A DNA stretch of 64,000 nucleotides from Chloroflexota bacterium (GTDB lineage Bacteria; Chloroflexota; Anaerolineae; J102). A program made the position numbers and the translations under genes. The notes under the pieces are model-generated. The model did no database searches, was not told the DNA's origin, and saw only the letters and a program-made list of their open reading frames with translations. Positions 1-64,000 of this stretch are shown in pieces. How positions within the stretch are numbered: the first letter of the stretch is position 1; the number at the start of each line of letters is the position of its first letter. The stretch is from positions 248,001 through 312,000 of the forward strand of contig JAKOVD010000032.1 in the NCBI GenBank assembly GCA_029782215.1. Reading direction: 5' to 3'.

Positions 1-2226
1 TGGCGACGCGGCGAGGATGCCGCCGTCCGCTGGCTCTGGCTGGCAGGATTGGTGCTCTTCCTGGGCGGTCAGGTCATCTGGCCGGCCATCCTGCGAGTTG
101 CGGGCCCTGAGGGCGAACGTTCGCCGCGATTCCGCTGGGTGCACGTCGTCATCCTGCTGGCTATCCTCGGCGCCGGCTTCTGGCTGCGTTTCAATCACCT
201 GGCAGTCATACCAAGCGATTTCCACGGCGACATGGCCTCGCACGGCCTGCAGGCACGGGAATGGCTGGCTATGGCCGAAAAGGTCATCTTCCGCGAAGGA
301 TGGGCCAACATCCCCATGAAGGCCTTCATCCCGGCAGCAATCTCGCTCAAGCTCTTCGGGAACGATCTTTTCGGTCTGAATATGAGCGCCGTCATCGACG
401 GCGTCTTGGTCCTGCTGGCGTTTTACCTTCTCGTCTGGCGCCTGTTTGACTCGCACCGGCTGGCGAGTTTGGCGACAGCGTTGCTCGCCATCAACATTCC
501 GCACATTCACTTCTCGCGCCTGGCCGAGTACATGGACCCGTGGCCGTTCATGTTCTTTGCCGTGTTCTTCATGGTCGACGGCTTGCGCGGACGGCGCCTG
601 CAGTCCCTGGCCTTGGCCGGTGTGCTGATGGGTTTCGGGCTGGAGATGTACTACTCAGCGCGCGTGATCGCACCGATCCTCATGGTGGCCCTTGTCTACC
701 TGCTTATCGTGCGCCGCCAATGGGTGACCTCGAACCGCTTCGGTCTGTTTCTGCTGGTCACCGGAATCCTGTTCGCATTGGGTCCCAGCCTGATCTACTT
801 CGCCCAGAACCGGGAGGCCTTCGTCGAGCGCAGCCGCGCCGTCTGGCTCTTCTATGAGCCCGTCATGACGCACCTGAAGGGCAAGTACCACGTGGAAACG
901 GCCTGGCAGGTGTTGGTGGAACAGACACGCATTTCCCTGTTGATGTTCAACCACTCGATCGACTCCAGCACTCAATTCGGGTTCCCACACCCGATGTTTT
1001 CGTCGCTGCTGTCGCCTTTGGTCCTGCTCGGTTTCGGCTACGGTGTGCGTCGCTGGCGGCACCCGGCACTTGGCCTGAACCTGATATGGCTGTCGCTCAT
1101 CCTCGTCATGGGTGGCATCCTGACCGGCGATGCACCCTTCTGGCCGCGTTTGATCGGCATCCTCCCCGCCGCCGCCGTCTTCGCCGCGTTGGTGCTGGAT
1201 AGGTTGTGGGCCACCATCGTCCAGGCCATCCCGACGCGGCGTCCGGAGACAGTGAATGCGGCGCTCGGCGTTGCCGCGCTGGCTTTGCTCGCCTATGCCG
1301 GCTGGCAGAACTGGCAGCTCTACTTCGATACAGTCCAGAACAACGCCAGGCCACAGGCCCGCATCGGCCGCTATCTCGCTTCGTTACCCCCGGAGATCGC
1401 AGCCTGTGACTTTGCTGACCCCTACGCCCTGGACATTCGCGAGACTGCTTTCCAGGCGTATCCGCGGGCGCTATTCGACATTCCCCGCGATGCACCGGAG
1501 GGCCTGATGGAACGCTGCCCTGGCCCGCCCTTGGTCTGGATTGTCTATCCAGCCTATCAGTCGCGTCTGGCCGATCTCGAGGCGCGTTGGCCCGGCGGCA
1601 CAGTCGAAGAGCATAAGGCCCAAGACGGAAACCTCGTGTTTACAAGCTACCTTGTGACCAGCGGAGTCCCCGGCAAAGCCGCCGGGGCCAGCCCGACCGC
1701 CACGGCCGTGCCGGCAGGCACCGCTGAGGAAACACCGTCCACTGGCCTAGTCACCGGCGATACCAGCACCGCCTACAACCCTGACGGCAGTACCTTCGTG
1801 CCCGAGGAGACCTTCCTCGGCAACACCAACAGCTCCACCTGGGCCATCTTCCTGGGCAACCGTGAGGTCACGGGAGGCAAGTTCAGCCTGTCGGTCGGGC
1901 CGGTGGGAGGCCACGACGCCGTCTACGACTACGTCGAGCTGATGGCTGCAAACGGCGACACCTTCCGCTTCGAGGCCGAAGACAGCGCCGTGACCACCGG
2001 CGACGTCTATGCTGGCAACGAAGGGGATGATGGACATTGGTGGCTACAGTCCTTCGATCCGTTCAGTGCACACCAGGCCCTCGTCGCTCAGAAAGCGGAG
2101 GCGGTGCCGGTGATTACGACCACGGCAAGCGTTCCCGACGGCGTGTATGCTGTGACGGTCGGCTCATTCACCGGCGACCCCGCCAACGGTCCGTTCGCCC
2201 TGGGGGTGCGCTGGCAGTCGCCCTAA
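1..2226 (+). CDS. GT39/ArnT-like membrane glycosyltransferase (5' end outside window)
   Basis: The frame is open from the first base, so the true start lies upstream; a TTG at 49 is only the first in-window candidate. The N-terminal two thirds is a polytopic membrane protein with about ten hydrophobic segments. The first periplasmic loop is acidic and follows a membrane helix (PSDFHGDMASHG), as in dolichyl-phosphate-mannose/ArnT-type (GT39, PMT) transferases, which move sugars from polyprenyl phosphates onto acceptors outside the membrane. After a Thr/Ala/Pro linker (about residue 560 of the in-window protein) there is a beta-rich C-terminal domain of about 160 residues with no recognised family, which may bind carbohydrate. 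Substrate unknown. The mre promoter starts about 70 bases downstream. Confidence 0.75.
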   Translation, partial: WRRGEDAAVRWLWLAGLVLFLGGQVIWPAILRVAGPEGERSPRFRWVHVVILLAILGAGFWLRFNHLAVIPSDFHGDMASHGLQAREWLAMAEKVIFREGWANIPMKAFIPAAISLKLFGNDLFGLNMSAVIDGVLVLLAFYLLVWRLFDSHRLASLATALLAINIPHIHFSRLAEYMDPWPFMFFAVFFMVDGLRGRRLQSLALAGVLMGFGLEMYYSARVIAPILMVALVYLLIVRRQWVTSNRFGLFLLVTGILFALGPSLIYFAQNREAFVERSRAVWLFYEPVMTHLKGKYHVETAWQVLVEQTRISLLMFNHSIDSSTQFGFPHPMFSSLLSPLVLLGFGYGVRRWRHPALGLNLIWLSLILVMGGILTGDAPFWPRLIGILPAAAVFAALVLDRLWATIVQAIPTRRPETVNAALGVAALALLAYAGWQNWQLYFDTVQNNARPQARIGRYLASLPPEIAACDFADPYALDIRETAFQAYPRALFDIPRDAPEGLMERCPGPPLVWIVYPAYQSRLADLEARWPGGTVEEHKAQDGNLVFTSYLVTSGVPGKAAGASPTATAVPAGTAEETPSTGLVTGDTSTAYNPDGSTFVPEETFLGNTNSSTWAIFLGNREVTGGKFSLSVGPVGGHDAVYDYVELMAANGDTFRFEAEDSAVTTGDVYAGNEGDDGHWWLQSFDPFSAHQALVAQKAEAVPVITTTASVPDGVYAVTVGSFTGDPANGPFALGVRWQSP

Positions 2227-2294
2227 CAAGGCATCTGCGCGAATGTGCACAAATCCAGGCGGGAACGCTCCACCCGAAAACGCCCGCGTCCGTA

Positions 2295-2324
2295 TTGCCC
2301 AAGGCGGAAGGCGGCGTATATAAT
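2295..2324 (+). promoter_or_regulatory. Promoter of the mreBCD-mrdA-rodA operon
   Basis: TTGCCC at 2295-2300, an 18-base spacer and a perfect TATAAT at 2319-2324. It sits 60 bases before the mreB start codon, and AGGAG at 2371-2375 supplies the ribosome binding site. The -35 matches the TTGCC type seen at other strong promoters in this window. Confidence 0.65.
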
Positions 2325-2384
2325 TAAAGGCCGTGCGCGGAACGAGATATTGTCCGCCCAGACGGCTACCAGGAGATTCACTGC

Positions 2385-3446
2385 GTGATCAATCCTCTCG
2401 ACTGGCTTCTTGGCCTCTTCTCACTCGATATCGGCGTTGACCTGGGCACAGCAAACACGCTGGTCAACGTACGCGGCCGCGGCATCGTCATCAATGAGCC
2501 CTCGGTTGTGGCCATCGAGCAAAAGAGCAAGAAGGTTCTCGCCATCGGCAGCGAGGCCAAAGAAATGGTTGGGCGCACGCCCGCCAACATCGTCGCCATC
2601 CGGCCCCTGCGCGATGGCGTGATCTCTGACTTCGATGTCACAGAGAAAATGCTGGAGTACTTCATCAGCAAGGTGCACGACAAGGTCTTCATGATCGTGC
2701 CCCGCCCCCGTGTCGTCGTGGGCTTGCCCTCAGGTGTCACCGAGGTGGAGAAGCGCGCCGTGTTTGACGCCACTATGAACGCCGGCGCCCGCGAAGCCTA
2801 CCTGATTGAAGAGCCCATGGCGGCTGCCCTTGGCGCCGGCCTGGACGTCACGAGCGCCAAGGGCAGCATGATCGTCGACATCGGTGGCGGCACCACCGAG
2901 GTGGCCGTCATCTCGCTCGGGGGCATCGTCGTCTCGCGTTCCGTGCGCGTCGCCGGCGACGAGATGGACGAAGATATCATCAATTACGCCAAACAGAAAT
3001 ACAATCTGCTCATCGGTGAGCGCATGGCCGAACAAGCGAAGATCGCCGCCGGCTCTGCCTATCCCTTGTCTGAAGAGATTCTCTTCCCGCTGCGCGGCCG
3101 CAACCTCATCACAGGGCTTCCCGAGGAGGTAGAGGTCAGTTCAGTCGAGATCCGAGAGGCGCTGAGCAATTCTGTCAACATCATCGTGGATACGGTAAAG
3201 AGCGCCCTTGACGAGACCCCGCCCGAGCTGATCGCCGACCTGATGTCAGACGGCATCGCCCTGGCCGGCGGCGGCGCCCTTCTGCGCGGCCTGGCCGAGC
3301 GCCTGAACGACGAAAGCCGCATGAAGGTCTACGTCGCCACTGAGGCCATGAGTTGTGTCGCCAAGGGCGCCGAAGCAGTGCTTGAGAATATCGATGTCCT
3401 ACGCAAAGTCCTGGCCAGCATGGACCGGGGCAGCACCCTGCATTGA
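2385..3446 (+). CDS. mreB: Rod shape-determining actin homologue MreB
   Basis: A 353-residue protein of normal MreB length with the actin-fold ATPase signatures: phosphate-1 loop IGVDLGTANTLV near the N-terminus, phosphate-2 loop DIGGGTTEVAV around residue 165, and a GGGALLRGL adenosine motif near the C-terminus. MreB forms membrane-associated filaments that position the elongasome for lateral peptidoglycan synthesis. The start is GTG with AGGAG nine bases upstream. First gene of a five-gene elongation operon. Presence of the whole set suggests a rod or filament-forming cell with a peptidoglycan wall. Confidence 0.97.
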   Translation: MINPLDWLLGLFSLDIGVDLGTANTLVNVRGRGIVINEPSVVAIEQKSKKVLAIGSEAKEMVGRTPANIVAIRPLRDGVISDFDVTEKMLEYFISKVHDKVFMIVPRPRVVVGLPSGVTEVEKRAVFDATMNAGAREAYLIEEPMAAALGAGLDVTSAKGSMIVDIGGGTTEVAVISLGGIVVSRSVRVAGDEMDEDIINYAKQKYNLLIGERMAEQAKIAAGSAYPLSEEILFPLRGRNLITGLPEEVEVSSVEIREALSNSVNIIVDTVKSALDETPPELIADLMSDGIALAGGGALLRGLAERLNDESRMKVYVATEAMSCVAKGAEAVLENIDVLRKVLASMDRGSTLH

Positions 3447-3447
3447 C

Positions 3448-3467
3448 AGGCGGCGTTAGCGCCGCCT
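3448..3467 (+). other. Hairpin directly after mreB
   Basis: Perfect inverted repeat AGGCGGCG/CGCCGCCT around a four-base loop, starting one base after the mreB stop codon. No T-tract follows, so it is unlikely to stop transcription outright. It could stabilise the mreB message or partly uncouple it from mreC, which would fit the higher MreB dosage usual in rod-shaped bacteria. Confidence 0.45.
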
Positions 3468-3538
3468 GGTAGGGCGTCTCCTCCTGCGTCGTTGGTCTTT
3501 GTCATACTCCGGCCGGCCAGACCGGCCCCCCCAAAAAC

Positions 3539-4471
3539 ATGCGCCGTCTTCGTCTACGCCCTCTCATCCTGCTCGCAGTGATTGTGGGGGCGTTTGCGAT
3601 CATGGTGCTTGACACTATGGGCTTCCTGTCGCCGGTCGACAACGTCATCCATACGTCGATGGCCCCCCTCACGACCTTGTTCGCCGAGGTGCGCACGGCC
3701 GCCGGTGAGGTCGTCAGCACAGCTCGTGACCTCCGCACCCTGCGCCAGCGCAACAATGAATTGGAGGCTCTGGTTGAACGGTTGACCGTCGAGAACCTGC
3801 AGCTCTCCGAGGTCGTGACCGAGAACGAGAAACTGCGTTCCTTCTTCAGCTTTGCGCAGACCAACCCCACCTATGACTTCCGTGGGGGCCAGGTGGTGGC
3901 ACGTGTCATCGGCGACAGCGCCAGCGCCTACAGCGATATCATCCAGATCGACTTGGGCGAGCAGCACGGCATCCAGCGCGGGATGCCGGTCGTGACGGAC
4001 CGCGGCTTCGTGGGCCGGATCGTCCATGTCTATCCCCAGAGCAGCGAGGTTCTCCTGCTCACCGACCCCAACAGCTCAATCAACGTCATGACACAGGCCT
4101 CGCGGGCGCCCGGCAGCCTGACCGGACGACCGGGACAGCTTCCCCTGATGAACTTCATCCCTCCTGATATCGACATCAGCGTGGGTGAAATCGTGATGAC
4201 GTCGGGCCTGGGGGGCGCGTTTCCCAAGGGCCTGGTGGTTGGGCAGGTGGTTGACGTGCTCAAGAACGACGACCGCATGTTCCAGCAAGCCGTGATCCGC
4301 CCCACTGTTGACTTCAGCAGGCTCGAGCTCGTGCTTGTCATCACCAACTTCCAGCCTGATACTACACTTGGCGCTGCAACCACCGCGCCTGCTGCCACTG
4401 TGACGCCGGCCTCTACGCCGGCAACAGGCAGTGCGCAGGCCAACGACGTCGTCCCCACACCTTCCCGTTAA
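3539..4471 (+). CDS. mreC: Rod shape-determining protein MreC
   Basis: A 310-residue bitopic protein. One N-terminal membrane helix (about residues 8-28) is followed by a coiled coil (about 50-103, rich in E/L/R) and the beta-barrel MreC core (about 115-270, including GQVVARVIGD and GLGGAFPKGLVVGQV). The tail is a Thr/Ala/Pro-rich low-complexity stretch. MreC links cytoplasmic MreB to PBP2 outside the membrane. No Shine-Dalgarno is seen before the ATG. Lies between mreB and mreD. Confidence 0.93.
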   Translation: MRRLRLRPLILLAVIVGAFAIMVLDTMGFLSPVDNVIHTSMAPLTTLFAEVRTAAGEVVSTARDLRTLRQRNNELEALVERLTVENLQLSEVVTENEKLRSFFSFAQTNPTYDFRGGQVVARVIGDSASAYSDIIQIDLGEQHGIQRGMPVVTDRGFVGRIVHVYPQSSEVLLLTDPNSSINVMTQASRAPGSLTGRPGQLPLMNFIPPDIDISVGEIVMTSGLGGAFPKGLVVGQVVDVLKNDDRMFQQAVIRPTVDFSRLELVLVITNFQPDTTLGAATTAPAATVTPASTPATGSAQANDVVPTPSR

Positions 4472-4481
4472 CCGGCCTCCC

Positions 4482-4979
4482 GTGTCAGCTCTACTCGTTA
4501 TCCTGCCGCTCGCCCTCGTACTGGTAGCCATTCAGGCCACCCTCATGCAGCCTTTCTCGTTGGCAGGCGGCCATCCCGACGTTGTGTTGGTCGGCCTTGC
4601 CCTGCTCACCATCGAGTTCGGTCGCGAGAGCGCCCTGATCCCAGCCCTGATCATCGCTCCCTTCTACGATGCCGCCTCGGGCTTCCCGATCGGCACCTCG
4701 ATTCTGCCCTTCGCCGCCGTCGTCTACCTGGCAGGTATCGGTGAAAGGACCCTCTTCGGCGCGCGCCTGGGTTGGCCGCTGTTTATGGCCTTCATTGCCA
4801 CGATCGTTGCCGGACTGATCACCGCAGTTGAACTCGCTCTGCTCGGCTGGAACCTGCCGTGGACGGCCACGGTGCTGCGCGTCATCCTGCCAAGCGCCCT
4901 CCTCAATGGCGTGCTCATGCTGCTGATGTACCTTCCGACCGAATACCTGCGCGAACGTCGGGTCCTGCATCTGAGCTAA
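4482..4979 (+). CDS. mreD: Rod shape-determining membrane protein MreD
   Basis: About 165 residues, almost all hydrophobic, with five predicted membrane helices. MreD is poorly conserved in sequence, so the call rests on size, topology and position between mreC and mrdA. A GTG at 4482 was chosen because the product then begins directly with the first helix (SALLVILPLALVL), 10 bases after the mreC stop. A GTG at 4431 would give a 17-residue longer product overlapping mreC. Confidence 0.85.
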   Translation: MSALLVILPLALVLVAIQATLMQPFSLAGGHPDVVLVGLALLTIEFGRESALIPALIIAPFYDAASGFPIGTSILPFAAVVYLAGIGERTLFGARLGWPLFMAFIATIVAGLITAVELALLGWNLPWTATVLRVILPSALLNGVLMLLMYLPTEYLRERRVLHLS

Positions 4980-5004
4980 CCGCAGCCGTACCCTTCCTGC
5001 TACC

Positions 5005-7173
5005 ATGTCGTCCTCCCGTCGCTCCGACTCCACAACACGCATTCTCGTTCTGCGTGTCCTGACCGTCGTCGTCTTTGCGGCCCTGATTGCCCAACTGGCG
5101 CTGATGCAGTTCGTCCAGGGGGCCAACTACCAGCTTAGCGCCATGCGCAATCGCGTGCGCACCGTGCTTACCGAAGGCGAACGCGGTGTCATTTACGACC
5201 GTGATGGCCGTATCCTGGCCCGCAACACGGCCCGCTTCAATGTGGCGGTGGTGCCCGCCAATTTGCCCGATGACCCAGACCCGAAGGTAGCCTCTGCCAA
5301 GCGGCGAGCGATCTACGCCCACGTCAATGAGGTGATCGAAGAAGCCCTGGTCGAGTATGACGCAGGCCGGCTGAAACTGCCTACGCCACTCCCCGGTGGC
5401 ACAGCCGCCATCACGATCACGGAAGGGATGACCGCCTCTGTGGCGCTGACGCCGACAAAACCGCTTTCCGGGACACATCCTGCGGCGCTGTCTGCTCCCT
5501 ACTTCGTGGGCAAGGACATTCCACCGGCGCCGCACTTGCTGACCGTCGACGAGATCGACAGCCTGGTCAACCAGCGCGAGCTGGGCAGCGCCTTCCAGCC
5601 GGTGGTCATTGCCGAGAATCTGCCTTCGGCGGTGGCCATGCACATCGAAGAGCAGCGGTACCAGCTACAAGGCATTGAGCTGATGCTGCGCTCAACGCGA
5701 TCGTATCCGTCCGGAGCCACCACGGGCGACATCATCGGCTACATGGGGCCGATCCCCGAAGAGGCCCAGACCCTCTACGAGGAGAAGAACTACGAGCCTG
5801 ATGCGTGGGTGGGTTGGTCCGGCCTGGAATTCACGTTTGAAGACGCCCTGCGCGGCCAGCCGGGGCGCCGCGTCATCGAGGTGGATGTCAACGGTCGCGA
5901 GCGCAACGTCATCGGCGAGGTGACGCCCCCCCAGCCAGGGCAGAATCTGATCCTGAGCCTGGACCTGGAGCTGCAGGAGGCGATGCGTGACGCTCTGGTG
6001 CGGGGCATCGACCCGAAGCGGAGTGAGAGCGCCGTGGCGATCGCTCTGGACCCGCGCAACGGCCAGATCCGGGGCATGGTAAGCCTGCCAACCTACGACA
6101 ACAACGTCTTCGCCGACGGCATCACTCCTGAGGAGTACAAGTCCATCGCCGACGCCAAGGGCGAGCCCCTGCTCAACCATGCGATCGGCGGCATCTACGC
6201 GCCAGGTTCGACGTTCAAGATGGTGGCGGCATCGGCAGGCTTGCAGGAGAAGGTCATCTCGCCGAATACCCTGCTGAGCGATCCAGGCATCATCTACCTC
6301 CCCAACCGCAATTTCCCCAACGACCCCAACCTGGCGCAGCCTTTCGTGTGCTGGATCTACAAGCTGGGCGGCGCTCATGGCGACATCAACGTCCGCGAGG
6401 CCCTGGGCGAATCGTGTGACGTCTTCTTCTACAAGTTGGGTGGCGGTTGGTACGCCAACAACTTCGAAGGTCTTGGCGTTGAACGCTTGGCCGATTACGC
6501 GCGGCGGTATGGATTCGGCGAGCTCACGGGCATCGATCTTCCTGGCGAAAGCACGGGGCTGATTCCGACCGACAAATGGAAGCGCGTCACTAAGGGCGAG
6601 CGCTGGGTCACCGGTGATACGTACAATATGGCCATCGGGCAGGGCGACGTGTTGGTCACCCCGCTACAGCTCACGATGATGACCGCGGCAGTCGCCAACG
6701 GCGGCAAGCTCTACCGTCCGCAGTTGGTCGCCGCCGTCACCGACGCCAACAACCATCTGGTCGAGCTTAAGCCACCCGACCTACGCCGTGACGTCGGCGT
6801 CACCGATAAGAATCTTGCCTACGTCCGCGAGGGCATGTGGATGGCCGTCAATTGGTCGCACGGCACAGCGCGCAATGCTGCCGTCCCCGGTGTGACTGTG
6901 GCGGGAAAGACCGGCACGGCGGAGTTTTTCGACCCAGACATCCCGCGCGATGACAAGGGCAATTTGCCTACCCATGCCTGGTTCACAGCCTTCGCCCCCT
7001 ACGAAGCGCCCGAAATCGCCGTGACCGTCTTTGTCTACAACGGCGGCGAGGGTTCTGCGGTCGCGGTGCCGATTGCCCAGGAGATCCTGCGCACCTACTT
7101 CGATCTCAAGAAGCGCGATGCCGCTGCGGGCAGCCATTCGGTGCTCGACCAATTGGAGGCTCCGGCGCCATGA
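5005..7173 (+). CDS. mrdA: Penicillin-binding protein 2, elongasome transpeptidase
   Basis: A 722-residue class B PBP: short cytoplasmic tail, one membrane helix (about residues 12-35), dimerisation domain and transpeptidase domain. Catalytic motifs are complete: S402-T-F-K405 with the acylated serine, S470-C-D472 in the PBP2-type form of SxN, and K635-T-G. It cross-links nascent peptidoglycan during elongation together with the RodA polymerase, whose gene overlaps this one by four bases (ATGA). The overlap implies translational coupling of the two partners. Confidence 0.96.
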   Translation: MSSSRRSDSTTRILVLRVLTVVVFAALIAQLALMQFVQGANYQLSAMRNRVRTVLTEGERGVIYDRDGRILARNTARFNVAVVPANLPDDPDPKVASAKRRAIYAHVNEVIEEALVEYDAGRLKLPTPLPGGTAAITITEGMTASVALTPTKPLSGTHPAALSAPYFVGKDIPPAPHLLTVDEIDSLVNQRELGSAFQPVVIAENLPSAVAMHIEEQRYQLQGIELMLRSTRSYPSGATTGDIIGYMGPIPEEAQTLYEEKNYEPDAWVGWSGLEFTFEDALRGQPGRRVIEVDVNGRERNVIGEVTPPQPGQNLILSLDLELQEAMRDALVRGIDPKRSESAVAIALDPRNGQIRGMVSLPTYDNNVFADGITPEEYKSIADAKGEPLLNHAIGGIYAPGSTFKMVAASAGLQEKVISPNTLLSDPGIIYLPNRNFPNDPNLAQPFVCWIYKLGGAHGDINVREALGESCDVFFYKLGGGWYANNFEGLGVERLADYARRYGFGELTGIDLPGESTGLIPTDKWKRVTKGERWVTGDTYNMAIGQGDVLVTPLQLTMMTAAVANGGKLYRPQLVAAVTDANNHLVELKPPDLRRDVGVTDKNLAYVREGMWMAVNWSHGTARNAAVPGVTVAGKTGTAEFFDPDIPRDDKGNLPTHAWFTAFAPYEAPEIAVTVFVYNGGEGSAVAVPIAQEILRTYFDLKKRDAAAGSHSVLDQLEAPAP

Positions 7174-8270
7174 CCATCCCGCGAAGCTGGCGCAGTTTTG
7201 ACTGGCTGCTACTGGCGGCAGTCCTGCTGTTGAGCATCTTCGGCATTGCCATGATTTCCAGCGCCGTCAAAGGAGATCCTGAGCTGGTGAACTACCCCCA
7301 GCGCCAGATCTGGTATCTGCTGGCGGGGATCATCCTGCTCTTCCTGCTGGCGGCATCTGACTACCACGTCCTGGGCACGCTGACGATCCCGATCTACTTC
7401 ATCGTCATCGCTCTATTGGCCTTGGTCGGCCTGTTGGGGCAGCGCATCTTCGGCGCCAAGAGCTGGATCGAGGTCTTCGGGCTTTTCCCCATCCAGCCGT
7501 CCGAATTGGCCAAGGTGGCACTGGCGCTGGCGCTGGCCAAGTACCTGGCCGACCACATCGAGAGCATGAACCGCCTGTCCACCGTCCTGATCGCGCTGGC
7601 CATTGCCGCGCCGCTCCTGGTGCTGGTCTACGTCGAGCCCGACCTGGGCACGGCGGTCGTGCTGGCGGTCGAGGTGGGTTTCATCCTGATTGCCGCCGGC
7701 CTGCGTCTTTGGCATCTCCTGCTGGGCGCCATAGCCTTTGCCGCGGCCGCCCCGATGTTCTGGAGCGTGCTGCAGGGCCACCAACGCACGCGTCTCCGGA
7801 TCTTCCTGGATCCGACCTCCGACCCGGACAGCTACTTCAACGTCAAACAGGCGCTGGTCAGCGTCGGCTCGGGCGGCCTGCTGGGCAAGGGCTTCGGAGA
7901 GGGCACGCAAAGCCAGCTTCACTTCCTGCGCGTTCGCCACACGGACTTCATCTTCTCCGTGGTCGCCGAAGAACTGGGTTTCGTCGGCGCCGTGCTGCTC
8001 ATCCTACTGCTCTTCTTCGTCATCATGCGGCTGTGGCGAATTGCCGGACAGTCCCGCGACCCCTTTGGACGGCTGCTGGTAACCGCAGTCGCCGGTGTCA
8101 TCCTCTTCCAGACGGTGATCAACGTGGGCATGAACATGGCCCTGGTGCCTGTCACCGGTCTGCCGCTCCCCTTTATCAGCTACGGCGGCAACGCCATGTT
8201 ATCCCTTTTTCTGTTTGTCGGCATCGCACAGAGTGTTGCCATGCGCAAGAAGAAAGCCGACTATAGTTAG
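7170..8270 (+). CDS. rodA: RodA, SEDS peptidoglycan glycosyltransferase
   Basis: A 366-residue SEDS-family integral membrane protein with about ten helices. The long extracellular loop with DPTSDPDSYFNVKQALVSVG and the C-terminal PLPFISYGGNAML motif are characteristic of RodA/FtsW. It polymerises glycan strands from lipid II. Last gene of the mre operon, coupled to mrdA by a four-base overlap. Co-location with mreBCD and PBP2 favours RodA over FtsW. Confidence 0.95.
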   Translation: MTIPRSWRSFDWLLLAAVLLLSIFGIAMISSAVKGDPELVNYPQRQIWYLLAGIILLFLLAASDYHVLGTLTIPIYFIVIALLALVGLLGQRIFGAKSWIEVFGLFPIQPSELAKVALALALAKYLADHIESMNRLSTVLIALAIAAPLLVLVYVEPDLGTAVVLAVEVGFILIAAGLRLWHLLLGAIAFAAAAPMFWSVLQGHQRTRLRIFLDPTSDPDSYFNVKQALVSVGSGGLLGKGFGEGTQSQLHFLRVRHTDFIFSVVAEELGFVGAVLLILLLFFVIMRLWRIAGQSRDPFGRLLVTAVAGVILFQTVINVGMNMALVPVTGLPLPFISYGGNAMLSLFLFVGIAQSVAMRKKKADYS

Positions 8271-8327
8271 CTCTCTTTCAGGCCTTCCGCTTGTGCGGGA
8301 CCCCATGCACTCCATACTGGAATCATC

Positions 8328-10679
8328 ATGAACACATCCTCGCCCAACAACGAGAGAGAACCGCTCGACTTCATCCGTGAGCGAGTGGCAGAAGACATGC
8401 GGAAGGGCGCTTACCCCGATGGAGTGGTCACGCGCTTTCCGCCGGAACCGAACGGTTATCTTCACATCGGCCACGCCAAATCCATCTGCCTGAATTTCGG
8501 CCTGCCACAGGAGTACGGGGGACGGTGTCACCTGCGTTTCGATGACACCAACCCCGAGACCGAGGACATGGAGTATGTCGAGGCCGCCATGCGTGACGTC
8601 CGCTGGCTTGGCTTTGACTGGGGTCCGCACCTTTACTTTGCCTCAGACTACTACGAGCAGCTCTACGACTGGGCCGTCCAGCTTATCAAAGCCGGGAAGG
8701 CCTATGTGGACGACCTGAGCGACGAACAGATCAAAGAGTATCGCGGCTCGGTTCTGCAGCCGGGCAAGGAAAGCCCGTTTCGGCAGCGTTCGGTAGCCGA
8801 CAACCTCGACCTCTTTGAACGCATGCGCAAGGGCGAGTTCAAAGACGGCGAGCGCGTGCTCCGGGCCAAGATCGACATGGCGCATCCGAACATGAAGATG
8901 CGCGACCCCCTGATGTACCGCATTCGCCACGTGAGCCACTATCGTCGGGGCGATGACTGGTGCCTCTACCCCATGTACGATTGGGCGCACGGCCAATCCG
9001 ACGCCATCGAAGGCGTCACCCACTCGATCTGCACCCTGGAGTTCGAGAACAACCGGGAGCTGTACGATTGGTTCCTGGAGAACCTCGGCTTCACGACACG
9101 GCGGCCACACCAGTACGAGTTTGCCCGGCTGAATCTCGACTATACGGTGATGAGCAAGCGCAAGCTGCTTCAGCTTGTCGAAGAGGGCTATGCCACCGGT
9201 TGGGATGATCCGCGTCTGCCCACGATCTCGGCGATGCGCCGCCGTGGCTACTCGCCTGCGGCGATTCGCAACCTGGCCGAGCGCGTCGGCGTGGCCCGGG
9301 TGAACAGCCGCGTCGAGTTCGAGCTGCTGGAGCACTGCGTGCGCGACGATCTGAACTACCGCGCCCCGCGCGTGCTCTGCGTCCTGCACCCGCTCAAGGT
9401 TGTCCTGACCAACTATCCGGCAGACCAGGTGGAGGAGATGGAGGCGCCCTATTGGCCGCACGACGTGCCGAATGAAGGCTCACGCCGCCTTGCCTTCGGG
9501 CGGGAGCTGTTCATCGACCGCGACGACTTCGCCGAAACGCCGCCGCCGGGATTCCATCGCCTGGCACCCGGCCAGGAGGTGCGCCTGCGCCATGCCTTTG
9601 TCATCCGCTGTGATGAGGTCATCAAGGATGCCAAAGGCGAAGTGGTCGAGCTGCGATGCACCTACGATGCCGGCACCCTCGGCGCCAATCCGCAGGGGCG
9701 CAAGGTGAAGGGGACGATTCATTGGGTGTCGGCTGCCCACGCCGTACCCTGTGAGGTGCGGTTGTACGACCGCCTGTTCACGGCGCCCAACCCGGACGAG
9801 GGAGAGGAAGGCAAGACCTTCAAGGACTACCTCAACCCGCGCTCTGTGGAGATCGTGCGCGGCGCCCTGGTTGAGCCCAGCGTACAGATGGACGCGCCGG
9901 ATCTGCCCTACCAGTTCGAACGCCTGGGCTACTTCTGGCGTGATCCCGTCGACTCCAAACCTGACGCGCTGGTCTTCAACCGCATCGTCGCCCTGCGCGA
10001 TTCGTGGTCCCGGCAGGCGGAACCTGCTGTCACCAGGACGGCGCCCAAGGCGGAGCTGGCGCCGCGTCCTCAGAACGCCCCCGGCGGCCAGACGCCCTCA
10101 CCGGCGGAAGCAAAGCCCTTCACCCGCCCTGCCGCGCCCGACCTGGCCGCTGCCTACGACCGCTTCACGGGCGAGCTGGGACTTGCGGCCGCTGACGCCG
10201 CAGTGCTCAGCAGTGATGCGGCCCTGGTGCGCTTCTTCGACGAAGCGCTGGCCGCAGGCGCCGGCGCCCGTGCGGTGGCCAACTGGACCTGCAACGTGCT
10301 GGCAGGTGAGATCAAGGGCCGCAGTGTGACGGCGCTGCCTTTCGACGGTGGCGCCTTTGGCCAGCTCGTTATCCTCGTCGAGACGGGCGCCATCACAGCG
10401 CCCGCCGGACGTGAAGTCCTGGCGGAGATGCTGCGGTCAGGGAGTGATCCCCGTGCCGTGGTCCAGACCAGGGGCTTGCAGCAGATCGCCGATGCCGATA
10501 GCCTGGCCCCGGTCATCGCCGAGGTCCTGGCAGCCTATCCCGACAAAGTTGCCGCCTACCGTGCCGGAAAGACAGGGATGCTGGGCTTTTTCGTCGGCCA
10601 GGTGATGCGCTCGACGGGCGGCAAGGCCAACCCTCAGCTTGTCAGCGAGCTGGTGCAGGCAGGCCTGGAGCAAGGCTGA
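8328..10679 (+). CDS. glnS: Glutaminyl-tRNA synthetase fused to a C-terminal GatB/YqeY domain
   Basis: A 783-residue protein, much longer than the roughly 550 residues of enterobacterial GlnRS. The class I core has H46-I-G-H49 and the KMSKS-type motif V274-M-S-K277-R, followed by the GlnRS anticodon-binding beta barrels to about residue 567. An Ala/Pro-rich linker (about 568-603) leads to a helical domain (604-783) ending in the GatB/YqeY signature GMLGFFVGQVMRSTGGKA. Similar YqeY tails are known in Deinococcus-type GlnRS, where they increase tRNA-Gln affinity. A tRNA-Gln gene lies 8 kb downstream. Starts at an ATG 57 bases after rodA. Confidence 0.96.
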   Translation: MNTSSPNNEREPLDFIRERVAEDMRKGAYPDGVVTRFPPEPNGYLHIGHAKSICLNFGLPQEYGGRCHLRFDDTNPETEDMEYVEAAMRDVRWLGFDWGPHLYFASDYYEQLYDWAVQLIKAGKAYVDDLSDEQIKEYRGSVLQPGKESPFRQRSVADNLDLFERMRKGEFKDGERVLRAKIDMAHPNMKMRDPLMYRIRHVSHYRRGDDWCLYPMYDWAHGQSDAIEGVTHSICTLEFENNRELYDWFLENLGFTTRRPHQYEFARLNLDYTVMSKRKLLQLVEEGYATGWDDPRLPTISAMRRRGYSPAAIRNLAERVGVARVNSRVEFELLEHCVRDDLNYRAPRVLCVLHPLKVVLTNYPADQVEEMEAPYWPHDVPNEGSRRLAFGRELFIDRDDFAETPPPGFHRLAPGQEVRLRHAFVIRCDEVIKDAKGEVVELRCTYDAGTLGANPQGRKVKGTIHWVSAAHAVPCEVRLYDRLFTAPNPDEGEEGKTFKDYLNPRSVEIVRGALVEPSVQMDAPDLPYQFERLGYFWRDPVDSKPDALVFNRIVALRDSWSRQAEPAVTRTAPKAELAPRPQNAPGGQTPSPAEAKPFTRPAAPDLAAAYDRFTGELGLAAADAAVLSSDAALVRFFDEALAAGAGARAVANWTCNVLAGEIKGRSVTALPFDGGAFGQLVILVETGAITAPAGREVLAEMLRSGSDPRAVVQTRGLQQIADADSLAPVIAEVLAAYPDKVAAYRAGKTGMLGFFVGQVMRSTGGKANPQLVSELVQAGLEQG

Positions 10680-10692
10680 TCTCTTCAGGAAG

Positions 10693-10732
10693 GCTTCCGG
10701 TGGCTGGCCTGTGATGGCCGACCACCGGAAGC
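10693..10732. terminator. Bidirectional terminator-like hairpin between glnS and the C11 peptidase gene
   Basis: Perfect 11-base arms GCTTCCGGTGG/CCACCGGAAGC enclose an inner GGCC/GGCC pairing. It lies in the 83-base gap between two convergent genes, and the plus side is followed by a short T run (CTTTC). Position and strength fit a shared terminator, though the T-tracts are weak. Confidence 0.5.
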
Positions 10733-10762
10733 GACTTTCACTGCGGTCAGGCAGGCGGACGT

Positions 10763-13303
10763 TTAGCGAACGGTGATCTGCGAATAGGCAGGCGTTGCCT
10801 TACCATCCAGGTCCTCGACCAGGAACCCCACGATGTAGCGCCCGGCGGCGGCGTCCATCTCTTTCCACTGGAAAGGCTGGTCGCCGAAGGTTAGGGTCTT
10901 GCCCTTTTGCGTGGCTGTCTGTTTGACGTTGCCCTGGGCGTCGAGGTCGAGCCAGGTTTCAGAGACGGTGAAGGTGTCGCCCGGTGAAGGCAGGATCTCG
11001 CGTGGGGCCCCTGCCGTGCCATCCCCGGTGAAACCAAAGACCTGCTGCATGACGCCGCCGCGGAAGTACATGCGCGCGGGGCGAGTATCGCCCCCATCCG
11101 CATAGGTATAGGTCCCGTCGACCGTGTAGGTCGCCTCATCCCGGGACTTGCCATAGCTCTCAGGCTGGAAGAGCGCCACGGCTGACGTCTTGCCATCGCT
11201 GATGGCGGTGACAATGGGCTCCCATTCAAACTCCATATGGAAGGCGGTGGCCGGCCAGACCGGATAGTACACGCCGTCGACCTCGCGCGTCTCCGCACTC
11301 TGCAAGTAATCGGTGTCAATGAGGTTGATGGAATTGGCGGCTTGATCGTAATAGCCCACCAACAGCTTGACATAGCCGAGATTCTCACCGCTGATGTCTG
11401 TGCTCATCAGCACAGGCTGGCCGGGTTCAGCGATCTTGCTGGAAAGCTTGATAGGTGTGACCGTGATGCCGCCGCTGGCAGGGGACCGCAGCGTCTCGCC
11501 CCGAGCAGGAACGGCCGCGGTGGTCTTCTGGGGGTCAAAGCGCTTGCCCGTGTAGTGAAAGGCCAGGAAATCATCCCAGGATGACTCCCCCGCGAAACGA
11601 TCGGCAATCGTGGTGTAGGACTGTGGGCCGGAGTAGGGATTGCGATAGAGCTCGGAGTTGGGGAAGTAGACGGAGACGCCCTGGGAGCCAGGTTTGTCGG
11701 GACCATGCTTTTCGGCCACGACGAACCCGGCAATGGCCGCCTGCACCTTGTCGGCGGCGGCGCCAATGGCGTTGTTGTTGGCAGCCCGCTTGAGCATGCC
11801 GGCGAAGTTGCCCAGGTCCACGTACGATGGCGGCACGTTGCTGCCAAAGATGCTGGTGTAGTTCTGGGCATTGCTGCGCGCCTTGGCTACGGCGCGCTGG
11901 TCGACCTGCTGCATGGCTGCCGTGAGGTCATCGACGCTGCCCAGGAGGTTGGGAAGGGCGCCGAGGTCAACGGCTGTGAGCGTAACGCTCTGCTCCATCT
12001 CCTGGGCGAGATCGTTGGCCGAAGGCACGCCAAACGACCTGCCCTGGCCGGCAAAATCAGCCCTGGCCTGGTCGTCGACGATACGTTGGTCATCCTGGAT
12101 GTAGCTATCAACGATCGCACGGCCCAGATCGGCGCCGGTCACATTGGGATTCGCCTCCAACGTGTCCAGGAACTTGGTGTAGGCCCAACCGAGCGCCGGC
12201 TCGGTCTCCTGTGAGGCGACCGCATAGCGGGCATGAGGCGCTATGGCGCTGTACACCTCCAGGTGAGACATCAGGCAGGCATCGAAGCCGATGAGCTCGA
12301 ACTTGTCGAGACCTGTCTGGGCGCGAATCTTCCCCAGGGCCTGGTCCAGCTCATTGAGGAACAGCATGTCACCGGTGCGGGTGGTGAGGGGGATGCGGCG
12401 ATCGCCGGGGCTGTTAGCAGACGTGGCGTCGCTGTAGCCTCCGGGCCAACCCATGCCGTGGTCAGACAGAATCAGAACATACTTATCGGCGGGATAGGTC
12501 TGCATGGCCCAGGTGACAAAATCCACCAGCGTGTTGCCATCGGCCATATTCACTTCGCCAAGGTCCGCGACTTCTTTCGAGCCCAGGCGGTTCAGATCCC
12601 GGTCGCGGGTGATGTAAAAGCGCTTTGTCGAGGTCCAGTTACCATCCCCGTTGTAGCCTGCCCGGTAGCGGTCGATCTGGCTGACAATCTGGATGTTGGG
12701 ATCAGACCCCGCTCGCTCAGCCTCATTGGCATCAACCATGATGTCCTGTTCCAGCACCTTATCGTCGGCATCCTGGTACATCATGATCAGCCACTTGGGC
12801 TCTTTGCCGGTCGTTGCGGCGGCGGCATTGGCCGCCGGAGCTTGTGTGGGCTGCGCCGTCGCTCGGGGCCGGGGGGTCGCCGTGGCTTTGGCCGCCGCGG
12901 TGGTGGCCTCCGGAGCCTTCGTAGCCACCGCCGACCGCGTCACCACCCGCGTCGGCGCCCGCGTGACTACGGCCTGGCTCGTCTCTGCCGTGGGCTGCTC
13001 CTGCTCGTTGTTGCTGTTGTCAGAACCGCCCCCCCCGCCAAACAGGTAGTAGACTGCAAGACAGAGAATCAGGACGAGCAGGGCGCCGCCGCCCATCACG
13101 GGCGAGCGAGGCATGCCGCCGGAAGGGCTGGGTTGGTGGCCGCCCCCTCCGCCCGGGCCACCCGACGATGGCGGGGGGGCGCTACCCTGCTCGCGCTGGC
13201 GCTCAGGCGCCTCGGCACGTTCCCGCTGCTCCGGGGCTGTCGTAGGCCGGCGCCGGCGTTCAACGCGCACCGTTGGCTCGTCACCGGAACCACTTGTGGC
13301 CAT
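10763..13303 (-). CDS. Membrane-anchored clostripain-family (C11) cysteine peptidase
   Basis: About 846 residues from the ATG at 13303. The N-terminus is cytoplasmic, basic and Pro/Gly/Gln-rich; one membrane helix (about residues 75-95) is followed by a Gly/Ser and Thr/Ala-rich extracellular linker. The C11 domain (about 175-560) has the catalytic His in SDHGMGW (H282) and Cys in GFDACLMSH (C343), the clostripain His-Cys dyad. About 280 residues of beta-rich C-terminal sequence follow. Clostripain-type enzymes cleave after basic residues and often self-activate; the target here is unknown. An ATG at 13417 with a GAGG upstream would add 38 residues. Convergent with glnS. Confidence 0.85.
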   Translation of the reverse strand: MATSGSGDEPTVRVERRRRPTTAPEQRERAEAPERQREQGSAPPPSSGGPGGGGGHQPSPSGGMPRSPVMGGGALLVLILCLAVYYLFGGGGGSDNSNNEQEQPTAETSQAVVTRAPTRVVTRSAVATKAPEATTAAAKATATPRPRATAQPTQAPAANAAAATTGKEPKWLIMMYQDADDKVLEQDIMVDANEAERAGSDPNIQIVSQIDRYRAGYNGDGNWTSTKRFYITRDRDLNRLGSKEVADLGEVNMADGNTLVDFVTWAMQTYPADKYVLILSDHGMGWPGGYSDATSANSPGDRRIPLTTRTGDMLFLNELDQALGKIRAQTGLDKFELIGFDACLMSHLEVYSAIAPHARYAVASQETEPALGWAYTKFLDTLEANPNVTGADLGRAIVDSYIQDDQRIVDDQARADFAGQGRSFGVPSANDLAQEMEQSVTLTAVDLGALPNLLGSVDDLTAAMQQVDQRAVAKARSNAQNYTSIFGSNVPPSYVDLGNFAGMLKRAANNNAIGAAADKVQAAIAGFVVAEKHGPDKPGSQGVSVYFPNSELYRNPYSGPQSYTTIADRFAGESSWDDFLAFHYTGKRFDPQKTTAAVPARGETLRSPASGGITVTPIKLSSKIAEPGQPVLMSTDISGENLGYVKLLVGYYDQAANSINLIDTDYLQSAETREVDGVYYPVWPATAFHMEFEWEPIVTAISDGKTSAVALFQPESYGKSRDEATYTVDGTYTYADGGDTRPARMYFRGGVMQQVFGFTGDGTAGAPREILPSPGDTFTVSETWLDLDAQGNVKQTATQKGKTLTFGDQPFQWKEMDAAAGRYIVGFLVEDLDGKATPAYSQITVR

Positions 13304-13630
13304 CAGGATCGTAGGCCCCCGACCCGCCGGCTGAGGGGTCAAGACCGGAACCGAAGCCCAGGCAAACCGAAATGGCTGCGCCTGGAGAAGGCCGAAACGG
13401 CGATGTTTTACCTTCATGACAACCTCATCAAAGTTGATAAGTGGAACACCAGAGCCGGCTCGCCAAAAGAGCGCGGACAAACCCGGACAGATGTGAGAAA
13501 CGCATCTGTCCGGGTAGGACAAAGCAAAGCGAGAGATGTCCCGAGAAGCGCACCGCACAAGTGCGCCTCTCGATCTACTACTTCCAACCCAAGCCGGGCG
13601 CTGTACGCTCAAGCCCAGGCCGGATGCGCT
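13304..13630. other. Non-coding stretch between the C11 peptidase and RRM genes
   Basis: About 327 bases with no supported gene. It holds the possible upstream start of the peptidase gene (ATG at 13417) and the terminator-like hairpin at 13481-13515. The remainder shows no recognisable signal. Confidence 0.5.
13481..13515 (-). terminator. Terminator-like hairpin after the RRM gene
   Basis: Perfect 13-base arms ACCCGGACAGATG/CATCTGTCCGGGT with a nine-base loop, about 115 bases downstream of the RRM gene stop on the minus strand. A short TTTG follows on that strand. It could also be an operator for the peptidase gene. Confidence 0.45.
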
Positions 13631-13993
13631 CTACCAGGAGTCGCGGCGATCTCCGCGGTCACGGGAACTGCGACCGCCGCCAGAGCTGCCGCCGCGCCGC
13701 CGATCGTAACCACCACCACCGCCGCCACCCGATGCCGGGCGCTCTTCCCGAGGACGGGCGATGTTGACGGTGAGGGCGCGATTGTCGTACTGCTTGCCGT
13801 GGAACATGCTGATGGCTTTCTGCGCCTCCGCCTGTGTCTCCATCTCTACAAAGGCAAAGCCCTTGGAACGACCCGTTTCGCGATCCTTGATCAGCGCCAC
13901 GGACTTGACGGTGCCGGCCTGCTCGAACAGCTTTTGCAGTTGGACTTCCGTCGTCGTGTAGGACAAGTTGCCGACATACAGTTTGTTTTCCAT
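13631..13993 (-). CDS. Small single-RRM, glycine/arginine-rich RNA-binding protein
   Basis: A 120-residue protein. Residues 1-80 form one RNA recognition motif with RNP2 (LYVGNL, residues 5-10) and RNP1 (KGFAFVEM, 44-51). Residues 84-120 are Gly/Arg/Ser-rich with RRGG and RDRGD elements. The layout matches the bacterial Rbp family of cyanobacteria and Chloroflexota, which bind RNA and often respond to cold. The ATG at 13993 is preceded by GGAG at a good distance. About 240 bases before the next gene allow a long leader, as cold-inducible members often have. RNA targets unknown. Confidence 0.93.
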   Translation of the reverse strand: MENKLYVGNLSYTTTEVQLQKLFEQAGTVKSVALIKDRETGRSKGFAFVEMETQAEAQKAISMFHGKQYDNRALTVNIARPREERPASGGGGGGGYDRRRGGSSGGGRSSRDRGDRRDSW

Positions 13994-14234
13994 AACTCTC
14001 CGACCTGATTGAGATGCCTCGGGGCGAGTGCACTGTGCCTGGACGGCCAGATGCCTGAAGCAGTGAGAAGTGTTGCAGCTTTCAGTACCTGCACCCGGAA
14101 TCACTCGCGCAGCGGAAGCCTCTCGGGTGGCACAAAGCGGATGACGGTTGCCATCGCCGCTAATTCTTACACGTTTTGTTACAGAAAGCAACACGGCAGA
14201 CAAGGTGCGCGCGCAGCGCCTTATCTTGCGATTT

Positions 14235-14840
14235 TCACTCTTCGCGGATGCTCGCATGACAGTGCTGGCACACTGCCACTGTGTGGGTCTCCTCCAGAAA
14301 AGCCACATCGCGCAGGCCGCCGGTGACGTGCGCCTGGTGGCAGTCGATACATGTGGCGGCCTCCTGCGGCGCCTGCGCCTGCCAGCGCGGAAGGAACGCA
14401 TGGAAGTGATTATTGAAATCCTGACGGCTAGTCACTTCGGCATGGCACTTCAGGCAGTGATCATCGCCGATGGGAACGGTGACGACAGCCGGCTTGCGGT
14501 ACTTCCCGCCAAGATAGGCGAACAGGTCCGGCGCCGCCACAGAGGAGATCGCCTGCAAGCGCCCGCCTGTGCCCGGCCCACTGTGGCACTGGATACAGGC
14601 GACATCCTTGGCCGTGTGAGCTGAGGCGAGATCGACAGGTGCCGACAGCGACCGCTGGTAATACTCGCTCTCGGGCTCCGTGTGGCACGAAGCGCAGAAG
14701 GCGTCATGGTTCTCAACCTGGATCGCAGAGGCGAGGCCGGCCACGGCGACCACCGCTGCCAGCGCGAACAAAGCCGGGATCAACAGCAGCCACCGTGACC
14801 GGGTCGGTGAAGGCTTGTCACTTCTCGTCTGCTTGGCCAT
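14235..14840 (-). CDS. Membrane-anchored five-haem c-type cytochrome
   Basis: A 201-residue protein with an N-terminal membrane anchor (about residues 17-40) and five CxxCH haem sites at 49-53, 82-86, 129-133, 164-168 and 191-195. The arrangement resembles NapC/NirT and cytochrome c3-like multihaem electron carriers that pass electrons from quinol to periplasmic partners. Histidines between the motifs could be distal ligands. The ATG at 14840 has AAGGAGG five bases upstream. No cognate reductase is adjacent, so partner and acceptor are unknown. Confidence 0.88.
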   Translation of the reverse strand: MAKQTRSDKPSPTRSRWLLLIPALFALAAVVAVAGLASAIQVENHDAFCASCHTEPESEYYQRSLSAPVDLASAHTAKDVACIQCHSGPGTGGRLQAISSVAAPDLFAYLGGKYRKPAVVTVPIGDDHCLKCHAEVTSRQDFNNHFHAFLPRWQAQAPQEAATCIDCHQAHVTGGLRDVAFLEETHTVAVCQHCHASIREE

Positions 14841-14861
14841 GCCAACCTCCTTCTCCACAGC

Positions 14862-15773
14862 TCATCTGGGAATGTCCTCAAAGCGCGTGAACACCATCTT
14901 ACCGTGGTCCCTCGCCAAAGCCACCATCTCATCGGCCCCTTTGGAGGCGCCGCCGATGCGCAGGCAGGCATCACAGTGCGCCACCAGCCGGCGGGCAACG
15001 GGATGAAAGATCTCGTTGAAGGTCTCATCGCCGATGCGGCGTGACCCGGCAGTCTCGATCAGGGGCAGCGCAAACCACTCGCCAAGCACGGGCAGATGCC
15101 CGGCGCGAAACACGCGCAAGGCCATCTCATTCATTGCCTCTACATTCGCCGCAATCAACTCCGGGTCGTCATTTGTCCCTGACCGGTAGGGGCCGGCTAT
15201 CAGGATCATGAGGGGTCGTGACGCGTCCGCCTCTGTCGCAGCAGCGGATGACCCCATCGCGACGAGAGAAAGCCGGTAGCCCTTGACGGTGACGCCTGGC
15301 GCCGGATGGAAGTCGAGCTCCGGGGCGTGCACGAAGCCCATCCTTTCATACATCCGCAGTGCCACAGACATCATGTCCGTCGTGTGCAGGGTCAACTCGG
15401 CGGCGCCAGAAGCACGCGCGCGGGCAATGCAGTCAGCCACGATGGCGGCGCCAATCCCGTGGCCTCGCGCCGCGGGCGCCACAGCCAGCAGACGCAGCTC
15501 GGGCGAAGCCAGGGTCACCGGCGCTCCGTTCGGGGTGGAAGCCTCCATGTCCCCTGGATACAGCAGCGCCGCCCCCACCACTGCCCCATTCTGCTCGGCC
15601 ACGATCTGCAGTGCCGGGGTCACATCAGCGAGCGTTGCCACGATATCCTGGCGGTAAAGCTGCCAATGCACGGGCGGCATCACGGCGGCGTACTGCTGGT
15701 AAGCCGCCAGCGTTACCTCCAGGATGGCATCGCGGTCAGCGGGCTTCGCCTCGCGAAGAACGACCTCTGTCAT
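14862..15773 (-). CDS. GNAT acetyltransferase fused to a DUF4406/deoxyribosyltransferase-like domain
   Basis: A 303-residue two-domain protein. Residues 1-170 are a GNAT N-acetyltransferase; the acetyl-CoA loop is LRLLAVAPAARGHGIGAA (94-110) and the C-terminal ALRMYERMGF element is typical. After an Ala/Ser linker (171-186), residues 187-303 resemble DUF4406 / nucleoside 2-deoxyribosyltransferase-like proteins: IAGPYRSG (192-199), GHLPVLGEW (225-233) and GGASKGADEMVALA (274-287). An AAAGGTG precedes the ATG at 15773. The cytochrome gene follows after 21 bases and may be co-transcribed. Substrates of both domains are unknown. Confidence 0.8.
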   Translation of the reverse strand: MTEVVLREAKPADRDAILEVTLAAYQQYAAVMPPVHWQLYRQDIVATLADVTPALQIVAEQNGAVVGAALLYPGDMEASTPNGAPVTLASPELRLLAVAPAARGHGIGAAIVADCIARARASGAAELTLHTTDMMSVALRMYERMGFVHAPELDFHPAPGVTVKGYRLSLVAMGSSAAATEADASRPLMILIAGPYRSGTNDDPELIAANVEAMNEMALRVFRAGHLPVLGEWFALPLIETAGSRRIGDETFNEIFHPVARRLVAHCDACLRIGGASKGADEMVALARDHGKMVFTRFEDIPR

Positions 15774-15899
15774 CTTGTTCACCTTTCGTTGGCTGTGATG
15801 GGTGCGGGATCGCCATGCAGGCGCCGGCAACATCCTGGAAGCATGGCCCCCGGAGTATACACCCGGTCACGGCAGCACTCCATTCTACGTGCGAAAGGC

Positions 15900-15915
15900 G
15901 CGGAACCGGTTCCGC
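15900..15915. promoter_or_regulatory. 16-base perfect palindrome upstream of the GNAT fusion gene
   Basis: GCGGAACCGGTTCCGC is a perfect palindrome about 130 bases before the GNAT fusion start and 20 bases beyond the stop of the cyclase-like gene. A -10-like TATACT (minus strand, 15854-15859) lies between it and the GNAT gene. It could be an operator for that promoter or part of a terminator. Confidence 0.35.
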
Positions 15916-15934
15916 AGGGCAAGGCTGCGCTCGG

Positions 15935-16948
15935 TCAGGCAGCGGCCGCCAGCACTCGCAGAGCACGCAGAGTGACCCACTTATTGGGCTGCTTCTTGGT
16001 CCCGAACACCACCCAGGTCTTGCCGCTGTAGTCATATTCCAGGGGCCATCGCCCCTGGGCGTCCTGTTTCTGCCGCACAAGCGCCAGCGCGTTCGCCAGC
16101 CGCGGGTCACGGCCATAACCCAGGGCGACCAGGGCCTCCACGACCTGCAGCAGGTCAGTCACATAGAAGACCGGGAAGCCGAACTTCCACCAGTTCTGGC
16201 TGGGCTTTTCACTGTAGCCGGTGGGGTAAGCGGCGGTCGCCGGATCAACGCCGAAGAGAAAGCCCACCCCCTGGTCGATGGCGTTGGCGATCAAGGGCGT
16301 GCGCCGTTCTGCCGGCCAAACGCTGAACGCCAACATGACCTTGGCCGCGCCCCAGGCGCAGGGCAGCTTGTCATTGGCGCCGCAAGCAAACTGCGGTCCG
16401 CATTTCCCCGCATAGTAGCGCAGCGGCGCCTGGCGCTCCTCAGACGATGCCACCCCCTCGCCGGTCACGCTGCGCGCCATCCACGCATAGGCGGATACAA
16501 GCCGCGGGTCGTCGCAGCCCAATGTCACCAACGCCCAGCACAGATTGCCCTGGAGGCAGTCGATCGTGCCGGAGGGCGCGCCCGACATTGAGAAGTGCCC
16601 ACCTGCCGTGAGGGCATGGTCCAGCACGTAGCGGCAGGCGCGGCCAATGCGCTCGTCATGGTCAAGGCGGCCCCCCAACTGAGCCAACAGGATGACCGCC
16701 CACACGGTGGAGCGATACTTGGGGAGGTAGCCTGGCCCAGGCTCCACCCAGTAACCGGCGGCGTCCATCGCCGCAAGGACGTCGGCAAGCGGTCCCTTGT
16801 CGTGGGCCTCTCGGCAGGCGCGGCGCAGCTCAGGCTCCTCGGGACCGAGTCCAACCAGGTCGCGCAGCGCCAGGTATCGCACCCCCGGCGATTCCGCCTC
16901 CAGCAGCCAGGAAAGGAGCTCGCTCGTGAGTGATGGATGTCCAGTCAT
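15935..16948 (-). CDS. Squalene-cyclase/prenyltransferase-fold (alpha-toroid) protein
   Basis: A 337-residue soluble protein with repeated alpha-hairpins typical of the terpenoid cyclase / protein prenyltransferase toroid, such as STVWAVILLAQLGG, NLCWALVTLG and LVALGYGRDPRLANAL. The DxDD motif of squalene-hopene cyclase is not seen. Cysteines cluster mid-protein (IDCLQGNLCW, LGCDD, GKCGPQFACG, KLPCAWG). Similar uncharacterised proteins are often annotated only by fold. GGAGG precedes the ATG at 16948. Function unknown; ligand binding or metal binding by the cysteines is a guess. Confidence 0.75.
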   Translation of the reverse strand: MTGHPSLTSELLSWLLEAESPGVRYLALRDLVGLGPEEPELRRACREAHDKGPLADVLAAMDAAGYWVEPGPGYLPKYRSTVWAVILLAQLGGRLDHDERIGRACRYVLDHALTAGGHFSMSGAPSGTIDCLQGNLCWALVTLGCDDPRLVSAYAWMARSVTGEGVASSEERQAPLRYYAGKCGPQFACGANDKLPCAWGAAKVMLAFSVWPAERRTPLIANAIDQGVGFLFGVDPATAAYPTGYSEKPSQNWWKFGFPVFYVTDLLQVVEALVALGYGRDPRLANALALVRQKQDAQGRWPLEYDYSGKTWVVFGTKKQPNKWVTLRALRVLAAAA

Positions 16949-17119
16949 CGGCGTTGCCTCCTGCCAGCACTGTATTGACCGCGAAAGCCCGTGATATTGA
17001 GCCTTCGCGTTCACGTATGATAGCATGGCGGCACTGCAATGACCGACCTCCCGGCGCCCCCAGGGCACGCCTGGCAGCAGGCGCCGCACTCCCAACCTCC
17101 GCGCTCCGGCGCGAACCTT

Positions 17120-18613
17120 ATGCCCACCCCCGCCCGCGTCCGCTTCGCCCCCAGCCCTACCGGCTACCTGCACATCGGCAGCGCCCGCACGGCGCTGTTC
17201 AACTGGCTCTACGCCCGCCACACGGGCGGGCAGTTCATCCTGCGCATTGAGGACACCGACCGCACTCGCCTCCATCCCGGCTCACTGGCCGACATGTTCG
17301 CTAGCTTGCGCTGGTTGGGCCTGCAGTGGGACGAAGGCCCGGAGGCCGACGGCGCCTACGGTCCTTACTTCCAGTCGGAGCGGCTGGAGCTCTACCGCCA
17401 CTGGGCGGACTGGCTGGTGGAGCAGGGGCATGCCTACCGCTGCTACTGCACCCCCGCCGAGTTGGAGCAGATGCGCCAGGAACAGATGGCCCGCAAGGAA
17501 GATCCCGGCTACGACCGCCGCTGCCGCCATCTGACGCCGGCGGAGCGCGCCAGCCGCGAGGCAGCAGGCCTGCCCTACGTGATCCGCCTGGCGGTGCCAC
17601 AGACGGGCCAGGTGACGTTCCACGACATGATTCGGGGGGACATCACCTTCGCCAACGACAAGATCCAAGACGCCGTGTTGCTGAAGTCAGACGGTTGGCC
17701 GACCTATCACCTGGCCAACGTCGTCGACGACCGCTTCATGCAGATCACGCACATCATGCGCGGCGATGAGTGGCTTTCCTCGGTGCCGCTGCACTGGCAC
17801 CTCTACGCTGCCTTCGACTGGGAGCCGCCGGTGTGGGCGCACCTGCCCGTCATCCTCAACCCCAACGGCCAGGGCAAGATGTCCAAACGGGAGATCATCC
17901 GCCCGGACGGCACCGTCATCCCGGTCTACATCCACAGCTACCGCGAGCAGGGCTACCTGCCGGAAGCGATGCTCAATTTCCTCTGCGGCATCGGCTGGGC
18001 GCTGGACGGCTCCACTGAGATCTACGACCTGGAGACGGCCTTGACGGCCTTCGACCTGTCGAGCATCCAGGCCTCGCCGGGCGCCTTTCCCGCCGAGAAG
18101 CTGATCTGGATGAACGGGGTGTACATCCGCCAGCTTGCGCCCGACGATCTCCATGCGCGTTTGGTCCCCTTTCTGAGCCGCCAGCTAAGCGTGCCCGAAG
18201 AGGCGCTGCGGGCGGATCACGGCCTGCGGCTGCTGATCCCCTTCGTCCAGGAGCGCATCAAGACCCTGACCGAAGCGGCGGAGTTCGTCGATTATCTTTA
18301 TGTCGACGTGGTGCCCATGGCCGATCCAGCCGAGCTGGTGCCAGCCAAGACCACCGGCGCCCAGGTTCGGACGGGGCTGGAGCGCACCGCGACTGTCCTG
18401 GAGGCGCTGCCCGTCTGGAGTGAGGCTGCTATCGAAGAGGCGCTGCGCGGCCTGGCCGATGAGCTGGGCCTGAAGCCGGGGCAGTTGTTCAGCGCCATCC
18501 GCGTGGCCGTGACAGGCAAGAAGGTGGCGCCGCCGCTGTTCGTGACCGTAGAGGCGATTGGCCGCGAGCGCGCCGTGGCCCGCCTGCGGCAGGCCATCCC
18601 CTTGGTGCCGTAG
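17120..18613 (+). CDS. gltX: Glutamyl-tRNA synthetase
   Basis: A class I synthetase of 497 residues from the ATG at 17120: RVRFAPSPTGYLHIGS with H18-I-G-S21, the GluRS RIEDTDRTR motif, and K253-M-S-K256-R. It charges tRNA-Glu; because a dedicated GlnRS is encoded nearby, this enzyme is probably discriminating. The ATG at 17039 would add a 27-residue Pro-rich extension with no family counterpart, so the downstream start is preferred; neither has a clear Shine-Dalgarno. The gene is divergent from the cyclase-fold gene, with a -10-like TATGAT at 17016-17021. Confidence 0.96.
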   Translation: MPTPARVRFAPSPTGYLHIGSARTALFNWLYARHTGGQFILRIEDTDRTRLHPGSLADMFASLRWLGLQWDEGPEADGAYGPYFQSERLELYRHWADWLVEQGHAYRCYCTPAELEQMRQEQMARKEDPGYDRRCRHLTPAERASREAAGLPYVIRLAVPQTGQVTFHDMIRGDITFANDKIQDAVLLKSDGWPTYHLANVVDDRFMQITHIMRGDEWLSSVPLHWHLYAAFDWEPPVWAHLPVILNPNGQGKMSKREIIRPDGTVIPVYIHSYREQGYLPEAMLNFLCGIGWALDGSTEIYDLETALTAFDLSSIQASPGAFPAEKLIWMNGVYIRQLAPDDLHARLVPFLSRQLSVPEEALRADHGLRLLIPFVQERIKTLTEAAEFVDYLYVDVVPMADPAELVPAKTTGAQVRTGLERTATVLEALPVWSEAAIEEALRGLADELGLKPGQLFSAIRVAVTGKKVAPPLFVTVEAIGRERAVARLRQAIPLVP

Positions 18614-18648
18614 GGGGTGGTCGTTTTGGCAGGAGCCGGTTTTCCGAC

Positions 18649-18677
18649 TTGCCCATGACGGCAGCCTTTGCTATACT
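18649..18677 (+). promoter_or_regulatory. Promoter of tRNA-Gln
   Basis: TTGCCC at 18649-18654, 17-base spacer, TATACT at 18672-18677 preceded by TGC (extended -10). The predicted start is about six bases before the mature tRNA. Confidence 0.65.
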
Positions 18678-18689
18678 TGCCCTCATTGC

Positions 18690-18761
18690 TGGGGGATAGT
18701 TTAACTGGCAGAACGGGTGACTCTGGATCACTTAGTTGGGGTTCGAATCCCTGTCCCCCAG
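18690..18761 (+). tRNA. tRNA-Gln (anticodon CTG)
   Basis: A 72-base cloverleaf folds fully. Acceptor TGGGGGA pairs with TCCCCCA, D-stem is GTT/AAC, anticodon stem GGTGA/TCACT carries loop CTCTGGA with CTG at 18723-18725, and the T-arm has GTTCGAAT. The discriminator base is G18761 and CCA is not encoded. The T-stem contains two G-T wobbles. It has its own promoter and terminator and is the expected substrate of the GlnRS encoded at 8328. Confidence 0.95.
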
Positions 18762-18766
18762 TCTTG

Positions 18767-18801
18767 CCCCCACGGGCTGCCACTCGTGGGGGTTTTGTTT
18801 T
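18767..18801 (+). terminator. Intrinsic terminator of tRNA-Gln
   Basis: CCCCCACG/CGTGGGGG (perfect, eight base pairs, ten-base loop) followed by TTTTGTTTT, six bases after the tRNA end. This is the clearest rho-independent terminator in the window. Confidence 0.85.
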
Positions 18802-18830
18802 GCAACCCACACACCACGAGGACCAGCCCA

Positions 18831-18926
18831 ATGAGCAAGCCAGCACCAGGTCCCGTCGGCACCCCGGCGCCGCCAAAGCCTGCGCCGCAGCCCGACGTCA
18901 AGGACCCCCAGAAGCCGCGGCATTAA
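18831..18926 (+). CDS. Possible 31-residue proline-rich peptide
   Basis: An ATG with GAGGA nine bases upstream opens a 31-codon frame (MSKPAPGPVGTPAPPK...PRH, about one third proline) ending in TAA, just beyond the tRNA-Gln terminator. Codon third positions are GC-rich like the genes around it. No family is recognised and the frame is short enough to arise by chance. Confidence 0.3.
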   Translation: MSKPAPGPVGTPAPPKPAPQPDVKDPQKPRH

Positions 18927-18997
18927 GACGGCCAGCGTAGGGTTCTAATTCAGTCAGGATGGCGGCGCCGGTCTTTCCTTCAAGACCGGCGCCGCCG

Positions 18998-19663
18998 TCA
19001 GGCGTAGACGAAGACGTTCTGGGCCAGCAGGCGGCTGATATCGTGCCTGGCCTGCTCCACCTCGACGGCAAGCGGGCCGTCAAAGGGCGCCAGGGCGAGC
19101 ACCTTGACGCGGGCGCCGGGAGTCAATCCGATCTCGCGGAAATACCGCAGCATGGCCGGGTCCCGCGACGAAACGCGGAAGATCGGGCGTTCGCCGCCCG
19201 GCTCCAGGTCGATAAGCCGCAGCTCGGCCACAGGATCCAGGGTGCCATCGGCGCGGGGAATGGGGTCGCCGTGGGGACAACAGCAGGGGTGGCCAAGCTG
19301 GGCTTCGAGCCGGTCGACAAACGCGGCGGAAAGAACGTGCTCGAGCCGGTCGGCCTCATCGTCCACCTCATCCCAGCCGAAACCCATCCACTGCACCATC
19401 ATGACCTCCACCAGGCGGTGGGCGCGCAGCACGCGCAGCGCCTCGCTGCGCCCCGCCTCGGTCAGTTCCATCCCGTAATAGGCTGCATAGCGCACCATGC
19501 CGAAGATGTGCAGCTTGCAGGACATGGCCGTCACCGCCGACGGCGTCACAGACAGGGCATCGGCCAACGCGGACGTAGGGACCGGAGTCTGCTGGCGCTC
19601 AAGGCGCAGCAGCGCTTTGAGATAGTCCTGCATGGTAGGGGTCGTCTTCACATGAGGCGTCAT
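18998..19663 (-). CDS. DtxR/MntR-family metal-dependent transcriptional regulator
   Basis: About 221 residues. An N-terminal winged helix (TPTMQDYLKALLRLE ... SALADALSVTPSAVTAM) is followed by the metal-binding/dimerisation domain (ELTEAGRSEALRVLRAHRLVEVM, then a Cys-rich LGHPCCCPHGDPIP loop). A C-terminal SH3-like FeoA-type domain ends the protein. Such proteins repress iron or manganese uptake genes when metal is bound. It is divergent from an FTR1-type iron permease gene, so iron is the likely signal. The ATG at 19663 fits the family start; a GTG at 19681 would add six residues. TTGATA-17-TATATG upstream may be its promoter. Confidence 0.92.
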   Translation of the reverse strand: MTPHVKTTPTMQDYLKALLRLERQQTPVPTSALADALSVTPSAVTAMSCKLHIFGMVRYAAYYGMELTEAGRSEALRVLRAHRLVEVMMVQWMGFGWDEVDDEADRLEHVLSAAFVDRLEAQLGHPCCCPHGDPIPRADGTLDPVAELRLIDLEPGGERPIFRVSSRDPAMLRYFREIGLTPGARVKVLALAPFDGPLAVEVEQARHDISRLLAQNVFVYA

Positions 19664-19716
19664 GATGGAACGGTTTTTCACCTAGTTGAAACTATGAGTA
19701 CAACGGGGTAAATTGC

Positions 19717-19743
19717 CATTTTGTCATATATCGATCATTTTGT
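19717..19743. promoter_or_regulatory. Direct repeat in the dtxR-type/FTR1 control region
   Basis: CATTTTGT occurs at 19717-19724 and again at 19736-19743, 19 bases apart (near two helical turns), inside an AT-rich island in otherwise GC-rich DNA. The copies overlap or abut the proposed -10 of the regulator gene, so they could be an operator for autoregulation. Confidence 0.4.
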
Positions 19744-19753
19744 TCATTATCAA
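19725..19753 (-). promoter_or_regulatory. Proposed promoter of the DtxR-type regulator
   Basis: On the minus strand, TTGATA (19748-19753), 17-base spacer, TATATG (19725-19730), about 60 bases before the start codon. Confidence 0.45.
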
Positions 19754-19769
19754 AGTTTTTTCGCATCTA

Positions 19770-19800
19770 TTGACAATCATGGCAACGATAATTATTATGG
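19770..19800 (+). promoter_or_regulatory. Near-consensus promoter with Fur-like box, upstream of the FTR1 gene
   Basis: TTGACA (19770-19775), exactly 17 bases, TATTAT (19793-19798): 11 of 12 consensus bases. Bases 19786-19800 read CGATAAT-T-ATTATGG, matching 11 of 14 positions of the 7-1-7 Fur consensus TGATAAT-N-ATTATCA, and cover the -10. Binding there would block RNA polymerase, so iron repression of the permease is the natural inference. The leader to the ATG at 19957 would be about 150 bases. Confidence 0.6.
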
Positions 19801-19956
19801 TTTTCATCATAAAAATATAGCACTTCCCCTGACGCGTTCACAAGTCGCCCTCTGGCCTTGCCCGATGGCGCCCGCTGCCGGCGCCCTGGCTCAATGAAGC
19901 TACCGCACAGCCGGCGGCGGCCCCAGGATGGCCTGCTCTCACTTCCCGCAACTTTC

Positions 19957-21036
19957 ATGACAACCTGGCGCCTCACAGCACTCCTCCTATGCGTTGTCTT
20001 CTTGGCAGCGTGCGCCCCGGCAGTTTCACCGGCAAGCCCTGCACCTTCACTCCCTATCAGCATCGGGAACATGGGCGCAGGCTCCCCTGCCCAACACAGG
20101 GCGGCATTCACGACCAGCGAAGAGGCGCGTGAGCAGCAAGGCAAGCCGGCTGCTTCGCCCTTGGCGGCTGCTGCCACCGCTGCCGTTGTCGTCTTCCGCG
20201 AAGGGCTCGAGGCCGTGCTGATCCTGGCCGCCCTGGTTGCCAGCCTGGTGGGCGCCACCCGTGCCTATCGCCGTCCCATGGCCGCAGGTGCGGCAGCGGC
20301 TGTCATGGCCACGTTTCTCACCTGGTGGCTGTCGCAGCGCCTTCTTGCCGGCCTCAGCAGCTACGGCGAGCGCCTGGAAGGCATCGTTTCCCTCGTCGCC
20401 ATCGCCATGCTGCTGTTGGTCACGAACTGGTTCGCACACCGCGTGTACTGGAAGGACTGGACGGCGGGCCTCCACGCCCGTAAGAAAGCACTGCTTGGCG
20501 GCATGGTTTCGGGCCAGATGCTGGGGATTGGGCTCCTGGGTTTTGCCAGCGTCTATCGCGAGGGGTTCGAAACGGTGCTGTTTGTCCAGGCGGTGGCGCT
20601 GGAAAGCGGCTCCCTGATCGCCCTGCAGGGAGCGGTGGTAGGGCTGGCAGGCGTCGCCGTGTTGGGCTACCTGGCGTTCCGGCTGCAGTCACGGCTGCCG
20701 TACAAGCAGATGCTCACGGCCACAGGCGTCCTGCTCGCCGCCGTCCTGGTGGTGATGGTCGGGCACGCCGTGGACGTGCTGCAGGAGGTAGGATGGCTGT
20801 CCCATCACCCGATCCCCGCGCTCGCCCTCCCCGGCTGGTTGGGCTCGTGGTTGGGCGTCTATGCGACCTGGGAGGGCGTCGGCCTGCAAATGGCCGCGGC
20901 AGCGTTCGTTGCCGGCAGCTATTTGCTGGCTGAGCGCCAGGCGCAGCGCAGGCGGCGCCATGCCAAGGTGAACGGACGAGCCGCGCCAAGTGCGGCGGCG
21001 CCGCAGCCCAGCGAGCAGCCGCCAGTGAACGGCTAG
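19957..21036 (+). CDS. FTR1-family iron permease (EfeU-like) with lipoprotein-type N-terminus
   Basis: About 359 residues. The start at 19957 gives a signal sequence with lipobox LAAC, then a short linker and seven or so membrane helices. Both FTR1 signature motifs are present: R81-E-G-L-E85 and R201-E-G-F-E205, the REGxE glutamates that conduct ferric or ferrous iron. The C-terminus is Arg/Pro-rich and cytoplasmic. No EfeO or EfeB lies nearby. Upstream in-frame starts exist at 19858 and 19894 but would bury the signal peptide. Divergent from the DtxR-type regulator and preceded by a strong promoter with a Fur-like box. Confidence 0.9.
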   Translation: MTTWRLTALLLCVVFLAACAPAVSPASPAPSLPISIGNMGAGSPAQHRAAFTTSEEAREQQGKPAASPLAAAATAAVVVFREGLEAVLILAALVASLVGATRAYRRPMAAGAAAAVMATFLTWWLSQRLLAGLSSYGERLEGIVSLVAIAMLLLVTNWFAHRVYWKDWTAGLHARKKALLGGMVSGQMLGIGLLGFASVYREGFETVLFVQAVALESGSLIALQGAVVGLAGVAVLGYLAFRLQSRLPYKQMLTATGVLLAAVLVVMVGHAVDVLQEVGWLSHHPIPALALPGWLGSWLGVYATWEGVGLQMAAAAFVAGSYLLAERQAQRRRRHAKVNGRAAPSAAAPQPSEQPPVNG

Positions 21037-21110
21037 CTGCGGCGCCACCGTCGACAGCGTTCTTCCGGGCGATTGCGTCCTGCCAGCTTGTCAGCGGTGC
21101 AAATCCGCAG

Positions 21111-21408
21111 TTGCACGGCAAATTTGCAGGCAACCCTTGGCTTGTCTGGCGCCTATGTCCCCGCAGCCTGGAACCGATCGCCATGTCACTGGCAGGCACA
21201 CTATGTGCAGTCGTCTCGCGGCCCTATTGCGTGAACCTGGGCAAGCGCCTGGTGAAGTCCCCCAAGGTCTGTTTCATGGACAGCGGGCTGTTGCGCTATC
21301 CAGCGCGACTGCGGGGAGCGCATGGGCAGGGGTGATGTCGTCCAGGCAGACGGCACGATCCTGCTCCTGGGTGAACGTGTCACGGCGCTGCCATCTGCCG
21401 CGCTGTGA
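21111..21408 (+). pseudogene. Remnant of an AAA ATPase of the DUF4143 family
   Basis: In frame +3, bases 21219-21299 encode RPYCVNLGKRLVKSPKVCF and then MDSGLLRY. This closely resembles the conserved block of AAA_14/DUF4143 ATPases (typically NLGKRLVKSPKVYFxDTGLL). The frame then drifts out, and 21331-21408 in frame +1 reads GDVVQADGTILLLGERVTAL before a stop, like the C-terminal end of such proteins. No start, Walker motifs or N-terminal domain remain. It looks like the 3' end of a gene broken by deletion and frameshift. The rest of the 21037-21447 gap shows nothing else. Confidence 0.6.
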
Positions 21409-21447
21409 CAGCAGCCCTTTGCCAGGCCTGTCCTGGAGCCGTGCAGA

Positions 21448-22338
21448 TCAGAGCTTGAACTCCTCGAAGAACTCCTGGTCTACCACAAATGTCTTTTTCG
21501 GTTTCAGGCCAAGTTCAAGGGACTCAAACAGATCGATCAGCTTGTCAGCGTCCACAAGCTCGATGGCAGGCACCCCATCCCTCGCTGATTCTGATCTCGC
21601 ATCCTTTGAGAAGGTACCGGTGGTCATGATGATGCCTTTGTCGGCTCGGCCCATCATCGCGCCGCGGAAGTCGCGAACCTGTGACGCCGATACAGTGCCG
21701 GCATAGCGCTTGCACTGAAAGAGAACCTTGAAGCTCACAAATGGTGTCACTTGCAGAACGCCAATTCCGTCGATGCCTCCGTCACCGCTGCGACCAGTCA
21801 CAGTCACGCGCTGGAAACCTGATTCACGCAGAAGACGTTGGCAAAGACGTTCAAAGCCACTATCGGGCAGACCCCTGAGGAGCCTCAGGAAGTCGCTGCG
21901 GTAGTCAGTGGGCGGAAGAGACTCCTCCTTTGCCTTGGAATCATCTTCAACGGCTGTTCCCTCTTGGGCCTCAGCGGTAGGCGTCGGTTTCTCTCCTGCC
22001 AACTGCTGGCGGACAGCCTTGAAGATGCTCAAAGCTTCATCGCGGTTGATCTCCGGACTTTGTCGACCCTTTTCGGTAAGCTTCCACACACCCCGCACCG
22101 ACGAATCGATATAGCCAGCGCTTACGAGATAGTAGCGCGCCCAGTCAACTCGGTTGCTAAATCGCGGGACGCCACTGCCTGTGAGTTCGCTCAGTTCCGA
22201 CTCGGATAACTTGAGCCTCTCGATGATCTTGTCTTTCACTTCATCAGGACGCCCCGAACCGCCAAGCTCCTTCAATGCCTCAATCAGGGGACCGAAGTAC
22301 TGGATGAACTTGGGTCCCGAGCCAGTACGCTTTGCCAT
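21448..22338 (-). CDS. Mrr-like type IV restriction endonuclease
   Basis: A 296-residue protein of normal Mrr length. The N-terminal Mrr_N winged helix (about residues 10-95) is followed by an acidic linker and the Mrr catalytic domain of the PD-(D/E)xK superfamily (about 150-275). Active-site elements visible are GFERL (E163), GDGGIDG (D190) and FQCKRY (Q208, K210). Such enzymes cut methylated foreign DNA. Base composition is lower in GC than its neighbours, suggesting transfer. GGAG precedes the ATG. Only 20 bases separate it from prfB upstream, so it may be read through from prfB. Confidence 0.9.
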   Translation of the reverse strand: MAKRTGSGPKFIQYFGPLIEALKELGGSGRPDEVKDKIIERLKLSESELSELTGSGVPRFSNRVDWARYYLVSAGYIDSSVRGVWKLTEKGRQSPEINRDEALSIFKAVRQQLAGEKPTPTAEAQEGTAVEDDSKAKEESLPPTDYRSDFLRLLRGLPDSGFERLCQRLLRESGFQRVTVTGRSGDGGIDGIGVLQVTPFVSFKVLFQCKRYAGTVSASQVRDFRGAMMGRADKGIIMTTGTFSKDARSESARDGVPAIELVDADKLIDLFESLELGLKPKKTFVVDQEFFEEFKL

Positions 22339-22358
22339 GGTGCTCCTATCCCGCGGGC

Positions 22359-23490
22359 TTAGTCCTCGTCGGTGCCTTCGCTGACGAAGGTCTCCCCGGT
22401 GACCTGCATCTTGAGCCAGGCGTCGATAAAGCCGTCGATGTCGCCGTCCAGCACGGCGCCGGTGTTGCCGGTCTCGTAGCCGGTACGCTCGTCCTTGACG
22501 AGCTGGTAGGGCTGCAGGACGTAGTTGCGGATGCGGCTGCCAAAGCCCGCCTTGACATAGACTCCGCGCAGCGCCGCCTCGTGCGCCAGCCGCTTCTCCA
22601 GCTCGATTTCGTAGAGTTTGGCCCGCAGCACGCGCATGGCCGACTCGCGGTTCTGGAGCTGGCTGCGCTCGTTCTGACAGCTCACGACGATGCCGGTAGG
22701 CAGGTGCGTCAGGCGGACAGCCGTGGAGTTCTTCTGCACGTTCTGGCCCCCGGCGCCGCCCGACAGGAACACATCCATGCGAACATCGTTGGGGTGGATC
22801 TGGATGTCGATGTCGTCGTCGAGGATGGGCATGACCTCGACCTTGGCAAAGGAGGTATGGCGGCGGGCGTTGGAGTCAAAGGGACTGATCCGCACCAGGC
22901 GGTGGTTGCCTTTTTCGCCGCGCAGGTAGCCATAGGCCCAGGCGCCTTCGATCTCGACCGTGACCGTCTTGAGGCCCGCCTCTTCGCCGGGCGTCGTGTC
23001 GGTAACGGCAGTCTTGAAGCCGTGGCGCTCGGCCCAGCGTACGTACATCCGTAGCATCATCTGCGTCCAGTCCTGGGCCTCGGTGCCGCCTTCGCCGGCG
23101 TGCAGGGTGAGGATGGCGCCGGCCTCATCGTGCTCGCCCGACAGCGCCAGCTTCAGCTCACGCTTGTCGACAAGCTCCGCCAGGTCCCGCGCCTCCTGGG
23201 CCATGACCTCCAGGGTCTCGGCGTCCTCCTCCATCTCGGCCAGGTCCACCAGCTCGATGGCGTCGGCCACCCGGCGCGTCAGGTCCCCCCACTCATCCAC
23301 CTGGTCGCGCAGTACGGCCAGGCGGCGCATGGTCGCCTGCGCCTCTTTAGGGTCGGCCCACAGGTTGGGGTCGGCCGCCCGTTTGTCCAGCGTCTCTAGC
23401 TCAGCCAGCAGCGCTGGCCAGTCAAAGACGCCCCCTGATTGTCTGGAGGCGCGCCTCCAGAGATTCCAACAACGTTCTCGTTTCGCTCAC
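22359..23490 (-). CDS. prfB: Peptide chain release factor 2 (RF2), expressed by +1 programmed frameshift
   Basis: The gene is in two frames. A GTG at 23490, with AAGGAAG upstream, opens 22 codons (MSETRTLLESLEARLQTIRG, then RL) ending at an in-frame TGA (23422-23424). A +1 slip at CTT-T resumes at GAC (23423) and reads DWPALLAELETLDKR onward, for 376 residues in total. The join RGRL-DW mirrors the RGYL-DY of E. coli RF2. The SPF stop-codon recognition motif is at 202-204 and GGQ at 247-249. RF2 terminates at UGA and UAA; the frameshift is autoregulatory. A gene caller would annotate only the 323-residue part from 23330. Confidence 0.97.
23421..23436 (-). promoter_or_regulatory. prfB programmed +1 frameshift site
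   Basis: On the minus strand AGGGGG (23431-23436), three bases, CTT (23425-23427), TGA (23422-23424), C. The internal Shine-Dalgarno, its exact three-base spacing to the slippery CTT, and the TGAC stop context are those of the E. coli RF2 site. Low RF2 slows termination at the TGA and favours slippage. Confidence 0.95.
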
Positions 23491-23636
23491 AATGGCTCTT
23501 CCTTAAGGTTGGGTGGCGATGATGATTTGGGCGCCGTGCATGCGGTGGATAGGTAAGATGTTTCGCTGGTCTTGGCTGCAAAGGTGAGCTGGCCGCAAGA
23601 CCCGCTCAACATGACAATACGCCAGATGCGCCGCGG

Positions 23637-24599
23637 CTAATTGCTGTCGTGCTCCAGCAGGGCGCCGACGAACGCCCACGGGTCGAACTCGGCCATGTCG
23701 TCGATCTTCTCGCCCGTGCCCACAAAGCGCACAGGGACGCCGAGCTGGTCGGCGATGGCCAGGACCACACCGCCCTTGGCGGTGCTGTCCAGCTTGGTGA
23801 GAATGACGCCGGTCACGGCCACGCTCTCCCGGAACTTCTGCGCCTGGGTGATGGCGTTCTGGCCGGTGGTGGCGTCGAGCACCAGCAGCACTTCGTGCGG
23901 GGCCTTGTGTACCTGCCGCTGGGCCACGTTGCGGATCTTCTCCATCTCCTTCATCAGGTTGAAGTTGGTGTGGAGGCGGCCCGCCGTGTCGATGATGAGG
24001 ATGTCGGCGTCGCGCGATTCCTGGCTGGCGCGAATGGCGTCGTAGACCACGGCGCCCGGGTCGGCCCCCGGCTCATGGGAGATGACGCTGACGCCAGCCC
24101 GCTCGCCCCAGACCTTGAGCTGGTCGATGGCGGCGGCGCGGAAAGTGTCGGCTGCGGCCAGCACCACGCGGCGGCCGCGCATGCGGTAGTACTTGGCCAG
24201 CTTGCCAATGCTGGTGGTCTTGCCTGAGCCATTGACGCCGACGACGAGGGCAATGCTGAGCAAGCGGTTGGGATTGTCGAGATCGAGCTTGCCGGCCCCG
24301 GCGGTTAGGATGCGGACCATCTCCTCCTTGAGAAGCTGGTAGGCGTCCTGCGTACGCTTGACACCCTCGGTCTTGACGCGCTCGCGCGTCGCTTCCACGA
24401 GCTTGATCGAGGTCTCCACGCCGACGTCACCCATGATCAGGATCTCCTCCAGCTCTTCCCAAAGCTCATCGGTGATCTCGCTGACCTGGAAGATGGAGCC
24501 GATGCGGCCCAGGACGCCCCGGCGGGTCTTGTCCAGGCTCTGATCGATCTTCTCTTGCTCTTCGGCGGTGACTTGAGCGCGGCGGAAACGGCTGAACAC
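23637..24599 (-). CDS. ftsY: Signal recognition particle receptor FtsY
   Basis: A 320-residue SRP GTPase lacking a long acidic A-domain, so close to the minimal NG form. The N domain (about 1-105) precedes the G domain with P-loop [24 protein letters not shown] (G3), [10 protein letters not shown] (G4) and [11 protein letters not shown]. It docks ribosome-SRP complexes at the membrane; its partner Ffh is encoded at 60295. GTG start with GAGGA upstream. An extended -10 (TGCTATAAT) lies about 115 bases upstream. Confidence 0.96.
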
Positions 24600-24715
24600 A
24601 GGCTGGGAATCCTCTGGAGAAGGTGGCGGGGCGTGATCAACAAATGGCCGCCCGAAGCAGCGGTGCGCACGGGAACCGTCCCAGCGCCGCGCCCTTCCTG
24701 GCGTCCATGACCGAT

Positions 24716-24724
24716 ATTATAGCA
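24716..24724 (-). promoter_or_regulatory. Extended -10 promoter of ftsY
   Basis: Minus strand TGCTATAAT, a perfect -10 with the TGn extension. No good -35 is visible, which is usual for extended -10 promoters. The predicted leader is about 110 bases. Confidence 0.55.
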
Positions 24725-24830
24725 CGGTCGAGGATGGAAGGCAGACGCGACATGACGCCCGTCATGGCGGGAAGCGGACGGACCTGCTACGATAGGGGCA
24801 TTCTCATTTCCTCACTGCGGAGGTTCGTTC

Positions 24831-26525
24831 ATGGACGTACAAGGACGTACGATTCTCGTGTTGGGCGGCGGCGGCATGGTCGGCAAGGCGGTCTGCCGGC
24901 GGCTGCTGCGCGACCACCCCGGCCACATCGTCATCGCTTCCATCGACCAGGCCAGCGCCGAACGGGCAGCGGAGTTGATCCGCCGCGAAGCGACGCCCCC
25001 GACACAGGTCAGCGCCTGTTGGGGCAACATCTTCGTCCGCTGGGACTGCAAGGACTTGACGTGGTCGGACATCCTGGCGCAGCCGGAACGGCGGCGAACG
25101 GTGCTGGCCGATCTGCTGGACCCGATGGTGGGCGATCGCAAACGCGCGATCCTTGACGACTCCACCCTGTTTCGTATCGTGCACGAGTTCCGGCCGCACG
25201 CCATCGTGGACTGCATCAACACGGCGACGGCCTTTGCCTACCAGAATCTCTACCAAAGCGCGCGCGAGCTGCTGGCCGCCGCGGACAGCGCCAGCCCGGC
25301 GGACTTTCGCGAGGCAGTAGAGACGCACCTCTGCAAGCTGTACATCCCGCACGTCGTGCGCCACATGCAGATTCTGCAGGAGGCGCTGCAGCCCCAGCCC
25401 GAGGCAGACTGGCCGGGCGTCAAGGTGTACGTCAAGGTGGGCACCAGCGGCACCGGCGGCATGGGGCTGAACATCCCCTACACCCACGGCGAGGAAAAGC
25501 CTTCATCCGTGCTGCTCTCCAAAACGGCGGTGGCGGGGGCGCACAGCCTCCTGCTCTTCCTGCTGGCGCGCACCTCCTTCGACCTGCCCGCGATCAAGGA
25601 GATCAAGCCGACCGCCTCCATCGGTTGGGCCGAGATCGGCTATGGTCCCATCCGCCGCAGCGGCAAGCCCATCCCCCTCTACGACTGCCCGCCCAGCCAG
25701 GCCTACCCGCTGGCCGAAGCGCTGGCCCCGCGCGGCGACTACGGCGTGCCCATTCCGGGAGGCGTGCTGGAGAACGTCTACATCGATACCGGTGAAAACG
25801 GCCTGTTCGCCCTGGGCGAGTTCTCGACCATCACCTCGCTCAACCAGATGGAATTCGTCACGCCTGAGGAGATCGCCCGCTACGTCGCCCTGGAGATCAA
25901 GGGCGGGAATACCGGCTTCGACGTGATCAGCGCCCTGGACCAATCCGTCCTCGGGCCCACCTACCGCGCCGGCATCCTGCGCGAGGGCGCCGTGGCGCGC
26001 ATGCGCCAGCTTGAAACCAGTCATGACGTGCGCAGTGTCGCCTTTGAGCTGCTGGGCCCACCGCGCCTGTCCAAGCTGCTCTATGAGGCCTATCTGCTGC
26101 AGCGCGCCAGTGGCGACAGCATCGCCCGCACCCTGGCGATGAGCCCGGAGACCCTGGCCCAGGTGTGCGCGGCCGAGATCGGCCGGGATGCCCATTTGCG
26201 CGCCCAGATCATCTCCATTGGCATCCCCATTCTGCTGCCGGCCGGCGACCGGCTGCTACGCGGGCCCCAGTGCAAAGCCGGCAATGCCCATGACGGTTGG
26301 GTGGACCTGCGGCCGCAGAACATGGCCTTGTGGCAGGGTCGCCTGGCGCAGATCCGCCAGATCACGGAGGAGGAGCTGGAAGCAGACGCCGGCCAGTACT
26401 CCTCGCAGTTCTACCGCGTCTTCGTCGACCCGGCCACCGGCCACTTCACCGACACCTACGGCATCGGCGACCTGGCGGGCTGGATCTTCACCACCGAGGA
26501 ACGCGGCGCCCGCATGAAGGCTTAA
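24831..26525 (+). CDS. Rossmann-fold NAD(P)-binding protein of unknown function
   Basis: A 564-residue protein. The N-terminus is a dinucleotide-binding beta-alpha-beta unit (TILVLGGGGMVGKAVCRRL, glycines at 12-18) like the NAD-dependent epimerase/dehydratase superfamily. No YxxxK pair is obvious, and the protein is far longer than standard members. It has a conserved-looking middle (VKVGTSGTGGMGLNIPYTHG, residues about 203-222) and a helical C-terminus. A TGCTACGAT extended -10-like element lies at 24785-24793. It is convergent with rel and the two stop codons share TTAA. Enzymatic role not determined. Confidence 0.7.
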   Translation: MDVQGRTILVLGGGGMVGKAVCRRLLRDHPGHIVIASIDQASAERAAELIRREATPPTQVSACWGNIFVRWDCKDLTWSDILAQPERRRTVLADLLDPMVGDRKRAILDDSTLFRIVHEFRPHAIVDCINTATAFAYQNLYQSARELLAAADSASPADFREAVETHLCKLYIPHVVRHMQILQEALQPQPEADWPGVKVYVKVGTSGTGGMGLNIPYTHGEEKPSSVLLSKTAVAGAHSLLLFLLARTSFDLPAIKEIKPTASIGWAEIGYGPIRRSGKPIPLYDCPPSQAYPLAEALAPRGDYGVPIPGGVLENVYIDTGENGLFALGEFSTITSLNQMEFVTPEEIARYVALEIKGGNTGFDVISALDQSVLGPTYRAGILREGAVARMRQLETSHDVRSVAFELLGPPRLSKLLYEAYLLQRASGDSIARTLAMSPETLAQVCAAEIGRDAHLRAQIISIGIPILLPAGDRLLRGPQCKAGNAHDGWVDLRPQNMALWQGRLAQIRQITEEELEADAGQYSSQFYRVFVDPATGHFTDTYGIGDLAGWIFTTEERGARMKA

Positions 26526-28879
26526 AGGCGATGATGACTTCCGGGAGGCCCGCCCCCTGCGGTCTCCCGGAGGTCCTTGCCTCGGGGGCCGCGCTTCTGC
26601 TTCTGCGGCTTGCCCTGGGGGTTGAGCGTCTCCGCCGTCACCGCGCCGCGGTCGGAGCGGAGGCGCTCGACCTCGAACACGTTGGGCACACCCTGGATGC
26701 GGTCAAGCTGGCGAGTGAGCTGCTGGGCGTCACGGACGTGCAGGGTGAAGAGGATGACGGCGACGGGGTCCTTCTCGTTGCTGACCGTGGTTGTGGTGCT
26801 GATGTTGATCCCTTCCGACGCCACGATGCTGGTGATGTCCCGCAGCAGGCCGGAGCGGTTCCAGGCCTTGACCATGATCGGCACGCCGTAGGTGGGCGTT
26901 TCCTGGCCCCAATTGGCCTGGATCAGCCGGTCGGGCTCGTCGCGATTGATCACGTTGGGACAGTCGGCGCGGTGGACCGTCACCCCGCGGCCCCGAGTGA
27001 CGTAGCCGATGATGGGCTCGCCGGGCAGAGGATGGCAGCACTGCGCCAGACGCACCTCCAGCCCGGTGACCCCGCGGATGGCGATGCTGTCGGCCTCGCC
27101 GGCGGTGTCCTGCCATGACGTCTCGGGCAGGTAGTCGCTGGCGCCCTTGTCGCTGGGCGGCGGCTGCAGGCTGATCAGCTTGCCTACCAGGCGGTCCGAA
27201 GAGATGTCGCCGTAGCCGATGGCCGCCAGCAGGTCGTCCAGGCTGTCGTAGGCGAAGGCCTTGGCTACGTCCTCGAAGCTGACCGTGCGCAGGCTCAGCT
27301 GTTTGAGCAGGCGCTCCAGCATCTGGCGGCCGAAGGTGATGTTCTGCTCACGGTCCTGGCGGCGGAACCACTGCTTGATCTTGGTGCGCGCCCGCGAGGT
27401 GCGCACGTAGCCCAGGTGCTCGTTCAGCCAGTCGCGGCTGGGACCGCCCTTCTTGGCGGTGATGATCTCCACCTGGTCGCGGTTGCGGAGCTGGTAGTCG
27501 AGCCGCACCATGTGGTTGTTGACGCGAGCGCCCCGGCAGCGGTGGCCGACCTCAGTGTGGATGAGATAGGCGAAGTCGATGGGGGTGGCGCCTGCGGGCA
27601 GGGCCAGCAGGTCGCCCTTGGGGGTGAACACGTACACGCGGTCGCCAAAGAGGTCGGCACGCATGTTCTCCATCATCTCGCTAGCGCTGCTGGATTCTTC
27701 CTCATAGTTGACCAGGGCGCGCAGCCAGGCGACCTTGTTGGTGAAATCGGCGTCAACCTTCTTGGCGCCCCCTTCCTTGTAACGCCAGTGCGCGGCCACG
27801 CCCTGTTCGGCCAGCTCGTGCATCTCCACCGTGCGGATCTGCACCTCCATGTGCGTACCGCCGGGACCGATGACCGCCGTGTGGAGGGAGCGATAGCCGT
27901 TTTCCTTGGGCCGGGCAATGTAGTCGTCGAACTCGCCGGGAATGGGCACCCAACGGGCGTGAACGATGCCCAGGGCCGTGTAACAGTCGGGGATGGTCTC
28001 GACGATGATGCGGAAGCCGTGCACGTCGTAGACCTTCTCGAAAGGCGTGCCCTTCTTCTGCATCTTGCGCCAGATCGAGTAGATGTGCTTGGGTCGGCCC
28101 GACACGTCGGCGGAAATGCTCGCCTCGGCCAGGTCCGCCTGAAGCTGCTCCACCACCTGCTTGATGAAACGTTCCCGCTCGCCCCGGCGCTGCGAGATCT
28201 TGTCCCGAAGCTGCTGGTAGACCACCGGCTGCAGGTGGCGGAAACACAGGTCTTCCAGCTCCCACTTGATCTGCCACATGCCCAGGCGGTTCGCCACGGG
28301 GGCGAAGATATCCATCGTCTCCTTGGCGATCCGGCGGCGCTTGTCCTCGTTCTTGATGGCGGCGAGCGTCCGCATGTTGTGCAGGCGATCCGCAAGCTTG
28401 ATGACGAGGATCAGGGGATGCTCGCCCGAGCTGAGGAAAAGCTGGCGCATGTTCTCAGCCCATTCGTCCTGGCGGGAACGCTCGGGCCGTGGGGGCAAGG
28501 AGCCATTGCCGCCCTCGACGTGGTCAGTGGATTCCAGCTCACGGCGCGTCTGCTTGGACAGCTTGGTGACGCCGAGGACCAGGTCCCTGACCCTGCCGCC
28601 AAAATGCTCTTCGATTTCCTCGGCCGTATAGCCAGTGTCCTCGACGACGTCGTGCAGCAGCCCGGCGGCCACGGTGTCGGCGTCTGAGTGCAGGTCGGCC
28701 AGGATGTCGGCCACGGCCAGGGGGTGGGTGATGTAGGCTTCGCCCGAGCTGCGCTGCTGTTCCCGGTGCTGCACCTCGGCCACCTGGTAGGCGCGGCGCA
28801 CCATGTCCCGTTCCTCTTCCTCCAGGTAAGTCAACTTCTGCAAAAGCTGGTCGATGGTGGGGGAGACATACTTGGGCAT
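26522..28879 (-). CDS. rel: Bifunctional (p)ppGpp synthetase/hydrolase Rel (RSH family)
   Basis: A 785-residue full-length RSH protein. The HD hydrolase domain carries H52 and the HDVVEDT motif (76-82), so hydrolysis should be active. The synthetase domain follows (KHIYSIWRKMQKKG, YDVHGFRIIVE), then TGS (VYVFTPKGDLLALPAGATP), a zinc-finger/CC region (LAQCCHPLPGEPIIGYVTRG) and a C-terminal ACT domain. It controls the stringent response. The ATG at 28879 with AGGTGG upstream is preferred over an ORF start at 28990, which lies beyond the promoter. The leader contains a terminator-like hairpin. Confidence 0.96.
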   Translation of the reverse strand: MPKYVSPTIDQLLQKLTYLEEEERDMVRRAYQVAEVQHREQQRSSGEAYITHPLAVADILADLHSDADTVAAGLLHDVVEDTGYTAEEIEEHFGGRVRDLVLGVTKLSKQTRRELESTDHVEGGNGSLPPRPERSRQDEWAENMRQLFLSSGEHPLILVIKLADRLHNMRTLAAIKNEDKRRRIAKETMDIFAPVANRLGMWQIKWELEDLCFRHLQPVVYQQLRDKISQRRGERERFIKQVVEQLQADLAEASISADVSGRPKHIYSIWRKMQKKGTPFEKVYDVHGFRIIVETIPDCYTALGIVHARWVPIPGEFDDYIARPKENGYRSLHTAVIGPGGTHMEVQIRTVEMHELAEQGVAAHWRYKEGGAKKVDADFTNKVAWLRALVNYEEESSSASEMMENMRADLFGDRVYVFTPKGDLLALPAGATPIDFAYLIHTEVGHRCRGARVNNHMVRLDYQLRNRDQVEIITAKKGGPSRDWLNEHLGYVRTSRARTKIKQWFRRQDREQNITFGRQMLERLLKQLSLRTVSFEDVAKAFAYDSLDDLLAAIGYGDISSDRLVGKLISLQPPPSDKGASDYLPETSWQDTAGEADSIAIRGVTGLEVRLAQCCHPLPGEPIIGYVTRGRGVTVHRADCPNVINRDEPDRLIQANWGQETPTYGVPIMVKAWNRSGLLRDITSIVASEGINISTTTTVSNEKDPVAVILFTLHVRDAQQLTRQLDRIQGVPNVFEVERLRSDRGAVTAETLNPQGKPQKQKRGPRGKDLRETAGGGPPGSHHRL

Positions 28880-28913
28880 AGTCCACCTGGTCAGGCCGGC
28901 AGATCGGACCTTT

Positions 28914-28942
28914 GAAAAAGGGACGTGCGAACGCACGTCCCT
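28914..28942 (-). promoter_or_regulatory. Terminator-like hairpin in the rel leader
   Basis: Perfect arms AGGGACGTGCG/CGCACGTCCCT (28919-28942; two unpaired bases at the centre, so a four-base loop in practice) are followed on the minus strand by TTTTTC. It lies between the rel promoter (-10 at 28961-28966) and the start codon. It has the form of an intrinsic terminator or attenuator. No competing antiterminator arm was identified. Confidence 0.55.
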
Positions 28943-28960
28943 GGTCACAACCTGCGCTTC

Positions 28961-28990
28961 ATTATAGCGCAGCGGCGCGGTAAGCGGCAA
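28961..28990 (-). promoter_or_regulatory. Promoter of rel
   Basis: Minus strand TTGCCG (28985-28990), 18-base spacer, TATAAT (28961-28966). The predicted leader is about 75 bases and contains the hairpin at 28919-28942. Confidence 0.65.
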
Positions 28991-29116
28991 TGGCGGCGCA
29001 CCAGGGACGCCCGGCGCCCCGCCAGCCGGGAACCATTCGAGCCCCGATCGCGTCCATGAAGGCAGCAGACTGCCGCCGGCGCCCGCGCACCGCCCACAAC
29101 CGAGTCTGCATCCCTA

Positions 29117-29125
29117 TGGTATGAT
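29117..29125 (+). promoter_or_regulatory. Extended -10 promoter of the C39-like peptidase gene
   Basis: TGGTATGAT (TGn plus TATGAT). Predicted initiation near 29131-29133 leaves only a few bases before the ATG at 29136, and rules out the ATG at 29121, which lies inside the -10. Confidence 0.45.
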
Positions 29126-29135
29126 GGTTTCTGGC

Positions 29136-30599
29136 ATGCTCCGAACCCTGCTTGTCCTGTTCGCCTTCCTGGTCCTGGCCGCCGCCGGGCTGGTGCTTAT
29201 GGGCGCTCAACGTTACGGCGGCCTGGAGGGCCTGTCCTTCCGGGTGCGCGCCGAGGTCGCCGCCCGCTTCCCTGAAGACCATCCGCTGACGGTGCCGACG
29301 CCGTTGGGGGTTGAGGGCTCCGAGTTGAAGGTTGAAGGTTGCACGTTGAAGGTTGATGGTTGTGTGGGGACGCCGGACGCCGGGCTGATGGCCACGGCCG
29401 CGGCGTTTGCGGGCACGGCGACGGAACGCCCTCAAGCCAACAGGACGGCGCAGCCGGCAGCCACGGCAACGTCCACCTCCCGACCGGCGCCGTCTGCGAC
29501 GCCAACGCCGCCAGCCACACCGCGGCCCGCCACCACGGCGGGGCCCACAGACAGCCCCAGAGCCAGCCTCACCGCTGGCCCCACCGACACCCCCACCGGC
29601 AGCGCGACGGCCAGCCCCACGCCGGTGGTCGTGAAACCGGCGGCGCCAGCGGCGGCGCTGTCGGAGCTGTCCCACGCCTGGCAGACCTGGAACAACTGCG
29701 GTCCCGCTACCCTGGCCATGCACCTGAGTTACTTCGGCAGCAAGCTCACGCAGGAGCAGGTCCGCCAGGTCCTGCGGCCCAACCGCGATGACAAGAACGT
29801 CAGCATGGATGAGCTGGCGGCCTTTGCCCGCAGCCAGGGCTTGCAGGCGGCGGTGCTGGTGAACGGCGACGCCGGACGTCTGCGCCTCCTGTTGAGCAAC
29901 GGCCTCCCCGTGCTGGTGGAGACCTGGCTGGAGCCCAAGCCTAACGACGGCATGGGGCACTACCGGCTCCTGACCGGCTACGACACGTCCCGCCGCGAGT
30001 GGCTAGCCTATGACAGCTACATCGCCACCGGTGGCAGCCGCGACGGCGCCTACCAGCCGCTGCGCCTTCCTGACGGCGAGCTGGCAAGCCTGTGGCGGGT
30101 CTTCAACCGCACCTACCTTGTTCTCTACACCGCGGACCAGGCCCCGCTGGTAGCCGCCATCCTGGGCGACGACATCGACCCCCAGACGATGTGGCAGGCC
30201 AGCCTGGATCACGCCGAGGGCGAGATCGGCAACGCCCCCCAGGATGCTTTCGCCTGGTTCAACCGCGGCAGCGCCCTGGTCGCACTTGGCCGTTATGAGG
30301 AAGCCGCCGCCGCCTATGACCAGGCGCGGGTCCTGGGCCTGCCCTGGCGCATGCTCTGGTACCAGTTCGGCCCCTTCCAGGCCTACAGCGAGGTCGGACG
30401 CTACCAGGAGGTCGTGGCCCTGGCCGACGCCACGCTGCGCACCACCGGCAGCATCGAGGAGCTGCACTACTGGCGGGGTCGCGGTCTGCAGGGCCTGGGA
30501 CAGACCGAGGCAGCCGCCGAGTCGTATCGTCGCGCCGTCGCCTTCAACCCCGGCTACCGGCCGGCGGCAGAGGCCCTGGCAGCCTTCGGCGCCAAGTAG
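29136..30599 (+). CDS. Secreted C39-like cysteine peptidase with C-terminal TPR domain
   Basis: About 487 residues. An N-terminal membrane anchor or signal (LRTLLVLFAFLVLAAAGLVL) is followed by a Thr/Pro/Ala linker and a Peptidase_C39-like papain fold. Its catalytic Cys lies in WNNCGPATLAM (C188) and its His in GMGHYRLLTGYD (H275). Three or so TPR helices fill about residues 345-480 (NRGSALVALGRYEEAAAAYDQA). The proteolytic target is unknown; there is no ABC transporter fusion, unlike bacteriocin-exporter C39 domains. A GTTGAAGG repeat lies in frame inside the linker (29310-29365). murJ starts five bases after its stop. Confidence 0.85.
   Translation: MLRTLLVLFAFLVLAAAGLVLMGAQRYGGLEGLSFRVRAEVAARFPEDHPLTVPTPLGVEGSELKVEGCTLKVDGCVGTPDAGLMATAAAFAGTATERPQANRTAQPAATATSTSRPAPSATPTPPATPRPATTAGPTDSPRASLTAGPTDTPTGSATASPTPVVVKPAAPAAALSELSHAWQTWNNCGPATLAMHLSYFGSKLTQEQVRQVLRPNRDDKNVSMDELAAFARSQGLQAAVLVNGDAGRLRLLLSNGLPVLVETWLEPKPNDGMGHYRLLTGYDTSRREWLAYDSYIATGGSRDGAYQPLRLPDGELASLWRVFNRTYLVLYTADQAPLVAAILGDDIDPQTMWQASLDHAEGEIGNAPQDAFAWFNRGSALVALGRYEEAAAAYDQARVLGLPWRMLWYQFGPFQAYSEVGRYQEVVALADATLRTTGSIEELHYWRGRGLQGLGQTEAAAESYRRAVAFNPGYRPAAEALAAFGAK
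29310..29365 (+). repeat. GTTGAAGG-type repeat inside the C39-like gene
   Basis: Repeated GTTGAAGG/GTTGATGG/GTTGCACG units in the coding region read in frame as SELKVEGCTLKVDGC. They resemble the non-coding units at 32139-32203, implying that a mobile or slippage-prone repeat has entered the linker of the protein without breaking the frame. Confidence 0.6.
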
Positions 30600-30604
30600 G
30601 CGGC

Positions 30605-32158
30605 ATGGACGAACGCCGCCACCGCCACATCGCCCTCAACACCCTGGTGGTGATCGCCGCCTTTGGCCTGGCGGCGGCGATGGGGCTGCTGCGCAACGTC
30701 ATCATCAGCCGGGAATTCACCATCGGCAGCCAGCTCGACGCCTACTACGCCGGCTTCAAGCTGCCCGACCTGCTCTTCACCATCGTCGCCGGCGGCGCCC
30801 TGGCCACGGCCTTCATCCCCGTCTTTGCCGACTTTCTGGCCGGCGGCGACCGCCCTGGCGCCTGGCGGCTGGCCAGCGCCATCACCAACCTGGTCGTCAT
30901 CGCCGTCGCCCTCCTGGCGGGACTGGCGGCGCTGTCGGCGCCCTGGCTGGTGCGGAACCTGCTGGCGCCCGGCTTCACGCCGCAGGCGCAGGCCGAGACC
31001 GTCACGGTCATGCGCATCGTGCTGCTCTCGACCCTCCTGTTCGGCATCAGCTCGGTCCAGAGCAGCGTCCTGCACGGTTTCAAGCACTTCCTGCTCCCGG
31101 CCCTGGCCCCCGCCCTCTACCCGCTGGGCATCATCGCCGGCGCCCTCTGGCTGGCGCCCACGATGGGCGTTATGGGCCTGGCCTGGGGTGCCCTGCTGGG
31201 CTCTTTCCTGCACCTGGCCGGCAAGGTCCCGGCCCTGGTGTACTACGGATTCCGCTGGTGGCCGGTGCTGGACCTGCGCTCACCCGCTGTACGCCGGGTA
31301 GGCTGGCTGATGGGACCCCGCATTCTCGACCTGGCGGTCTTCCAGCTCACGCTCATCCTCATGACCAACCTGGCCTCACGCCTGGCGGAGGGCAGCGTCA
31401 GCGCCCTGGAATGGGGCTGGGACGCCATGCAGCTCCCGGAGACCCTGATCGGCACCGCCTTTGGCATCGTCGCCTTCCCCACCATGGCCGAGCTGGCGGC
31501 GCGCGCCGACGTGCCCGGCCTGCGCCGCACCCTGGGCGACACCACGCGGGCGGTGCTGGCGCTGGCAACCCCCGCCGCAGCCGCCCTGATCGTGCTGGGC
31601 CGGCCGGTGCTTTCCCTGCTCTATGCCGGCGGCGCCTTCGACGAGGCCGCCATCGACGCCATCTATGTCGCCCTGCGCTTCTTCGCTCTAGGGCTGGTAG
31701 CGCAGACGGCGCTGGAGCTGGCGGCGCGGGCCTTCTTCGCCCAACAGGACACGATCACGCCGCTGCTGGTGGCGGCGGCCTCGGGGCTGGCCACCATCCT
31801 TCTGGGCATCCTGCTCATGGGAACGATGGGACACGGCGGCCTGGCGCTGGCCGATTCCGTGGCCGTGACCGCCGAGGTGGCGACGCTGTGGCTGCTCCTG
31901 CGGCGGCGCTGGGGCGCCATCGAGGGCCGGGCCACGCTGCTCACCTTCGGCCGCGTGCTGCTGGCCACGGGCGTGATGACCCTGGCGCTGTACGGCGCCC
32001 TCGCCTGGGCCGCGGGCCAGGATTGGTCCCTCCTGCCCACCCTGGCGGCTGCAAGCGCCGCCGGACTGCTCACCTACCTGGCCGCCTGCGTCCTGCTGCG
32101 CGAGCGGGCGGTATTCTATCTCCCCTCTGCCCTGGTCGGGTTGAAAGTGAAAGGTTGA
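30605..32158 (+). CDS. murJ: Lipid II flippase MurJ
   Basis: A 517-residue MOP-superfamily transporter with about 14 membrane helices and MurJ/MviN features: RNVIISREFTIGSQLDAYYAGFKLPDLLF near the N-terminus, VQSSVLHGFKHFLLPALAP mid-protein and ARAFFAQQDTITPLLVA in the C-terminal half. It flips lipid II for peptidoglycan polymerisation by RodA/PBP2, whose genes are also in the window. It starts five bases after the C39-like peptidase stop, so the two are probably co-transcribed. A 42-base palindrome follows. Confidence 0.94.
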   Translation: MDERRHRHIALNTLVVIAAFGLAAAMGLLRNVIISREFTIGSQLDAYYAGFKLPDLLFTIVAGGALATAFIPVFADFLAGGDRPGAWRLASAITNLVVIAVALLAGLAALSAPWLVRNLLAPGFTPQAQAETVTVMRIVLLSTLLFGISSVQSSVLHGFKHFLLPALAPALYPLGIIAGALWLAPTMGVMGLAWGALLGSFLHLAGKVPALVYYGFRWWPVLDLRSPAVRRVGWLMGPRILDLAVFQLTLILMTNLASRLAEGSVSALEWGWDAMQLPETLIGTAFGIVAFPTMAELAARADVPGLRRTLGDTTRAVLALATPAAAALIVLGRPVLSLLYAGGAFDEAAIDAIYVALRFFALGLVAQTALELAARAFFAQQDTITPLLVAAASGLATILLGILLMGTMGHGGLALADSVAVTAEVATLWLLLRRRWGAIEGRATLLTFGRVLLATGVMTLALYGALAWAAGQDWSLLPTLAAASAAGLLTYLAACVLLRERAVFYLPSALVGLKVKG

Positions 32159-32203
32159 AAGTTGCAGGTTGAACGTTCAACGTTGAACGTTCAACCTGCA
32201 ACC
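32139..32203. repeat. GTTGAA repeat block with 42-base perfect palindrome
   Basis: GGTTGAAAGT-like units (32139-32160) run into a perfect palindrome at 32161-32202 that begins GTTGCAGGTTGAACGTT and is centred on AACGTT. It overlaps the murJ 3' end and fills the gap before the convergent foldase gene. As RNA it forms a long hairpin from either strand, so it may serve as a two-way terminator or mRNA 3' barrier. Confidence 0.8.
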
Positions 32204-32211
32204 ATTCTCTG

Positions 32212-33552
32212 TTACTGCGCGGCCGGGGTGGCCTCTGGCGCTGGCGTACCAGCGGGCGCTGGCGTGCCGCCCGCAGCAGGCGTACCGGCGGGCGACGGCG
32301 TGGGCTGGAGGAGCACGCTTGACAGGCTGGCCAGGAAGTCCTTGACGTCCGTGGGCAGCGGCGGCACGGCGCTGGCCGACCAGTTGCGCTGGACCGAAGC
32401 GGCATCCTTCTGCTTCGTCAGCCAATCGGTGAAGGCGGTGTCGCGGCGGGTCTTCAGCTCGTTGTCGTCCACCTTGTGGGCGGGATCCTTTTCCTCCACC
32501 AGGATGAGGTGGTAGCCATATTGGGTCTTGACCGGGTCGCCCAGGACGCCCGGCTGCTGGGAGAAGGCGGCGTTCTCGAACTCGGGCACCATCTTGCCCT
32601 TGGCGAACCAGCCCAGGTCACCGCCGCTGTCCTTGCTGCCGGTGTCCTCGGACACTTCCTTGGCCACGGTGGCGAAATCCTCGCCCTTGACGATGCGCTC
32701 GCGGATGGCCTTGATCTTGTCCAGGGCTTCGGCTTCCGCCTGTGCCTGCGTCTTGCCGTCCTTCAGCTCTGGGAAGCGGATGAGGATGTGGCGGGCCTTC
32801 ACCATGTCCTCGGTTTCCTTAACGTCCAACTGCACCGCCGCTTCCAGCTTCGTGCGCAGCAGGCGGCTGACGTAGAGGTCGCGGAACTCGGCCTCGGTCA
32901 GGCTGCCGCGGTCAGACAAGCTCCTGATCGTATCCTGGTAGCTCTTCTGGTAGGAATCGAGCGAGACAGGCGTGGGGCCGGGGACGGTGGTCGTGATGGC
33001 AGGGTCAGGCGTGGGGGTGGGCGTCGGGTTGCGGGAGTAGCCGAAGTCCTTCTCGATCTCCTGCGCCACCTCGTCATCCGCTACGCTCACGCCCTGTTTG
33101 GCGGCCAACTGCTTGACCAGCGTCGTCTCGATCATATTGTCCAGCACGTTCAGCGACAGCGTTTCCGGGGAGGAAAGCTGGTCGTAGAGGCTCTGGATAG
33201 CCTGCTGGAAGGGATTGCCGCCGCTCTGCCCGGCGAATTGCTGGCCGAACTGCACGTACTGGCTGATCTGGTTCATCAGGTTATCCTGGCTGAACCGGAG
33301 TCGGCGCTCAAAGGCGACCGTGGAAAGGGCTTCGCCGTTCACGGTGGCGATGGGACGCCGCGGTTTGACCACGTACTCATTGATCAGACCGCCGGCGAGG
33401 ATGACCACGACCAGACCCAGGGCGACGCCGACCGCAGCAATCAGGATGGTCTGCTTGCGCCGCTCTTCTTCTCGCAGCCGGTGGTGCTTGCGCGACAGTT
33501 CGGGAGGCGCTTCCGGGGCCGGAGGGGCTTTACGCGAGGATTGCTTTGCCAT
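32212..33552 (-). CDS. Membrane-anchored parvulin-type peptidyl-prolyl isomerase (PrsA/SurA-like foldase)
   Basis: About 446 residues from the ATG at 33552. A basic N-terminus is followed by a membrane helix (about residues 36-58), a SurA_N-like chaperone region (60-230) with a TPTPTPDP insert, and a parvulin PPIase domain (VKARHILIRF ... GGDLGWFAKGKMVPEFENAAF ... VKTQYGYHLILVEEK, about 240-380). The tail is a GTPA/APTP repeat. It should assist folding of exported proteins outside the membrane. A TTG at 33579 would add nine residues. GAGGA lies upstream. Directly downstream of the ribosomal operon but separated by a terminator hairpin. Confidence 0.92.
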   Translation of the reverse strand: MAKQSSRKAPPAPEAPPELSRKHHRLREEERRKQTILIAAVGVALGLVVVILAGGLINEYVVKPRRPIATVNGEALSTVAFERRLRFSQDNLMNQISQYVQFGQQFAGQSGGNPFQQAIQSLYDQLSSPETLSLNVLDNMIETTLVKQLAAKQGVSVADDEVAQEIEKDFGYSRNPTPTPTPDPAITTTVPGPTPVSLDSYQKSYQDTIRSLSDRGSLTEAEFRDLYVSRLLRTKLEAAVQLDVKETEDMVKARHILIRFPELKDGKTQAQAEAEALDKIKAIRERIVKGEDFATVAKEVSEDTGSKDSGGDLGWFAKGKMVPEFENAAFSQQPGVLGDPVKTQYGYHLILVEEKDPAHKVDDNELKTRRDTAFTDWLTKQKDAASVQRNWSASAVPPLPTDVKDFLASLSSVLLQPTPSPAGTPAAGGTPAPAGTPAPEATPAAQ

Positions 33553-33588
33553 AGGATTCGTGTCTTCCTCAAGCTTCAAGACAAAGCA

Positions 33589-33617
33589 CGGGCATAGGAT
33601 GGAAGTTCCTATGCCCG
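33589..33617 (-). terminator. Terminator of the rpsF-ssb-rpsR operon
   Basis: Perfect 11-base arms CGGGCATAGGA/TCCTATGCCCG with a seven-base loop, 29 bases after the rpsR stop. On the minus strand a T-containing TGCTTTGTCTT follows. Confidence 0.6.
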
Positions 33618-33645
33618 CTGTCTGCCTGCTTGGTTGAAGTGGGTC

Positions 33646-34101
33646 TTACTCGCCGCCCAGGTTGCTGGCGTTGCGGTGGGCGGATGTGTAGGGGAGCAGG
33701 GCCAAGAAGCGCGCCCGCTTGACGGCGATGACCAGCCGGCGCTGGTGCTTGGCGCAGGTGCCCGTGCGGCGGCGGCTGAAGATCTTGCCATTGCCGGCCA
33801 CGTAGGTCGCCAGGAAACTGCCCTTCTTATAGTCGATGTACTTGACCTGGTCGACGCAGAATTGGCACACCTTGACCGTGGTGGTGCGCTCGCCCATCTG
33901 CCGGCGCCGTGGGCCGCCGCGTTCGCCGCCGCCGCCAAAACCACCGCCGTAGCCACCGCCACCGCCGCCGCCGCCACCGTAACCGCCCGTGCGGGGGGCG
34001 GGGCGAGGTGGACGGGGCGCTGCCGGAACGGCTTCCACCACGGAATCCTCAACAACCACTTCTGCTTCCGGACCTTCGTCCAGGATCATATCGTCTGCCA
34101 T
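33646..34101 (-). CDS. rpsR: Ribosomal protein S18 with long Gly/Tyr-rich N-terminal extension
   Basis: The S18 core occupies residues 75-151 (YIDYKKGSFLATYVAGNGKI, then TGTCAKHQRRL) and has the zinc-binding-type cysteines C79, C82 and C116 with H119. Normal S18 is about 75-90 residues; here 74 extra N-terminal residues comprise an acidic part (1-25), a Pro/Arg part, and a run of glycines with interspersed tyrosine and phenylalanine (39-63). GAGG precedes the ATG at 34101, so the extension appears translated. Third gene of rpsF-ssb-rpsR. The role of the extension is unknown. Confidence 0.95.
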   Translation of the reverse strand: MADDMILDEGPEAEVVVEDSVVEAVPAAPRPPRPAPRTGGYGGGGGGGGGYGGGFGGGGERGGPRRRQMGERTTTVKVCQFCVDQVKYIDYKKGSFLATYVAGNGKIFSRRRTGTCAKHQRRLVIAVKRARFLALLPYTSAHRNASNLGGE

Positions 34102-34190
34102 GTTTGCCTCAGGAAACTCTTGCTTAGTGAGCCACGGGCGTGCCTGCGCCCGTACCAGGTGTCGATGAAATAGGGGGAGCGGCGCGCCGG

Positions 34191-34595
34191 TCAGAAAGGC
34201 AGGTCAGGCTCGTCGCTCACGTAGTAGTCGCGCTCATCCTCACGGGCGCCGCCGCCGGCGTGGCGGGCATCGAGGATGAGCATCTCGTTGGCCACCAGCT
34301 CCGTGCGAAAGTGCTTATTGCCGTCCGGGTCTTCCCAGGTGCGGGTCTGCAGGTGCCCTTCCACGTAGACGCGGGAGGTCTTGCGCAGGTACTGGTTGCA
34401 GATCTCGGCCAGGTTGCCCCAAGCCACCACGTTAAACCACTCCGTCGCTTCCCGGCGTTCGCCGTCTGAAGTGACCCACGTGCGGCTGGTGGCAACGCTA
34501 AAGGTCGTCACCGGCTTGCCGCCCTGCGTATACCGCATTTCCGGGTCGCGCCCCAGGTTGCCGATCACCATGACTTTGTTCAGACCGCGAGACAT
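34191..34595 (-). CDS. ssb: Single-stranded DNA-binding protein SSB
   Basis: A 134-residue OB-fold protein (NKVMVIGNLGRDPEMRY, TEWFNVVAWGNLAE, RVYVEGHLQTRTW) with a short linker and the acidic tip DEPDLPF, which replaces the usual DDDIPF that recruits repair and replication partners. The linker is much shorter than in E. coli SSB. AAGGAG precedes the ATG. Position between rpsF and rpsR is the common bacterial arrangement. Confidence 0.97.
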   Translation of the reverse strand: MSRGLNKVMVIGNLGRDPEMRYTQGGKPVTTFSVATSRTWVTSDGERREATEWFNVVAWGNLAEICNQYLRKTSRVYVEGHLQTRTWEDPDGNKHFRTELVANEMLILDARHAGGGAREDERDYYVSDEPDLPF

Positions 34596-34679
34596 AAACC
34601 GCTCCTTGAACGACCTGATGCCACGCCAGAATGGAGAGGTGAACGCACCGGCGCCGTGTCCGGACGGCCCCAGCGCCGG

Positions 34680-34970
34680 TTACAGGTCGGACTTGCGCAC
34701 CGGGAGGTGGCGAAGGACATCCTCGTGCAGCCGCAGCGAGCGCGACAGGTCTGCGACCTTGGCGCCGGCCAGCTTGTACTCGAAGAGGATGTAGGTCGCC
34801 TCATTCTGCTTATTGATCGGGAAGGCCAGGGTGCGGCGCCCCCACGGGGTCACGGTGTCCACCGCGCCGCCCAGCTCGGCGATCTTGTTCTGCACCCACT
34901 CCGTCATCTTGGCGACGCCTTCCTCGTCCAGGCGTGGGTGGAACAGGGTTACCATCTCGTAATCGGTCAT
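34680..34970 (-). CDS. rpsF: Ribosomal protein S6
   Basis: A 96-residue ferredoxin-like S6 (YEMVTLFHPRLDEEGV, TPWGRRTLAFPINKQNEATY, PVRKSD at the end). It binds 16S rRNA with S18, encoded two genes downstream. No acidic C-terminal extension is present. The AAAGGAG is about 13 bases before the ATG, rather far. A promoter and a two-part leader hairpin precede it. Confidence 0.97.
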   Translation of the reverse strand: MTDYEMVTLFHPRLDEEGVAKMTEWVQNKIAELGGAVDTVTPWGRRTLAFPINKQNEATYILFEYKLAGAKVADLSRSLRLHEDVLRHLPVRKSDL

Positions 34971-34998
34971 GCTGTGAAAAGACTCCTTTCTTTGGGTT

Positions 34999-35038
34999 TG
35001 TCAGCGGTCAATCCCGCCGGTGCGGGAGGCCGCTGACA
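34999..35038 (-). ncRNA. Leader hairpin of rpsF, candidate S6:S18 autoregulatory element
   Basis: On the minus strand: TGTCAGCGG, CCT, CCCGC, ACCG, GCGGG, ATTGA, CCGCTGACA. This folds as a nine-base-pair outer stem, an asymmetric internal loop and a five-base-pair inner stem. It lies about 28 bases before the rpsF start. S6:S18 complexes are known to bind a leader hairpin with a conserved CCG at an internal loop in many bacteria. The CCG after ATTGA is in a plausible place, but I cannot confirm the family match. Confidence 0.5.
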
Positions 35039-35086
35039 GAAAGAACGAGGGGATTCGAACGGCTTTCCCCTCGTGACAAGGTTCCG

Positions 35087-35116
35087 ATTATGCCACAGGG
35101 CCGCAGCCGCGCCCAA
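35087..35116 (-). promoter_or_regulatory. Promoter of the rpsF operon
   Basis: Minus strand TTGGGC (35111-35116), 18-base spacer, CATAAT (35087-35092) preceded by TGG (extended -10). The predicted leader of about 110 bases contains the hairpin at 34999-35038. Confidence 0.5.
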
Positions 35117-35148
35117 ATCAGGGGGGCGGATATTGGTCTGCAGCAGCG

Positions 35149-35247
35149 GCTTTAGTCGCTTCTGGACCATACAACGACTGAAGTCGTTACGGCAACTCCT
35201 GGCGCCTTTGGTCGCTCGTGCACCGGAGAACGACTGAAGTCGCTACG
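35149..35247. repeat. Tandem copies of a CGACTGAAGTCG-type element
   Basis: A two-part unit occurs twice, about 55 bases apart: GCTTTAGTCGCT (35149) then AACGACTGAAGTCGTTAC (35173); GCCTTTGGTCGCT (35203) then AACGACTGAAGTCGCTAC (35229). The core CGACT-GA-AGTCG is self-complementary. A third site is at 40212-40251. This is a short dispersed intergenic repeat. Confidence 0.75.
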
Positions 35248-35252
35248 ACAGC

Positions 35253-35282
35253 TTGCCAAGCGCCAGCGGGCTGCACTATAAT
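35253..35282 (+). promoter_or_regulatory. Promoter of tRNA-Pro
   Basis: TTGCCA (35253-35258), 18-base spacer, TATAAT (35277-35282); predicted start about five bases before the mature tRNA. Confidence 0.65.
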
Positions 35283-35293
35283 CCTGGTCGTTC

Positions 35294-35367
35294 CGGGGCG
35301 TAGCGCAGTTCGGTAGCGCGCACGGTTCGGGTCCGTGAGGTCGGGCGTTCAAGTCGCCCCGCCCCGA
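35294..35367 (+). tRNA. tRNA-Pro (anticodon CGG)
   Basis: A 74-base cloverleaf: acceptor CGGGGCG/CGCCCCG, anticodon stem CACGG/CCGTG with loop TTCGGGT (anticodon CGG), T-stem GGGCG/CGCCC with loop TTCAAGT, discriminator A35367. The start CGGGGCGTAGCGCAG is typical of bacterial tRNA-Pro. CCA is not encoded. A hairpin without a T-tract follows about 28 bases later. Confidence 0.95.
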
Positions 35368-35394
35368 CACTACCCGCAGAATTCTGTGAACCAG

Positions 35395-35437
35395 GCGGAG
35401 GAGCCGCCTGCCAGTGGATGGCAGGCGGCTCCTCCGC
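35395..35437. repeat. 18-base-pair perfect hairpin after tRNA-Pro
   Basis: Arms of 18 bases (GCGGAGGAGCCGCCTGCC and its exact complement) flank a seven-base loop. No T-tract follows, so termination is uncertain; it could be a REP-like element or a processing barrier for the tRNA transcript. Confidence 0.6.
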
Positions 35438-35581
35438 GTGTTGGGACCGGTGCAGAAGAGACCACATGCTGGTTATCATCATCGTCAGGTTTGCCTGAGC
35501 GGGAACACCCGTTGCGGAGTTGAATGCCGGTCTTTCCGACAAGCCGGGTTCTCGCTGAAGAGAAACGCCGTGCCAGGGGGC

Positions 35582-35609
35582 GTAGGGGCGGTTCATGAAC
35601 TGCCCCTAC
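35582..35609. repeat. REP-like palindrome (GTAGGGGC...GCCCCTAC)
   Basis: GTAGGGGCGGTTCATGAAC followed by TGCCCCTAC folds into one stem with a single G-T pair. Similar GTAGGGGC palindromes are common dispersed intergenic elements in many bacteria. No flanking transposase is present. Otherwise the stretch 35438-35800 shows no gene. Confidence 0.6.
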
Positions 35610-35800
35610 CACTGTCCCGCAAGCGTTCACTATCGCCTTCCCGCGCAGGAGTGGTAACATCTGCGTGATGCGGCAGATGCTGGGGCGCACTTTTCCCGAC
35701 GTGGTCGGCCGGCGCCTGCCCATTGTCCCATCTGACGTCGATTCCGCCCACCGGTGCGGCAGTCCGGTGGCTACCTGGCGACTGTAGCGAGGAGGCCCGC

Positions 35801-36364
35801 ATGACGCTGAAACCGTGGCAATTGGGCTGCCTGGGGTTGGCATTGGTCGTGGCTGGCTTGGTCTTCGGCTGCCTGGTAGGCGGGCTGCTTGGCTCAATGG
35901 TGGTGGGTCCCAGGGTGCAGACGGCCCTCGGCAGGACGACGAAAGAGCCGGCGGTGGCCACAGAGGCGCCCAGCATCGCGCCGGGGAAGCCGACGGTGGC
36001 GCCGACACCGACGCCGTCACGCTGTGTGATGGCGTCCGCCAAACAGATGGCGCTGGTGCAGGCAGGCGTGCAAGGCGCGGCGCCCGGCAGCGTGGTGCGG
36101 TCGGGGTGGGCGGTGAGGTCGAACCACTTCCAAAATGTATGGATGGTGGCGGCGCTGGTCTATGGGCCGGGAATGGAGCAGGGTGGAGGCCCGGGGGTGT
36201 GGGCCATCGGCGGCGACCCTGACAACCCGGTCATGGCGCTTTCGGTCAACGGATCTGCGAAGCAGCTCAGCAACCTCCCGGACGCCACCCAGGCAGTGGC
36301 GCAGATCTCGGAGTCGGAGGATGGCGTTGCCGAGGCGCTGGCGTGTGTGGAGGCGTTCAGGTGA
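35801..36364 (+). CDS. Small membrane-anchored protein of unknown function
   Basis: A 187-residue protein from the ATG at 35801, which has GAGGAGG at a good distance. One N-terminal membrane helix (about residues 8-33, rich in Gly/Leu/Val), a Thr/Pro/Ala linker (45-75) and an extracellular domain of about 110 residues with no recognised family (SAKQMALVQAGVQGAAPGSV, WMVAALVYGPG). The domain contains a Cys near each end, which may pair. Stands alone between the repeat region and the ABC exporter genes. Confidence 0.75.
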   Translation: MTLKPWQLGCLGLALVVAGLVFGCLVGGLLGSMVVGPRVQTALGRTTKEPAVATEAPSIAPGKPTVAPTPTPSRCVMASAKQMALVQAGVQGAAPGSVVRSGWAVRSNHFQNVWMVAALVYGPGMEQGGGPGVWAIGGDPDNPVMALSVNGSAKQLSNLPDATQAVAQISESEDGVAEALACVEAFR

Positions 36365-36579
36365 GATAGGGACCCGGCGTTCCCAGGGGTCACGCGCCGG
36401 TCCCCATGTTCATGGTAGAGAGGGGGGCGGCGATCATGCAGCGGGACTGCACGATGGCCGTCGTACCGGGCTGAGCTCCGGCGCGCCGCGGGGTGGGGCG
36501 TTTCACCCGCGGGCTCTGAACGGCGATAATGAAGGGCGCAGGGGCCTATCACGCCCGTGGGAGCACGACGACACCCCAG

Positions 36580-38361
36580 ATGAAGCACATTCGTGAACTT
36601 CTGCCTTTTGTCAGACCCTACTGGAAGCTGGCGGTCTTGGCTTTGGTCCTGCTGACCACCCTCGTGGTCGCGGACCTGGCCATCCCCATGCTCATTGCGC
36701 GCATCATCGACCAGGGCATCAAACAGAATAACCTGACGGTGGTCATGCAGACGTCGGCCTTGATGCTGGCCATCTCCCTGGCCAGCCTGGTGATCGCGCT
36801 CGGCAACAACAAATACTCCATTCTCGTCGGTGAAGGCGTGGCCCGCGACCTGCGAGAGGCCATGTTCATCAAGATCCAGACTTTCTCTTATGGAAACCTG
36901 AACGAGTTCACGACGGGCAAGCTCATCGTGCGGCTGACCAGCGACGTGGCGGCGGCAAAGAGCCTGGTCCAGATCTCCCTGCGCATCGGCACCCGGGCGC
37001 CGCTGCTGATGACCGGCAGCCTCATCCTCATGTTCAGGACCGACCCTCGCCTGGCGCTGGTCATGGTCCCCTTGCTGCTGGTCACGACCGCGGTCATCGT
37101 CCTCTTCAGCATGACCATGGAGCCGATGTTCCGCACCGTCCAGCAGAAGCTCGACAGGCTCAACACCGTTCTACAGGAGAACATCGCCGGCGCCAGGCTG
37201 GTCAAGGCTTTCGTGCGCGCGGACTATGAAGAACAGCGCTTTGCCGTCACCAACGACGACTATGCCGCCAACTCCATCCGTTTGATGCAGCTCATGGCCA
37301 TCCTGGCGCCGGTGCTGACGATGTTTGTGAACATCGGCATTGTGACGGTCATCTGGTACGGCGGCCTGCAGGCCATCCACGGGAACATCATGGTGGGACA
37401 GATCGTGGCCTTTACGAACTACCTGTTTACGGTCATGACCCCTCTGCTGTTGATGACCATGCTCTCGAACACCTATGCCAATGGCGTTGCCTCCGCCCGC
37501 CGCGTCAATGAGGTACTGGACACCGTGCCCCAGGTCGAGGAGGATCCGCACGCCGCGCCGCTGCCCGCCCAGGCCCTGGCGCGGGTGGCGTTCGACAACG
37601 TGGGCTTTCACTACAACGGCGAGGTCGAAAGGCCCATTCTGGAGGGCGTCAATCTGGTGGCAGAGCCGGGGCAGACGATCGCCATTCTCGGCGCCACAGG
37701 CTCGGGCAAATCCTCGCTGGTCAACCTGATTCCCCGCTTCTACGACGTCACCGCCGGCCAACTCCGCGTCGACGGCAGCGATGTCCGCCAACTCCAGACC
37801 GATTCGCTGCTCTCACAAACCGGGATCGTGCCCCAGGAATCGATCCTTTTCTCGGGCACGGTGCGTGACAACATCCGCTATGGCCGGCCCGAAGCAAGCG
37901 AGGAGGAAGTGGTGGCCGCGGCGCAGGCAGCCCAGGCCCATGACTTCATCATGAGGCTGCCGCAGGCCTATGACACCCATGTCGAGCAGCGCGGGGTGAA
38001 TCTCTCGGGCGGCCAGAAGCAGCGCATCGCCATCGCCCGCGCCCTGCTCACTCAACCCAAGATCCTGATCCTGGACGACAGCACCAGCGCCGTGGATGTG
38101 GAGACAGAAACCCGAATCCAGGCGGCGCTGGCGAGCAGTCTCCACCAGCGCACCAGCTTCGTCGTGGCCCAGCGGATCAGCACCGTCCTCAACGCCGACA
38201 AGATCGTAGTGCTCGACAAGGGCCAGATCGTCGGCGAGGGGACCCACATGCAGCTCATGCAGTCAAACGCCATCTACCAGGAGATCTACGAGTCGCAGTT
38301 GGGCAGCGGCTTTCGCGAGATGGAAACCGCTGACGATCTGGACGGAGGCAGGGCGCCATGA
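36580..38361 (+). CDS. ABC exporter half-transporter with degenerate ATPase site (BmrC/TM287-like)
   Basis: About 593 residues from the ATG at 36580 (an ATG at 36529 adds 17 residues; neither has a clear Shine-Dalgarno). Six membrane helices (about 1-310) are followed by the nucleotide-binding domain with Walker A GATGSGKSS and signature LSGGQ. The Walker B end reads LDDS, with Asp (D500) in place of the catalytic Glu, and the switch His is Gln (AQRIS, Q531). These are hallmarks of the degenerate subunit of heterodimeric exporters. It overlaps its partner by four bases (ATGA). Drug or lipid export is the usual role. Confidence 0.92.
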   Translation: MKHIRELLPFVRPYWKLAVLALVLLTTLVVADLAIPMLIARIIDQGIKQNNLTVVMQTSALMLAISLASLVIALGNNKYSILVGEGVARDLREAMFIKIQTFSYGNLNEFTTGKLIVRLTSDVAAAKSLVQISLRIGTRAPLLMTGSLILMFRTDPRLALVMVPLLLVTTAVIVLFSMTMEPMFRTVQQKLDRLNTVLQENIAGARLVKAFVRADYEEQRFAVTNDDYAANSIRLMQLMAILAPVLTMFVNIGIVTVIWYGGLQAIHGNIMVGQIVAFTNYLFTVMTPLLLMTMLSNTYANGVASARRVNEVLDTVPQVEEDPHAAPLPAQALARVAFDNVGFHYNGEVERPILEGVNLVAEPGQTIAILGATGSGKSSLVNLIPRFYDVTAGQLRVDGSDVRQLQTDSLLSQTGIVPQESILFSGTVRDNIRYGRPEASEEEVVAAAQAAQAHDFIMRLPQAYDTHVEQRGVNLSGGQKQRIAIARALLTQPKILILDDSTSAVDVETETRIQAALASSLHQRTSFVVAQRISTVLNADKIVVLDKGQIVGEGTHMQLMQSNAIYQEIYESQLGSGFREMETADDLDGGRAP

Positions 38362-40190
38362 CGTTCCCAACCGCGATGCGTGGGGCCGGCCAGGCCCGGT
38401 CAGGACTTCCGGCGATGGGTCCGGGACGACCGGCGAAGATCGAGACGGCCCAGAATCCCCGCCAGGCCCTGGTGCGGCTGCTCGGCTACCTCAGGCCGTA
38501 CAAATGGACCCTGGCGATCGTCCTGGTCCTGGTGGTGATCTATAGTGTTCTCGCCCTGATCGCCCCCTATCTCCTGGGCGTGGCGATCGACAAGTTCATC
38601 GGCGCCAAAGATGCGGCCGGGCTGGTGCGCATCATGGTGCTCATGCTGGCGGCCTACCTGCTCAACAACCTGTTCCAGGCCATCGCCAACCGGATGATGG
38701 CCAGGCTGTCCCAGTTGGCGCTGAAGCAGGTGCGCGCCGATCTCTTCCAGCATTTGCAGACCCTGTCGATCCGGTTCTACGACACCCACACGGCCGGGGA
38801 ATTGATGAGCCGCCTGACGAATGACATCGACGCCATCAACCAGGCGGTTTCGCAGAACATCGTCGCCCTGGTGGCCAGCGTCCTGGCCATGGGCGGCATC
38901 CTCATCGCCATGTTCGTGCTGGACCGCTGGCTGGCCCTTTCGACCCTGCTGGTCATCCCGATCATGTTCTTCTTCACCCAGTTCGTGGCCCGGTATACCC
39001 GGCGCGGGTACCGTGATCTGCAGAAGGACCTGGGTGGTCTCAACAGCGTCATGGAAGAAGCCATCAGCGGGCAGAAAGTTGTCAAGGCCTTCCGCCGGAA
39101 CGATGCGGTGATCGAGGCCTTCCGCGTGCAGAACCAGGCCGTTTACGAGGCCGGGGTGTTTGCCAACACCTACGCCCTGCTCCTCATGCCGCTCACCAAC
39201 GTCCTGGGCAACTTCTTCATCATCGTCCTGGCCGGCCTGGGCGGCTGGCTGGCCCTGCAGGGCCTGGTCAGCGTCGGCATGATCGCCACCTTCATCCTCT
39301 ACGGGCAGAACTTCATTCAGCCCCTGCGCCAACTGTCGAACCTGTACAACACCATCCAGGCGGCCCTGGCCGGGGCCGAAAGGGTGTTTGAGATCGTCGA
39401 CACACCCCCGGAGACCCTCGATCCGGCCGATCCCCTTCCGTTCGACTCGATCAAAGGCGAGGTTGTCTTCAACCATGTCCACTTCGGCTATGAGCCAGAG
39501 ACGCCGGTCATCAAGGACATGACCCTGGAGGCCTGGGCCGGGCACATGATCGCCCTGGTGGGACCCACCGGCGCCGGCAAGACGACCATCGTCAACCTGC
39601 TGACCCGCTTCTACGATATCCAAAGCGGCAGCATCACGATTGACGGCAAGGACATCCGCGACGTCCGCAAGGCGGATCTGCGCCGCCAGCTCGGCATGGT
39701 GCTGCAGGACACCTTCCTGTTTTCCACGACGGTTATGGAGAACATCCGCTATGGCCGCCTGGATGCCACCGACGAGGAGTGTATCGAGGCGGCCAGGATG
39801 GCGGATGCTGACCACTTCGTCCGCCAGTTGCCCCACGGCTATGACACCGTGCTTTCCGAGCGGGCCGGCAACTTGAGCCAGGGCCAGCGCCAACTGCTGG
39901 CGATCGCCCGCGCCATCCTGGCCGACCCTGCCATCCTGATCCTGGACGAAGCCACCAGCAGCGTCGATACGCGCACGGAGGCGCGCATCCAGAAGGCTTT
40001 GCTGCGCCTGATGGAGGGGCGGACAAGCTTCGTCATCGCCCACCGTCTGAGCACGATCCGCGATGCCGATCACGTGGTCGTGATCAACAACGGCGAGATC
40101 ATCGAACAGGGCAGCCACCAGGAACTGTTGGACAGGCATGGTTTCTACCACCATCTCTATCTCAGCCAGTTCAAAGGCCAGGCGATCTAG
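38358..40190 (+). CDS. ABC exporter half-transporter, catalytic partner (BmrD/TM288-like)
   Basis: A 610-residue half-transporter. A 40-residue N-terminal extension precedes six membrane helices and a nucleotide-binding domain with Walker A GPTGAGKTT, Walker B LDEA (catalytic E531) and H-loop AHRLS (H562). Its signature is LSQGQ, not LSGGQ, consistent with completing the degenerate site of the partner encoded just upstream. The two should form one heterodimer with a single fully active ATPase site. Cargo unknown. Confidence 0.93.
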   Translation: MTFPTAMRGAGQARSGLPAMGPGRPAKIETAQNPRQALVRLLGYLRPYKWTLAIVLVLVVIYSVLALIAPYLLGVAIDKFIGAKDAAGLVRIMVLMLAAYLLNNLFQAIANRMMARLSQLALKQVRADLFQHLQTLSIRFYDTHTAGELMSRLTNDIDAINQAVSQNIVALVASVLAMGGILIAMFVLDRWLALSTLLVIPIMFFFTQFVARYTRRGYRDLQKDLGGLNSVMEEAISGQKVVKAFRRNDAVIEAFRVQNQAVYEAGVFANTYALLLMPLTNVLGNFFIIVLAGLGGWLALQGLVSVGMIATFILYGQNFIQPLRQLSNLYNTIQAALAGAERVFEIVDTPPETLDPADPLPFDSIKGEVVFNHVHFGYEPETPVIKDMTLEAWAGHMIALVGPTGAGKTTIVNLLTRFYDIQSGSITIDGKDIRDVRKADLRRQLGMVLQDTFLFSTTVMENIRYGRLDATDEECIEAARMADADHFVRQLPHGYDTVLSERAGNLSQGQRQLLAIARAILADPAILILDEATSSVDTRTEARIQKALLRLMEGRTSFVIAHRLSTIRDADHVVVINNGEIIEQGSHQELLDRHGFYHHLYLSQFKGQAI

Positions 40191-40211
40191 GCCCGGCGTA
40201 GGCACGTAGTC

Positions 40212-40251
40212 ACGACTTCAGTCGTTTCCCCCCACCCTGGGCGACTGAAGT
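40212..40251. repeat. Third CGACTTCAGTCG-type element
   Basis: ACGACTTCAGTCGT (40212-40225) and GCGACTGAAGT (40241-40251) are inverted copies of the core found at 35173 and 35229 and can pair with each other. They lie between the ABC exporter operon and the HAD gene, where they could act as a terminator. Confidence 0.6.
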
Positions 40252-40334
40252 GCAGGGCTGGGGCCCGGCGCTCCGAGGGGCGGCTCCCAGGTGGTTTGCC
40301 GCTTGGCGGTGAAGGATGCGAGAATGGCGCCACC

Positions 40335-41315
40335 ATGAACGCTCTCCATTTCCCCGATCTCGGAACCTTTGACCCCGGCGAACTGCAGCCGCGCCACGCC
40401 TGCAGCGACGGCCGCTTTCACGTGGGAGCCGACGGCGTCCAGGCCATCGCCGCCACCGGCGACGGCAAGGTGGAGTTCATCGCCTTTGCCGGCCACACCA
40501 TCGCTTATGTCAAATCCTCGTTGGGCTATCCCGCCTACTATCCCGTTCACCCCGTGCAGTTACAGCCACCCGTGCAAGCCGTGCTGATGGACCTGGACGG
40601 CACCAGCGTGCACAGCGAGAGCTTCTGGATCTGGATCATCGAGCAGACCACGGCCAGCCTGCTGGGCAACCCGGCCTTCCAGCTCGAGGATGCCGATCTG
40701 CCCTACGTCTCCGGCCACAGCGTTTCCGAGCACCTGCAGTACTGCATCCACAAGTACTGCCCCGACCAGAAGCTGGAGACAGCGCGGCGCTGGTACTTCA
40801 CCCACACGCATCGTGAGCTGGAGGCGGTGCTGCGGGGCGAGGGCCGCGCCGATGCGTTCACCCCGGCGCCGGGACTCAAGGAATTCCTGCTGGAACTCAA
40901 GCGCCGCCGCATCCGCATCGCCCTGGTGACCTCCGGCTTGTACGAAAAGGCCTATCCGGAGATCGTGGCCGCGTTCCGCAGCCTGGACATGGGCGACCCG
41001 GCCCGGTTCTACGACGCCATCATCACGGCCGGCTTTCCGCTGCGCCAGGGCGAAGTGGGAACGCTGGGCGAGCTCTCGCCCAAGCCTCACCCCTGGCTCT
41101 ACGCCGAGGCCGCCCGCGTAGGGCTGGGCCTCCCCTTCGACCGGCGCCTGAGCGTCATCGGCATCGAGGACAGCGGCGCGGGGGTGTGCTCGGTGCGGCT
41201 GGCGGGGTTCCCAACCGTGGGCCTGGCAGGCGGCAACATCGACGAGAGCGGCGTCCGCTCTCTCTGCCAGTTCTACGCCGCCACCCTGACCGACGTGCTG
41301 CCGCTGTTGGGTTAG
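40335..41315 (+). CDS. HAD-superfamily hydrolase with N-terminal extension
   Basis: A 326-residue protein. About 80 N-terminal residues precede a HAD phosphatase: motif I DLDGT with flanking VLMDLDGTSVHSE, motif II VTSG, motif III lysine in LSPKPHPWLY and motif IV IGIEDSGAG. The cap is helical and inserted after motif I (subfamily I). Similar folds include phosphoglycolate phosphatase and beta-phosphoglucomutase; substrate cannot be assigned. The N-terminal part has no recognised domain. Convergent with mazG, the stop codons sharing bases. Confidence 0.88.
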   Translation: MNALHFPDLGTFDPGELQPRHACSDGRFHVGADGVQAIAATGDGKVEFIAFAGHTIAYVKSSLGYPAYYPVHPVQLQPPVQAVLMDLDGTSVHSESFWIWIIEQTTASLLGNPAFQLEDADLPYVSGHSVSEHLQYCIHKYCPDQKLETARRWYFTHTHRELEAVLRGEGRADAFTPAPGLKEFLLELKRRRIRIALVTSGLYEKAYPEIVAAFRSLDMGDPARFYDAIITAGFPLRQGEVGTLGELSPKPHPWLYAEAARVGLGLPFDRRLSVIGIEDSGAGVCSVRLAGFPTVGLAGGNIDESGVRSLCQFYAATLTDVLPLLG

Positions 41316-42709
41316 CTGCGGCGGCGTTCCGCCCACAACGCCCGCTGCCGGTCCTTGGGCAGGTCGACCAGGGTCGAGCCCTGCCGGCCTGCCGCGGCCT
41401 GCACTTCCTCCAGGGCGGCGCGCAGGTCCTCGCAGGCGCGGCGCAGAGCCGACTCGGCGTCAATCCCGCTCGCCTCCGCCTCCTCGACCAGGTGCAGCAG
41501 CGCCTGCCCCAGCTCTGCCTCGGAGAGATTGGCGGCGCCGGGCAGTGGATAGCCCACACGGGCCAGGCGCTCGACATAGCCTTCGGCCAGGGCCAGGGCG
41601 GGCAGCGTCCGGGGAATGCCGTCCAGGAGCGTTTTCGTGGCCACGGCAGGGGCGCCGGCCTGGGCGCGCTCGGCTTGTTTGATGCTCTCCCAGTTGCGCA
41701 CAACCTGGTCGACGCCATCCACAGCCACGTCCCCGAACACGTGCGGGTGGCGGCGGATGAGCTTGCTGACGACGTGGTTGATGACGTCGTCCAGCTTGAA
41801 CTCCCCTTCCTCTGTGGCGATTTGGACGTGCATCGCCACCTGGATCAGCAGGTCCCCCAGTTCCTCCACCAGTCTGGCCGGGTCCTCGGCGTCCAGCGCC
41901 TCCAACACCTCATAGGTCTCTTCCAGCAGGTATGGACGCAGGCTTTCGTGCGTCTGCTCGCGGTCCCAGGGGCAGCCTACCGGTCCCCGCAAGTGGGCGA
42001 TGACCTCCTGCAGGTCGGTATAGCTGGCGGCATGGGTCAGGGGCGGCGCCCACAGCGAGGTCAGGTCGTCGAAGTCGTCGTGCCGGTCGATCTCATACAG
42101 CGGCATGGTCGCCAGGCTCAGATCGGGCGTCCCCGCCCCGCTGATCAGGGTTATGGGATGATCGTCAGGGTAGGCGTTCATCAGCGTCAGCTTCACATCG
42201 CTGGCCAACAGCCGGCTGTAGAGCTGCGCCACCAGCAGACCGTGCCGGGGCGAGCCCAGCGGATGGTAGCTGGATGCCAGGTCGGCGGCATCGACGATCT
42301 GCAGGCCGTGGATGGGGTCAGCCTCCAGGACGGCAAAGCTGGCCTCAAGAAAACTGACACCCGGCTCCACTACCACCTCGACGCCCCGGCGGGCGGCCAG
42401 GCTGCGGATCAGGCGCGTGGTGGCCTCTGCCACACTGGGGTCGCCGGGCACGGCGTACAGGATGCCGGAGACTTCCCCACGGGCCACGACGTCGGCGGCA
42501 ATGGCCTGGTAGACGGCGGCGAAGTCCTCGTGCCGGTCGTAGAGATCGTCGTAGCTGTGCACCTGGGTGTGTTTGGCGACGGCGGCCACGGAGGGGTGGC
42601 GCAGCGTGCGGCACCAGACCTCGGAGGCCGTGGACAAAAGCGTCCAGGCGCGGCGAGTGATGAGGTCAGGGTCTCCGGGGCCAAGGCCCACGATCGTAAT
42701 CTGAGGCAT
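41312..42709 (-). CDS. mazG: MazG nucleoside triphosphate pyrophosphohydrolase with N-terminal methylase-like domain (YabN type)
   Basis: About 465 residues from the ATG at 42709. The N-terminal 220 residues form a tetrapyrrole-methylase-like domain (ITIVGLGPGDPDLIT; YAVPGDPSVAE). The MazG domain follows (HLRGPVGCPWDREQTHESLR), with metal-binding EExxE (LLEETYEVLEAL) and EExxD (LVEELGDLLIQ). MazG hydrolyses non-canonical NTPs and can lower ppGpp effects in some bacteria. A TTG at 42724 would add five residues. The same two-domain layout occurs in Firmicutes YabN. Confidence 0.94.
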   Translation of the reverse strand: MPQITIVGLGPGDPDLITRRAWTLLSTASEVWCRTLRHPSVAAVAKHTQVHSYDDLYDRHEDFAAVYQAIAADVVARGEVSGILYAVPGDPSVAEATTRLIRSLAARRGVEVVVEPGVSFLEASFAVLEADPIHGLQIVDAADLASSYHPLGSPRHGLLVAQLYSRLLASDVKLTLMNAYPDDHPITLISGAGTPDLSLATMPLYEIDRHDDFDDLTSLWAPPLTHAASYTDLQEVIAHLRGPVGCPWDREQTHESLRPYLLEETYEVLEALDAEDPARLVEELGDLLIQVAMHVQIATEEGEFKLDDVINHVVSKLIRRHPHVFGDVAVDGVDQVVRNWESIKQAERAQAGAPAVATKTLLDGIPRTLPALALAEGYVERLARVGYPLPGAANLSEAELGQALLHLVEEAEASGIDAESALRRACEDLRAALEEVQAAAGRQGSTLVDLPKDRQRALWAERRRS

Positions 42710-42728
42710 GGTGGCTGTGGGCAAAGTG

Positions 42729-42821
42729 AAGGGCAGAGCGCCGGAGAATGGCGCCCTGCCCTTCTGAGTGAGTGAAAAGATGGACGACAGCAGGTGCGCT
42801 TAACCGCGGGCACACCTGCTG
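42729..42821 (-). terminator. Two tandem hairpins after the surface-protein gene
   Basis: First on the minus strand: CAGCAGGTG/CACCTGCTG (42788-42796 with 42813-42821). Second: AAGGGCAGAGCGCC with GGCGCCCTGCCCTT (42729-42742 with 42750-42763), 14 bases with one mismatch. They fill the gap between the surface-protein stop and the mazG start. T-tracts are weak. Confidence 0.5.
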
Positions 42822-42834
42822 CAGATGGCGAACG

Positions 42835-44451
42835 TCAGCGAATCGGCGGCGTCACCGTCGGGACGGGCGTGGGCAGGTTGTTGTTCTGGGTCGCCGGCGT
42901 GGGGGTGGGATCATCGATCGACGTCTCGATCAGGATCAGGCCACAATCGGTGCGCACGAACAGCTTGAAGTCATCGCCAGACAGGCCGCCCGGATAGGTG
43001 AAGTCATAGCCGTCCACCTGCTTGTGATAGTAGGGCAGGTACTGGGTCCAGATGACCGAGCCCTCGTAGTTCACCAGGTGGAATTCGGTGGGAGTCTGCC
43101 ACGGAATGGGCTGGACGAAGTGAATGACGTTCTGGAAGTCCAGCGGGAAGCTGTAGAAGTTGCCCCAGATGGTCGTCTGCAGGCGACCGACCTCACAGAC
43201 ACCACCCGGCCGCAGGATCAGCGGGAAGTACAGCGGGTTGGGCGGGGGCGGAGGCGTGCCGGTAGGCGTGGCTGTGGGGGTGGGGGTGTCGGTTGGGGTC
43301 GGGGTCGGGGTCTGCTGGCGGAACTTGAAGCGGGTGTGCGAGCATTCATCCTCGCCGCGGACGGTGACCTTGAATTCCTCGTCGGTCACTGCCACCCAGC
43401 CTACTTTGTTCACTACCCAGAGTTTCCAGACGCCAACCGCCAGATCTTCGAACTTGTAGTAGCCCTCGCCGTCGGTGATGCGCATCAGGTTGGGGCTCTG
43501 GGCGCCGTCGGGCATGGCATGAACTTCCCAGCCCGGCAAACCGACGTGCAGGTCATCCACGACGTAGCCATCGATACAACCGGTCGTCCGCGGGGTGGCC
43601 GTGGGGGTCGGGGTCAGTGTGGGCGTCGGGGTCGGGGTGTCGGTGCCGCACTTCAGGTTCGGGTCCTTGAGCACGAACTTGTTCTGCTCGTAGACCTGGA
43701 AAGTGGGGTCTTTGAAGAGGACATGGTCCGGCGCCACCACCAGGCCTTCGGCCGAAGAGGCGCTGTCGGCCACGAGACCGGCAGGCGGCACTACGAACAG
43801 GTGATAGTAGGGCGGCGGCGGTGTGGTGATGAGGAAGTTGTAGAAGCCGCCTGCATCCGTGGTCCGGGTCTGGGCGAGGGAGCCAAGCGAATCCGGGAAG
43901 GAGCTCTTGTAGACCTGCAGCTCGACGTCCTTCAGAGGCACGATGCCGTCGCACTTGAGCTCATAGACGTTGCCGCGGATGCGGGTGCCCGGAGGTCCTG
44001 AGGTCGGGGTGGGCGTCGGCACCTGATTCAGCTTGAACCAGGCATCGGAGCACTTGCCATCCTCCACTGCCACCTGGACGGTGGTGGGAACGCCAGGATA
44101 GGCCGCCCAGCCGGTCTTCACTTCCACGGTCACAGTCCACGTTCCGGCGGCCAGGCCCTCGAACTTGAAGGCGCCAGCGCCATCCGTCATCTTCGTCAGC
44201 ACCGTGGCGCCCTTGGTGGCAGTCACCTTCCAGTCCACCAGCGGCAACAGACCCTTGTCGCCCTCGTAAGCCCAGACGTGGCCGGCGATGCAGCCGGTGG
44301 CATCAGGCGCGGCCAGGTTGACCTGGGGATTGGGCGCGGCCTGGACCGAACCGCCAGCGGCCGTCAGGACCAACGCCAACACGATCGCAACGAGCCCTAT
44401 CGATGCCAGGGCAAGCAGAGATAGACGATTAGGATACCTTCTATTCAGCAT
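42835..44451 (-). CDS. Secreted multi-domain surface protein with Ig/SpaA-like beta domains and TPTP linkers
   Basis: A 538-residue exported protein. The signal peptide (about 1-38) ends AAGGSVQAA. Three carboxypeptidase-regulatory / SpaA-like beta-sandwich repeats follow, each opening with GCIAGHVW, TRIRGNVYEL or GCIDGYVVDD and containing a TDGxGxYxFxxLxxGxW core. PTPTPT linkers separate them. A C-terminal beta domain of about 140 residues (NPLYFPLILRPGG ...) ends in another Pro/Thr tail without an LPxTG motif. AGGAGG precedes the ATG. Probably a cell-surface or matrix protein; no catalytic motif seen. Confidence 0.82.
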   Translation of the reverse strand: MLNRRYPNRLSLLALASIGLVAIVLALVLTAAGGSVQAAPNPQVNLAAPDATGCIAGHVWAYEGDKGLLPLVDWKVTATKGATVLTKMTDGAGAFKFEGLAAGTWTVTVEVKTGWAAYPGVPTTVQVAVEDGKCSDAWFKLNQVPTPTPTSGPPGTRIRGNVYELKCDGIVPLKDVELQVYKSSFPDSLGSLAQTRTTDAGGFYNFLITTPPPPYYHLFVVPPAGLVADSASSAEGLVVAPDHVLFKDPTFQVYEQNKFVLKDPNLKCGTDTPTPTPTLTPTPTATPRTTGCIDGYVVDDLHVGLPGWEVHAMPDGAQSPNLMRITDGEGYYKFEDLAVGVWKLWVVNKVGWVAVTDEEFKVTVRGEDECSHTRFKFRQQTPTPTPTDTPTPTATPTGTPPPPPNPLYFPLILRPGGVCEVGRLQTTIWGNFYSFPLDFQNVIHFVQPIPWQTPTEFHLVNYEGSVIWTQYLPYYHKQVDGYDFTYPGGLSGDDFKLFVRTDCGLILIETSIDDPTPTPATQNNNLPTPVPTVTPPIR

Positions 44452-44856
44452 GAGACATCCCTCCTAAGTACTGGAGCGAGGCGCTTCCAGGCGCCCGGAT
44501 TCCGACGTTTGGACAATGGCTGGGCATCAACAGTTTCACCCAACCAGAACTCCATACCACTATCAGTGCTGGCACCTCCATCAGGAACAATGCATCAGGA
44601 ATCGGGCGGTACGAACATGCCCGATCAGCCAATAGGGTGCATCTAACAACACTGTGCAGTCAATGCAATTGTCTACTCAGCCGAGGGGACGACGGAGGCC
44701 CTGATGCGACGCGTACGAATACAGGCACAGCGTCATATCTCATTCTACAAGAGGTGCACGATATCGTCAAAACCTCGAAAGGACCCTTGGTCTTGCACAA
44801 CACGGCCAAGGGCGCAATGGGACAAGTCCGGTCGTTTGGACCTTGGCCGGGTGCGA
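44452..44856. other. Non-coding stretch between rpe and the surface-protein gene
   Basis: About 405 bases without a supported frame. It contains a hairpin CCCTTGGTC/GGCCAAGGG (44784-44792 with 44804-44812, one wobble), 45 bases past the rpe stop on the minus strand, which may end the rpe transcript. A weak TTGCAT-16-TTAGAT element on the minus strand could serve the surface-protein gene. Confidence 0.4.
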
Positions 44857-45519
44857 TCAGCCGAAGTGTGCGCGCAGGCGCGCCACGTTTTCGGCCACGG
44901 GCGCGATGCCGCTGAACACGGCCGATCCAACCACCAGGACCGTCGCTCCGGCGGCAATGATCGTCGCCGCATTGTCCGCCTTGATGCCACCGTCCACCTC
45001 GATGTCGACGTGCGCCAGGCCGCTTTCCTGCAGCCAACGCCGCAGCCGGGCGATCTTGCTCGTGCTGCCGGGCAGGTAGCCCTGGCCGCCAAACCCCGGG
45101 TTGACCGACATGATCAGGACCATGTCGAGCTCGGGCAGGATCTCCTCCAGGGTGATCAGCGGTGTGGACGGATTGAGGGCCACCCCCGGCCTGACGCCCA
45201 GGTCTCGGATCTGCTGCACCGTCCGCTGCAGGTGCGTGCAGGCTTCCATCTGCACCGTAATCGAGGCCGCGCCCGCCTCGGCGAAGGCCGGGATGAGGTT
45301 CTCGGGCTGGTACACCATCAGATGAACGTCCAATGGCAGCGATGTGGCCCGGCGCAGCGCCTTCGCCACCAGAGGACCAAAGGACAGGTTGGGGACGAAC
45401 TGCCCATCCATCACATCCACGTGGATCCAGTCCACACCGGCCTGTTCAGCCGCCGCCACCTCTTCGCCCAGGCGGGCGAAGTCCGCCGTCAGAATCGATG
45501 CTGCCAGCCTGGCGCTCAT
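44857..45519 (-). CDS. rpe: Ribulose-phosphate 3-epimerase
   Basis: A 220-residue TIM barrel of normal Rpe length with LAASILTADFARLGEEV, WIHVDVMDGQFVPNLSFG (metal/catalytic Asp), DVHLMVYQPE, MSVNPGFGGQGYLP and DIEVDGGIK. It interconverts ribulose-5-P and xylulose-5-P in the pentose phosphate pathway. Overlaps rpiA by four bases, so the two isomerisation steps are translationally coupled. Confidence 0.96.
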   Translation of the reverse strand: MSARLAASILTADFARLGEEVAAAEQAGVDWIHVDVMDGQFVPNLSFGPLVAKALRRATSLPLDVHLMVYQPENLIPAFAEAGAASITVQMEACTHLQRTVQQIRDLGVRPGVALNPSTPLITLEEILPELDMVLIMSVNPGFGGQGYLPGSTSKIARLRRWLQESGLAHVDIEVDGGIKADNAATIIAAGATVLVVGSAVFSGIAPVAENVARLRAHFG

Positions 45520-46220
45520 GCTCGTCTCTCCAGCCGCTGGATGCCACTTCTGTCAGCCACAATCACGGAGGTCGCCATGTCCAGGAACAGGCCATGTTCC
45601 ACCACGCCTGGGCGATCTGCCAGCAGGCGGTCCAACTCCCGCGCATCGGCGATGCCGCCTGCGAACCAGCAGCGCGCCAGGTAGTTGCCGTTGTCGGTCA
45701 CGTATGGCTTTCCGGCTTCATCGGACCAGATCTCGGCCCGGCAGCCCAGCGTCTCCAGCCAGCGCCGTGTCGCCTCCACCTCATAGGGCACCAGTTCGAC
45801 GGGCAGTGGGCTGAGCGTCCCCAGGCGCGGCGAGAGCTTGGTTACGTCCACAATGACCACGAAACGATCGGCATGGATTTCCACGATCTTCTCGCGCAGC
45901 AGCGCTTTGCCCAGGCCCTTGATCAGGTTCAGGTCCGGGTCCACCTCGTCGGCCCCATCCACAGCCAGGTCAAGGCGCGGCGTGGTGGCAAGCGTCGTCA
46001 GGGGAATGCCCAGTTCACGCGCACGTTGGGCGGTCTTCTCCGAGGTGGGCACGCCGCTGATGCCTCTGAGCTGCCCCGACTGCACGCGTTCCCCCAGCAG
46101 CTCGACGAATTGGGCAGCGGTGCTGCCGGAGCCCAGCCCCAACAGCATGCCGTCACGCACTTCATCCAGGGCGCAGAGCGCCGCTTCTCGTTTCAATGAG
46201 CTAAGGTCGGTGGTTGCCAT
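45516..46220 (-). CDS. rpiA: Ribose-5-phosphate isomerase A
   Basis: A 234-residue RpiA with GLGSGSTAAQFVELL (phosphate loop), DGADEVDPDLNLIKGLGKALLREKIVE (catalytic Asp/Lys region) and LSPRLG...LPVELVPY. It interconverts ribose-5-P and ribulose-5-P. The ATG at 46220 has no Shine-Dalgarno and lies only six bases after a good -10, so the mRNA is predicted to be leaderless. Confidence 0.96.
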   Translation of the reverse strand: MATTDLSSLKREAALCALDEVRDGMLLGLGSGSTAAQFVELLGERVQSGQLRGISGVPTSEKTAQRARELGIPLTTLATTPRLDLAVDGADEVDPDLNLIKGLGKALLREKIVEIHADRFVVIVDVTKLSPRLGTLSPLPVELVPYEVEATRRWLETLGCRAEIWSDEAGKPYVTDNGNYLARCWFAGGIADARELDRLLADRPGVVEHGLFLDMATSVIVADRSGIQRLERRA

Positions 46221-46226
46221 GCCGGT

Positions 46227-46255
46227 ATTTTACCCGCCGTCAGCGTGACGTCCAA
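46227..46255 (-). promoter_or_regulatory. Promoter of rpiA-rpe
   Basis: Minus strand TTGGAC (46250-46255), 17-base spacer, TAAAAT (46227-46232). The A of the rpiA ATG is seven bases after the -10, the expected transcription start. Confidence 0.6.
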
Positions 46256-46301
46256 CCGGTCCCCACCCATGCAACGTGTACCCAAGCCATCGCCACCACG
46301 C

Positions 46302-46330
46302 TTGGGACTGACTGCGTCAGCCGCTATAAT
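46302..46330 (+). promoter_or_regulatory. Plus-strand promoter antisense to the small ABM-like gene
   Basis: TTGGGA (46302-46307), 17-base spacer, TATAAT (46325-46330). Transcription would run antisense through the gene at 46376-46681 and reach the secreted-protein gene starting at 46749, giving a leader of about 410 bases. Confidence 0.5.
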
Positions 46331-46375
46331 GTCGCTGCCACCGCCTGACAACGCATCCGACGGCCTTCACGTCCC

Positions 46376-46681
46376 CTAGAAATAGCTGCCGGGATCGGCC
46401 GAGACGACGCGTTCGCGATAGTTCTCAATGAACTTCAGGAGGTCCCGCTTTAGCTCCACCCACCGCCGCGAACGGAGCGCCTTCTTCAAGGTCTCCTCGT
46501 CAGCCACGTCCAGTACGGCCATGATCTGCGGAACCGTCCCATAGGCTGTGTAGAACACGTCGCTCGGCGGCAGTCCGATTTCCACCAACCCAGGTGCAAG
46601 GCGCTCGTTGATGAATTCCGAGTATTCCTGTTCGCGTCCTGGGCGGATATCCCAGGTCATGACCATTTTCAGACGAGTCAT
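46376..46681 (-). CDS. Small dimeric alpha/beta-barrel (ABM-like) protein
   Basis: A 101-residue protein: MVMTWDIRPGREQEYSEFIN begins a ferredoxin-like beta-alpha-beta fold seen in antibiotic-biosynthesis-monooxygenase-like and NIPSNAP-like small proteins. RRWVELKRDLLKFIENYRERVV forms the last helix. The ATG at 46681 fits the fold; the GTG-type start at 46720 would add 13 unrelated residues. Function unknown. Divergent from the secreted-protein/TgpA pair and crossed by an antisense promoter. Confidence 0.72.
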   Translation of the reverse strand: MTRLKMVMTWDIRPGREQEYSEFINERLAPGLVEIGLPPSDVFYTAYGTVPQIMAVLDVADEETLKKALRSRRWVELKRDLLKFIENYRERVVSADPGSYF

Positions 46682-46748
46682 CAGTCTTCCAGTATCCTTG
46701 CGCTGCGAGTCAGAGAGCAAGTTGCAGAATACCAGATGGGCAAGCCGG

Positions 46749-48803
46749 ATGCAAAGCTGGATCGCGAAACAAGCGCCCGGCGAACAGGCAAGAGGGGTTC
46801 CTCACCGCTGGCGCTTGGCCGCGGCGGGCCTCGCCCTGGCCGCGACCCTGGTTCTGGCGGGCGTTGCCCAGGCGCAGGACAAATACCCAGGCGGTTGGGT
46901 GCTGATGCCGGTGGGCAGTTCACCCGTGGTCCTGCTCTCCACGACGGCCGACGCCACCATCTACGAGCAGGCGCCCGAGGTGTTCACCGATGTGCAGGCC
47001 GTCTATCGCGTCCACAACAATGACAAGCGCCAGCCTCAGAAGCTGACCGTCGCCTTTCCGGGCTATGCGGTCGAGGGTCCGGCGCCGCAGGGCGTGACGC
47101 TGACCGCGGCCGGACACGAAGTCACCCTGCGCAAAGCCGAAACCCAGTGGTGGCTGGCAGACGTCACGCTCCAGCCTGATGAGCGCCTGAGCCTGACCCT
47201 CAAATACACGGCCCCACTCGGCAACGGCCCCTTCGTGCAGTTTCGCTATCCGCTGGACCTGATCGCCAAGACGTGGGTGGGCAACCTGGAGAGCGCTCGC
47301 TTCACTCTCGCCTTCAGCGAGCCACCCAATCCTCAGTCCTGGATTCGGCTCACGCCGGACAACTATGATCTGACGGCTGAGGCCATCACCTGGTCGTTTG
47401 ATGCGGTCGATCCCAAGGAACCCATCGATTACATCTTCCTGCGTCCCTCCCTGTGGGAGCGCCTCCGTAAGGCCCGACAGACGGCTGTGGCTCCTGATGC
47501 CCAGGCTCCGGCCGCCGTCGCCCTCGGCGACATCTACGTCGAGTTGGCCTCGGCGGGAGACAGCGCCATCTTCGACCGCTATTTCCCCTTGGCCGTGGCC
47601 GCCTATAACCAGGCGCAGGCCAAGGCGCCGGCGGATGCCAGCGCCTATCTCGCCCTGGCCAAGCTCTATCGCCTGCGGGCAGAACGGTCCACGCCCCCCG
47701 ATCCATCGTACCTGGGGCTTGCCACTACCCAACTGGCAAACGCACTCGAAAACGGCGTGCAGGACCCGGCCATCGCCGAATCCGTGGTCAAGGACTTCAC
47801 GACCTTGATGGAAGCGGCACGGCAGGATGGGGACTTCGACACGGCCAACACCTATCTCCGGCGCCTTGACATGCTTGCCAGCCACTTGCCCTCCCTGCTC
47901 GACAACGCCTCCCTGGTCAATGAGCGGCGCCGCCTCGCCATCGATTGGGCGGGGCAAGTGCTGGCCGAGCAAGGTCCAGCGCCAGCGCGCGCTGTGCTCG
48001 GAGAGAGCCTCGGCGCAGGGATCGCCCAGCCCCCCGGGGCCCGCTTCGCCCACATCAGCGGGATCCAGGTCAAGACGGACACGCAGCTCGGGCGCCGGCG
48101 CCTTGAGATCACAGTTGCTCCGAGGGAAGGGGGTGAGTCGTTGGTCCAATCCCTGCACGACGCCTTTGCCGCCTCCGGCGCCGGCGCCGTCACGCTCACC
48201 AGCACACAGCCACCGGTCATCCAGGTTGACTTGAACTTCGGCGACGCCGGTGAGCTGCGTGACCGCCAGGAACGCCTGGCGGCGGCCCTGACTGACGAAC
48301 CGGAGTGGGCCGGGCTCAAGGCCATGCTGGAGCTTGATCGCCTGCAGTGGCGCCGCACGGACGAAGGCTGGCGAGTGGTGGATAGCTGGAACGAGGAGAT
48401 CAGCCTGGTGCAGGCCGCGGCGTCGCTAGAAGACCAGGCCCAGGCGCTGGATAGGGCCGCGGCGGGCATGGATGTCACCGACAGCCTCAACGCCTTGCTG
48501 GCCGACCTCTGGCGCGCCGAGGCGCAGACCTGGCGGCGCCTGGCCGAGAACACCCGCAGCCAGTATACCCTGACGATGCAACCTGAACCCGGCGCCCCCA
48601 TCGTCCGCTCCTGGGCGATTGCCGGCGGCGCCGCGACGACTATGACCGGCGCCGCCACGCAGTACCGGCCGTTCCCGTATGTGTGGGGCGTCGCGGGCGT
48701 CTACGCCCTCTTCATCCTGGTTACAGGCTCCTTATGGTGGCGCCGCCGGCGCAAGACCGCCAAGCGACCGGCGCCGCGCTCCACGCCGGCAGGGCGCCGT
48801 TAG
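46749..48803 (+). CDS. Exported membrane-anchored protein of unknown function, upstream of tgpA-like gene
   Basis: About 684 residues from the ATG at 46749. The signal peptide (about 20-42, LALAATLVLAGVAQAQ) is followed by a beta-rich domain (43-235), a TPR-like helical region (about 255-420), an alpha/beta region (430-600) and a C-terminal membrane helix (about 640-665) ending in a basic tail. No enzyme motif recognised. It lies 14 bases before the TgpA-like gene, so the two products are probably made together and may interact at the membrane. Upstream in-frame starts at 46608 and later would place the signal peptide internally. Confidence 0.75.
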   Translation: MQSWIAKQAPGEQARGVPHRWRLAAAGLALAATLVLAGVAQAQDKYPGGWVLMPVGSSPVVLLSTTADATIYEQAPEVFTDVQAVYRVHNNDKRQPQKLTVAFPGYAVEGPAPQGVTLTAAGHEVTLRKAETQWWLADVTLQPDERLSLTLKYTAPLGNGPFVQFRYPLDLIAKTWVGNLESARFTLAFSEPPNPQSWIRLTPDNYDLTAEAITWSFDAVDPKEPIDYIFLRPSLWERLRKARQTAVAPDAQAPAAVALGDIYVELASAGDSAIFDRYFPLAVAAYNQAQAKAPADASAYLALAKLYRLRAERSTPPDPSYLGLATTQLANALENGVQDPAIAESVVKDFTTLMEAARQDGDFDTANTYLRRLDMLASHLPSLLDNASLVNERRRLAIDWAGQVLAEQGPAPARAVLGESLGAGIAQPPGARFAHISGIQVKTDTQLGRRRLEITVAPREGGESLVQSLHDAFAASGAGAVTLTSTQPPVIQVDLNFGDAGELRDRQERLAAALTDEPEWAGLKAMLELDRLQWRRTDEGWRVVDSWNEEISLVQAAASLEDQAQALDRAAAGMDVTDSLNALLADLWRAEAQTWRRLAENTRSQYTLTMQPEPGAPIVRSWAIAGGAATTMTGAATQYRPFPYVWGVAGVYALFILVTGSLWWRRRRKTAKRPAPRSTPAGRR

Positions 48804-48817
48804 CGACACAGGCCGCC

Positions 48818-51202
48818 ATGACAACCTCTTCTGCGCCCACTTCCCCACCCACCGCTGCCGCCGAAGGTGGCGTGATCTCCTCCCTGCGTTCCGGCGCGCC
48901 GCGACGGTGGGTGGATTTCATCCTGCTGCTCTTCATGATCATCAACCTGGCGTGGAGCATGCAGGCTGCCAAGTGGAGTCCTGGCCTGGAACGATTGTTC
49001 CCGGTGGCTTTGTTTGCCGCCATCGCTGGCACGGTCGTGGCGCTGAGCAGTTTTGGCCGGGTCTTCGCCTTCCTCTACAGCTTCATCGTGGGCGCAGCCA
49101 CGGTGCTGTTCGCCATGTCAGGCCTGGCTCCCGCCGACGTACAAGGACAGGAGCGCGTCTACCAGGCCCTGAGTCGCATGCTCACGTGGGCGCAGAAAGC
49201 CGCCGCCGGCCAGCCAGCCGCTGACAGTCTGGTCTTCGTCGTTCTGTTGGCCATCTTGATCTGGATCCTGGCCTATGGCGCCGTCTGGGCCTATTTCCGC
49301 GATCATCGCAAGTGGCAGGCCGTGCTACCCATCGGCGTGGCGATGCTGATCAACCTCTACTACGCGCCCGCCAATCTCAGCCTCTACTTCGTCGTCTACC
49401 TGCTGTGCGCCATCCTCCTCCTGGTGCGGGCCACCCTGGTGCAGCGTGAGGCCGAGTGGCACTACGGTCGCGTCTACTTCCCCAGCGACATCAGCTTCGA
49501 CTTCATGCGTGATGGCCTCCTCTTCGCCCTCTTCGTCATCTTCGTGGCTTGGGTGCTGCCGACCAGCGCCGGCAGTGACAGGGTCGGCAGCCTGCTCGAT
49601 CCCCTGCGGGACCCCTGGCGCCAGGTGCAGCAGGAATGGACCCGGCTCTTCAGCACGCTGAACTACTCGCGCCTGGGGAGCACCCCCACTTTTGGCACGA
49701 GTCTGGCGCTTGGCGGCCCCCGCACCGTTAACGACGACCCGGTAGCCGACGTGGCCACCTCTCGGAATGGCTACTACCGGGCCGTGGTCCTTGACACCTA
49801 TTTGTCCAACGGCTGGGTGCTGCGGGATGCTCCCGGCATCCGTCTGAGCCAGGATACAGCGCTGGCCCAGTGGGCGCAGCGTGCGATCTACACGCAGACG
49901 GTCACGACCTATGAGACAGGCAACGTACTGCTGACGGGCTCACAGCCCCTGCATGTCGACGTCGCCGCAGATGCCCGCGTGCTTCCCTATGGGAACGGAA
50001 CCGAGGAAACCTACGGCACCAGCGTACCCGTCGAGGTGGCGATGCTGGTCGCGCGGGATACTCCGAAGCCGGGGGACAGGTATACCGTGACGAGCACCGT
50101 GGCCGATGTCACGATTGCCGAGCTGATGGCCGATTCCACCAGTTACCCCAATTATGTGAGCCAACGGTATCTGCAGCTTCCGGGCACCGTTCCCCAGCGC
50201 GTTTTCGACCTCGCCGACCAAATCACGGCCGGCCTGACGAACCCGTATGAAAAGGCCAAAGCGATCGAAAGCTACCTGCGCCAGATTCCGTACAACGACC
50301 AGATTCCCGGGCCGCAGCCGGGGCAGGATGGGGTGGACTACTTCCTGTTTGAGGCCAGGGAGGGATACTGCAACTACTACGCCAGCGCCATGGCGGTCAT
50401 GCTGCGGCACGTCGGCGTGCCTGCCCGCGTTGCCTCAGGATACGCCACCGGCGAGTACGAGCCGAAGACCGGTGTCTACCGTCTGCGCAACCGCGACGCC
50501 CACACATGGGTTGAAGTCTACTTCCCCACCTACGGCTGGGTGGAATTCGAGCCGACGGCGTCCGAGCCGGCCATCGATCGTCCTGCCGGCGCCGCCGTCG
50601 TCGCTCCCAGCGCCACTCCCACCCCCAACCCCCTGGAAGGCATCGAGCGCGGCAATGTGGACAATCCCGGCGTCACGCCGCCCACTTTCAACAACCAACC
50701 TCTGGCCACCACCCTCCAGAATCCCGGTGCGTGGGCGGGGGTGGCGCTGGCCCTGGCAGCCGCGGTTGGCATCCTGGCCGTAGCCCTATGGGTGCTGCGG
50801 CGCATGGTTCGCCGGCCTCGTCAGACTGCGCCCCCCACCTTTCGCACCGTCCCCCAGGGCTTCAGCGCCAGCCTGTGGGAGCACGTGATGCGGTGGGCGC
50901 GGCGCTTCGGCATGGGAGAGCGACCCAGCCAGACGCCGCTGGAGTATGCGGCCCTCTTCGGACGCGTGGTGCCGGAGGCCGGCGCTGATTTGGCGACCAT
51001 CGCTCATCTCTATACCCGCGACCTTTACAGCCCCCATGACATCACGCCCGATGAGGCCGGACAGGCCCAGCTCGCGTGGCTAAACGCCCGACCCCTGCTG
51101 CTTCGCTCCTGGCTTGACCGCAGGGTGCGGCTGCCAGCCGGGCTCAAACGGGCGTTCTTCCGGGACGGCGCCAACGAAGCGCCTGCGCGAAACGCCCGCT
51201 AA
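48818..51202 (+). CDS. TgpA-type membrane transglutaminase-like protein
   Basis: About 794 residues. An N-terminal block of about seven membrane helices (residues 30-245, DUF3488/TgpA_N-like) is followed by an extracellular transglutaminase-core domain: the Cys is in EGYCNYYASAMAVMLRHVGVPARVASGYA (C518) and the His in RDAHTWVEVYFPTYGWVEFEPT (H562). A Pro-rich linker, one more membrane helix (about 650-670) and a cytoplasmic DUF4129-like tail complete the layout. The catalytic pair is intact. TgpA homologues are envelope proteins, essential in Pseudomonas; acyl donor and acceptor are unknown. Ends convergently with an M16 peptidase gene. Confidence 0.9.
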   Translation: MTTSSAPTSPPTAAAEGGVISSLRSGAPRRWVDFILLLFMIINLAWSMQAAKWSPGLERLFPVALFAAIAGTVVALSSFGRVFAFLYSFIVGAATVLFAMSGLAPADVQGQERVYQALSRMLTWAQKAAAGQPAADSLVFVVLLAILIWILAYGAVWAYFRDHRKWQAVLPIGVAMLINLYYAPANLSLYFVVYLLCAILLLVRATLVQREAEWHYGRVYFPSDISFDFMRDGLLFALFVIFVAWVLPTSAGSDRVGSLLDPLRDPWRQVQQEWTRLFSTLNYSRLGSTPTFGTSLALGGPRTVNDDPVADVATSRNGYYRAVVLDTYLSNGWVLRDAPGIRLSQDTALAQWAQRAIYTQTVTTYETGNVLLTGSQPLHVDVAADARVLPYGNGTEETYGTSVPVEVAMLVARDTPKPGDRYTVTSTVADVTIAELMADSTSYPNYVSQRYLQLPGTVPQRVFDLADQITAGLTNPYEKAKAIESYLRQIPYNDQIPGPQPGQDGVDYFLFEAREGYCNYYASAMAVMLRHVGVPARVASGYATGEYEPKTGVYRLRNRDAHTWVEVYFPTYGWVEFEPTASEPAIDRPAGAAVVAPSATPTPNPLEGIERGNVDNPGVTPPTFNNQPLATTLQNPGAWAGVALALAAAVGILAVALWVLRRMVRRPRQTAPPTFRTVPQGFSASLWEHVMRWARRFGMGERPSQTPLEYAALFGRVVPEAGADLATIAHLYTRDLYSPHDITPDEAGQAQLAWLNARPLLLRSWLDRRVRLPAGLKRAFFRDGANEAPARNAR

Positions 51203-51228
51203 CGCGCCGTCGGGCTCAGACGGCGTGT
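51202..51228. terminator. Compact hairpin between convergent tgpA-like and M16 genes
   Basis: ACGCGCCGTC pairs with GACGGCGTGT (one G-T pair, seven-base loop). The arms begin at the last base of the plus-strand stop codon, and the loop contains part of the minus-strand stop. No T-tracts. Confidence 0.45.
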
Positions 51229-52499
51229 AACCAGCTTGTAAGTGCGCTTTCGTCGGCCAGTGGGCCGACGTAGGCCAGGGTGAGCCGCTGCGGCTGCCAG
51301 AGCTCCTCCGCCAGCCGTTGTACATCGGCCGGAGTGACGACGTCGATGCTGGCCAGGACCTGGTCGAGGCTCAGCACAGGCATGTCGTTGATGACCTGCC
51401 GCCCCCACCAAGACGCCACGGCAGCGGAGTCCTCGCTGCTCAGCTCCATGCGTCCCTTGATGTACTCCTTGAACAACTGCAGCTTGTCATCGGCGACGGG
51501 CTCGGCCCGCAGCTCTTCCCAGACCGCCATTGTTTCATCCAGGGTCTCGAAAAGGCGTGAAGCGTCGCAGCCGCCATAAACGCCCAGGACGCCACAATCC
51601 GCATGCATGCTGGTATACGACCCGATGTTGTAGGCCAGCCCTAGCTGCTCACGCAGGCGCTGCCAGAGCCACGAACTCATGCCATCGCCAACCAGGGCGT
51701 TGAGGACGGCCAGAACGACCCGGTCCGGATGCGAACGCGGAAGTCCCGGCACTGCCAGTTGGAGATGCGCCTGCTCACTGTCGCGCACCTGGACGCGACA
51801 GCGGGGCCTGGCCTCCAGCACGGGCGCAGGACTGAAGCTGGGCGCCTGCCCATCGGCCTGCCAGCCGGCGAAATCCCCGGCGGCGGCATCCAGGACGTCC
51901 CCGCCATCGATCGCGCCCGCCACCGTCAGCACCGCACGGTTGGGACGATAGGCGGCGGTGTGGTGCGCAGCCAGGTCTTCAATCATCATCGCCGCCACGG
52001 TCTCAGTGTCCCCGGCGATCTCGCGGCCCAAGGGATGGTCACCCCACATGGCCTCGCTGCTCAACTGGGAAACGAAGTCCTCGGGCACATCCCGGTACAT
52101 ATTGATCTCATCCAGGATGACCGTTTGCTCCCGCTCAAACTCCTCCGCATCCAACGCCGGCGTCTGCACCATGCTCGCCAGGAGCTGCAAACTGCGGCGC
52201 CAGTGTCTTGCCCCGACCTTGACCCAGAAGGAGGTGTACTCGTAGCCGGTCGAAGCGTTCAGATAGCCTCCACGGCCCTCGACCTCATTGGCGATATCCA
52301 GGGCCGTGGGCCAGCCCGCGCACCCTTTGAACAACATGTGCTCCAGAAAGTGGCTGACACCCGACAGGTGCGCCGGCTCGTAGCGCGAACCCACCCGCAG
52401 ATAGAGACCGATGCTCACCGAACGGACGGCAGGCATCGGGGCGGTGACAACCGTCAACCCATTGGGCAGGACGGTCTGTGTGTAATCTGTGAGGTTCAA
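51216..52499 (-). CDS. M16-family (pitrilysin-type) zinc peptidase
   Basis: A 427-residue M16B protein of usual length. The inverted zinc motif HFLEH is at 50-54, and the third ligand lies in the TVILDEI region near 131. The N-terminal half holds these; the C-terminal half is the inactive partner domain (ELGLAYNIGSYTSMHADCGVLGVYG). In bacteria such enzymes process or degrade peptides in the cytoplasm or envelope. No signal peptide. It is followed at 3-base distance upstream by the TPR lipoprotein gene, so the three genes 53865 to 51216 may form one transcript. Confidence 0.93.
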   Translation of the reverse strand: MNLTDYTQTVLPNGLTVVTAPMPAVRSVSIGLYLRVGSRYEPAHLSGVSHFLEHMLFKGCAGWPTALDIANEVEGRGGYLNASTGYEYTSFWVKVGARHWRRSLQLLASMVQTPALDAEEFEREQTVILDEINMYRDVPEDFVSQLSSEAMWGDHPLGREIAGDTETVAAMMIEDLAAHHTAAYRPNRAVLTVAGAIDGGDVLDAAAGDFAGWQADGQAPSFSPAPVLEARPRCRVQVRDSEQAHLQLAVPGLPRSHPDRVVLAVLNALVGDGMSSWLWQRLREQLGLAYNIGSYTSMHADCGVLGVYGGCDASRLFETLDETMAVWEELRAEPVADDKLQLFKEYIKGRMELSSEDSAAVASWWGRQVINDMPVLSLDQVLASIDVVTPADVQRLAEELWQPQRLTLAYVGPLADESALTSWLHAV

Positions 52500-52502
52500 A
52501 CC

Positions 52503-53222
52503 TTACTGTCCTTTCAGTTCCTTCAGCATTTTCTCTGCTTCGGCTCTTGCCTGCGGGTCCTGGGCGGGGGGACCGTTGAGAAAGGCCTCGAAACCGGCGA
52601 TGGCATCCTGCGTTCGTCCCTGCTGCTTGCGCAGCATTGCCATGCCGAACAACGCTTCGGGCATCTGCGGCTTGAGTTCCAGGGCTTTCTGCATCGACTT
52701 CTCTGCCCCAGCCAGGTCCTTGAGCTGGAGCTGGGTGGCGCCCAACAGGTAGTAGGTCGCCGCATCGTTGGGGCCGACGGCCAGGGCGCGCTCGAACGTC
52801 CGCCTGGCGTCTTCCAGCTTGCCCTGCTGGTAGTAGACCACGCCTAGATTGGAGAGCGTAGAGAGATGATTCGGATTGATCTTCAGAGCCTCGTTGTAGG
52901 CCTGCTCAGCTTCGGCAAGCTTGCTCTGGCGGGTATAAGCATTGCCCAAGGCGAAGTAGCCATCGAGGCTCTTACCTTTGCTCACCGAAGCCTGGAGGTC
53001 GGCAATGGCGCCATCGTAGTTGCCGGCGGTGAGCTTCGCCTGGCCCGAAGACAGCAGCGAGGCCGCATCACCTGCCGCTGCCACCGCCGTGGATGCGGCG
53101 GCAGGCTTGGCCGGTGCAGTGGCAGCGCCATCCGGCGGCGTGGGACCGCTCGCCCCACCGCACGCCGCCAAGATCGCCAGCGCCAGCGCTGCGAGGACCA
53201 CCAGCAGTACCTTCCTACTCAT
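52503..53222 (-). CDS. TPR-repeat lipoprotein
   Basis: A 239-residue protein. A type II signal peptide with lipobox ILAAC (Cys at 21) is followed by a Pro/Ala linker and about five tetratricopeptide repeats (GYFALGNAYTRQSKLAEAEQAYNEAL, STLSNLGVVYYQQGKLEDARRTFERAL). Such proteins act as scaffolds at the outer face of the membrane. The start overlaps the MBL gene end by eight bases, implying coupling. Partner unknown; the M16 peptidase downstream is a candidate. Confidence 0.9.
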   Translation of the reverse strand: MSRKVLLVVLAALALAILAACGGASGPTPPDGAATAPAKPAAASTAVAAAGDAASLLSSGQAKLTAGNYDGAIADLQASVSKGKSLDGYFALGNAYTRQSKLAEAEQAYNEALKINPNHLSTLSNLGVVYYQQGKLEDARRTFERALAVGPNDAATYYLLGATQLQLKDLAGAEKSMQKALELKPQMPEALFGMAMLRKQQGRTQDAIAGFEAFLNGPPAQDPQARAEAEKMLKELKGQ

Positions 53223-53865
53223 TGCTCGCTCCTGTCACATCCAGCAGCACGACCTGAGTCTCCTCGTTCTGGATGTCCGACCGGGTCAGCTTGAGACTGG
53301 CAACGGGATCAGGCCTGGGAACGCCCAGCTCCTTCAGGAATTTCTCGACGCTGTCCAGCTTGAGCGTAAGGGAAGGCATCGCGTAGTGCATAGGCACCAC
53401 CACGGTAGGTTCCAGCTCGGTCACGACCTCCACGGCCCGTGCGGCGTCAAGCGTATCACCGCCTCCCACCGGCAGCAGCAGGACATCGGCCCGGCTCAAC
53501 ACCTCCACCTGGTCGCGATCCGGAAGCACGCCGAGGTCGCCCAGGTGGCACACCGTCAGGTCCTCGAACTCATAGACAAACGCCGTATTGCGCTCGCGTT
53601 CGCCAACCTTGCCGCGATGGAAAGTGGCAACCCCGGTCATGAACACACCATTCACCTCATACTCGCCGGGGCCGTCAAAAACGTTCTCGACGTTGCGCAC
53701 CAGGCCGGCCTGGTTATGTCCCGGGACGTTGTGGCTGACAGTCACCACATCCGCGCGCAATCGTGGCAGTGTGAGGCCGAAATTGGAGCCGTAGGGATCC
53801 GTGACGACGGTCAAGCCGCGACTACGCAGACGAAAACAGGACAAACCATACCAGGTAATTTCCAT
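53215..53865 (-). CDS. MBL-fold metal-dependent hydrolase
   Basis: A 216-residue beta-lactamase-fold protein of the short UPF0173-like type: MEITWYGLSCFRLRS, TDPYGSNFGL, VVTVSHNVPGHN (divergent form of the usual HxHxDH), GPGEYEVNGVFMTGV, CHLGDLG, PMHY. Because motif HxHxDH is altered to SHNVPGH, metal binding may be reduced or use other ligands. Function unknown. A perfect -10 TATAAT lies 40 bases upstream. Confidence 0.85.
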   Translation of the reverse strand: MEITWYGLSCFRLRSRGLTVVTDPYGSNFGLTLPRLRADVVTVSHNVPGHNQAGLVRNVENVFDGPGEYEVNGVFMTGVATFHRGKVGERERNTAFVYEFEDLTVCHLGDLGVLPDRDQVEVLSRADVLLLPVGGGDTLDAARAVEVVTELEPTVVVPMHYAMPSLTLKLDSVEKFLKELGVPRPDPVASLKLTRSDIQNEETQVVLLDVTGASNE

Positions 53866-53903
53866 GAATGACCCTTGCCTGAATTGAAATCAGTGGAACC
53901 GCT

Positions 53904-53909
53904 ATTATA
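53904..53909 (-). promoter_or_regulatory. -10 element upstream of the MBL-TPR-M16 genes
   Basis: Minus strand TATAAT 39 bases before the MBL start codon; no convincing -35. Confidence 0.4.
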
Positions 53910-54028
53910 CCCGAACGCCCGCAGGGCGAACAGGCAGAAAGGAGCCGGTGAAGAGCGGCCGGTCGCAGCGAACGTACCCGTCGCGCTTGTGAGGCAAGGG
54001 TGCTCTTCTCCCCGCGGGTTGTTCACCC

Positions 54029-54994
54029 TCAGGCGGCGAGCTCAGCTTCGTACGCAAAGAGCGCCGGTGTGCCCCCTGTGTGCCAGAAAAGCACCCGCCC
54101 CTTCAGGAAGCCGCGCCGCGCCAGATCGAAAAGCCCTGCCAGCGCTCTTCCGGTGTAGACGGGGTCAACCAGAATGCCTTCGCTGCGGGCCAAGGCGAGG
54201 ATCGCTTCGCGCTCAGGCTCGCCGACCACGCCGTAGCCGCCGCCCAAGTAGCTGTCATGGACGACGATGGGATGCGTGCGCCGGGCCTCCAGCAGCTCGG
54301 CTGTCGCCTCGGTGAGCGGGCCTGCCAGGGTCTCAAGGCGTCCGGCGCTATGGTCCACGGAAATGCCATGAATCTCACCCTCCCAGCCGTTCTCACCGGC
54401 GCCGACGGCCAGGCCGGCTTGGGTGCCACCCGAGCTGGTGGCAAAAACCACGGCGTCAAAAGCAGCGCCCAGGGTCTCGGCCTGCTGGGCCATCTCCATC
54501 CAGGCATAGGCATAGCCGGCAGCGCCCACCGGAGTGGAGCCGCCAAGAGGGATGCCATAAGGCTGTCGACCCTGGCGATCGAGGTCGGTGAGGACACGAG
54601 CCATCAGAGGCTGGGTGTCGGGAGAGCCGGCCCAGTGTATCTGCGCCCCGAACAGTCTGTCCAGCAGCACGTTGCCGCCGGGCCGATCGTCAGGTTGCCC
54701 GCGCAGGACAACATGGCAGCCCAACCCGGCTTTGGCCGCCGCAGCCGCTGTCTGCCGGCAGTGATTTGACTGGATGGCCCCGGTCGTCACCAGGTCCGTG
54801 GCGCCTTCTGCCAGGGCGGCGGCGATGAGAAAGCTGAGCTTGCGCAGCTTGTTGCCGCCCAGCGCCAGGGTGGTCAGGTCATCGCGCTTGGCCCAGACTT
54901 CGACCCCGGCATCCAGCCAGGCCGAGAAGCGCGGGAGCGGATGGAGAGGGGTGGGCAAGAGACTTAGCGGAAAACTAGGTAGGTCGCTGCGCAT
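54029..54994 (-). CDS. PLP-dependent D-cysteine desulfhydrase / ACC-deaminase-like enzyme
   Basis: A 321-residue fold-type II PLP enzyme: PLHPLPRFSAWL, VWAKRDDLTTLALGGNKLRKLSFLI (PLP lysine in GGNKLRK), TGAIQSNHCRQTAAAAAKAG, GGSTPVGAAGYAYAWMEM and a C-terminal HTGGTPALF. The pattern matches DcyD and 1-aminocyclopropane-1-carboxylate deaminase relatives; desulfhydrase activity is the likelier guess. The ATG at 54994 starts the conserved region; the longer frame to 55255 runs back over the end of the upstream gene and is not credible. Confidence 0.9.
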   Translation of the reverse strand: MRSDLPSFPLSLLPTPLHPLPRFSAWLDAGVEVWAKRDDLTTLALGGNKLRKLSFLIAAALAEGATDLVTTGAIQSNHCRQTAAAAAKAGLGCHVVLRGQPDDRPGGNVLLDRLFGAQIHWAGSPDTQPLMARVLTDLDRQGRQPYGIPLGGSTPVGAAGYAYAWMEMAQQAETLGAAFDAVVFATSSGGTQAGLAVGAGENGWEGEIHGISVDHSAGRLETLAGPLTEATAELLEARRTHPIVVHDSYLGGGYGVVGEPEREAILALARSEGILVDPVYTGRALAGLFDLARRGFLKGRVLFWHTGGTPALFAYEAELAA

Positions 54995-55037
54995 CGTAGG
55001 GTAGGAATAGAAGTCACGGAAAAACAAGGACGCGCGC

Positions 55038-57245
55038 CTAAAGCAGTCGCATCTGTTCGGCGTGGCTGGCGGTGATGGGATCAAGACCGAGATGGGCCAG
55101 CCAGCGGTAGGGCTCCAGGTCAGTCTGCATAAGCATATCGCGCAAGTGCCGGAACTTGGTAAACGTCCAACCACCCGCCAGCGCCAGCGCTGCCCAGAGC
55201 GGCTGGTGGTCGATGCGCCACTGCACCAATCCCGCCCGCCCCCCGGGCAGGACAAGAAAGCGCTGGAGTCCGGGAACAGGCGTGCGGCTCTGCCACAAGA
55301 GCGGCGTCAGATCGGTGGTATAGGTCAGCAGAAAGCAGATGCGGGCCTGGTCTCCCTGGCGCCAGTTGACAAACAGGTGATCGCCCTCGCTCCAGGCCGA
55401 ACTCGCGAAGGCCATCCGCCGTCCGGCTACCACCAGGGCGCGGGCAAACTCAGCAAGCTCGGCGTGGCGCTGGTCAGGCAGGTCCTGGCTGCGCAGCGCC
55501 AGCCGCCCCTCACGCATTTTCCCATAAGAAGCGGCGAGAGCCTCGATCCAGGGCCAGTCGGGGGCGCAAGAGGGCGCCAGGCGCAGGCTCATGCGCCAGC
55601 CCAGGTCATCCGTCGACGGCAAGGGTCCTTCAGCCAGTACTGCGCGGGCGGCCCGTTCGCCCTGATCGCTGGCAGGCGCCCAGGAGGCAGGCGGTTCTTC
55701 CAGCCACCACCACGGCATCTCCCCATGCTCCCAGGCGTCACCGCCGCTGCCCACCACTTGGACACCGGCTGGGGGCGTCTCCGGGTCCAGCAGTGACTGC
55801 AGGGCATCCTCCCCGTCATCGATCCCGCCTGATTCGCCGCAGCGAAGCCCGTGTGCCAGGAGCAGAGGACGCAGACGCGCCGCCACGGCAGGTTCGCCGA
55901 TCTGCCCCAGGACATCAAGCAGCAGGCCCGGTTCGGATGGCGGCTCCGGCGCCGGTATTGTCGTGGCGGTGATTGCCGCCTGTGCAACCCATCCGGCGCC
56001 CTCGACCGCGGCCACACTGGCGCCGGCCAACGGGCCAAGAGTGGTCATGACTGCCACACTCGGGTCAGCATCACCACGCCAACGCCATTGCACGAACACC
56101 CCCCCACCGGGCGCCAGGCGGGCCTGCACCGCCTTGATGGCGTCGCCCACCCGCCTCTGCCACAGGTCCCAATCACCCAGGCGCAGGGCAAGCAGATCGG
56201 CCATCATGGCGGCGGCCTCAGGGCCAAACAGCCAGCCGCTCCAGGCGTACCGCAGCAGCCAGTAGAGAGGCAGGCAGGGCGGCGCCTGGATCAACGCCAG
56301 GCCGATGGGCGACGGCGGCGAACGCTGAAGGTAGTCGGCGGGCCAACGCTGGACCAGGTGGATGTTGGCCCGCTCCCCGGGACCGGCCAGCACGCTTCCC
56401 GTTTGGCCCTGCACATAGGCAAGACAATCGTTCAGCACCGCATAGACGCTGGGTTCGACGAACCGCCGCGGCCGCCGCACCATGGCCTGCCACAGATGTT
56501 CGGGTTGGTCGGCCAGGCTGCTGGTGCGCCACAAGGTCTCGGCCAGGACCCACTGCAGCGCCCGCCGCTGGTTCTGAGGCGGATCGAGGTCGCGCAGAAT
56601 GCGCATGGTCTGCCACTGCGCCCAGAGGCTGCGGGGCGTGTAGAAACCGGTCGCCTGCTCGGCGCGCAGGCGCAGCGGATCCGCGGCCGTGACCACGCGC
56701 TCCATCGTTTCCCAAGAGAGCGTGCGGCCCGGTCCTGCCTCCGCCGCCAGGCTCTGGTCCTCAGCCTCGGCCGGTGCCTCGCCGACAAAGCCGCAGTGCT
56801 CACAACGTACGATGCGGCTAAATGGAACCGCCGGCGTTCCTTGCCAGCGGAATGCTGCCGCCGGTATGGGCCGGCTGCAGGCCGGACAGGACGTGAGGTA
56901 GAGTTCGCGCAGGGTCTGCCCCCAGGGCCGTCCCCGGTAAGGCGCATCGAGCACTCTCGTCAGGACCTGGCTGACCTCATCGGGAGGGGGACCTGCCAAC
57001 TGGACGCTGGTGGCGAGCAGCGCCAAGGGATCAGGATCGATGACAAGACACTCGCGACCAGAACCCAGCAGCGGCGTCGCCGAGGCGCCGAAGGCCATGA
57101 GCGCCAGGCCCGCAGGCGCCGCCGCCATCGCCCTTTCTACCAGGGGCGCGCCGAAAGGCGCGCCGACGACCTCCTGCATCGTCCGGGCGACTGCCGGTGG
57201 CAGCAAGACTGACGTAGGAAAGCCGGCTGGTGGAACCGCTGGCAT
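55038..57245 (-). CDS. Degenerate DNA-methylase-like protein with zinc ribbon
   Basis: A 735-residue protein resembling COG1743-type adenine-specific DNA methylases with a Zn ribbon, but missing the catalytic residues. The motif I region reads LMAFGASATPLLGSGRECLV, lacking the DPFxGxGT core, then IDPDPLALLATS (D70/D72) where active enzymes have DxNPLA. The zinc ribbon has CPAC (120-123) and CEHCG (148-152). GFYTPRSLWAQWQTMRIL (200-217) matches the family F-x-x-R-Q helix, and the DPPY position is QAPPC (320-324). The C-terminal half is unrecognised. Probably binds nucleic acid or SAM without methylating. Confidence 0.7.
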   Translation of the reverse strand: MPAVPPAGFPTSVLLPPAVARTMQEVVGAPFGAPLVERAMAAAPAGLALMAFGASATPLLGSGRECLVIDPDPLALLATSVQLAGPPPDEVSQVLTRVLDAPYRGRPWGQTLRELYLTSCPACSRPIPAAAFRWQGTPAVPFSRIVRCEHCGFVGEAPAEAEDQSLAAEAGPGRTLSWETMERVVTAADPLRLRAEQATGFYTPRSLWAQWQTMRILRDLDPPQNQRRALQWVLAETLWRTSSLADQPEHLWQAMVRRPRRFVEPSVYAVLNDCLAYVQGQTGSVLAGPGERANIHLVQRWPADYLQRSPPSPIGLALIQAPPCLPLYWLLRYAWSGWLFGPEAAAMMADLLALRLGDWDLWQRRVGDAIKAVQARLAPGGGVFVQWRWRGDADPSVAVMTTLGPLAGASVAAVEGAGWVAQAAITATTIPAPEPPSEPGLLLDVLGQIGEPAVAARLRPLLLAHGLRCGESGGIDDGEDALQSLLDPETPPAGVQVVGSGGDAWEHGEMPWWWLEEPPASWAPASDQGERAARAVLAEGPLPSTDDLGWRMSLRLAPSCAPDWPWIEALAASYGKMREGRLALRSQDLPDQRHAELAEFARALVVAGRRMAFASSAWSEGDHLFVNWRQGDQARICFLLTYTTDLTPLLWQSRTPVPGLQRFLVLPGGRAGLVQWRIDHQPLWAALALAGGWTFTKFRHLRDMLMQTDLEPYRWLAHLGLDPITASHAEQMRLL

Positions 57246-57339
57246 GGCATGATCGTACCACGCCGCCCACCTGATGACAACGAGTTGTCGCAGGGTGGAC
57301 TAGCGCGGGCAGCGATGGCGCCAAGACGGAGAGGGTATG

Positions 57340-57348
57340 TGCTATAAT
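57340..57348 (+). promoter_or_regulatory. Extended -10 promoter of the sugar epimerase gene
   Basis: TGCTATAAT, identical to the ftsY element, 71 bases before the start codon. No -35 match. Confidence 0.5.
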
Positions 57349-57418
57349 CTGCTCACTCTGCCGAAGGCCTCTCACCTGGTGCACCCTCCGGCGCTCCACC
57401 TCACAGCATAGCGACGTA

Positions 57419-58378
57419 ATGAACTTCCTGATCACCGGCGGCGCCGGCTTCATCGGGCACCACCTTGCCAACCGCCTCGTGGCCCTTGGCGAACATGTGC
57501 GCGTGCTCGACGACCTCAGCGCCGGCGATCCCGCCTCGCTCGACGAGCGCGTCCTCTTCACCCGCGGCGACGTGCGCGACGCTCCCAAACTGTGGACATT
57601 GCTGCACAGCATCGACTGCGTCTACCACCTGGCGGCCAAGGTGTCAGTGCCGCAATCGGTGCTCTATCCCCGCGATTACAACGACATCAACGTGGGCGGG
57701 ACGGTGACGCTGATGGAGGCCATGCGAGCCGTCGGCACCCGGCGTGTCGTGCTCGCCTCCTCGGCGGCGATCTACGGGGACCAGAAGCGCCAACCTGTGG
57801 ATGAGGCGGTCGTGCCGCAGCTTCTCACGCCCTATGCGGTCAGCAAGTTCGCGGCCGAGCATTATGTCTTCACGCTCGGCGCCCATTACGGCGTCGAGAC
57901 GGTGGCGCTACGCATCTTCAACGCTTACGGACCTGGCCAGGCCCTGCCGCCAGCCTATCCGCCCGTGGTGCCCCAGGTCATCCAGCAGGTCGTCAGCGGC
58001 GGGACCGTCGTCCTTTTTGGCAACGGCCGGCAAACCCGTGACTATGTGTATATCGACGATGTGGTGACCGCCCTCATCGAGGCCGGACGGCGTACAGGAA
58101 TCGACCACCAGGTGATCAATGTGGGCAGCGGCACCGAGGCCAGCGTCGATCAATTGGTGCGCGAGGTGGAGACGGTCACAGGACGCAACGCTCACATCCT
58201 GCGCAATGAACAGCAGAGCGGAGGCGTCGCCCGCCTCATGGCCGACCTCGACAAAGCGCACTCCCTACTCGACTACAGCCCCAGCACCACACTTGCCCAG
58301 GGACTCCAGCGCACCATCACCCTCGACGCCCGCTTCCAGCGTTTTCTACAGCCTGACCGCTTGCCCTCAGGCAAATAG
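57419..58378 (+). CDS. NAD-dependent nucleotide-sugar epimerase/dehydratase
   Basis: A 319-residue extended SDR: NAD motif GGAGFIGHH near the N-terminus, LAAKVSVPQSV, catalytic ASSAAIYG and YAVSK (YxxxK), and RIFNAYGPGQALP in the substrate region. It is close to UDP-glucose 4-epimerase and related sugar-nucleotide enzymes; exact substrate unassigned. Likely feeds glycosylation of surface polymers. Monocistronic, facing the L,D-transpeptidase gene. Confidence 0.92.
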   Translation: MNFLITGGAGFIGHHLANRLVALGEHVRVLDDLSAGDPASLDERVLFTRGDVRDAPKLWTLLHSIDCVYHLAAKVSVPQSVLYPRDYNDINVGGTVTLMEAMRAVGTRRVVLASSAAIYGDQKRQPVDEAVVPQLLTPYAVSKFAAEHYVFTLGAHYGVETVALRIFNAYGPGQALPPAYPPVVPQVIQQVVSGGTVVLFGNGRQTRDYVYIDDVVTALIEAGRRTGIDHQVINVGSGTEASVDQLVREVETVTGRNAHILRNEQQSGGVARLMADLDKAHSLLDYSPSTTLAQGLQRTITLDARFQRFLQPDRLPSGK

Positions 58379-58387
58379 GGCCGGCGC

Positions 58388-58423
58388 CGTCTCCCGAAGG
58401 CGGGGGATTACCTCCGGGAGACG
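58388..58423. terminator. Hairpin between convergent epimerase and L,D-transpeptidase genes
   Basis: Perfect nine-base arms CGTCTCCCG/CGGGAGACG with an 18-base loop in the 59-base gap between the convergent stops; weak T-tracts. Confidence 0.4.
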
Positions 58424-58437
58424 TGGCCACAAAATAG

Positions 58438-58965
58438 TTAGCGATGGATGACGACGGGGGTCCCGTAGTTCGCCCAGCCCCACAGAAAACGGGCATCGCC
58501 ATTGGTCAAGTTGACGCAGCCATGACTCATGGGATGTCCGAAGTTGTGGTGCCAATAGGTGCCGTGCAGAGCATCGTTGCCATAGAAATACTGGACCCAC
58601 TGCACGTTGGGTAGGCGGTAGCCAGGACCCGACATCGTCTGCCGGCGCACACGCATGCGAATGCGGAAAGTGCCCACCGGGGTCGCCTTGCCGGGGACGC
58701 CGGTGCTCACCAGGGTGTTGAGGACAACCCGGTTCCCCTGGTGGGCGATGAGTCGCTGCCTGGAGAGGTCGATCTCGATCCACTTGCCGCTGCGCGCATC
58801 CGGCTGTAGTGCCACAGGGTTGTCGACGCTGCTGGGAGCAACAAACTGCTCGGCGCTGTAGACCGTGCTGCTCTCCGATGATTCCGCTAAGGCCAGGCCC
58901 GGCAAGATAAGAAGCGATACCAGCAGCGTAACAACAAGGATCAAAACATGCCGTTGGTGCTTCAT
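58438..58965 (-). CDS. L,D-transpeptidase (YkuD family)
   Basis: A 175-residue exported protein: signal peptide (about 1-28), a 30-residue linker, and the YkuD domain (KWIEIDLSRQRLIAHQGNRVV ... GKATPVGTFRI) with the catalytic motif MSHGCVNL (C150, H148). It makes 3-3 cross-links in peptidoglycan or attaches proteins to it, using a Cys nucleophile and so resisting most beta-lactams. Located just after the ffh-rpsP-khpA-rimM operon but separated from rimM by 91 bases with small hairpins. Confidence 0.94.
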   Translation of the reverse strand: MKHQRHVLILVVTLLVSLLILPGLALAESSESSTVYSAEQFVAPSSVDNPVALQPDARSGKWIEIDLSRQRLIAHQGNRVVLNTLVSTGVPGKATPVGTFRIRMRVRRQTMSGPGYRLPNVQWVQYFYGNDALHGTYWHHNFGHPMSHGCVNLTNGDARFLWGWANYGTPVVIHR

Positions 58966-58994
58966 TGCTTCATCCTTCTCCTTTGTTGTTGAAC

Positions 58995-59048
58995 GGCGCA
59001 GTTATCTGCGCCATGGTGAAAAGCTGCGGTTGAACGACCTGGGTCGTT
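58995..59048 (-). terminator. Small hairpins after rimM
   Basis: GGCGCA/TGCGCC (58995-59012) and AACGACC/GGTCGTT (59033-59048) lie between rimM and the L,D-transpeptidase gene. They may end the ffh operon transcript; no T-tract. Confidence 0.35.
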
Positions 59049-59056
59049 TCCCACCA

Positions 59057-59614
59057 TCAACCGACGATGACTGCTTCTTCGGAACCAGTCTCATCCAATT
59101 CAGGTATGAGACCAGGTATTAACTCTACCACCATTCGCTGGTTTTGCAAATCGACATCTTGCACCACTTCTGCAGTCGCCGGCAACAGCACTTCACCAAA
59201 CGGGCCTTCCAACACATAGACCTCGTTAGCGCCTGTCCACCAGATATCCACCAAAACACCCAGTTCCTGGCCCAAAGCGGTGATGACCCGGATACCCACC
59301 AATTCGTCGCTATAATACTCACCATCGGGCAGCGGCATCGCCTGGTCGCGGGGGACCACGAGATGGCGGTTTCGCAGCAACTCAGCCTCTGACCGATCGG
59401 CGTAGCGATCGAGCTGGATGAGCAGGTAGTCACCCTGCCGTCTTGCCGACACCACGCGGCAAGGCTGATCGTCGCCCTCCACCCAGAGTTCGGCTCCCAC
59501 GGCGAAGCGGGCGGGGAAATCCGACATGGACGCCACCTTGACCTCGCCCCGCAGACCGTGCGGCGCCAAAATTCGCCCAACAGCCAAATAGGGGGCACGC
59601 GTTGACCCCGTCAT
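59057..59614 (-). CDS. rimM: Ribosome maturation factor RimM
   Basis: A 185-residue RimM with N-terminal GRILAPHGLRGEVKV and C-terminal PRC-barrel domain (LVGIRVITALGQELGVLVDI ... EVLLPATAEVVQDVD). It binds S19 and helps assemble the 30S head. Order ffh-rpsP-khpA-rimM is the common bacterial one; trmD and rplS, which often follow, are not in this window. Confidence 0.95.
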   Translation of the reverse strand: MTGSTRAPYLAVGRILAPHGLRGEVKVASMSDFPARFAVGAELWVEGDDQPCRVVSARRQGDYLLIQLDRYADRSEAELLRNRHLVVPRDQAMPLPDGEYYSDELVGIRVITALGQELGVLVDIWWTGANEVYVLEGPFGEVLLPATAEVVQDVDLQNQRMVVELIPGLIPELDETGSEEAVIVG

Positions 59615-59647
59615 AGTCCCCCTCGCATTCTGCCTGGACGACAGTGT

Positions 59648-59875
59648 CTAGCGGATGTCAACCGTCACACGCAGGCCCTTGCGCGCGCCGGCGACTCTGG
59701 CCACCGTGCGAATCGCTTCCGCCGTGCGTCCCTGACGACCGATCAGCCGTCCAACGTCGCCGGGGGCCGCCGTCAGATCGATGAAGAGATTGGGACCCGA
59801 CCGTCGCGTCGCTACGTGCACGCGATCGGGTTGATCAACAAGTTCCAACGCCAGAAACTCGACTAGTTCTTTCAT
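59648..59875 (-). CDS. khpA: KH-domain RNA-binding protein KhpA
   Basis: A 75-residue single type II KH domain. The GxxG loop is IGRQGR, with the expected EFLALELVDQPDRVHV start and VTVDIR end. The ATG at 59875 gives the normal family length; the longer frame to 60139 is antisense to no gene and not conserved. KhpA works with KhpB in many Gram-positive bacteria in RNA regulation and cell elongation. A strong hairpin separates it from rpsP. Confidence 0.94.
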   Translation of the reverse strand: MKELVEFLALELVDQPDRVHVATRRSGPNLFIDLTAAPGDVGRLIGRQGRTAEAIRTVARVAGARKGLRVTVDIR

Positions 59876-59894
59876 CGCAGGTGTGGGGTGAGCC

Positions 59895-59937
59895 GTGAGG
59901 CGTCGTGGGGGGAGCGCTGATTCCCACGACGCCTCAC
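59895..59937 (-). other. 15-base-pair perfect hairpin between rpsP and khpA
   Basis: GTGAGGCGTCGTGGG and its exact complement flank a 13-base loop, directly after the rpsP stop. No T-tract follows on the minus strand, so it may protect the rpsP message or lower readthrough into khpA-rimM. Confidence 0.55.
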
Positions 59938-59948
59938 AGCTCCAGACA

Positions 59949-60224
59949 TCAAGCGTTGCTGGTCTCGCGCAGTTTGGCGCGTTCTGCCGACAGATCGACG
60001 TTGCGCAGCATCTGCGCCACGGAATCGCTGGGTTGGGCGCCCTTTTCAAGCCAATAGGCGACCCGGTCACGATCGATCTCGAACGTTGGGGGATTGGTGC
60101 GCGGATTATAGTGGCCAAGATTCTCAATGAACTGTCCATCGCGCGGAGACCGCTGATCAGCCACCACCACGCGATACGATGCCTGTTTCTTGGAACCTGT
60201 GCGTCGCAGACGAATCCGAACCAT
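59949..60224 (-). CDS. rpsP: Ribosomal protein S16
   Basis: A 91-residue S16: MVRIRLRRTGSKKQASYRVV, ADQRSPRDGQFIENLGHYNP and VAYWLEKGAQPSDSV are diagnostic. It binds 16S rRNA early in 30S assembly. AGGAG lies about 13 bases before the ATG. 70 bases separate it from ffh. Confidence 0.97.
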   Translation of the reverse strand: MVRIRLRRTGSKKQASYRVVVADQRSPRDGQFIENLGHYNPRTNPPTFEIDRDRVAYWLEKGAQPSDSVAQMLRNVDLSAERAKLRETSNA

Positions 60225-60294
60225 GTTGTGCTTTGACTCCTGATAGAGACGGCCTGACTAGGCGGCCGCCAAGAATGAGTAGGGTGAACGAAGG

Positions 60295-61620
60295 TCAGAG
60301 ACCGAAGAGCCCGGCGATGCCGCCGCGGCGCCCTGACTGGAGCTGTTTCATCATGCGCTGCATTTGCCGGAACTGGTTGAGCAGCGTGTTGATTTCCTGG
60401 ACGGTGGTGCCGGAACCGGCAGCCACACGGCGCTTGCGGCTTCCATTGAGAAGCCCGGGGTTGTGCCTTTCGGAAGGCGTCATCGAACAGATGATGGCTT
60501 CGATCCGCTTCATCTGCTTGTCCGTCGCCTGCGGATCCAGATCCTTGGCAAGACGGCCCACGCCGGGAATCATTTCTAGGAGTCCCGTCAACGGGCCCAT
60601 TTTCTTGATCTGGCGCATCTGCTTGAGGAAGTCATCGAGATCGAAAGAGGCGTCGCGCAGCTTCTTCTCCATGCGCTTCGCTTCCTCCTGATCCATGGTG
60701 GCCTCTGCCTTCTCGATCATGGTCAGCATATCGCCCATGCCGAGAATGCGTGACGCCATGCGGTCAGGATGGAAGACCTCTATCCCATCCACTTTCTCAC
60801 TGGTGCCCAGGAACTTGATGGGAACGCCCGTGACCGCGCGCATCGAGATGGCCGCGCCCCCGCGCGCATCGCCATCGGTCTTGGTCAGGACGAGGCCGGT
60901 GACGCCCACGCGGTTGTGAAAATCCCCAGCCACGCGTACGGCTTCCTGGCCCGTCATCGAATCGGCGACCAGGAGAACCTCGGCAGGCTGGGCGAGGCTC
61001 TTGATCTGGACGAGCTCCTCCATCATCTGATCATCGATGGTCAGACGACCGGCCGTATCGATGATGACGACGGTGCGCGCTTCCTCGCGTGCCTTGCGCA
61101 GGCCGCGGCGCACGATATCGGGCGGCGGGGGCTGGATGCCCTCGCTGTGGACCGGGATGTCGATCTGCTTGCCGAGGACTTCCAGTTGTGTCACCGCAGC
61201 CGGACGGTAGGTGTCGGCTGCGATCAGGAACGGGCGCTGGCCCTGAGTGCGGAGGCGATTGGCCAGTTTGGCGGCCATCGTCGTCTTGCCGGACCCCTGC
61301 AGACCTACCAGCATGATGATGTGCGGCGGCTGTCCCGACAGGTCCAGACGCGCTGGCTCACCCAGCGTGGCGATCAGCTCCTCATGGACGATCTTGATCA
61401 CCTGTTGGGCCGGCGTCAGACTGCGCAGCACATCAGCGCCCACGGCGCGCTCACGCACCCGCGCCACGAAGTCCTTGACGACCTTGTAGTTGACGTCAGC
61501 TTCGAGCAGGGCGATGCGCACCTGCCGTAGAGCCGTATCAACGTCGGCCTCGGTCAGGCGTCCGGAACGACCAAGACGGTCGAAGACTTCTTGAAGCTTG
61601 TCGCTAAGGTTATCGAACAC
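60295..61620 (-). CDS. ffh: Signal recognition particle protein Ffh
   Basis: A 441-residue SRP54 homologue. N domain (1-95); G domain with GLQGSGKTTMAAKLA, DTYRPAAVTQL, DTAGRLTIDDQM, TKTDGDARGGAA and FLGTSEKVDGIEVF; Met-rich M domain (about 300-441) that binds SRP RNA and signal sequences. Its receptor FtsY is encoded at 23637; no SRP RNA was recognised here. GTG start, with a promoter about 50 bases upstream. Confidence 0.97.
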   Translation of the reverse strand: MFDNLSDKLQEVFDRLGRSGRLTEADVDTALRQVRIALLEADVNYKVVKDFVARVRERAVGADVLRSLTPAQQVIKIVHEELIATLGEPARLDLSGQPPHIIMLVGLQGSGKTTMAAKLANRLRTQGQRPFLIAADTYRPAAVTQLEVLGKQIDIPVHSEGIQPPPPDIVRRGLRKAREEARTVVIIDTAGRLTIDDQMMEELVQIKSLAQPAEVLLVADSMTGQEAVRVAGDFHNRVGVTGLVLTKTDGDARGGAAISMRAVTGVPIKFLGTSEKVDGIEVFHPDRMASRILGMGDMLTMIEKAEATMDQEEAKRMEKKLRDASFDLDDFLKQMRQIKKMGPLTGLLEMIPGVGRLAKDLDPQATDKQMKRIEAIICSMTPSERHNPGLLNGSRKRRVAAGSGTTVQEINTLLNQFRQMQRMMKQLQSGRRGGIAGLFGL

Positions 61621-61668
61621 GGAAAGAAGGCATGGAATAAGGACCGGCTGTCAGCGCGCCGACCGTCT

Positions 61669-61698
61669 ATTCTATACGTCTCACACGCACGCGGTCAA
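61669..61698 (-). promoter_or_regulatory. Promoter of the ffh-rpsP-khpA-rimM operon
   Basis: Minus strand TTGACC (61693-61698) followed after 16 bases by TATAGA (61671-61676) or after 18 by TAGAAT (61669-61674). Confidence 0.5.
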
Positions 61699-61740
61699 AT
61701 TCGCCCCCCCTCTCAAACCAGTTCGCCCAGGGAATGCCCC

Positions 61741-64000
61741 CTACTGCGGTGCGCCGGTGTTCTCAGCGGGAGGAGCTGCCGGCGTGGGAGTAAGGACCGG
61801 CACCGGCGTCTTCCTGGGTGTGCGCGTCGCCTTCTTGCGTGGCTGCGGCGTGGGCCGCTTGGGCCGCGCAGGCTTCTTCGTGGGCTTAGGCTGCGGCGAC
61901 TCGTCAGGGGTGACCGGAATCACGGGACCATTGTTCACGGGCGGGTTGGACGGAGGTCCCGCAGGCGGCGGCGTCGCAGGCTCCAACGGCTGCACGACCG
62001 GGGTGCGCTTGGGCCGCGGCGTCTTGGTCGCACGCGGCTTCTTCGGGGTGTTAGGCGCCGCGGGTGGTTGGGTCGCGGGCGCGGGCGCATCGATCGTCTC
62101 CGCAGGCGCCGCGGGTGGCTCTGTCACCTGGATCGGCTCGGCCGGGGCCTCCGTCGGTTTCTGCACCGCCGGCGTGCGCTTGGGGCGCGGCGTCTTGGTC
62201 GCCTTGGGCTTCTTGGGCGTCGGGGTCACCTCGACCGGCTTTTCCACCGTCGGAGGCGCATTAACGGAGTCACCCGGCGCAGGCGGCGGCCCCACGGGCG
62301 CCTCGGTCGGTGCGGGCGGCTCTTCAGGTCCAGGGGTGGCGGCCGGAGGCTGGAAGTCAGGCGTCGGGGTACGCTTGGGCTTGGGCGTGCGCAGCGGCCT
62401 GCTGATCTGCACCTGCTTCACCACAAACGTGCCGTCAGATCGCTGCTGTCCGACTACGGTCACCCTGGCCCCGATGGCGGGGTTGCCGCTCACAGCGGCC
62501 CCGCCGAGGGCCACAGAACGACCGCCCACAACAATGACGCCGCCGTCAATGCTTGAGATAATGCCGCTGAAGCGGACGGTCTTGCCGGGGCGGACCTTCG
62601 TTGGCGTCGCCGGTTTCAGGGGCGAGGGCTGCGAAGGCGCTTCGGTGGGCGCTGTGATCCTCCCGCTTTCCGGCGACTGCGGCGGCGTCTCTGGCGGCGG
62701 TGCATTGTCCGCCGGCGGCTGCGCAGGGGCTTCCGTAGGCTCGACCGGGAGGTTGGGCGCCGTGTCGGCGGGGGGCTGGGCCGGACCCGGTTGCTCTGGT
62801 TCAGGCGCTGGCGCTGGCGGGGCCTCGGTGGGGATCACGGCCGGCGCCTCTGACGTCGGCGGCGCAGCGGGCGCTTCCTCCGTGGGTGGCGTCTCGATGG
62901 TGGGGGGCGCCGCCGTCGGTTCCCGTTCTTGCGGGGGTTCTGCGGTTGGAGGCTCCTCCGTGGGAGGCGCCTGCGTCGGCGTCACAACTTCCTCAGTCGG
63001 CTGCGGGGCGGGCGTTGCCGCCGGAACCTCCGTCGGAACGTCTGTCGGCAGATCGGTAGGCGCCAGCGTGGCCTGAGGCGGCTCCGCCGAAGGGGCTGGC
63101 GGCGGCTCGACCGGCGTTTCGCCGGGAACAGTCGTCGGCTCTGGCTTAGGCGCCTCTTCCGGCCCGCTAGTGGGAACCGGCGACGGCTCAACGGTCGCCA
63201 CCTCTCCGGGCGTCGCCGCCGGGGCCTTTGTGGGTGGCTGGTCACCCTGGTGGCCGGGTACGGGTGTGGCCTTCGGGCGGTTGTTGTTCGGCGGCGCCGG
63301 CCGCTTGGGGACGGCGGTTGCCGGCATTGCCCGCGGCTGTGTGACGCCGCCGGGAGCCCGCGTCGCTGCGTGCTTGGTCTCCGGTGACGAGGATGGCGAC
63401 TGCTCTTCGTCAGGCAGCGAAGTGGGTGGGGCGGCTTTGCCGCTGTCGACCAGGCTCCACTTGCGCAGAGAAATGAACTGATCCTTGCGCGTATCGCCCT
63501 CAATCGAGAGCATCGTGCCAGACGGGACGCCGTTGAGGGCGCTCAGATCGCCTGAGATCTCGTAGGGTCCCACGAAGACCCTGCCATCCTCGGTGCGCTG
63601 CAGCGGCGCCTGAATTGCAATCGGCACTTCCCAGCCCCGTTCCATCACCTTCTTGACGTCTTCGACCCGGGCCAGGCGGTTCTGCTCCTCCTCCTCGGCC
63701 TTGCGGGTGGGGTCAAACGTCAACATCACCTTGGCATCTTGCGTTGCCAGCTTGAGTGCATATAGAGGTTGGCCGGGCAAAGCATTGGCCGAAGCCCGCA
63801 CTGTGGCAGTGAGCGTCAACGCCAGGACGGCCACCAGCGCGACCAGGACGGGCGCCAGGGCAGGCAGGCGGCGCGGCTGGAACGCGGTAGCCAACCGCTC
63901 CCACCAACCAGGCCCTGCCGCCACGGCCCGCTTGGGTGGGGCAGCGTGGCTGCGGGCGGGGGCGGCAACCACTACGGGTGCGGGTTCGGGCTCCGGCAGC
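61741..64000 (-). CDS. Pro/Thr-rich DUF5667-like membrane protein (5' end outside window)
   Basis: The frame is open to the window end, so the start is missing. The visible N-terminal part has a membrane helix (LAPVLVALVAVLALTLTAT) followed by a DUF5667-like stretch (SANALPGQPLYALKLATQDA, FDPTRKAEEEEQNRLARVEDV) and a small DUF5666-like beta domain. About 350 residues of Pro/Thr/Glu-rich sequence follow, interrupted by a second beta domain (VRFSGIISSIDGGVIVVGGR), then PKRTP-type basic repeats. Such proteins often follow ECF sigma factor genes and may be anti-sigma-like. No sigma gene can be seen here. Confidence 0.7.
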   Translation of the reverse strand, partial: LPEPEPAPVVVAAPARSHAAPPKRAVAAGPGWWERLATAFQPRRLPALAPVLVALVAVLALTLTATVRASANALPGQPLYALKLATQDAKVMLTFDPTRKAEEEEQNRLARVEDVKKVMERGWEVPIAIQAPLQRTEDGRVFVGPYEISGDLSALNGVPSGTMLSIEGDTRKDQFISLRKWSLVDSGKAAPPTSLPDEEQSPSSSPETKHAATRAPGGVTQPRAMPATAVPKRPAPPNNNRPKATPVPGHQGDQPPTKAPAATPGEVATVEPSPVPTSGPEEAPKPEPTTVPGETPVEPPPAPSAEPPQATLAPTDLPTDVPTEVPAATPAPQPTEEVVTPTQAPPTEEPPTAEPPQEREPTAAPPTIETPPTEEAPAAPPTSEAPAVIPTEAPPAPAPEPEQPGPAQPPADTAPNLPVEPTEAPAQPPADNAPPPETPPQSPESGRITAPTEAPSQPSPLKPATPTKVRPGKTVRFSGIISSIDGGVIVVGGRSVALGGAAVSGNPAIGARVTVVGQQRSDGTFVVKQVQISRPLRTPKPKRTPTPDFQPPAATPGPEEPPAPTEAPVGPPPAPGDSVNAPPTVEKPVEVTPTPKKPKATKTPRPKRTPAVQKPTEAPAEPIQVTEPPAAPAETIDAPAPATQPPAAPNTPKKPRATKTPRPKRTPVVQPLEPATPPPAGPPSNPPVNNGPVIPVTPDESPQPKPTKKPARPKRPTPQPRKKATRTPRKTPVPVLTPTPAAPPAENTGAPQ

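Follow-up and report, generated by a model that had tools for sequence, protein, structure and literature searches.

The 64,000-nucleotide stretch of Chloroflexota DNA analysed here, which we call the window, comes from a genome assembly of 6.3 Mb in 214 contigs whose nearest relatives are Roseiflexus and other Chloroflexota. An island at 19660-19830 (67% AT, 33% GC, against 35% AT and 65% GC for the whole window) divides two divergent genes, and the Pfam domains of their products agree with the preliminary description of an AT-rich island flanked by a DtxR-type regulator and an FTR1 permease. On the minus strand, positions 18998-19681 encode a metal-dependent regulator of the DtxR/MntR family (227 residues from the GTG at 19681; an ATG at 19663 is an equally possible start). 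The protein has the three-domain layout of that family, consisting of a DtxR-family N-terminal winged helix (PF01325), a dimerisation and metal-binding domain (PF02742) and a C-terminal FeoA/SH3-like domain (PF04023), all over the cut-off, and its solved relatives are 5zr4 and 8pvt. It scored 186.5 of 350 bits against the MntR-type NCBIfam model NF047407, under the cut-off, and is not placed in the MntR subfamily. On the plus strand, positions 19957-21036 encode an FTR1-family permease (PF03239) with two REGxE-type motifs in its translation; TIGR00145 fell under its cut-off, the EfeU model NF041756 gave 75.4 of 255 bits, and the permease is not placed in the EfeU subfamily. Its start, read off the translation, is probably ATG 19957, which a lipobox-like LAAC signal follows, rather than TTG 19858. 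Beyond the regulator gene, a tRNA-Gln gene (18689-18763) comes directly after a glutamyl-tRNA synthetase-type gene (17039-18613).

The near-perfect promoter reported earlier for the permease is borne out. On the plus strand at 19770-19798, the hexamers TTGACA (19770-19775) and TATTAT (19793-19798), with a spacer of 17, match at 11/12 positions, and an equally good promoter turned up in 1.5% of the island's dinucleotide shuffles. The leader from the predicted start site to ATG 19957 would be about 150 bases. Looking there for a riboswitch or other RNA element, we obtained nothing from Rfam apart from a tRNA hit. The -10 hexamer is contained in CGATAATTATTATGG (19786-19800), which agrees with the Fur 7-1-7 consensus TGATAATNATTATCA at 11/14 positions. 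This match had also been described and is present, although matches that good are common: taken alone it is weak, being equalled in 7.6% of island shuffles and found at 42 sites across the 6.3 Mb of the genome. The site is better read as a 19-bp odd-centred dyad, AACGATAATTATTATGGTT (19784-19802), which encloses the Fur match and which we propose as an operator over the FTR1 -10. It is a 9-1-9 near-palindrome with the halves AACGATAAT-T-ATTATGGTT and arms matching at 8/9, and 3.4% of island shuffles contain one as good. Its odd centre and AATnATT core, as far as sequence symmetry can tell, are Fur-like and not DtxR-like. When both promoter hexamers were kept constant, 0.15% of shuffles had a dyad and a Fur match this good jointly over the -10, a post hoc figure from a test designed after the site was seen. 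Elsewhere in the window, near-perfect 9-1-9 dyads of AT-rich sequence are confined to overlapping TTGAACGTTCAACGTTGAACGTTCAA palindromic repeats at 32169-32194.

Conservation in relatives, to which the preliminary description looked for confirmation of the box, did not appear. At up to two mismatches of 19, the dyad is a single copy in its genome, is not found in the other fetched loci, and does not recur before other iron genes or any fur gene of the same genome. The FTR1/regulator pair of the window is in no relative among the fetched loci, which makes a comparison of the dyad across orthologous promoters impossible; neither of the two congeners has an FTR1 match, and same-family genomes give weak ones of another type. 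This lack of conservation, together with the frequency of 11/14 Fur matches, is what one would expect if the dyad were no operator at all and, against the GC-rich background of the genome, the -10 of its AT-rich promoter simply resembled a Fur box, leaving the regulator's own palindrome (see below) as the only functional site, if any. Against this stands the joint figure of 0.15%, albeit post hoc, and we consider the explanation doubtful.

If the dyad is an operator, which Fur-family protein might use it? In its crystal structure, a Magnetospirillum Fur contacts a conserved G through an essential arginine (PMC4506495); by our own alignment, this G is equated with half-site position 2, where the half-site CGATAAT has a G and CCATAAT does not. 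The window site resembles the classical Fur box in its 11/14 agreement and in covering the -10 of an iron-uptake gene, and differs from it in the half-site that is without the contacted G, in its single genomic copy and in its outer arms, AAC/GTT. Three Fur-family genes are present in the genome, each associated with a sequence other than the dyad, although these assignments rest on position and not on binding. The box before Fur1 is TTTAGAATGATTCTAAA and that before Fur2 is TGCAAATCATTCGCA; a one-mismatch copy of the latter, TGCAACTGATTTGCA, lies 13 bp ahead of a FeoB-like gene (the two GCAA-type boxes are at L259:2779-2793 and L254:5979-5993, on contigs C9 and C201 of the same genome). The Fur3 gene ends a CbiM/CbiQ-type transporter operon with GTTATTGCAAcaaaTTGCAATAAC upstream. 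This sequence, a perfect 10-4-10 inverted repeat (contig C29, L253, upstream of 6365 on the minus strand), resembles the (Nur-like) site of a nickel or cobalt regulator. The boxes of Fur1 and Fur2 each have an odd centre and an AATnATT-like core, and the dyad matches them at 8/14 and 7/14 positions, respectively. The GCAA-type boxes before Fur2 and the feoB-like gene are like the feoAB1 operator of Magnetospirillum Fur, whereas the window dyad is GATAAT-like. Because one Magnetospirillum Fur binds both a GCAA-type operator and a GATAAT box (PMC4506495), Fur2 could, by analogy, accept the window dyad. Assignment of the dyad to Fur is plausible, with no comparative support.

A second candidate operator, absent from the preliminary description and outside the range it covered (19717-19800), is found at the regulator end of the island. 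The 16-bp palindrome TTTCAACTAGGTGAAA (19676-19691, also written TTTCACCTAGTTGAAA; arms 7/8) reads TTTCAM-CTAG-KTGAAA and, on the regulator's minus strand (19691-19676), overlaps or just precedes the start codon. It is even-centred, as an autoregulatory 6-4-6 operator of the DtxR type would be, with 5/6 arms and a palindromic centre. The palindrome alone is not striking, since 14% of island shuffles contain an equal 8-0-8 palindrome, and it has one copy in the genome. Its placement, however, is that of related regulators' 6-4-6 palindromes: it lies 46 bp ahead of codon 13, and the related sites lie 20-52 bp ahead. An exact 6-4-6 palindrome occurs at the same place in 14/35 related regulators against 1.0 expected, counts that are not independent because the 35 are kin, and several of these palindromes have a -10-like TATAAT on one side and the start codon on the other. 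Because related regulators carry such a palindrome at this place, we propose that 19676-19691 is probably the regulator's autoregulatory site, and a likelier one than the direct repeat first suggested. TTTCAMCTAGKTGAAA may be the motif of the window regulator. Chance could in principle have produced both palindromes, each of which is only modestly unusual alone (3.4% and 14% of shuffles), with the two genes constitutive or regulated at other levels. We find this very improbable, as related regulators have their palindromes at the same location as the window regulator and both kinds of gene normally carry metal boxes.

The direct repeat that had been placed over the regulator's promoter does exist, as two copies of CATTTTGT (19717-19724 and 19736-19743, spaced 19 bp apart in 19717-19743), but 9.5% of shuffles have one and the repeat is probably not significant. 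We rejected it as the regulator's site for this reason and because it differs from the sites of relatives. For the regulator itself, sequence matching on the minus strand revealed no strong or single promoter, but a weak candidate, TTGATA-17-TATATG (19725-19753), and an alternative, TTGTGA-18-TATATT (19843-19814). We also screened 301 genomes from the phylum for the palindrome at 19676-19691. A perfect TTTCACCTAGGTGAAA occurs in two others, of one genus, and its neighbours there, a glycerol-channel-like gene and a dihydroxyacetone kinase-like sequence, give a DtxR link no support. These copies (L231:334-349 and L232:1501-1516, from another family of the phylum) lie between CDP-alcohol transferase-like and glycerol-channel-like genes, the kinase-like sequence coming after the latter.

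The half-site of the window palindrome is not that of its relatives. In a clade that includes Roseiflexus the regulator palindrome is TTTAGGnnnnCCTAAA, and in a second, same-family clade it is TTATGGnnnnCCATAA; the window regulator falls outside both the TTTAGG and the TTATGG operator clades in our tree, on a long branch whose fork is weakly supported. It departs from its relatives at 21 of the 70 columns that are invariant in 13 of them, including positions 49, 55 and 58 in the region of the DNA-binding (recognition) helix and the His98 equivalent. With a regulator this divergent, also around the recognition helix, a different half-site would be expected. Comparison with the DtxR ligand set (Met10, His79, Glu83, His98, Cys102, Glu105 and His106) or its MntR equivalents indicates by alignment that Asp, His, Glu, Glu and His are kept and that Asp107 and Asp111 take the positions of His98 and Cys102. 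The closest kind of regulator is DR2539, the Mn/Fe repressor of Deinococcus radiodurans (PMC3327659), and the solved structures 8pvt, 8pvz and 8pw0, a close match, are probably of this protein. Common to both are a Lys at the MntR Glu11 position, an Asp at the DtxR Met10 position and a C-terminal SH3/FeoA-like domain. They differ in that His98, required in DR2539, corresponds to Asp107 and the Cys102/Glu99 position to Asp111; DR2539 binds an inverted repeat, as the window regulator is predicted to do. No studied relative is closer in domain layout and metal site than DR2539, which responds to Mn(II) as well as Fe(II) (PMC3327659), so the metal of the window regulator could be either. Elsewhere in the same genome, two tandem TTTAGG-type boxes stand ahead of a DtxR-feoB cluster (contig C128, L256:5770-5804), and an MntR-clade operator, TTTAGGTATGCCTAAA, lies just 5' of a heavy-metal P-type ATPase gene (contig C170, L265:2713-2728).

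How FTR1 genes are controlled elsewhere bears on the protein that might occupy the -10 dyad. We read the sequence upstream of FTR1 at 40 loci of the phylum. An IdeR/DtxR box, TTAGGnnnnCCTAA, with no more than one mismatch precedes 19 of the 22 short-form genes (0.29 expected), and several such boxes abut a TTGACA promoter (e.g. L173, L179 and L186). In many short-form promoters (L169-L190; e.g. L173 and L179) a pair of DtxR-type boxes is spaced by about 37 bp. Closest in sequence to the window permease (50-58%) are the long-form genes; these are without TTAGGnnnnCCTAA, and most of them lie close behind another reading frame. In same-family genomes feoB clusters with a DtxR-type gene and a different FTR1. 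These patterns suggest that metal repression of FTR1 is the norm in the phylum, usually through a DtxR-type site. The IdeR/DtxR box TTAGGTTAGSCTAACCTAA, with the core TTAGGNNNNCCTAA (PMC8464063), is a metal-repressor operator over an iron-uptake promoter, as we propose for the window, and it is even-centred 6-4-6 like TTTCAM-CTAG-KTGAAA, with different half-sites. At 19640-19960 of the window, both TTAGGnnnnCCTAA and TTAGGNNNNCCTAA have at least four mismatches, beyond the one allowed.

It is possible, although we think it unlikely, that the protein on the -10 dyad is the DtxR-type regulator, bound there only or at its own palindrome too, and that it so represses FTR1, an altered sequence having replaced the TTAGG-type box of other FTR1 genes. 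The two genes are neighbours in divergent orientation, FTR1 promoters of the phylum as a rule have DtxR-type boxes, and the regulator is unusually divergent, such that the altered dyad would suit its changed recognition helix; moreover, it is the shape of DNA and not its bases that IdeR reads (PMC8464063). No half-site, however, is common to the dyad and the palindrome at 19676-19691, the next-best match to that palindrome in the region is only 10/16, TTAGGnnnnCCTAA is too distant from anything there, and the sites of related regulators are even-centred 6-4-6 where the dyad is odd-centred.

From the observed dyads, promoter, gene identities and equivalent position of the palindromes in related regulators, we infer binding, metal, repression and the protein that uses the -10 dyad as follows. 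We tentatively propose, with a probability of roughly 0.42, that the region holds two operators, one for DtxR-type autoregulation and one odd-centred site of the Fur-family type on the FTR1 -10. The regulator, carrying Fe(II) or Mn(II), would bind the palindrome at 19676-19691 and limit its own synthesis. FTR1 would be transcribed from the TTGACA-17-TATTAT promoter, and when metal is plentiful a metal-loaded repressor on the 19-bp dyad would cover the -10 and block RNA polymerase. The most likely repressor is a member of the Fur family, of which the genome encodes three, with Fur2 the best candidate; a Fur-family protein is favoured at the dyad because of its odd-centred symmetry and AATnATT core, and the even-centred 6-4-6 symmetry of the palindrome points to the DtxR-type protein there. 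The joint shuffle figure, the location of the palindrome, the regulator's divergence, the metal-repressor boxes before FTR1 across the phylum, the same-family clusters with feoB, the odd-centred Fur1 and Fur2 boxes and the dual binding of the Magnetospirillum Fur argue for this two-operator arrangement; the modest agreement of the dyad with the genome's own Fur boxes (7/14-8/14), its missing G and single copy, the 14% of shuffles that equal the palindrome and the phylum-wide rule of a DtxR-type box at FTR1 argue against it. Of the two-regulator switch offered in the preliminary description, a -10 operator and a second, DtxR-type site both seem likely, but the latter would be the palindrome and not the direct repeat.

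The region is a familiar, ordinary kind of bacterial iron/manganese control point. What the comparison adds is that one fixed place at the DtxR-type regulators of the phylum is taken by 16-bp operators of at least two kinds, each specific to a clade, and that FTR1 genes are predicted targets almost throughout one subtype, the short form. The window locus seems to break both patterns. One conceivable explanation, to which we give little credence, is that the regulator switched operator class, the half-site TTTCAM replacing TTTAGG/TTATGG along with matching changes near the recognition helix and an alteration of the metal site, and that FTR1 lost its DtxR-type box and came under a Fur-family protein. 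If true, one iron-uptake gene would have been rewired between metalloregulator families, from DtxR to Fur. The comparison is more useful than the region alone, supplying concrete sites for testing how the specificity of metalloregulators changes.
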